Virus record (IMG/VR): IMGVR_UViG_3300021425_000161
Location: 1 to 26,410 of that record
DNA from: a virus
Length of the DNA: 26,410 bases
Direction: 5' to 3' (one strand)
A program made the translations under genes and the position numbers. The notes below the pieces were generated by a model, which saw only the letters and a list, made by a program, of their open reading frames with translations, did no database searches and was not told where the DNA came from. Positions 1 through 26,410 of this stretch are shown piece by piece. Position 1 is the first letter of the stretch. Each line of letters starts with the position of its first letter.

Positions 1-1
1 A

Positions 2-100
2 GAGGACGTGTCCTTCTGTCTAGATGCAAAAGAAGCAGGTATTGAGACTTGGTGTGATCCTCGTATTCGTGTTGGTCACGAAAAGACTCGCGTAATTTGA
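2..100 (+). CDS. Probable GT2-type glycosyltransferase, 3' end only
   Basis: Only the last 32 codons are in the window; the start lies upstream. The reading frame opens with EDVSFC and ends with RVGHEKTRVI before a TGA. An acidic ED pair followed by a short helix, a GIETWCDP stretch and a GHEK histidine is the usual layout of the C-terminal part of GT2-like nucleotide-sugar transferases, where the ED residues lie close to the acceptor or base site and the late histidine helps bind metal or substrate. Such enzymes are frequent in T4-like cyanophages and presumably glycosylate a phage or host surface component. The stop overlaps the next start in a TGATG junction, so the two are probably translationally coupled. 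Local G+C is 45 of 100 bases, clearly higher than in the structural genes downstream. The family call rests on a short tail and is moderately sure. Confidence 0.55.
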   Translation, partial: EDVSFCLDAKEAGIETWCDPRIRVGHEKTRVI

Positions 101-267
101 TGAGTAATTCAAAAGACCGTTATAACTTATGCTATAATGGTCGAGTAATTTACAAAAACCTCTCTTTCGACGATTGCTCGGATATCATCCAAGACCTATC
201 TGAGCAATTTTATTCAGGAGAAGACATTAATCCTGAACTTATTGAACTTGAACCTTTATTTGATTAA
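100..267 (+). CDS. Small acidic hypothetical protein (55 aa)
   Basis: The ATG shares its A with the upstream TGA stop (TGATG), which fixes this start and suggests translational coupling. The 55-aa product begins MSNSKDRYNLCYNGRVIYKN and ends in an acidic tail rich in Glu, Leu and Pro. There are no signal peptide or membrane segments. Short proteins of this form, with a YNG..IYKNLS pattern followed by an acidic tail, are familiar from T4-like cyanophage genomes but have no assigned function. Its place between a glycosyltransferase and a small basic protein gives no clear role. I regard the gene as real because the frame is tightly packed between neighbours and its codons look ordinary; the function is unknown. 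Confidence 0.7.
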   Translation: MSNSKDRYNLCYNGRVIYKNLSFDDCSDIIQDLSEQFYSGEDINPELIELEPLFD

Positions 268-272
268 AAATT

Positions 273-413
273 ATGGCAACTCGCAGGACTTCTGGTAACG
301 CTAAGATTGAATCCAAACCCAAAAAAACTCGTCAAGGGCAAGGGCAACATACCAAATATGCAGCATCATCCCGTAATGGGGCAGGTAAAAGGTATAGGGG
401 ACAAGGAAAATAA
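273..413 (+). CDS. Small basic hypothetical protein (46 aa)
   Basis: This 46-aa product starts five bases after the preceding stop. It is rich in Lys, Arg, Gln and Gly: MATRRTSGNAKIESKPKKTR, then GQGQH, then a C-terminal KRYRGQGK. It has no membrane segment or signal peptide and is likely disordered and nucleic-acid-binding by charge, although that is inference. Short basic proteins with the KPKKTRQG...KRYRGQGK form recur in T4-like cyanophages, commonly near the structural block; no function is established to my knowledge. The stop codon overlaps a late-promoter-like AATAAATA, so the next transcription unit appears to begin at the end of this gene. Confidence 0.72.
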   Translation: MATRRTSGNAKIESKPKKTRQGQGQHTKYAASSRNGAGKRYRGQGK

Positions 414-416
414 ATA
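409..416 (+). promoter_or_regulatory. T4-type late promoter motif before 442
   Basis: AATAAATA matches the NATAAATA form of the T4-like late promoter -10 element used in cyanophages. It ends 25 nt before the ATG at 442, nearly the same spacing as the motifs before 1302 and 15328. It overlaps the stop codon of the preceding gene. In an A+T-rich genome this octamer can occur by chance, so the constant spacing is the main support. Confidence 0.5.
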
Positions 417-441
417 GAATATAGTCTTGAGTTAAAATAAA

Positions 442-945
442 ATGAAAAATTTAAAATTTATATCTCAAGACAAAGAATTAGCACTGATTCAGGAGTTAAC
501 GTATAAGATTAAAATGTCCAATTGGGACATTCATCCAAGTAAAACTTGCTTCTTGTGCGTTTCTCCTGATTATTCAAGTATTGTAACTCAACATCTCTCG
601 CACTCATTGTCAATGGGGCGGGAGATTTTTCATATTGAAGCGGTAAATGTACCATTTCCAGACGAAGACCCCAAAAAATATCAAATTAATTTTGAATTAA
701 ACTATATTGAATGGGTTTTAGACTGGGAAAATTTTGTTTTAATTGAAGCAGGTGTAATTAAAGGTGGAACTTATACCTGGATTACAGAGATAATGAAAAA
801 ATATACAGAAAAAAATTATTATACAGTAGCATTATGTGAAAATATCAATAGTAAATTCCAAAGTGATATGGTTTCACTATACTATAATGATGATATAGAA
901 GATTTGCATTACTGGTGGGAACGACCAAACAATCATTGGACATAA
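442..945 (+). CDS. Hypothetical protein with phosphoribosyltransferase-like motif (167 aa)
   Basis: A soluble 167-aa protein with no signal peptide or membrane segment. Around residues 99-112 it carries FVLIEAGVIKGGT, a run of hydrophobic residues, an acidic residue and then GGT. This resembles the PRPP-binding loop of type I phosphoribosyltransferases (usually hydrophobics, two acidic residues, then a TGGT-like turn), but only one acidic residue is present where two are usual. After it come a helix (TWITEIMKKY) and VALCEN, as expected for the following helix and strand of that fold. The C-terminus has a Trp-rich LHYWWERPNNHW patch. Activity is therefore doubtful; it may be a degenerate or binding-only relative. 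A late promoter motif lies 25 nt upstream, so it is probably expressed late with the structural genes. The fold call is inference from one motif; the gene itself looks real. Confidence 0.6.
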   Translation: MKNLKFISQDKELALIQELTYKIKMSNWDIHPSKTCFLCVSPDYSSIVTQHLSHSLSMGREIFHIEAVNVPFPDEDPKKYQINFELNYIEWVLDWENFVLIEAGVIKGGTYTWITEIMKKYTEKNYYTVALCENINSKFQSDMVSLYYNDDIEDLHYWWERPNNHWT

Positions 946-948
946 ATC

Positions 949-966
949 ACGGGATAGCAACCCCGT
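949..966 (+). promoter_or_regulatory. Small hairpin in the leader of the 87-aa gene
   Basis: ACGGG at 949-953 can pair with CCCGT at 962-966 around an 8-nt loop (ATAGCAAC), right after the stop of the upstream gene. It is followed by AAAAAG rather than a T-run, so it is not a standard terminator. It may be part of a structured leader or a processing site. Confidence 0.35.
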
Positions 967-974
967 AAAAAGTT

Positions 975-994
975 CTGATCTAAACAATCAGGAG
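975..994 (+). promoter_or_regulatory. Hairpin overlapping the ribosome binding site of the 87-aa gene
   Basis: CTGAT at 975-979 pairs perfectly with ATCAG at 987-991 around a 7-nt loop. The 3' arm contains the first two bases of AGGAG (990-994), a good Shine-Dalgarno sequence six bases before the ATG at 1001. The hairpin could lower access to the start site, but a 5-bp A/T-containing stem is weak. This is the clearest Shine-Dalgarno sequence before any full gene in the window. Confidence 0.4.
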
Positions 995-1000
995 CAAAAA

Positions 1001-1264
1001 ATGGGACAACCAGCAGATCGTAATCAAGAATACATGATGGAAATGTGGGGAACCGATGGATTAGTAACCGATTATGGTTCACTAGCAAAAAAATTACAAT
1101 CAAGCACTGAGAAAAAAATGCTTAGAGAGATAGTTGAAGATGATATAACTCCAAGAAAGCATGACTTTGAACATCAAAATGAAATTCACGAAAAAATTCG
1201 TAATGATAATGACTATGATGATTGGTCATATGGCACAGAACCTACCTGGGGACATGGATGGTAA
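1001..1264 (+). CDS. Acidic hypothetical protein (87 aa)
   Basis: An 87-aa soluble protein that starts MGQPADRNQEYMMEMWGTDG. It is mixed-charge in the middle and ends in an Asp/Tyr/Trp-rich tail (DYDDWSYGTE, then WGHGW). There is no signal peptide, membrane segment or recognised catalytic motif. The start is fixed by AGGAG six bases upstream, preceded by two small hairpins. Short proteins with a MGQPADRN start appear to be common in T4-like cyanophages near the baseplate genes, but I know of no function. A TATAAATA late promoter follows just after its stop, so it lies at the end of the transcription unit before gp25. Confidence 0.72.
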   Translation: MGQPADRNQEYMMEMWGTDGLVTDYGSLAKKLQSSTEKKMLREIVEDDITPRKHDFEHQNEIHEKIRNDNDYDDWSYGTEPTWGHGW

Positions 1265-1271
1265 AAATGGG

Positions 1272-1279
1272 TATAAATA
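1272..1279 (+). promoter_or_regulatory. T4-type late promoter before gp25
   Basis: A perfect TATAAATA, the canonical T4 late promoter -10 element, lies in the 37-bp gap between the 87-aa gene and gp25. It ends 22 nt before the ATG at 1302. It probably drives the gp25-gp6-giant protein unit with the phage late sigma factor (gp55-type) and sliding clamp. Confidence 0.62.
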
Positions 1280-1301
1280 AAGCATAACTATACCTACGAT
1301 A

Positions 1302-1703
1302 ATGCCAATAGAACGTGTTAGTTCTGGATTTAAGGATATAAGCCTTTCTCTCAAAAGAAATCCTTTAACAAAGGACATAGTTGTTTTGAAGAATAGGGAT
1401 GCAATAACACGCTCTATTAAAAATTTAATATTTACTTTGAAGGGTGAAAAATTTTTTGAACCCGAAATAGGTTCTCTTGTAAGTAGATTGTTATTTGAGA
1501 ATATAAATCAGGATTTAGCTAATGATGTAAAAAGAGAAATTGAAGTTGTTATAAAAAATAATGAGCCAAGAGTAAAGTTACTAAATGTAGAAGTTATAGC
1601 GGATTACGATCTAAATCAACTGAATGTTACTATAGAATATTTAATTATTGGTATCGAATCTACGCCTCAAGAATTAACATTCATATTACTACCCACAAGA
1701 TAA
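1302..1703 (+). CDS. 25: Baseplate wedge subunit gp25
   Basis: A 133-aa GPW/gp25-family protein, the lysozyme-like-fold wedge component that helps nucleate the baseplate and sheath junction; T4 gp25 is 132 aa. Visible family features are the helix-rich start, FFEPEIGSLVSRLLFEN at about residues 51-67, and the family-typical EPRVKL at about residues 88-93, followed by VEVIADYDLNQLNVTIEYLI strands. It is full length. The ATG has no strong Shine-Dalgarno sequence, but it follows a perfect late promoter and the start agrees with the family length. Its TAA is directly followed by the ATG of gp6, with no spacer, which suggests coupled translation. Identification is confident. Confidence 0.93.
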   Translation: MPIERVSSGFKDISLSLKRNPLTKDIVVLKNRDAITRSIKNLIFTLKGEKFFEPEIGSLVSRLLFENINQDLANDVKREIEVVIKNNEPRVKLLNVEVIADYDLNQLNVTIEYLIIGIESTPQELTFILLPTR

Positions 1704-3611
1704 ATGTCATTAGTTAACGTATCATCACTAGATTTTAATGATATACGACAATCTATCATAAGCTTTTTAAGGTCTGATGGTAGATTTACAGATTATGATT
1801 TTGAAGGATCTAATTTCAGAGTTCTTTTAGATACTCTAGCATATAACACTTATATTAGCTCATATAATGCTAATATGTTAACTAATGAAGTGTTTTTGGA
1901 TGGTGCTACCTTAAGGGAAAATGTAGTATCTATTGCAAGAAATATTGGATATTTACCAAGATCTGTAAGGTCATCTAAAGCAAAGGTATCTTTTTATGTT
2001 GATCTGACAGAGTATGATCAAAATCCAATTTCCGTCATAGTAAAAAAAGGAATTATAGCATCATCTTCAGACGGAACACTTTTAAATTCATTCACATATT
2101 CAATCCCAGATGATATTAGATCTAGAGTATCTGGTAAATTGGCAGAATTTAAAGATATTGAAATTTTTGAAGGTAATTATATTGAGGAGTATTTTACTGT
2201 AGATTCTCTCAGTAAAACCCAAAGATTTATTTTACGTAATAATAACATAGATACAACCACAATAAGAGTAGTTGTAAGAGATAGTAAAGCGAGTAGTAAT
2301 TCAATAGTATATAAGTTTGCGGATAATATTACAAATGTAAGACCTTCAGATAAGGTATTCTTCATCAATGAAATTGAAGATAGTAAATATGAATTGATAT
2401 TTGGTGATGGAACTTTTGGTAGTGCTTTATCTGATAAAAATTATATCATTGTTTCTTATGTTAGAACAAGGGGTGATGCTGCGAATGGAGTTAGAAATTT
2501 TGAGTTTAATGGAATATTAACAGATAATAATGGAAATCCTTTAGATATTGATGTTCCAATAATAACTACAATAGAATCTAGTGATTATGGATCTCCTATA
2601 GAATCAATATCATCAATAAAAAAATTCGCTCCTAGACTATATGCAAGTCAAAATAGAGCAGTAACAGCGTCAGATTATGAAACTTTATTACCATTAATAT
2701 ATCCAGAAGCTGAATCAGTATCTGTATTTGGTGGAGAAGATTTGAACCCACCAAAATTTGGGAAAGTTTTTATTACAGTAAAACCAAAAAATGGTACTTA
2801 CTTATCAAATTTACTCAAAGATTCCTTAAAACAAAAATTAAAACAATATTCAGTTGCTGGAATAATACCAGAATTTGTTGATTTAAAATATCTTTATATT
2901 GAATATGATTCTGCAGTTTATTATAATATAAATCGTGGTTATTCTGGAACGATAAAGGAAAAATTACAATCCAATTTAGAGATTTACTCAAAATCTAAAG
3001 AACTTAATAATTATGGATCAAGATTCAAGTATAGTAAGTTTTTAAAATTGATTGATGATTCTTCAGAATCAATAACATCAAATATTACAAAAATATCAAT
3101 TAGAAGAGATTTGAAGATTGTTGGTGGTACTAATACACAGTATGAAATCTGCTTTGGTAATTCTTTTTATATAAAAAGAAAAAATGGGTTTAATATTAAG
3201 AGTAGTGGATTTGTCATTTCAGATGTTGCTGGAGTTGTATATTTGGCAGATAGACCAATAAATGACATTACTGGTGAATTATTTGTATTTAAATTAATAT
3301 CAAAATCAAATCCAGTGATTGTAAAAGATAAAATTGGAATTATAAACTATAAATCTGGAGAGATTAACATAAATTATTTAAATATTATATCAACATCAAA
3401 GACTGATATTTCTGGAGATAATATTATACAAATATCTGCTATTCCAGAATCGAATGATATTGTTGGGAAGCAAGATTTGTATTTACAGTTAGACACAACT
3501 TCTTCATCAATAAATTTAATAAACGACACAATTACTTCTGGAACTAATCTATCTGGATCAGAATATATAGTTACATCTAGCTACCTAAACGAAGACTTAG
3601 TAAGAATATAA
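1704..3611 (+). CDS. 6: Baseplate wedge subunit gp6
   Basis: A 635-aa baseplate wedge protein; T4 gp6 is 660 aa. In T4, gp6 dimers form the continuous inner ring of the baseplate and connect wedges, binding gp7, gp25 and gp53. Family features are the N-terminal FNDIRQSIISFLRSDGRFTD and DFEGSNFRVLLDTLAYNTYI blocks with FLDGATLRENVVSIARNIGY (residues about 10-90), FGDGTFG near residue 233, and the AVTASDYETLLPLIYPEAES block from about residue 319, typical of gpJ/gp6-like baseplate proteins. The C-terminal 200 residues are Ser/Thr/Asn-rich beta-type sequence. It starts immediately after the gp25 stop and ends four bases before the giant gene, so the three genes probably share one transcript. There is no frame disruption. 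Confidence 0.93.
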   Translation: MSLVNVSSLDFNDIRQSIISFLRSDGRFTDYDFEGSNFRVLLDTLAYNTYISSYNANMLTNEVFLDGATLRENVVSIARNIGYLPRSVRSSKAKVSFYVDLTEYDQNPISVIVKKGIIASSSDGTLLNSFTYSIPDDIRSRVSGKLAEFKDIEIFEGNYIEEYFTVDSLSKTQRFILRNNNIDTTTIRVVVRDSKASSNSIVYKFADNITNVRPSDKVFFINEIEDSKYELIFGDGTFGSALSDKNYIIVSYVRTRGDAANGVRNFEFNGILTDNNGNPLDIDVPIITTIESSDYGSPIESISSIKKFAPRLYASQNRAVTASDYETLLPLIYPEAESVSVFGGEDLNPPKFGKVFITVKPKNGTYLSNLLKDSLKQKLKQYSVAGIIPEFVDLKYLYIEYDSAVYYNINRGYSGTIKEKLQSNLEIYSKSKELNNYGSRFKYSKFLKLIDDSSESITSNITKISIRRDLKIVGGTNTQYEICFGNSFYIKRKNGFNIKSSGFVISDVAGVVYLADRPINDITGELFVFKLISKSNPVIVKDKIGIINYKSGEININYLNIISTSKTDISGDNIIQISAIPESNDIVGKQDLYLQLDTTSSSINLINDTITSGTNLSGSEYIVTSSYLNEDLVRI

Positions 3612-3615
3612 GAAC

Positions 3616-6600
3616 ATGAAAAATAGAGTACAGATTCAAAACATAGTTACAGACCAACAACCATCCTACGTAAAGGAATCTTATTCAGATTTTATACAGC
3701 TTCTGAAGGATTATTATAAGTCTCTGGAGTTTTCTGGTGGTCCAACAAACATTCTCAATAATATTAATGATTATACAAAATTAGAAAACATATCTGAGAT
3801 TGTATACTATACAGAACTTTCTTCAGATATCAATATCAATACAAAAACAATATCTGTTACTAATACTGAAGGTTTTCCAATCAAAAATGGATTAATTAAA
3901 ATTGATGATGAAATTATTTTTTATGATTCAAAAACAAAAACAGAATTTTTAGGATGTAAAAGAGGATTTAGTGGCATAACTGGATATTCTAAAGACGATT
4001 TTAATTTTTCAACTTCCTTTAGAAAAAAACATTTATCAAATGCAGTTGTATACAATTTAAATTCTTTATTCTTATTTGAACTGTATAAAAAGTTTAAATC
4101 CCAGTATACACCAGGATTTGAAGAAATTGATTTTTATGATGAATTAAATGAAAAAATACTAGTATCTAGAATTAAAGATTTTTACTCATCAAAAGGTACT
4201 GATAGATCATTTGAAATCTTATTTAATATTGTTTGGGGTGTAGATAGTAAAATAATAAGACCGAGAGACTTTTTAATCCAACCTTCCGATGCAGATTTTA
4301 GAATAACAAGAAAGATTGTTGTACAAGAATTTGATGGAGATCCTCTTATTCTTTCTGGGAGAACATTGTTTGAAGATGTAAATGGTATAGAAAAAAGTGC
4401 TTTTTCTACTATAATAAGCTCAGAACTTGTAATTAGTGAGGGTATAAAATATTACACTTTAACTCTAGATTATAATCCAGATATAGAATTTTTTAATTTT
4501 AATGTTCATAGTAAAACAAAAGTAACTGACAATGCTATTGCTGGACAAACATATCTTGATGTTGATTCAACATTGGGATTCCCAAATTCTGGAATTTTTC
4601 AATTTGAAGATAATGGAGTTTTAAGATCAGTAGAATATAATGGAAAAAATGACAATCAATTTTTCAATTTGATTTTACCAGTCAATTTAATGTCTGGTAC
4701 TGATATTTTAGATGATAGATTTGCATACTCCTTTGATGATAACGATAACTTAATTAAAGTGAGAATTAGGGGTGTTCTTGGAGATATAAATTTTGATAGA
4801 GAAGATACTTATTTTTATGACAATGGAGATAGTGTAAATATTACTTCTTTAGGGAAAGAGAGTGATAAAAAAATTCACTCTACTTGGTTTTTAAATTGTT
4901 CACCAAAATATACAGTAAAATCTCTGTTTAAAGTTACAGAAAAGTTAAATGGCATTTCTCAGTACAGAGTAGAAACTTTTGATGATAACATTTTCAGAGC
5001 TGGTGATACATTCACACTAAGATCTAGTACTGGTGAAGAATATACTAGTTCTGTTATAAGTTTTTCAAATACAAAAGTATTTGATATCAATGTAACAGAA
5101 ACATTGGATTTGTCCAAAAAGTACACTATTAAGAGAAATATTTCTAAACCAGAATTTCTTTTTGATAACAATCTAAACATAGTTTCATCCAATATCCAAA
5201 ATGTTTATATTGACAAAAAAGATACCTATGTAAGATCCACTTCACTACCATCTTACTTATCTAGGGGTGTTGCAGATAATAGTTTAACAGTAAAGTTTTC
5301 CACTAATATTCCAATTCCAACTGAAGAATTAGTAATTGGAAATCATCCATTTATTAGTGGAGATTCTATTTTTTATTCATATGATGGAAATTCTGGTCTC
5401 AATATACCAGAAGGACAATACTTTGTAAGCAGACTTAATGATAGTACAATAAAACTTGCTTCCAGTAGATCAAATATCAGATCCCATACATATTTGAGTA
5501 TTTTTGGAACAGCAATAGATAATAAAATTATTCTAACAAAATTTTACAATAAAAAAATAAATCCACAAGATATAATAAGAAAGTACCCTGAAGTAATCAA
5601 TGAGGCAGAAGAATCTGAAAAAATAACAAACCCTGGTGCAATTGGATCATTTTTAAATGGTGTTGAGTTAATAAATTATAAGTCTTCAGATGCTGTATAC
5701 TACGGAAAGATAGAATCCATTATTCCCTCTTCTTCTGGAGATTCTAACTATGACGTTATAAATCCACCAAAGTTAGAGATCATTGACACTGGAATAGGTG
5801 GTTCTTCTGGATTTGGTACTGGTGCATATGCAACTGTTAATGTTAGAGGAGGATTGAAAAGGGTTGATATTATAGATCCTGGATTTGGTTATGAAGTTGA
5901 ACCTGTTGTAACAATTAATGGTGGAAACGGATCTGGCGCTAATATAAAGTGTAACCTAAAAGCAGTAAAAAATGAGGTATTTTTTAATACTTCTAGCTTA
6001 TATAATCAATTAGATTTAACTACTGGTACTATAGACTTTAAGACATTTAATAAATTTAAAAACTATGAACCAGTAATTTATAATACACTAAAACAAGATA
6101 CAATTGGTGGATTAATTGATGGATCAATATATTATATTGTATCGGAAGATGGAATAACTGCAAATCTATATAATACATTTGAAGATTCTACTGCTGGAAT
6201 AAACACCATACAATTTACAAGTTATGGAGATGGTATTCATAAAATTACATCAGTGAATAAAAAAAATATTATATCTTCTGTTGATGTTTTAAGTTCTGGT
6301 TCAAATTATACAAACAAAATTTTATATTTTACTTCAGACAATATTAATATAAACTTTGATACTATCAGTATAAAAGATCATGGATATTCCGATAAAGAAA
6401 TAGTAATATTTAATAGTGATGGTATTCTTCCCACTGGATTATCATCTACCTCAGAGTATTATGTTAAAAAAGTAAATGAAGACGAATTTAAAGTTTATGA
6501 ATTAAATGATAATGATCTTGGAAAAGATTTTAATTACAATAACAATTTTAGTACACATTTTTTTGATTTTGGTAGTGGAATTCATCAAGTATCATATCAA

Positions 6601-9600
6601 AAAATTACCCTAAAAGTTGAAGCACCTATTGGAATAAACACAGTTAGTAGTGAACTATTTACTGCTAAATTAAATCCAATTTTCACTGGAGAGATTTTTT
6701 CAACTTCCATGAAAAATAATGGAAGTAACTATGGCGATGGCACAATTATAAATTATAATCGAGTACCAGTAGTAAATCTATACAATGGTGAAAATGCTAA
6801 ACTCTTACCAACAGTTTCTGATAGTGGTAAAATTATTGGAGTAACTGTTATTGATGGTGGTTCAAATTATATATCAGCACCAGAATTAAAAGTCATTGGA
6901 AATGGTTTTAATGCTATTTTGACTCCAATTATAGTTGATGGAAAAATTGAATCTGTTAAAATTTTAAATAGTGGGTTTGGATATGATAAAAACACATCAA
7001 TACAAATTTTATCTAATGGTTTTGGTGCAAAATTTGATGTTAGATTACAATCGTGGACAATAAATTTAGTGGAAAGATTATTTGATACAGAATCAATTAA
7101 AGTTGATGATGGTATAATATATGAATCTAAAGATATTTCTAAAGAATTAGCATATGGTCATGCATTTACTCCTAGGGGAATTAGAGAGCAGTGCCTAGCA
7201 ACTTCTCTGGATAATGATGGAAATCTTATATTTAAACAAGATTTAAATAATGATAGTGATACTATCAAATATCATTCTCCTATAGTTGGATGGGCATATG
7301 ATGGAAATCCAATATATGGACCTTATGGTTATGAAAATATTGAGGGTGGATCGGTTAAACAGATGATAAGTGGGTATGATTTAGAACAAACACTATCAAA
7401 TAGACCACCAGAATCTATCTTCCCTAATGGATACTTTGTTGAAGATTATGTATTTACTAATAGTGGAGATTTGGATAAGAATAACGGAAGATTTTGCAAA
7501 ACCCCAGAGTTTCCAAATGGAACATATGCATATTTTTCAACATTTAATACAACTAAAGAATCTACTGGTAATTATAATGGATTTTTAAAACCAAGATTTC
7601 CATATGTTATAGGAAATACATATAACTCAAAACCAGTTAACTATAATTTTGATGATTTTGCAAACTTATCTAGAAAAAAAGTAGACGAAAATAATTGGTT
7701 TAGATATACTTCCAGTTTTGGTTTTTCAAAAAATAACACTTTTTACGAAGGTTTAGTAAGTCCAGAAATTTTTAAGAATGTACTTCCAACTATAACAGAT
7801 ACCAGTAGTGGTTTTATTGAAGTGTTGAATGTTGTATCTGGCGGAGAAAATTATGCCGCAGGCGATCAAATTTATTTTGAAAACGAAGGAACTTTTGGAA
7901 GTGGTGCTTTTGCAGTTGTAAAATCAGTATCTGGAGCAGGAATTGGAACAATTACCTTTAACCAAGATGTTTATTCTGATATAGAATATATTAGATTAGA
8001 TAAAAATGGAAGATTTTTAGGTATTTCGAGTAATCATATAGACATAAATGATAATGATGTTGTAATTATTGATAATTCAAATATAATATCTACAAAGTTT
8101 AATGGTGATGCAAAATCGGTAAAAAGTGTAAAAAATAATCCGCTGTCATTTGCACAAGATTTAGAAGATTCTACTCAAACTGGAATAATTACATATATAC
8201 GAGTTAATGGTTCTCTAAATTCTACATTATCAATTGGAGACATTTATGAATCAAATGAAGAGAGATTTAAGATTTTAAATACTTATAGCAAAAATTATAC
8301 CTTAAAGGTTGAGAGATTATATTCAGCATCAATTGGAAGTACACATTCCCAAGGTGATATTCTTACAGAATTGAACAGAAAAATTGTTGTAACTACTGGT
8401 TTAAATACAGATAAATCATATAATTCCAATAATGAATATTATTTTAATCCAAAAGAATCTGTAATATTTCCATCAGAAAATTTATTATTATATTCATATC
8501 CAGTACCAGTATCAGAATTTCCAGGAACGCCTTGGAGTTTTAATACTACTGATCTATCAAGTACTGTAGAATATTTTGCAGAATCTCCGTTAAAAAATAA
8601 AAATCAAGCAGCTAAAGTTAGTATTAAAAATACTACAGGAGGTTCAGATTTTTATCTGTATGGATATAATGGAGTAAGTTTATCAAATGAAGAAAATGTT
8701 TTTTCTGTATTTTTAAAGGGAGAAAATGGTGGTGAATCATTATATATTATAGTTGATGATGGTTCTTCTTATTATGGTCAGCTAATAACACTAAGTAATG
8801 AATATAGAAGATATTCTTTCAAGGTAACAACATCTTCTGGTTTACATAACTTTAGAGTTGGTACTTATGGTCCAGGAGGATTCACTTTAAATTCCACACC
8901 AACTTTTTATGCCTGGGGATATCAAGTTGAGCGTGGAAAATTAAGTAATTATTATGAAAATTATGGAACATTTCTTCAAAGATCCGATAACAAGAGTGGA
9001 TTGTTATATTTAAATATTGAAGGACTAGATTTAGTAAGAACTGAAGATACTATTCCAAATACATTATATTTGCCAAATCATAAATTTAATCTTAATGATA
9101 ACTTAATTTATAAAATAAACAATACAGACACTCCAATAAATGTATCATATGCTTCAACCACCGAAGATCTTATTGATGTAAATCCTGTATATGTTGTACC
9201 ATACTCTAAAGATTATATTGGACTTTCTACACAAAAAGTTGGTATAGGGTCAACAAATGAGTATATTGGTATTGGTTCTAATGTATTTGAATTGATTAGA
9301 TATAATGACTACGGTTCTGGTGAGAATCATCATTTAAAAACAAATAAAGATAATATTATAAGATCAGATATTGCAAAAAAATATGCTAATCTGGTGACAA
9401 AATCTCCACATGGATTAGTTGCTGGTGATACAATAAATGTGAATTTATCTAGCAATAAAATAAGGACATTTAATGTATCTTATGACAATTTGGTATATAG
9501 GACTAAAATTAATCGAGTAGAATTTAATGCTTCTTCTGTTGATGTAGATTATAATACAATAAATTTACCAAACCATGAATTTAAAACAGGGGATAAAATA

Positions 9601-12600
9601 ATCTACAATTCAGAACTTCCATCAATTGGATTGGAGGATTCTAAAATTTATTACATAGTATCTATTAATTCAAATACAATTGGGTTGACCAATCAATATT
9701 ATAAAGAAATTACTGAATTGGATTCTTCTATTTTAGTTAACATACAATCTCAACAAGACGGTAAAATATCACTTATAAATCCAGAAATAGATGCTTATAG
9801 GAATGAAACACTGAGATTTGATCTATCTGATAGATCATTACAATATAATGAAAATGGATCATTTACATTTGATTTTTATCGTGATCCTAATTTTACTGAT
9901 AGATATTATTCATCATCAGATAAAACATCAACATTTAACGTAAAGACTGTTGGCGAAATTGGTTCAGATGGTGCCTATGTAGAATTAAAAATTGATGTTG
10001 ATACACCAAAAAATTTATATTATAAGTTAACACCAATTAACTTGCCAAATACACCTCTTCCAAAATTAAAAGCAAAAGTAGATTTTACAAATATAGAAAA
10101 TTCAAGTTCAATACAAATTTTAAATAGTGTATACTCTGGTAATAATATAATTACTGGAATAACAACTACTTCTTTCACTTACCCATTAAGGAAAAATCCA
10201 GAACAATCAATATATACGGAAAATGATGGAATACTTTCATATAATACTAAAAAAGGAATAGGTCCGATAAATGAAGTAACTTTGGTATCAGGTGGAAGAA
10301 ACTACAAAACCTTACCATATGTTAGCAAAGTTCAATCGAATTTAGGTTCTGGTGCTATTTTCTTACCATTTTCATCTAGTATTGGTAAAATAGACTCTGT
10401 TAGATTATCAAGTCTTGGTCTTGATTATCCATCAGATAGAACTCTAAGACCATCTGCTGTTTTCCCAACAACATATAAAATTGAACCACTATCAAAATTT
10501 AAAAATATAAAAATCTCTTCTTTTGGAACAAATTATTTTGTACCTCCACAATTAGTCGTTCTTGATGGATTTACTGGAAGGGTAAATTCAGAAGCACAAC
10601 TCGAATATGAAATTGGTGATACTGAGGTTTCTATTATTAGAAATACTACTGGGTTATATAATGTTACTCCCAAAATTTTACCAGTTAACAACCCAAATGG
10701 TATAAGAATTAGTAATATTTCTTTTGATAAACTCACTAATGATGTTACAGTTTCTTTTGCAGTTACTTTTACATCTGCTGAAGATTTTCCTTTCAATATT
10801 GGTGATAGAGTAATAATTGAGAACACAAACATTGATCTAAATGTTGGTGGTAAGGGTTTCAATTCTTCTGCGTATGGTTATACATTATTTAAAATTAAGC
10901 AATCAAATCCAAATATTGGCGGAGAATTCCCTAGTATAGTTTATAATATTTCAGATGTACTTAAATTTGGAGAAGACCCAGGAATTTATGATGAATTTGA
11001 ATCATTTGGTACAGCAACACCAGAATCATATTTCCCAACATTTGACATTAGTTTAGAAAAAGGTTTCTTCAATAAAAATGAAATTGTTTTATATGAAGAC
11101 AATAGTGGAGTCGTTCAAAAATACGATATAAACAATGAGTATATTAAAATCAGATCTAATGTAAGGTTTAAACCTGGGGATATAATATATGGACAATCTT
11201 CAAAAAATTTGGCTCTAATTTCTCTCGATCTTGGATCAGATGGAGATTATAAAGTATCTTCAAACAGTATAATTAGAGAGGGGTGGACAAAAGAAACTGG
11301 TAAATTAAATACAAACTTACAAAGAATTCAAGACAATGATTATTATCAGTATTTTTCATACTCAGTAAAATCACCAATAGATTACAATACTTGGAATCCT
11401 TTAGTGAGTAATTTAACACATACTGTAGGATTTAAAAAGTTTAGTGACTTAGTTATAGATGCGCCAAATCTTAATTTTGAAGGAATGCCAACCAATCAAG
11501 ATAATAATATTGTTATTGCAATTTCAGATTTAAATTCGGTTGTTAACACAAATTCAACTAAAGATTTTGATATTGCCAGAGAAAAAAGTATTAGGGTAGA
11601 TGATTCTCTCGTATCCAATGAAATATTGTTCAATTTACCATTTTTGGCAGAATATCGTGAATTTATTGGTAATAGAGTTTTAACTATAGATGATATTAGT
11701 GATCAATTTGATTCAAATAAAAAATCTTTTGAATTATTTGAAAAAAATAATCCTATTTTTGAAGTATCTTTTGATGCAACAGATTCTAATACGGTATTAT
11801 TATCACAAAATAATATAAACCTAGGAAATCACTTTTTTGTTAGTGGTGAAGAGGTAGAATATATACCACATAATCAAGATCCAAATAATGGAATACAAAT
11901 AGCACCAATAAATTGGCCAGGGATAGGAATAACATCAAGATTGCCTTCTAGATTTTACATAATTAAAGAAGATAATCAAAAAATAAGTATAGCAGCAACT
12001 ATTGGTGATTCTTTACAATTTAATCCAAACAGAGTAGATATTGTTGGACTTGGTGCTGGAGATACTCACAAATTTAGATCTATTGATGCAAATAACAGAC
12101 TACTAATATCAATAAATGGATCTATTCAATCACCAATAGTTGGATCTGCATATACAATATCAAACACAAATACCATTGGTATTGGTGATACAAATATTTC
12201 AGTAGATAATATTCAATTTATAAGTTCTGGAAATTTATTGCAAGTAGATGATGAAATCTTAAAGGTAAAATCAGTAAATGGTTTAATAAATCAGATAAAT
12301 GTTGAGAGGTCTGTAGTTGGAACTTTAGAAAGTTCTCATAGTTCTAACCAAATAATAACAAAACTCTCTGGTAATTTTAACATAGTAGGGAATAAATTAT
12401 ATTTCCCAGAACCAATTTGGGGTAAACTTCCTGTAGGATTTGGAACTACTGCAAGTTCAGCAAATGAAATAGACTATACTGGAATTACAACATCTTCGAA
12501 ATTTAGTGGGAGAGTATTCTTAAGATCTTCTCTAAACTTCTTATTTACTAATGATTTTGAAAAAGCTTATGCTAATAATTATGTTTATGATGACATCTCA

Positions 12601-14658
12601 AATCAATTTACTGGAATAACATCAACATTTATTTTAAAGTATCAAGATAATAGTATTACTAATATACCATATTCAAATACTATTGTTCTAATTGATGGTA
12701 TATTCCAAGGTCCCCAAAGAATTACCACTCCAAAATATTCAGTCTACGGTGATTATAAACTTTTTAATGATGGTGGAAATTTAAAACTTGGTTTTAATAT
12801 CAATCCCACAGATCCAACAATAACTAAAGACATAAATGTAAATCTTTTACCAAAAGGTGGTGTAATAGTTAGTGTAGGATCTACAGAAGGATTTGGATAT
12901 CAACCACTAGTAAGTGCTGGTGGAACAGCAATAATTAGTTCATTAGGCGCTCTTACCTCTATTGCTATTGGTAACACTGGATCTGGATATAGATCTGGTT
13001 TACAAACAGTAAATGTTGGTTTAAGAACAGATTCTAATGAAGTTGTATATTTTGGAGAAGCGGTAGTCAATGGTGGATATGTTACTTCAGTAAATATAAC
13101 TAATCCTCCACCAGCAATATATGATCAATTAAATCCACCAGAAGTTATTTTTGATGCACCATTTGGGTATACCAATTTACCATTAATATACTCTAATGGT
13201 TCTAGTGGAATTGGTACAGGAGCAATAATAGATTTAATTCCAAGTAATGATGGATCAATAAACACTTTTGAAATTAAAAATTTTGGATATGGTTACAATG
13301 AAAATGACTTACTTACTATTTCTACTGGGGGAACTGTAGGAATACAAACATTAACAGGAATATCAAACTTTAATCCATTTGAACTGATTGTTACTGAAGT
13401 ATTTAGATCACAGTTTTCTGGTTGGAATGTTGGAGAATTTTTAGTATTGGATGACATTTCAAAATACTTTAATGGTATAAGAAGATTGTTCCCATTACAG
13501 ATAGATGGTGAAGACATATCATTCTATGCAAAAACAAGTTCTGGAATTAGCTTACAGTCAAATTTACTAGTATTTGTTAATGATGTTTTACAAACACCAG
13601 GAGAAGGATATCAATTTACTGGCGGAAGTAGAATTAGATTCTCAGAAGCACCTAAAGGACCACTAGTTGGATTTAGTACGGTTGGAGATACTGTAAAAAT
13701 TCTTGTATATACTGGAACATCCGAAATTGATGTTAAATTGGTAAAAGTTCTTCCTACAGTAAAAATTGGAGACAATGTAAAGATTTTTAGTGACATAGAT
13801 TCAAACTTAACTCAAGATGAAAGACTAGTTATAGATGTAAAGTCTGCAGACACTATTATAACAAATAACTATGCAGATGTTGGTGTAGTCTTAGATGAAT
13901 TGTATGAAAGACCAATTAGCTGGATTAGGCAGACTGAAGATATAATAATTGATAACAATTTTATTGGTAAGGATAGAGTTAATTATGAACCAATAATTAA
14001 CCCAAGCACAAATATCCTCCATGGAATTGGTATTAATTCTGATTATGTTTATGTATTTGATACAAATTTATTTAATGTGTCTGCTGAAGGTATAGATCCT
14101 TCAGAACAAAAAATAATTGAAATTATTCCAACAGATGAGTTAGTCACTGCTCAAGCAGAAGCAGTTTTAGATGCTAATGGAACCATAGACACTATAAATC
14201 TTACGAATCCTGGACTTGGTTATACTTCTGCTCCAACAATCACAATTCAAAAACCATTTATTGATGGATCACAGGCAACAGCTTTTGCATTGATGGCAGG
14301 AAGTAGTGTAAATTCAGTAAATGTTAGTTATGGAGGAACGAATTATTTTAATGGTCCAATAAAAACATTATCAATTTATAGTCAAGGGTCTGGATTCCCA
14401 CCACTGTTTGGTAATGAGACAATAATGAATAAAGCCAAACTGAGTTCAGTAACTGGAGTTGGAAGAGGGGCGAGTGTTGATATAGTAGTAGATCAAGAAA
14501 CATTTATCACATCTTTAATAGATGTTCCCGACAAAGGAGTTAATTATTCTGTTGGTGATATATTAGAGGTTAAAGTTTATGATAATGTGGGACTTGCAAA
14601 TTCATATAGAAGATGGCCTTTGGGAGAGTCAATTAAATTGAACCTCCGCCAGTGTTAA
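3616..14658 (+). CDS. Giant modular baseplate/virion structural protein (3,680 aa), YHYH-domain type, candidate gp7 position
   Basis: This gene fills 42% of the window and sits between gp6 and gp8, where T4 has gp7 (1,032 aa). The N-terminal 240 residues form a distinct domain: YSDFIQLLKDYYKSLEFSGG, a DDEIIFYDSKT module near residue 95, and FYSSKGTDRSFEILF followed by IIRPRDFLIQPSDADF. Beyond this the protein is a long chain of beta-rich modules. It has at least thirteen GxxY motifs (residues 756 to 3641), about six NH-x-F/GD modules (from residues 576, 921, 1821, about 1930, 1986 and 2738), a YHYH-type domain at about 1216-1312 and a lectin-like domain at about 1625-1785. There is no signal peptide or membrane segment. 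The last residues (KLNLRQC) look unrelated to the family end; the expected C-terminus continues in the -1 frame from 14637. It is probably a baseplate wedge or peripheral baseplate protein. The gp7 role is inferred from position only. Confidence 0.85.
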   Translation: MKNRVQIQNIVTDQQPSYVKESYSDFIQLLKDYYKSLEFSGGPTNILNNINDYTKLENISEIVYYTELSSDININTKTISVTNTEGFPIKNGLIKIDDEIIFYDSKTKTEFLGCKRGFSGITGYSKDDFNFSTSFRKKHLSNAVVYNLNSLFLFELYKKFKSQYTPGFEEIDFYDELNEKILVSRIKDFYSSKGTDRSFEILFNIVWGVDSKIIRPRDFLIQPSDADFRITRKIVVQEFDGDPLILSGRTLFEDVNGIEKSAFSTIISSELVISEGIKYYTLTLDYNPDIEFFNFNVHSKTKVTDNAIAGQTYLDVDSTLGFPNSGIFQFEDNGVLRSVEYNGKNDNQFFNLILPVNLMSGTDILDDRFAYSFDDNDNLIKVRIRGVLGDINFDREDTYFYDNGDSVNITSLGKESDKKIHSTWFLNCSPKYTVKSLFKVTEKLNGISQYRVETFDDNIFRAGDTFTLRSSTGEEYTSSVISFSNTKVFDINVTETLDLSKKYTIKRNISKPEFLFDNNLNIVSSNIQNVYIDKKDTYVRSTSLPSYLSRGVADNSLTVKFSTNIPIPTEELVIGNHPFISGDSIFYSYDGNSGLNIPEGQYFVSRLNDSTIKLASSRSNIRSHTYLSIFGTAIDNKIILTKFYNKKINPQDIIRKYPEVINEAEESEKITNPGAIGSFLNGVELINYKSSDAVYYGKIESIIPSSSGDSNYDVINPPKLEIIDTGIGGSSGFGTGAYATVNVRGGLKRVDIIDPGFGYEVEPVVTINGGNGSGANIKCNLKAVKNEVFFNTSSLYNQLDLTTGTIDFKTFNKFKNYEPVIYNTLKQDTIGGLIDGSIYYIVSEDGITANLYNTFEDSTAGINTIQFTSYGDGIHKITSVNKKNIISSVDVLSSGSNYTNKILYFTSDNININFDTISIKDHGYSDKEIVIFNSDGILPTGLSSTSEYYVKKVNEDEFKVYELNDNDLGKDFNYNNNFSTHFFDFGSGIHQVSYQKITLKVEAPIGINTVSSELFTAKLNPIFTGEIFSTSMKNNGSNYGDGTIINYNRVPVVNLYNGENAKLLPTVSDSGKIIGVTVIDGGSNYISAPELKVIGNGFNAILTPIIVDGKIESVKILNSGFGYDKNTSIQILSNGFGAKFDVRLQSWTINLVERLFDTESIKVDDGIIYESKDISKELAYGHAFTPRGIREQCLATSLDNDGNLIFKQDLNNDSDTIKYHSPIVGWAYDGNPIYGPYGYENIEGGSVKQMISGYDLEQTLSNRPPESIFPNGYFVEDYVFTNSGDLDKNNGRFCKTPEFPNGTYAYFSTFNTTKESTGNYNGFLKPRFPYVIGNTYNSKPVNYNFDDFANLSRKKVDENNWFRYTSSFGFSKNNTFYEGLVSPEIFKNVLPTITDTSSGFIEVLNVVSGGENYAAGDQIYFENEGTFGSGAFAVVKSVSGAGIGTITFNQDVYSDIEYIRLDKNGRFLGISSNHIDINDNDVVIIDNSNIISTKFNGDAKSVKSVKNNPLSFAQDLEDSTQTGIITYIRVNGSLNSTLSIGDIYESNEERFKILNTYSKNYTLKVERLYSASIGSTHSQGDILTELNRKIVVTTGLNTDKSYNSNNEYYFNPKESVIFPSENLLLYSYPVPVSEFPGTPWSFNTTDLSSTVEYFAESPLKNKNQAAKVSIKNTTGGSDFYLYGYNGVSLSNEENVFSVFLKGENGGESLYIIVDDGSSYYGQLITLSNEYRRYSFKVTTSSGLHNFRVGTYGPGGFTLNSTPTFYAWGYQVERGKLSNYYENYGTFLQRSDNKSGLLYLNIEGLDLVRTEDTIPNTLYLPNHKFNLNDNLIYKINNTDTPINVSYASTTEDLIDVNPVYVVPYSKDYIGLSTQKVGIGSTNEYIGIGSNVFELIRYNDYGSGENHHLKTNKDNIIRSDIAKKYANLVTKSPHGLVAGDTINVNLSSNKIRTFNVSYDNLVYRTKINRVEFNASSVDVDYNTINLPNHEFKTGDKIIYNSELPSIGLEDSKIYYIVSINSNTIGLTNQYYKEITELDSSILVNIQSQQDGKISLINPEIDAYRNETLRFDLSDRSLQYNENGSFTFDFYRDPNFTDRYYSSSDKTSTFNVKTVGEIGSDGAYVELKIDVDTPKNLYYKLTPINLPNTPLPKLKAKVDFTNIENSSSIQILNSVYSGNNIITGITTTSFTYPLRKNPEQSIYTENDGILSYNTKKGIGPINEVTLVSGGRNYKTLPYVSKVQSNLGSGAIFLPFSSSIGKIDSVRLSSLGLDYPSDRTLRPSAVFPTTYKIEPLSKFKNIKISSFGTNYFVPPQLVVLDGFTGRVNSEAQLEYEIGDTEVSIIRNTTGLYNVTPKILPVNNPNGIRISNISFDKLTNDVTVSFAVTFTSAEDFPFNIGDRVIIENTNIDLNVGGKGFNSSAYGYTLFKIKQSNPNIGGEFPSIVYNISDVLKFGEDPGIYDEFESFGTATPESYFPTFDISLEKGFFNKNEIVLYEDNSGVVQKYDINNEYIKIRSNVRFKPGDIIYGQSSKNLALISLDLGSDGDYKVSSNSIIREGWTKETGKLNTNLQRIQDNDYYQYFSYSVKSPIDYNTWNPLVSNLTHTVGFKKFSDLVIDAPNLNFEGMPTNQDNNIVIAISDLNSVVNTNSTKDFDIAREKSIRVDDSLVSNEILFNLPFLAEYREFIGNRVLTIDDISDQFDSNKKSFELFEKNNPIFEVSFDATDSNTVLLSQNNINLGNHFFVSGEEVEYIPHNQDPNNGIQIAPINWPGIGITSRLPSRFYIIKEDNQKISIAATIGDSLQFNPNRVDIVGLGAGDTHKFRSIDANNRLLISINGSIQSPIVGSAYTISNTNTIGIGDTNISVDNIQFISSGNLLQVDDEILKVKSVNGLINQINVERSVVGTLESSHSSNQIITKLSGNFNIVGNKLYFPEPIWGKLPVGFGTTASSANEIDYTGITTSSKFSGRVFLRSSLNFLFTNDFEKAYANNYVYDDISNQFTGITSTFILKYQDNSITNIPYSNTIVLIDGIFQGPQRITTPKYSVYGDYKLFNDGGNLKLGFNINPTDPTITKDINVNLLPKGGVIVSVGSTEGFGYQPLVSAGGTAIISSLGALTSIAIGNTGSGYRSGLQTVNVGLRTDSNEVVYFGEAVVNGGYVTSVNITNPPPAIYDQLNPPEVIFDAPFGYTNLPLIYSNGSSGIGTGAIIDLIPSNDGSINTFEIKNFGYGYNENDLLTISTGGTVGIQTLTGISNFNPFELIVTEVFRSQFSGWNVGEFLVLDDISKYFNGIRRLFPLQIDGEDISFYAKTSSGISLQSNLLVFVNDVLQTPGEGYQFTGGSRIRFSEAPKGPLVGFSTVGDTVKILVYTGTSEIDVKLVKVLPTVKIGDNVKIFSDIDSNLTQDERLVIDVKSADTIITNNYADVGVVLDELYERPISWIRQTEDIIIDNNFIGKDRVNYEPIINPSTNILHGIGINSDYVYVFDTNLFNVSAEGIDPSEQKIIEIIPTDELVTAQAEAVLDANGTIDTINLTNPGLGYTSAPTITIQKPFIDGSQATAFALMAGSSVNSVNVSYGGTNYFNGPIKTLSIYSQGSGFPPLFGNETIMNKAKLSSVTGVGRGASVDIVVDQETFITSLIDVPDKGVNYSVGDILEVKVYDNVGLANSYRRWPLGESIKLNLRQC
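7261..7551 (+). other. YHYH-type domain inside the giant protein
   Basis: Residues about 1216-1312 contain KYHSPIVGWAYDGNPIYGPY, then LDKNNGRFC and FPNGTYAYF. The H-S-P, DGNPIYGPYGY, NNGRF and GTYAYF landmarks in this order are those of the YHYH family (named for its Tyr-His-Tyr-His motif), here with YHSP and TYAYF in the motif positions. The domain is known from bacterial secreted proteins and from cyanophage structural proteins. Its biochemical role is not established. Confidence 0.75.
8488..8970 (+). other. Lectin/carbohydrate-binding-like beta-sandwich inside the giant protein
   Basis: Residues about 1625-1785 have the layout of a galactose-binding-like or concanavalin-like module: a Trp-containing start (GTPWSF), VFSVFLKGENGGESLYIIVD, a strand with YRRYSFKVT, and an end of FYAWGYQVERGKLSNYYENY. 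The final WGxQxExG...YxxT signature is common at the end of such modules in phage structural and tail-fibre proteins. Sugar binding is inferred from the fold-type signature; no ligand can be named. Confidence 0.6.
14622..14628 (+). promoter_or_regulatory. Shine-Dalgarno-like GGGAGAG upstream of the frameshift window
   Basis: GGGAGAG lies inside the giant gene, about 8 nt before the only stretch (14637-14655) where its frame and the downstream -1 frame are both open. Internal Shine-Dalgarno sequences about 10-14 nt upstream of a slip site stimulate -1 frameshifting in bacteria. Here it may equally be chance coding of Leu-Gly-Glu-Ser. Confidence 0.25.
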
Positions 14659-15293
14659 TTTCTCCACCATGGAGAAGCACTGAAGAATCTATTTTTGTAA
14701 ACTATTTTGGAGATTATGGCGTAATAGTTGGATTTACTACTTCAAGACCTTCAGAATTTGCAAATCAATATTATCTTTACCTAGACTTGTTCATTCCAAT
14801 GGACTCTCCATTAAGAAAACAAGGTATATATCAAGCTGGAATATCTACTGGAGATTATTTTAATATTACTGATACCATATTTGGTGATCCAAATGGGGGT
14901 AGAATTTCTTTACCTTACACATTTACTACACCTTCTGGTCCACAACCAGATCCTATTGGAATATCAAGCATATTTACTGATATGGTCGTACAATGTTCTG
15001 ATTGGTCTGATACTACAGTATCAATACCATCTGGTTTATCAGGTTTATCTGTAGGTATAACAACAACAGTTAGACGTGTTGAGGTTATATTATCAAACTT
15101 AGCTTCTGGAGAAAATCCTAGTCAGACTGGAACTATAGAATTTTTTGGAAATTATATTTGGGGCAAAGTAGACTTGTCTAGAAGAATTAGAGCAAAAGAT
15201 TTTACTGCTTCTTCTACACAACAATCAGGAATAGGTACAAATCCAGTTTTACGTAGAAAAAACCCATTAAAATATGATGGTTACTTTGTCTAA
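14652..15293 (+). CDS. C-terminal part of the giant structural protein, displaced into the -1 frame (213 aa from GTG)
   Basis: This frame is -1 relative to the giant gene, is open from 14637 (after a TAA at 14634-14636) and first offers a GTG at 14652; the first in-frame ATG comes only about 50 codons later. No Shine-Dalgarno sequence precedes the GTG, so independent initiation is unlikely. Read from 14640, the sequence EPPPVLISPPWRSTEES would follow naturally on the giant protein. The piece holds FGDYGVIVGFTTS and YLDLFIPMDSPLR, then RVEVILSNLAS, then FFGNYIWGKVDLSRRIRAKD and a basic end ..RRKNPLKYDGYFV. This is the C-terminal block I associate with long cyanophage structural proteins. One base missing near 14637-14655, a real split, or frameshifted translation would each explain it. 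A joined product would be about 3,890 aa. Two late promoter motifs follow the stop. Confidence 0.75.
   Translation: MLISPPWRSTEESIFVNYFGDYGVIVGFTTSRPSEFANQYYLYLDLFIPMDSPLRKQGIYQAGISTGDYFNITDTIFGDPNGGRISLPYTFTTPSGPQPDPIGISSIFTDMVVQCSDWSDTTVSIPSGLSGLSVGITTTVRRVEVILSNLASGENPSQTGTIEFFGNYIWGKVDLSRRIRAKDFTASSTQQSGIGTNPVLRRKNPLKYDGYFV
14660..14676 (+). promoter_or_regulatory. Perfect 7-bp hairpin just after the giant gene's stop
   Basis: TTCTCCA (14660-14666) and TGGAGAA (14670-14676) form a perfect 7-bp stem with a 3-nt loop, beginning two bases after the TAA at 14656-14658. No T-run follows, so it is not a standard terminator. It lies directly downstream of the frame-transition window, where a structure could promote ribosome slippage. 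It also encodes the PPW of the continuing frame, so it may be incidental. Confidence 0.4.
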
Positions 15294-15303
15294 TAAATAA
15301 ATA
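15292..15303 (+). promoter_or_regulatory. Double T4-type late promoter motif before gp8
   Basis: Two overlapping AATAAATA octamers lie at 15292-15299 and 15296-15303, starting within the stop codon region of the preceding reading frame. The second ends 24 nt before the gp8 ATG at 15328, matching the spacing of the motifs before 442 and 1302. They probably start the gp8-to-neck late transcript. Confidence 0.58.
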
Positions 15304-15327
15304 AACAAATCCTAGTTAAAAGTAGAA

Positions 15328-16911
15328 ATGGCTGCAATCATAACTGATTATTTGAGAATAAACAATGCCAAATCTTTTGTAAAAGATATTAGAGATACGA
15401 ATCAGTCCTACTATACTTTTGTAGGACTACCAAATTCCGATTCTATAAGTCCATCTTGGGATAGTAACCCAATTTCACCAAAAGATTCTTTCGATGATGA
15501 TAATTCATATTGGGAATCATTAATAGCATTAAAAAAAATATCACCAGATGATATAAGACTTGTTGTTAGAAAAATTCAATGGGAGTCTGGTACAATATAT
15601 GATTCATATAGACATGACATTACTAGGACAAATTTATCTAAACCTTCTAACAAAACAAGTTTATATTCTTCAAATTTTTATGTAATCAATAGTCAATTTA
15701 GGGTATATATTTGTTTAAATAATGGCACAGATCCAGAAAATACAAGTGGAAAACCATCTCTAGATGAACCAAATTTTACTGACTTAGAACCAAGGGTAGC
15801 GGGAACTAGTGGTGATGGTTATATATGGAAGTATTTGTTTACAGTCAATCCCAATGATATTGTTAAGTTTGACTCATTAAACTTTATTCCAGTCCCAATT
15901 GATTGGGAAACAAACTCAGAATATAATAATATAAGGAATAATGCATTATCTAGTGGTCAATTAAAGAATATTTTTATAAAGGATAGGGGTCTTTTAGTTG
16001 GACCACCAAATATAACATATACAAATGTACCAATATCTGGTGATGGTACGGGAGCAGAATGTACTATAGTTGTAAATAATGATTCAAAAGTAGAATCTAT
16101 TACTGTATCTAAAGGTGGTAGTGGTTATACTTTTGCTAGAGTCGATTTAGTTGCAGGATCAGTACCTTTAGGTGCATCACCACCAATTTTTGATGTTATT
16201 ATTCCACCAACAAATGGACACGGATATGATATATACAGGGAATTGGGATCTACAAACGTATTACTCTATTCGCGAATAGAGAATGATGTTCAGAATCCAG
16301 ATTTTGTTACTGGAACCAAAATATCTAGAATTGGAATAATTAAGAACCCATTAGCATATAATTCAAACAATATACTTACAGACGATAGAGTAAGTTCTCT
16401 AAACTCAATAAAAGTTGTTGGTTTAGCTCCAAACGAAGATGATTATAAGACAACTAGATATGAACCAAATTCAATAATAAGACAAACAATTGGTACTGGT
16501 GTTACTGCCGTTGGTAGAGTTCTTTCATACGACAGTCAAACAGGAATTTTAAAGTATTGGCAGGACAGATCTATAGTTGGATTCAATACTGATGGATCTA
16601 TAGATGATCGACCAACTTATGGATTATCAATAAACAAATTTACATCTGATGTATCTACTGGTGGAGAACTAAAAATTGTTGGTGGATCAAGCGACCTATA
16701 TATTGATAGTGGGTTTGGTCAGCAAAATAATCCTGGTATAAGTACTGTCATAAATAATAAAACATATTATTTGGGGCAGAATTTTGTAAATGGTGTTGCT
16801 TTACCCGAGGTAGAAAAGTATTCTGGGAACATAATTTATGTTGATAATAGACCAGCAATTACCAGATCAGTGAATCAAAGAGAAGACATTAAAGTTGTAT
16901 TACAATTCTAA
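15328..16911 (+). CDS. 8: Baseplate wedge subunit gp8
   Basis: A 527-aa protein with the layout of cyanophage gp8; T4 gp8 is 334 aa, so this is longer. In T4, gp8 is a dimeric wedge protein that binds gp7, gp10 and gp53. Family landmarks are the start MAAIITDYLRINNAKSFVKD, SYYTFVGLPNS, WDSNPISPKDSF, the YDSYRHDITRTNLSKPSNKT block near residues 90-112, NFYVINSQFRVYICLNNGTD, then LEPRVAGTSGDGYIWKYLFT near residues 152-172. After residue 210 comes an added beta-rich part with SGDGTGAECTIVVNNDSKVE and a GSGY unit at residue 264 like the repeats of the giant protein. A double late promoter motif lies upstream; the Shine-Dalgarno sequence is weak. Only 14 bases separate it from the next gene. Confidence 0.9.
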   Translation: MAAIITDYLRINNAKSFVKDIRDTNQSYYTFVGLPNSDSISPSWDSNPISPKDSFDDDNSYWESLIALKKISPDDIRLVVRKIQWESGTIYDSYRHDITRTNLSKPSNKTSLYSSNFYVINSQFRVYICLNNGTDPENTSGKPSLDEPNFTDLEPRVAGTSGDGYIWKYLFTVNPNDIVKFDSLNFIPVPIDWETNSEYNNIRNNALSSGQLKNIFIKDRGLLVGPPNITYTNVPISGDGTGAECTIVVNNDSKVESITVSKGGSGYTFARVDLVAGSVPLGASPPIFDVIIPPTNGHGYDIYRELGSTNVLLYSRIENDVQNPDFVTGTKISRIGIIKNPLAYNSNNILTDDRVSSLNSIKVVGLAPNEDDYKTTRYEPNSIIRQTIGTGVTAVGRVLSYDSQTGILKYWQDRSIVGFNTDGSIDDRPTYGLSINKFTSDVSTGGELKIVGGSSDLYIDSGFGQQNNPGISTVINNKTYYLGQNFVNGVALPEVEKYSGNIIYVDNRPAITRSVNQREDIKVVLQF

Positions 16912-16925
16912 ATTCAGATAAAATC

Positions 16926-19900
16926 ATGCCACAAGAAACTAATCTTAATATATCCCCTTATTTTGACGATTATGATCCACAAAAAGGATTCCATAAAGTT
17001 CTTTTTAAACCATCAATTCCCATACAATCTAGAGAACTGACTACTGTACAGTCAATTTTACAAAATCAGATTGAGCAGATTGGAACGCATTTATTCAAAG
17101 AAGGTTCTGTAGTTATTCCAGGAAACTACTCATATACCAATAAATTGAATTGTGTTGAGGTAGAAAGTCAATATTTGGGAACATCATTAGAATCTTTCAG
17201 GGATGATTTATCTGGTATTGTAATTAGAGGACAAAACTCAAATTTAAAAGCTAGAGTAATTGATACTGTTGATGCAAGTTATTCTGAAAGGGGTTACATA
17301 ACACTTTATTTAACTTATCTTTCAACTGGAAATGATAACAAATCAGTATTTGATGATAATGAATTATTAATATTGGAAGAAAATTTAAGTTCTAATAGTG
17401 CAGTATTTCAACAGGGACAAGCATTTACAAGTACAGCACCTTCACAATCTACTTCTGTAGGATCTGCTGTTTTTATTGAAGAAGGAATTTATTATTTAAG
17501 AGGAACTTTTGTAAAGGTTTTACCACAAACTTTAATTTTAGAAGCACAAAAAAATAATCCAACTTATAGAGTAGGATTTGATATCTTTGAGAATATTATA
17601 ACTTCTGGGCAAGATAGTACATTAAACGATAATGCTTCTGGATTTAATAACTATGCTGCTCCTGGTGCAGATAGACTACAAATAAGAGCTGTTTTAGCAA
17701 AAAAACCTATTGAAGTTACTAAGAATGAAAATTTTGTTGAACTTTTTATTGTAAGATCTGGAATTGTAGAAAACGCATTTAATAGATCGGTTTATAATGA
17801 TGTTGCAGATGAGCTTGCAAGAAGAACATATGATCAATCTGGAGATTTTTACGTTAATGCATTTTCAGTATCTGCAAAAGATACTTTAGATGATAGAAAA
17901 GGAAATAATGGAGTATTTAAAACTGGACAATTAACTAGAAATGGAAATATTCCCAGAGAAAGTATTGGGACTTATAAAATATCTCCTGGAAAAGCATATG
18001 TTAGAGGGTATGAAGTAGAATATACTTCCCCAACATATTTAGATTTTGAGAAGCCAAGAACAACAAATACTTTAGAAAATCAATCTATTAATTATTTTAC
18101 TGGACCAACACTTGCACTGAATAGGGTTGTTGGTGCTCCCAGAATTGGATTTACGACTTCATCCGTAATAAGTCTAAGAGATACAAGAATTGGTGCAGAT
18201 TCTTTTAGTGTAAATGGAAAAGAAATAGGTGTATCTAGAGTGTATGATTATTCTCTAGAAGGAGGTTCTTATGATACAACTATTCCAGAATTAAATACCT
18301 GGGATATATCTCTATATGACATTCAATTCTACACAGAGATTGGTTTAAATGCAGGTTTTGTTGCATCAAAATCTACTTATGTTCAAGGAAAATCTAGCGG
18401 TGCCAGTGGTTTCTTGAGATTTGATTCTACTTCCAATGTTGGTATTGCAACAGTTTATAATACTAAAGGAAGGTTTATAAAAGGTGAAAAATTAATCCTA
18501 AATGGTATAGATAGTAATAGATTAATAAACAATGTAATCGAATACAAAACTTCAGATATAAAATCTTTGTATAGTGAAGTTGGAGTTGGTCAAACTTTTA
18601 ATGCAGACACTAAACTCTCTGTAGTTAATGGTATTGGGCAGGTTTCAATTGGGTTAGCAAATCCAAGTGGTATATCTGAGGTTACATCTTCAGATACTCA
18701 GTTAGATAAAATATTTAAAGTTGGTGATCATGTTTCATATACAGATACTACTATATCATCTCCAGAATATAAGACTTATGGTAAAGTGGTAGGTGTAGTT
18801 GATGAATACACAATTCAAATTGAAGGAATTACTGCAGTTACAGGTGTAAATTATGGAAGTCTACCTTCTGTTGAAGCGATTGCATTAGATTTTGGAAAAA
18901 TTGGTGCAAAATTAAAATCATCAACAGATAATACATTATACACTCCTTTACCAAAAAAGTATATTTCTAATATAGATCTAACAGATTCTGAGATTACAAT
19001 TAAAAAAGAGTTTAATATAACAATAAATCAAAGTGTAACTAACACCATCCAGTGTGGATCTGATGAAGCATTTTTGCCTTTTGATGAGGAGAGATATGTA
19101 TTAGTAAATTCTAATGGAGAATTTGAAGTTCTAACAGAAGATAAGTTTTTATTTGGTGAAGGATCAAAGTCATTAACAATATATGGAATGTCGGTTAATG
19201 GTAGTGGAAGACTTATAGCAACTTTATCAAAAAATAATATTACTAGTAGAACAAAAACTGCAAATAGAGCAAATTCAATAATAGTAAACAAATCTAGTTT
19301 AGTTTCTTCTGGTATTGGAAGTACTACATTAGATGATGGATTACAATATGGTAATTATGGATATGGTTTAAGAGTACAAGATAAAGAAATATGCTTGCTA
19401 GAACCAGATGTAACTAAAATATATGGCATTTTTGAATCATCAGATTCAAATGCTCCAGTATTGCCTTCATTAGTACTATCAAACTTAAATGGACAAACTG
19501 GTAGAACAGATGATTTGATAATTTCCGAAGTTATTGTTGGTGAAACTTCAGAAGCTGAAGCAATTTACATAGAAAAACTTAATTCTTCAACAATATACAT
19601 AACTTATTTGAGTGATTTAGCATTTTTACCTGGAGAGACCATTAAATCCAAAACAAGTAATATTTTAGGAACAGTTTCTGATGTTAGTCAAGGATCCACA
19701 AACATAACAAATAGATATACTCTAGATTCTGGTCAAAGAGATACTATTTGCGATTATTCAAGAATAATTAGAAAAGAAAATGTTAAGAGTCCAAGAAATC
19801 AAATAAGAATAATTTTCGAATCTGGGGAATTTTCTTCTTCAGAAAATGGAGATCTTACTATAGTAAACTCATACTCACAATTTGATTACTGTGATTTACT

Positions 19901-22900
19901 ATCCGTTAAAAATGATGTAAGAACATCAGATATAATTGATATAAGACCAAGAGTTATAGAATTTAGTGCATCATCTAGCAATTCACCATTTGAATTTTCT
20001 TCAAGGCAGTTTTCTGATTCTAATAATTCTGCAAAAAATATCCTAGCATCTGATGGGGCAATACGTTTAACATATTCACACTATTTGGGAAGAATTGATA
20101 AAATATTCCTACTAAAAACTGGTGAATTTCAATTAATAAGTGGTGTTCCTTCGGAAAATCCACTTCCACCATTAAATGTGGCAGATTCTATTGAAGTAGC
20201 ATCAATATCAATGCCACCATATCTATGCGATGTTGATGATTGTGAAATAAAATTAAATAAGTATAAGCGATACAGAATGGGGGATGTTGCGCAGTTAGAA
20301 GAAAGAATTAATAATTTAGAATACTATACTGCACTGTCACTTTTAGAGACAAAAACAGAGTCATTAACAATTCCAGATTCAAACGGTTTAACAAGATTTA
20401 AGTCTGGGATTTATGTTGATAATTTTAGTACTAGAAACACTCAAATCAAAACATCTAGAATAACAAACAGTATTGATCCAACAAACTTAGAACTAAGACC
20501 ATCACATTTTACCACACAAATTGACTTAGTTCTTGGTGGAAGATCTTTGCTGGGAATTGGAACTACATCAATTTCATTTGCAGACTCAGAAGATGTTAAT
20601 GACCTCATTGGATCAAATATAAGAAAAACTGGTCAATTATTAACATTAGATTATGATGAGGACGTTTATTTACAAAATCCATTTGCAACTAGAGTAGAAA
20701 ATGTAACACCATATCTAGTAACTAGTTATAAAGGATCAATTGATTTATTCCCATCATCAGATATTTGGATCGATCAAACAAGACTAAAACCACAATCAAT
20801 AACATCGGATGATTATACTCAAACAAGATTACAACTAGAGTATGCTGGTTATGATCCACAAACTGGTCTTGGTCCTGTTGTATGGGGTTCTTGGGAAACC
20901 ACTTGGACAGGATCTACTTCAACAAGCACCTCTAATACTACCAGAAGTAACTGGAGAGCACAAAGTAGTACTAGAAGAGGAAATTCAACAGTTAGAACTG
21001 ATGTTAGAGATGTAACTACAACAACTGTAACCACTACAACACAAACTGGTTTTGATCAAAGAGATGGTAAGAGATTAAGAGTATCTGAGCAAATTGAAAC
21101 CAAGAGTGAGGGAGACAGGGTAGTTAGCACTTCTGTTATTCCTTTCATGAGGTCTAGAAATATAGAATTTACTGCCAGAAGATTCAAGCCATACACAAGA
21201 TTATATGGATTTTTTGATGATCAAGATGTAAATAAGTTTATAATTCCAAAACTAATCGAGATTAGAATGATTAGAGGAATTTTTAATGTTGGCGATCTTG
21301 TTAGAGGTGTTAATGTTGGAAGAAGAGGAAGATTTTTCAGAGGAAGAAGATTATTCTTTGGTAGATCTTTACCAAGAATTACTTTTAGAGTTGCGAAATC
21401 AAACCATAAATATGGACCAATAGCAAATCCAACAGATATTTACGTACAAAGTCCATACGACCAAAATTATACAGTACCAGATGAATATTCCAGCTCATCT
21501 ATACTATTAAATGTAGACACTAGATCGTTATCTGAAAATAATCAGTCTTTATACAGTGGATATATTGTTCCAGGTATGAGATTGAGGGGTCGAAATGGAG
21601 AAGCTGAAGTAGTTAATGTAAGATTATTTACTGATGCTATTGGATCTGTAAAGGGATCATTCTTTATTCCAAATCCAAATGTACCATCAAATCCAAGTTT
21701 TGAATCTGGAACTAAGGTCTTTAGATTAACAAATAGTTCAACTAATACTACTATTGGTGGATTGGTGGATAGTTTTGGTGAGGAGCAATATTTTGCTTCT
21801 GGAACAATGAATACTGTCCAGGAGACAATAAGATCCACAAGAAAAGCAAGATTTGAAGTTGTAGAGACTAGTGAGACTAGACCATCAGTACCAGACGTTC
21901 AAGTAACAACTGCAGTAACTGAAGATCAAGAAACTACTACTGTAACTATACCAGATCCACCACCTCCACCACCAGCACGACCACCAAGTGCAGTACGCCC
22001 ATCAGGAGGTACATTTAGAGGAAGAGTTAGTGTTAGACCACCAGTAGTAACACCAACACCACCTATAGTTGATAATACTAGTGGTGGAGGTGGTAATAGT
22101 CGTAGACAACCGAGGAGGCCTCCTCGCCCACAACCTAGAAGAAGACCACCTAGATCAGTTGCTCAAGCGCTTAGAAGAATGTTCAATAGGAGGGATCCTT
22201 TAGCTCAATCATTCTTTGTTTCAGAACCAAATGGTATTTTTGTAACATCTGTTGACGTTTATTTTAGAACAATAGACCCCATTCTACCAGTTGTAGTTCA
22301 ACTGAGACCCATGCAAAATGGATATCCAACAAACGAAGTATATCCATTTTCGGAAGTTACTTTAGATGTAACAGCGGGTAATGTTTTTGAATCTGAAGAT
22401 TCTTTAGATGCGACTGAAATAGTATTTCCATCTCCAGTATATTTGGAGGGTAATAAAGAACATGCTTTAGTTTTGTTAAGTGACTCCAATGAATATACGG
22501 TTTGGATTTCTAAGATGGGTGAAGTTGATGTTTCAACTTTACTTCAAGAAGAATCTAGACAAACTCTTGTTTCACAACAACCAGATTTGGGATCTCTATT
22601 TAAATCACAAAATGGATCCACATGGACTGCAAGTCAATATGAGGATTTGAAATTTAACCTTTATGCTGCATCATATAATATTAATTCTCCTGGTACAATA
22701 TCGTTCTTCAATCCAAGATTGGATTTAGGCAACGACCAAATAGCAACTTTAGTTTCAGATCCTTTAGAATACGAATCCAGAAAAGTAGTAATAACAACTA
22801 CAGATTTAGTAGATGTTTCATCAATAGAAGTTGGAAATACTATTAAACAGCAAGGAAATGATTTTGTAAGAGGAGATTATGTTGGTTATGGTGGATCTGC

Positions 22901-24695
22901 AACTGGCGAATTAACAATATCAAATGCAGGAATTGGATATACACCATCCGATGGAACCTCACTCACTTTTAATAATGTATCTCTTAGGTCAATAACTGGT
23001 TATGGTAAAGATGCTACAGCAGATATTACAATAGGTGCTTCTGGAGGAATCAATGGAATTGCAATTGGAGCAACAATTAATTCTGGTGGATTTGGATATC
23101 AAGATGGTGATGTATTAACTGCAGACACAATTGGTCTACAACCTTTAGGTAAAAACATACAACTTACCGTAGACAATATCAACGGAATAAATCAAATAAT
23201 AGTAGATAATGTTCAAGGTAATTTTGAGAATAATGTATCAAAACCATTGAGATATGAAAATTCTCTTGGAGCAATCAATACAATCTTAAACAGAGATAGT
23301 GGAACAGATTCTGTTATTTCTAATATAGAACTCTCTTCAATATTTGAAGATGGTTTGCATATTAAAGTAAACCATAAAAATCATGCAATGCATTCAAATA
23401 CAAATGTTGTTGAGATCTCTAATGTTGGATCTGATATTGAATCAACTATACTAACTTCAGCATATGAATTTTCAGATTCTGGTCCTGTTAGTGTTGCTAG
23501 CACTGTTAACTTTACAACTTTTGAGAATCTCGATGTTAGTGCATCAAACCCAGGTTATATTTTAATAAATGATGAGATTCTTTCATACACTGGAATATCT
23601 AATGGAACTTTGACGGGTATTACCAGACAAGTAGATAATACGCAAGCTTCTTCTTATCCAGAAGAAAATACCGTATTTAAGTATGAAAATAATGGAATTT
23701 CTTTAAGAAGAATTAATAAGATACATTATCTTCAAGATGCTCTTGTACCAAGGTCTATAGGTTTTGATTATTATTACATAAAAATTAATATGTCGGAGAA
23801 TGGTATTGACAGAGACTCTGATCCATTGGTACAAAAACTATATATTAAGAATTCAAAATCTTCTGGTGGAGAGATTGTAAATGCAAGTCAAAATATACAA
23901 TATGAATCAATGAGACCTATTGTACAAACTTTAGTTCTGCCAGAAACTAATGTAACAGCAAAACTTAAGAGTATAACAGGAACGAGTGTAGATGGAAATG
24001 AAGTATCATTCTTAGAGAGTCCAATAGTAGATATTACCTTAGATGAAACTAATTATTTTACAGAACCAAAATTAATTACATCTACAGTTAATGAAACAGT
24101 TCATAATACAAATTTAATTGCAAATAAATCTTTAGAATTGGAGATGTCACTTTCTTCTGGGGATAATAGAATTTCTCCAGTAATTGATTTGGATAGAGTT
24201 GGTGTAATTCTTACGACGAATAGAGTAAATGCTCCAATAACTGATTATGTAAATGATCCAAGAACTTCTTCATTGAATTCTGATCCAAATGAATTTATTT
24301 ACTGCAATTTACCAGTTGAGTTGGAAAATCCAGCAACTTCAATTAAACTATTGCTTTCTGCGCATGTAAATACCTTTAATGATATTAGAGCATTTTATTC
24401 AATATCAAATTCATTAGATGGAGAACCAATTTATTATCCATTCCCTGGATACAACAATTTGGATATAAATGATAACATTATCGATATTTCACTATCTGAT
24501 GGTTTACCAGATAAAAAAGTCACTAAATCTGACGTTTTATCATCAAATACCAATGATGTCACTTTTAGTGACTATGTATTTACTGCTGATGATCTTCCAG
24601 AGTTTAAATACTTCAGTATTAAAATTATTGGATCTTCAACAAGTCAGTCAAATCCACCAAGAATTAAAGATTTGAGAGTAATTGCCCTAGCATGA
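16926..24695 (+). CDS. Giant DUF4815-type virion structural protein (2,589 aa), gp9-gp12 position
   Basis: The N-terminus carries the DUF4815-type block of cyanophage structural proteins: NLNISPYFDDYDPQKGFHKV, SRELTTVQSILQNQIEQIG, LFKEGSVVIPG, IYYLRGTFVKV and SPGKAYVRGYEVEY, residues about 5-375. A predicted coiled coil or helix (GDVAQLEERINNLEYYTALS) lies near residues 1119-1147. Then come a Thr/Ser-rich stretch (about 1329-1375), a conserved-looking VIPFMRSRNIEFTARRFKPY block, a Pro/Arg-rich linker (1676-1743) and a second conserved block from DPLAQSFFV (residue 1757) to KSQNGSTWTASQYEDLKF (about 1895-1912). The tail has GxxY units at 2002 and 2055 and a NDEILSYTGI module near 2215. The gene sits between gp8 and gp13, replacing T4 gp9, 10, 11 and 12, so a peripheral baseplate or tail-fibre/attachment role is likely. 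Exact function is not known. The stop overlaps the next start (ATGA). Confidence 0.85.
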   Translation: MPQETNLNISPYFDDYDPQKGFHKVLFKPSIPIQSRELTTVQSILQNQIEQIGTHLFKEGSVVIPGNYSYTNKLNCVEVESQYLGTSLESFRDDLSGIVIRGQNSNLKARVIDTVDASYSERGYITLYLTYLSTGNDNKSVFDDNELLILEENLSSNSAVFQQGQAFTSTAPSQSTSVGSAVFIEEGIYYLRGTFVKVLPQTLILEAQKNNPTYRVGFDIFENIITSGQDSTLNDNASGFNNYAAPGADRLQIRAVLAKKPIEVTKNENFVELFIVRSGIVENAFNRSVYNDVADELARRTYDQSGDFYVNAFSVSAKDTLDDRKGNNGVFKTGQLTRNGNIPRESIGTYKISPGKAYVRGYEVEYTSPTYLDFEKPRTTNTLENQSINYFTGPTLALNRVVGAPRIGFTTSSVISLRDTRIGADSFSVNGKEIGVSRVYDYSLEGGSYDTTIPELNTWDISLYDIQFYTEIGLNAGFVASKSTYVQGKSSGASGFLRFDSTSNVGIATVYNTKGRFIKGEKLILNGIDSNRLINNVIEYKTSDIKSLYSEVGVGQTFNADTKLSVVNGIGQVSIGLANPSGISEVTSSDTQLDKIFKVGDHVSYTDTTISSPEYKTYGKVVGVVDEYTIQIEGITAVTGVNYGSLPSVEAIALDFGKIGAKLKSSTDNTLYTPLPKKYISNIDLTDSEITIKKEFNITINQSVTNTIQCGSDEAFLPFDEERYVLVNSNGEFEVLTEDKFLFGEGSKSLTIYGMSVNGSGRLIATLSKNNITSRTKTANRANSIIVNKSSLVSSGIGSTTLDDGLQYGNYGYGLRVQDKEICLLEPDVTKIYGIFESSDSNAPVLPSLVLSNLNGQTGRTDDLIISEVIVGETSEAEAIYIEKLNSSTIYITYLSDLAFLPGETIKSKTSNILGTVSDVSQGSTNITNRYTLDSGQRDTICDYSRIIRKENVKSPRNQIRIIFESGEFSSSENGDLTIVNSYSQFDYCDLLSVKNDVRTSDIIDIRPRVIEFSASSSNSPFEFSSRQFSDSNNSAKNILASDGAIRLTYSHYLGRIDKIFLLKTGEFQLISGVPSENPLPPLNVADSIEVASISMPPYLCDVDDCEIKLNKYKRYRMGDVAQLEERINNLEYYTALSLLETKTESLTIPDSNGLTRFKSGIYVDNFSTRNTQIKTSRITNSIDPTNLELRPSHFTTQIDLVLGGRSLLGIGTTSISFADSEDVNDLIGSNIRKTGQLLTLDYDEDVYLQNPFATRVENVTPYLVTSYKGSIDLFPSSDIWIDQTRLKPQSITSDDYTQTRLQLEYAGYDPQTGLGPVVWGSWETTWTGSTSTSTSNTTRSNWRAQSSTRRGNSTVRTDVRDVTTTTVTTTTQTGFDQRDGKRLRVSEQIETKSEGDRVVSTSVIPFMRSRNIEFTARRFKPYTRLYGFFDDQDVNKFIIPKLIEIRMIRGIFNVGDLVRGVNVGRRGRFFRGRRLFFGRSLPRITFRVAKSNHKYGPIANPTDIYVQSPYDQNYTVPDEYSSSSILLNVDTRSLSENNQSLYSGYIVPGMRLRGRNGEAEVVNVRLFTDAIGSVKGSFFIPNPNVPSNPSFESGTKVFRLTNSSTNTTIGGLVDSFGEEQYFASGTMNTVQETIRSTRKARFEVVETSETRPSVPDVQVTTAVTEDQETTTVTIPDPPPPPPARPPSAVRPSGGTFRGRVSVRPPVVTPTPPIVDNTSGGGGNSRRQPRRPPRPQPRRRPPRSVAQALRRMFNRRDPLAQSFFVSEPNGIFVTSVDVYFRTIDPILPVVVQLRPMQNGYPTNEVYPFSEVTLDVTAGNVFESEDSLDATEIVFPSPVYLEGNKEHALVLLSDSNEYTVWISKMGEVDVSTLLQEESRQTLVSQQPDLGSLFKSQNGSTWTASQYEDLKFNLYAASYNINSPGTISFFNPRLDLGNDQIATLVSDPLEYESRKVVITTTDLVDVSSIEVGNTIKQQGNDFVRGDYVGYGGSATGELTISNAGIGYTPSDGTSLTFNNVSLRSITGYGKDATADITIGASGGINGIAIGATINSGGFGYQDGDVLTADTIGLQPLGKNIQLTVDNINGINQIIVDNVQGNFENNVSKPLRYENSLGAINTILNRDSGTDSVISNIELSSIFEDGLHIKVNHKNHAMHSNTNVVEISNVGSDIESTILTSAYEFSDSGPVSVASTVNFTTFENLDVSASNPGYILINDEILSYTGISNGTLTGITRQVDNTQASSYPEENTVFKYENNGISLRRINKIHYLQDALVPRSIGFDYYYIKINMSENGIDRDSDPLVQKLYIKNSKSSGGEIVNASQNIQYESMRPIVQTLVLPETNVTAKLKSITGTSVDGNEVSFLESPIVDITLDETNYFTEPKLITSTVNETVHNTNLIANKSLELEMSLSSGDNRISPVIDLDRVGVILTTNRVNAPITDYVNDPRTSSLNSDPNEFIYCNLPVELENPATSIKLLLSAHVNTFNDIRAFYSISNSLDGEPIYYPFPGYNNLDINDNIIDISLSDGLPDKKVTKSDVLSSNTNDVTFSDYVFTADDLPEFKYFSIKIIGSSTSQSNPPRIKDLRVIALA
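20277..20366 (+). other. Predicted helical/coiled-coil segment in the 2,589-aa protein
   Basis: Residues about 1118-1147, MGDVAQLEERINNLEYYTAL followed by SLLETKTESL, have heptad-spaced Leu/Ile/Val positions and strong helix character in an otherwise beta-rich protein. It probably acts as a trimer or dimer organiser, as coiled coils do in tail-fibre proteins; this is inference. Confidence 0.5.
21951..22154 (+). other. Pro/Arg-rich low-complexity linker in the 2,589-aa protein
   Basis: Residues about 1676-1743 begin PDPPPPPPARPPSAV and continue through PPVVTPTPPIVDN, SGGGGNSRRQ and RRPPRPQPRRRPPR. The segment is strongly basic, disorder-prone and locally far more G+C-rich than its surroundings because of Pro, Arg and Gly codons. 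It separates two conserved blocks and so probably acts as a flexible or polyproline-type linker in the assembled fibre or baseplate. Confidence 0.8.
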
Positions 24696-24928
24696 TGGAA
24701 GATAATAGAAAATTAAAAGTAGAAGGTTATAATAATCTCGTTAGAGATTCTATCACTAATGGGATTATTAATACTGATAGAAATGGATACGAATCTTATT
24801 TGCAATTAAGAAAAATTAAAAAAAGAGATTCGAATAGAATTGATAAAATTGAATCAGACTTAAATAGTTTAAAGAATGATATAAATGATATTAAAAGTTT
24901 ATTATTAAACTTAAGCAAGAATAACTAA
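24692..24928 (+). CDS. Small coiled-coil protein before gp13 (78 aa)
   Basis: A 78-aa soluble protein. The ATG at 24692 overlaps the upstream TGA (ATGATG), with a second in-frame ATG at 24695; either may start translation, and the overlap suggests coupling to the 2,589-aa gene. The first half (RKLKVEGYNNLVRDSITNGI, then INTDRNGYESYLQLR) is mixed-charge. The last 35 residues (RIDKIESDLNSLKNDINDIK, then SLLLNLS) form a clear amphipathic coiled coil. Proteins of this size and shape precede gp13 in T4-like cyanophages, with no assigned function as far as I know. A small structural or assembly-partner role in the tail or neck is plausible from its position. Only one base separates its stop from the gp13 start. 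Confidence 0.72.
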   Translation: MMEDNRKLKVEGYNNLVRDSITNGIINTDRNGYESYLQLRKIKKRDSNRIDKIESDLNSLKNDINDIKSLLLNLSKNN

Positions 24929-24929
24929 C

Positions 24930-25769
24930 ATGGCAAAACCAACAACCAGAACAGAATTAATTGATTATTGCAAAAGGAAACTTGGATATCCTGTATTGGA
25001 AATTAATGTTGCTGATGAACAAATAGAAGATTTGGTTGATGATGCGTTGCAGTTTTTTTATGAACGTCATTTTGATGGGGTTATTCAAACGTTTTTGAAG
25101 TATAAAGTTACTCAAGAGGATATTGATAGAGGAACCGCAACAATGGGGGGAGTTGGAATTACGACTACCACTGTTGATACAACTATTGCAGGGACTCCAA
25201 CATCATTTAATTATTTTGAGACTGGTAATTATATACAAATACCAGATTATGTTATGGGAATTAATAAAGTTATGAATTTTGAGGGTGCTAACTCAATTTC
25301 TAGTGGAATGTTTAGTGTAAAATATCAATTATTTTTAAATGAAGTTTATAATTGGAGTTCTATAGAACTTTTAAGTTATAGTATGGTTAAGAGATATCTT
25401 GAAGATATAGATTTTTTATTAAGCACAAAAAAACAAATAAGATACAATCAGAGACAAGATAGGTTATATTTGGACGTTGATTGGGGAATGCTTAGACCTG
25501 GACAATATTTAATTATTGATTGTTATAGACTTTTGGATCCAGCAGATTCACCACAAGTATGGAATGATTCATTCTTAAAACCATACTTAACAGCATTAAT
25601 TAAAAAACAGTGGGGTCAAAATCTCATCAAGTTCCAGGGAGTTAAGTTACCTGGAGGAGTAGAACTAAATGGAAGACAAATGTATGATGATGGAGAGAAA
25701 GAAATTGCAGCATTGATGGAAAAAATGTCTTCTACTTATGAATTACCACCATTCGATATGATAGGTTAG
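24930..25769 (+). CDS. 13: Neck protein gp13
   Basis: A 279-aa neck protein; T4 gp13 is 309 aa. With gp14 it forms the neck that closes the DNA-filled head and provides the site where the tail joins. Features are the N-terminal helical part TTRTELIDYCKRKLGYPVLE and INVADEQIEDLVDDALQFFY with ERHFDG (residues about 5-46), the central YIQIPDYVMGINKVMNF block, the LEDIDFLLSTKKQIRYNQRQ region, and the C-terminal WNDSFLKPYLTALIKKQWGQ with NLIKFQGVKLPGGVELNGRQ and an ELPPFDMIG end. All are typical of cyanophage gp13. The frame is intact. It lies one base after the coiled-coil gene and four bases before gp14, so the three are surely cotranscribed. Confidence 0.93.
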   Translation: MAKPTTRTELIDYCKRKLGYPVLEINVADEQIEDLVDDALQFFYERHFDGVIQTFLKYKVTQEDIDRGTATMGGVGITTTTVDTTIAGTPTSFNYFETGNYIQIPDYVMGINKVMNFEGANSISSGMFSVKYQLFLNEVYNWSSIELLSYSMVKRYLEDIDFLLSTKKQIRYNQRQDRLYLDVDWGMLRPGQYLIIDCYRLLDPADSPQVWNDSFLKPYLTALIKKQWGQNLIKFQGVKLPGGVELNGRQMYDDGEKEIAALMEKMSSTYELPPFDMIG

Positions 25770-25773
25770 TATT

Positions 25774-26410
25774 ATGCCATTAAATCCATTTTTTCTACAC
25801 GGATCTTCTGGAGAACAAGGTTTAGTTCAAGACCTTGTAAATGAACACATTAAGATGTTCGGAATAGAAATTTATTATATTCCAAGAATATTTGTAAATG
25901 AAAAAACCATATTAGAAGAAGTTTCCAGATCAGAATTCAATGTTGCTGTGCCAATAGAAGCATATATTGATAATTATGAAGGGTTTGGTGGAGCAGGAAC
26001 TTTACTATCAAAATTTGGGGTTCAAGAAGTAGATGATTTAACATTAATAATATCAAAAGAAAGGTATGAATTGGGAATAAGACCCATTATTGAACCAATG
26101 GAGAATACAAAATTAACAGAAAGACCTAAAGAAGGAGATTTAATTTATTTTCCACTGGGAGATAAATTATTTGAAATAAAATATGTTGAGCACGAAAGAC
26201 CATTTTATCAGTTGCAAAAGAATTATGTTTATGAATTGAAATGTGAACTTTATGTTTACAATGATGAAATTATTAATACTGGTATAGATAATATTGATGA
26301 TAATGTAGAAGAAGAAGGTTATTTACAAAAACTTCAATTGGTTGGAATTGGAACTACTGCATTAGCAGTTACAAGTTTAGTGAATGGTGCAGTAAGATCT
26401 ATTTCAATAT
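25774..26410 (+). CDS. 14: Neck protein gp14, 5' part (runs off the window)
   Basis: The ATG lies four bases after the gp13 stop. 212 codons are present before the window ends; T4 gp14 is 256 aa, so the missing part is probably modest. Family features are MPLNPFFLHGSSGEQGLVQD at the start, NEHIKMFGIEIYYIPRIFVN, the VPIEAYIDNYEGFGGAGTLL block with LSKFGVQEVDDLTLIISKER, then RPKEGDLIYFPLGDKLFEIK and YVEHERPFYQLQKNYVYELK near residues 140-160. It binds gp13 to form the head-tail connector neck. The order gp13-gp14 matches T4 and all known T4-like cyanophages. Reading is uninterrupted to the edge. Confidence 0.92.
   Translation, partial: MPLNPFFLHGSSGEQGLVQDLVNEHIKMFGIEIYYIPRIFVNEKTILEEVSRSEFNVAVPIEAYIDNYEGFGGAGTLLSKFGVQEVDDLTLIISKERYELGIRPIIEPMENTKLTERPKEGDLIYFPLGDKLFEIKYVEHERPFYQLQKNYVYELKCELYVYNDEIINTGIDNIDDNVEEEGYLQKLQLVGIGTTALAVTSLVNGAVRSISI

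Follow-up and report, generated by a model that had tools for sequence, protein, structure and literature searches.

In bacteriophage T4, gp7 is a baseplate wedge protein of 119 kDa. The T4 wedge is put together in a strict order that requires gp7, and assembly stalls when a component is absent (PMC3004832). The homologues of the present locus in Kyanoviridae (PHROG 2885; Synechococcus phages Bellamy, S-SM2, and SynMITS9220M01, and the IMG/VR loci L013, L096, and L097) are annotated under the same name, but these cyanophage proteins are more than three times larger; each is encoded in one frame directly before gp8. Phage genes that use programmed -1 frameshifting, for example those of the tail assembly chaperones, show overlapping frames and a downstream hairpin.

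We analyzed a virus record of 26,410 bases (IMGVR_UViG_3300021425_000161, positions 1 to 26,410; hereafter, the window), in which the equally giant gp7 locus, also directly before gp8, is distributed over two frames. All coordinates given in a preliminary description of this DNA were recovered when the sequence was read again, and its statement that the 3,680-residue frame ends in an unrelated tail (KLNLRQC) was confirmed: the ORF closes with SIKLNLRQC and consists of approximately 3,674 genuine residues followed by the foreign, out-of-frame LNLRQC and the stop codon TAA (14656-14658). In the -1 frame, a TAA stop (14634-14636) is followed by a reading frame whose translation begins with IEPPPVLISPPWRSTEES, ends with NPLKYDGYFV, and contains no internal stop; counted from the GTG near its start, this ORF comprises 213 residues. 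The remaining genes of the window are each represented by an open ORF.

Table 1 Features of the gp7 locus and its surroundings in the window.
Feature	Position	Strand	Evidence
Baseplate wedge subunit upstream of gp7	1704-3611		phrog_219
gp7 (giant baseplate wedge initiator), N-terminal piece	3616-14658	+	ORF; tblastn; PHROG profile
16-nt deletion site	14627-14640	+	Anchor spacing; gap placements
AAATT, one remaining copy of a 5-nt direct repeat	14635-14639	+	L097 alignment
gp7 C-terminal domain, -1 frame, 218 aa	14637-15293	+	Translation; tblastn; phrog_2885 profile
GTG, sole candidate codon for reinitiation close to where the -1 piece begins	14652-14654	+	Codon scan; 1 nt before TAA
7-bp perfect hairpin (arms 14660-14666 / 14670-14676)	14660-14676	+	First arm begins 2 nt past the stop
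gp8 baseplate wedge subunit, intact neighbor	15328-16911	+	phrog_438

By homology, the two pieces are parts of gp7, the giant baseplate wedge protein of Kyanoviridae-like cyanomyoviruses. When used as tblastn queries, the upstream end (P0002) matched gp7 in 79 phage records and the -1 piece (P0001) matched the gp7 C-terminus in 13 Synechococcus phage records. Against the profile phrog_2885 (baseplate wedge subunit), the upstream end covered positions 3802-3992 (E 3e-28), and the -1 piece picked up where this match stopped, covering positions 3998-4175 (E 2e-9). Because of the 13 matching records and 75% identity to L013, the -1 piece is not a chance ORF, and the preliminary description had correctly recognized in it a real C-terminal block; the domain, which ends in NPxxRRKxPLKYxGY, is common to the window and Kyanoviridae gp7. 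The neighborhood also corresponds to that of gp7, with a baseplate wedge gene upstream (probably gp6) and gp8 downstream, and the order gp7, gp8, and giant structural protein was likewise found in Bellamy, S-SM2, and SynMITS9220M01. Solved structures gave no match to the gp7 C-terminal region by sequence search and no fold match to the junction region, for which the query model was of moderate quality.

For comparison, 80 IMG/VR loci were retrieved by a gp8 scan, and L002 and isolated phages were added; a locus was considered testable when it contained the C-terminal part as well as the upstream part (n = 75). In all 75, a single open frame runs through the junction and holds the two parts, so that the alignment of homologous giant proteins proposed in the preliminary description yields one continuous frame, as against two frames in the window. 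The four closest records with a full or near-full gp7 region carry a single ORF of 3,899-3,900 residues, followed by gp8. On this comparison, the window holds a broken copy of a gp7 family gene and not an intact member, split into ORFs of 3,680 and 213 residues. Neither a sister strain with the junction of the window (DNA patterns, IMG/VR) nor a DNA match to this junction among phages was found, and a literature search showed, in titles and abstracts, nothing pertinent to a split or frameshifted cyanophage gp7. Two further observations concern variation among these sequences. In L075 (3130-3230), gp7 is frameshifted elsewhere, further into the C-terminal domain, with the ORF ending at 3200 and the rest in another frame, which gives an indication of the background rate of gp7 breaks in such contigs. 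At 21986-22188 of the window, inside a structural gene of 2,589 residues, DNA similarity to close relatives is lost between flanks of 80-86%, and this stretch may be a local hypervariable or exchanged segment.

The difference at the gp7 junction amounts to 16 nt. Searching with a gapped DNA pattern, we found the junction anchors 59 nt apart in five contigs of the closest lineages and 43 nt apart in the window, so that both closest lineages exceed the window by 16 nt at this spot; across the approximately 26 kb that could be aligned with the nearest relatives (DNA identity about 80-82%), no other indel within a gene was both out of frame and clearly uncompensated. From RRW to PPVLI, the linker had an identical length in the 17 relatives aligned (17/17), and because of this invariance natural length drift is an unlikely explanation for the outlying linker of the window. 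The preliminary description had proposed that a single missing base between 14637 and 14655 separated the two frames; loss of one base was rejected, since the relatives carry 16 nt more.

The exact position of the gap can be drawn in several ways. Placements at 14627, 14630, and 14634-14639 fitted equally well against L097, in which two copies of AAATT bracket the missing 16 nt; the window keeps one of them, within the 14634-14639 block. When 16-nt segments were drawn at random from the window, only 0.7% had end homology of at least 5 nt, and the AAATT-flanked gap suggests replication slippage. This mechanism is put forward as a suggestion only, because L013 favors placements without AAATT (best at 14627 and 14630). 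The junction also lies within an imperfect palindrome matching at 10 of 12 positions (14623-14634 / 14636-14647; GGAGAGTCAATT / AATTGAACCTCC), which is absent from relatives and could be due to chance or reflect the process that produced the deletion. Quasi-palindrome-templated mutation was considered and found weak, as the substitutions of the window do not exactly copy the other arm of the inverted repeat.

The sequence downstream of the break showed no sign of relaxed selection in comparison with relatives: dN/dS was 0.19-0.23 for the C-terminal piece and 0.20-0.21 for upstream gp7 (3,660 codons). By this measure, the C-terminal piece is as constrained by purifying selection as the remainder of gp7, and it has not decayed, from which it follows that the break is recent, or is an artefact, or that the piece is still translated. 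In a structure model of an intact relative, of moderate quality (pLDDT 65), the junction falls where the last strand of a confidently predicted beta domain ends, just before a low-confidence linker (residues 105-112) that leads into another beta domain.

We consider it very probable that gp7 was disrupted in this one record by an out-of-frame 16-nt deletion, arising either as an ordinary mutation or as a sequencing or assembly error. Translation would lose the reading frame where the final beta strand of the penultimate domain ends and would stop after six foreign residues, and the conserved C-terminal domain would remain untranslated. The deletion would most likely have formed by strand slippage between the short direct repeats in a polymerase reaction, which may have taken place either in the phage or at the stage of library preparation and assembly.

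Among the other readings, recoding and a genuine split gene would make the two frames functional. The preliminary description had pointed to GGGAGAG (14621-14627) and the hairpin after the stop as an arrangement promoting programmed frameshifting, and it is conceivable that -1 ribosomal frameshifting, or bypassing as in T4 gene 60, joins the upstream ORF to the open -1 frame. Both elements are indeed present, but they are not conserved: L013 and L097 lack GGGAGAG and the first arm of the hairpin. Hairpins of 7 bp are common in the AT-rich sequence of the window (42, against 16-31 in simulated sequences), and we judged this one to be a chance feature; the folds at the site were unexceptional in two analyses (z -1.8 and z -1.5), and Rfam returned no meaningful match at the junction. 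As the preliminary description had already remarked, there is no canonical slippery heptamer; among all in-frame heptamers at 14631-14658, none fits X XXY YYZ, and the -1 stop at 14634 limits any shift to 22 nt (14637-14658). Bypassing of the gene 60 type is unlikely because the conserved coding sequence picks up again ahead of the stop, and a hop past this stop would omit conserved residues. The window thus shares overlapping frames and a downstream hairpin with phage genes that use programmed -1 frameshifting, but it differs from them in the missing slippery site, the missing conservation, and the continuous frame of its relatives, in which no recoding is needed. Programmed frameshifting was discarded on the heptamer, the -1 stop, the folds, and the conservation, recoding of either kind is extremely unlikely, and the preference already expressed for mutation or error is upheld by the single frame of the relatives. 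A split gene, in which truncated gp7 and a separate 213-residue protein produced by termination-reinitiation at the GTG assemble with each other, is also very unlikely, although several features are compatible with it. The break coincides with a predicted domain boundary, a single nucleotide separates the GTG from the stop, and the C-terminal piece retains purifying selection. That this GTG has no Shine-Dalgarno sequence, as previously noted, is true but does not discriminate, since a clear AGGAG motif precedes only one gene of the window (at 1001). Against reinitiation, all other genes of the window start with ATG, no relative is split, and five residues of the otherwise invariant linker would be gone, including the strand end placed there by the moderate model. 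Were it true, it would represent a two-piece version of the giant wedge protein, with the C-terminal 213 residues as a separate baseplate protein.

Within the readings that treat the locus as damaged, a sequence of two events, in which an in-frame loss of 15 nt preceded the loss of one base, is compatible with the alignment (16 = 15 + 1), but an in-frame allele of that kind is without precedent, given the constant linker length in the relatives; we regard this reading as very unlikely. The disruption by a 16-nt deletion preferred above includes as a sub-case the possibility that gp7 is intact in the phage population and that the gap arose only in amplification or assembly; the preferred reading covers either origin. 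We give this purely technical origin a probability somewhat below even, and genuine mutation and artefact appear roughly balanced. In favor of an artefact are the intact junction of every relative, the lack of relaxed selection downstream, and the damage that a real loss would do to a protein on whose counterpart wedge assembly depends in T4. Sequencing errors are usually of the homopolymer type, however, and the 16-nt gap is not; the other genes are clean over 26 kb, and breaks are rare in comparable contigs, with one in the gp7 C-terminus (L075) and none in the regions of gp8 and its neighbors that were checked, in loci that had been picked by their gp8 match. If the deletion is real, its presence in a consensus would be odd by analogy with T4, because gp7 is required there in the ordered assembly of the wedge (PMC3004832), and a phage with the disrupted allele might be defective.

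For annotation, the locus is best recorded as one disrupted gp7, not as a 3,680-residue protein plus a new protein of 213 residues, and it should not be listed among recoded genes. A deletion that proved real and fixed would show that a giant baseplate protein can lose its C-terminal domain or have it supplied separately.

Two other domains were noted within the giant gp7. A YHYH domain (PF14240) is located at 7255-7551 of the window (residues 1214-1312). A domain of about 85 residues (GPxxSLxIxxQGxGFPP...YDNVGL..RRW; 14336-14634) directly precedes the C-terminal domain; it occurs in approximately 20 IMG/VR relatives (L014-L032 and L002) and is missing from the isolated cyanophages compared, in which the C-terminal domain directly follows the GYT repeat.
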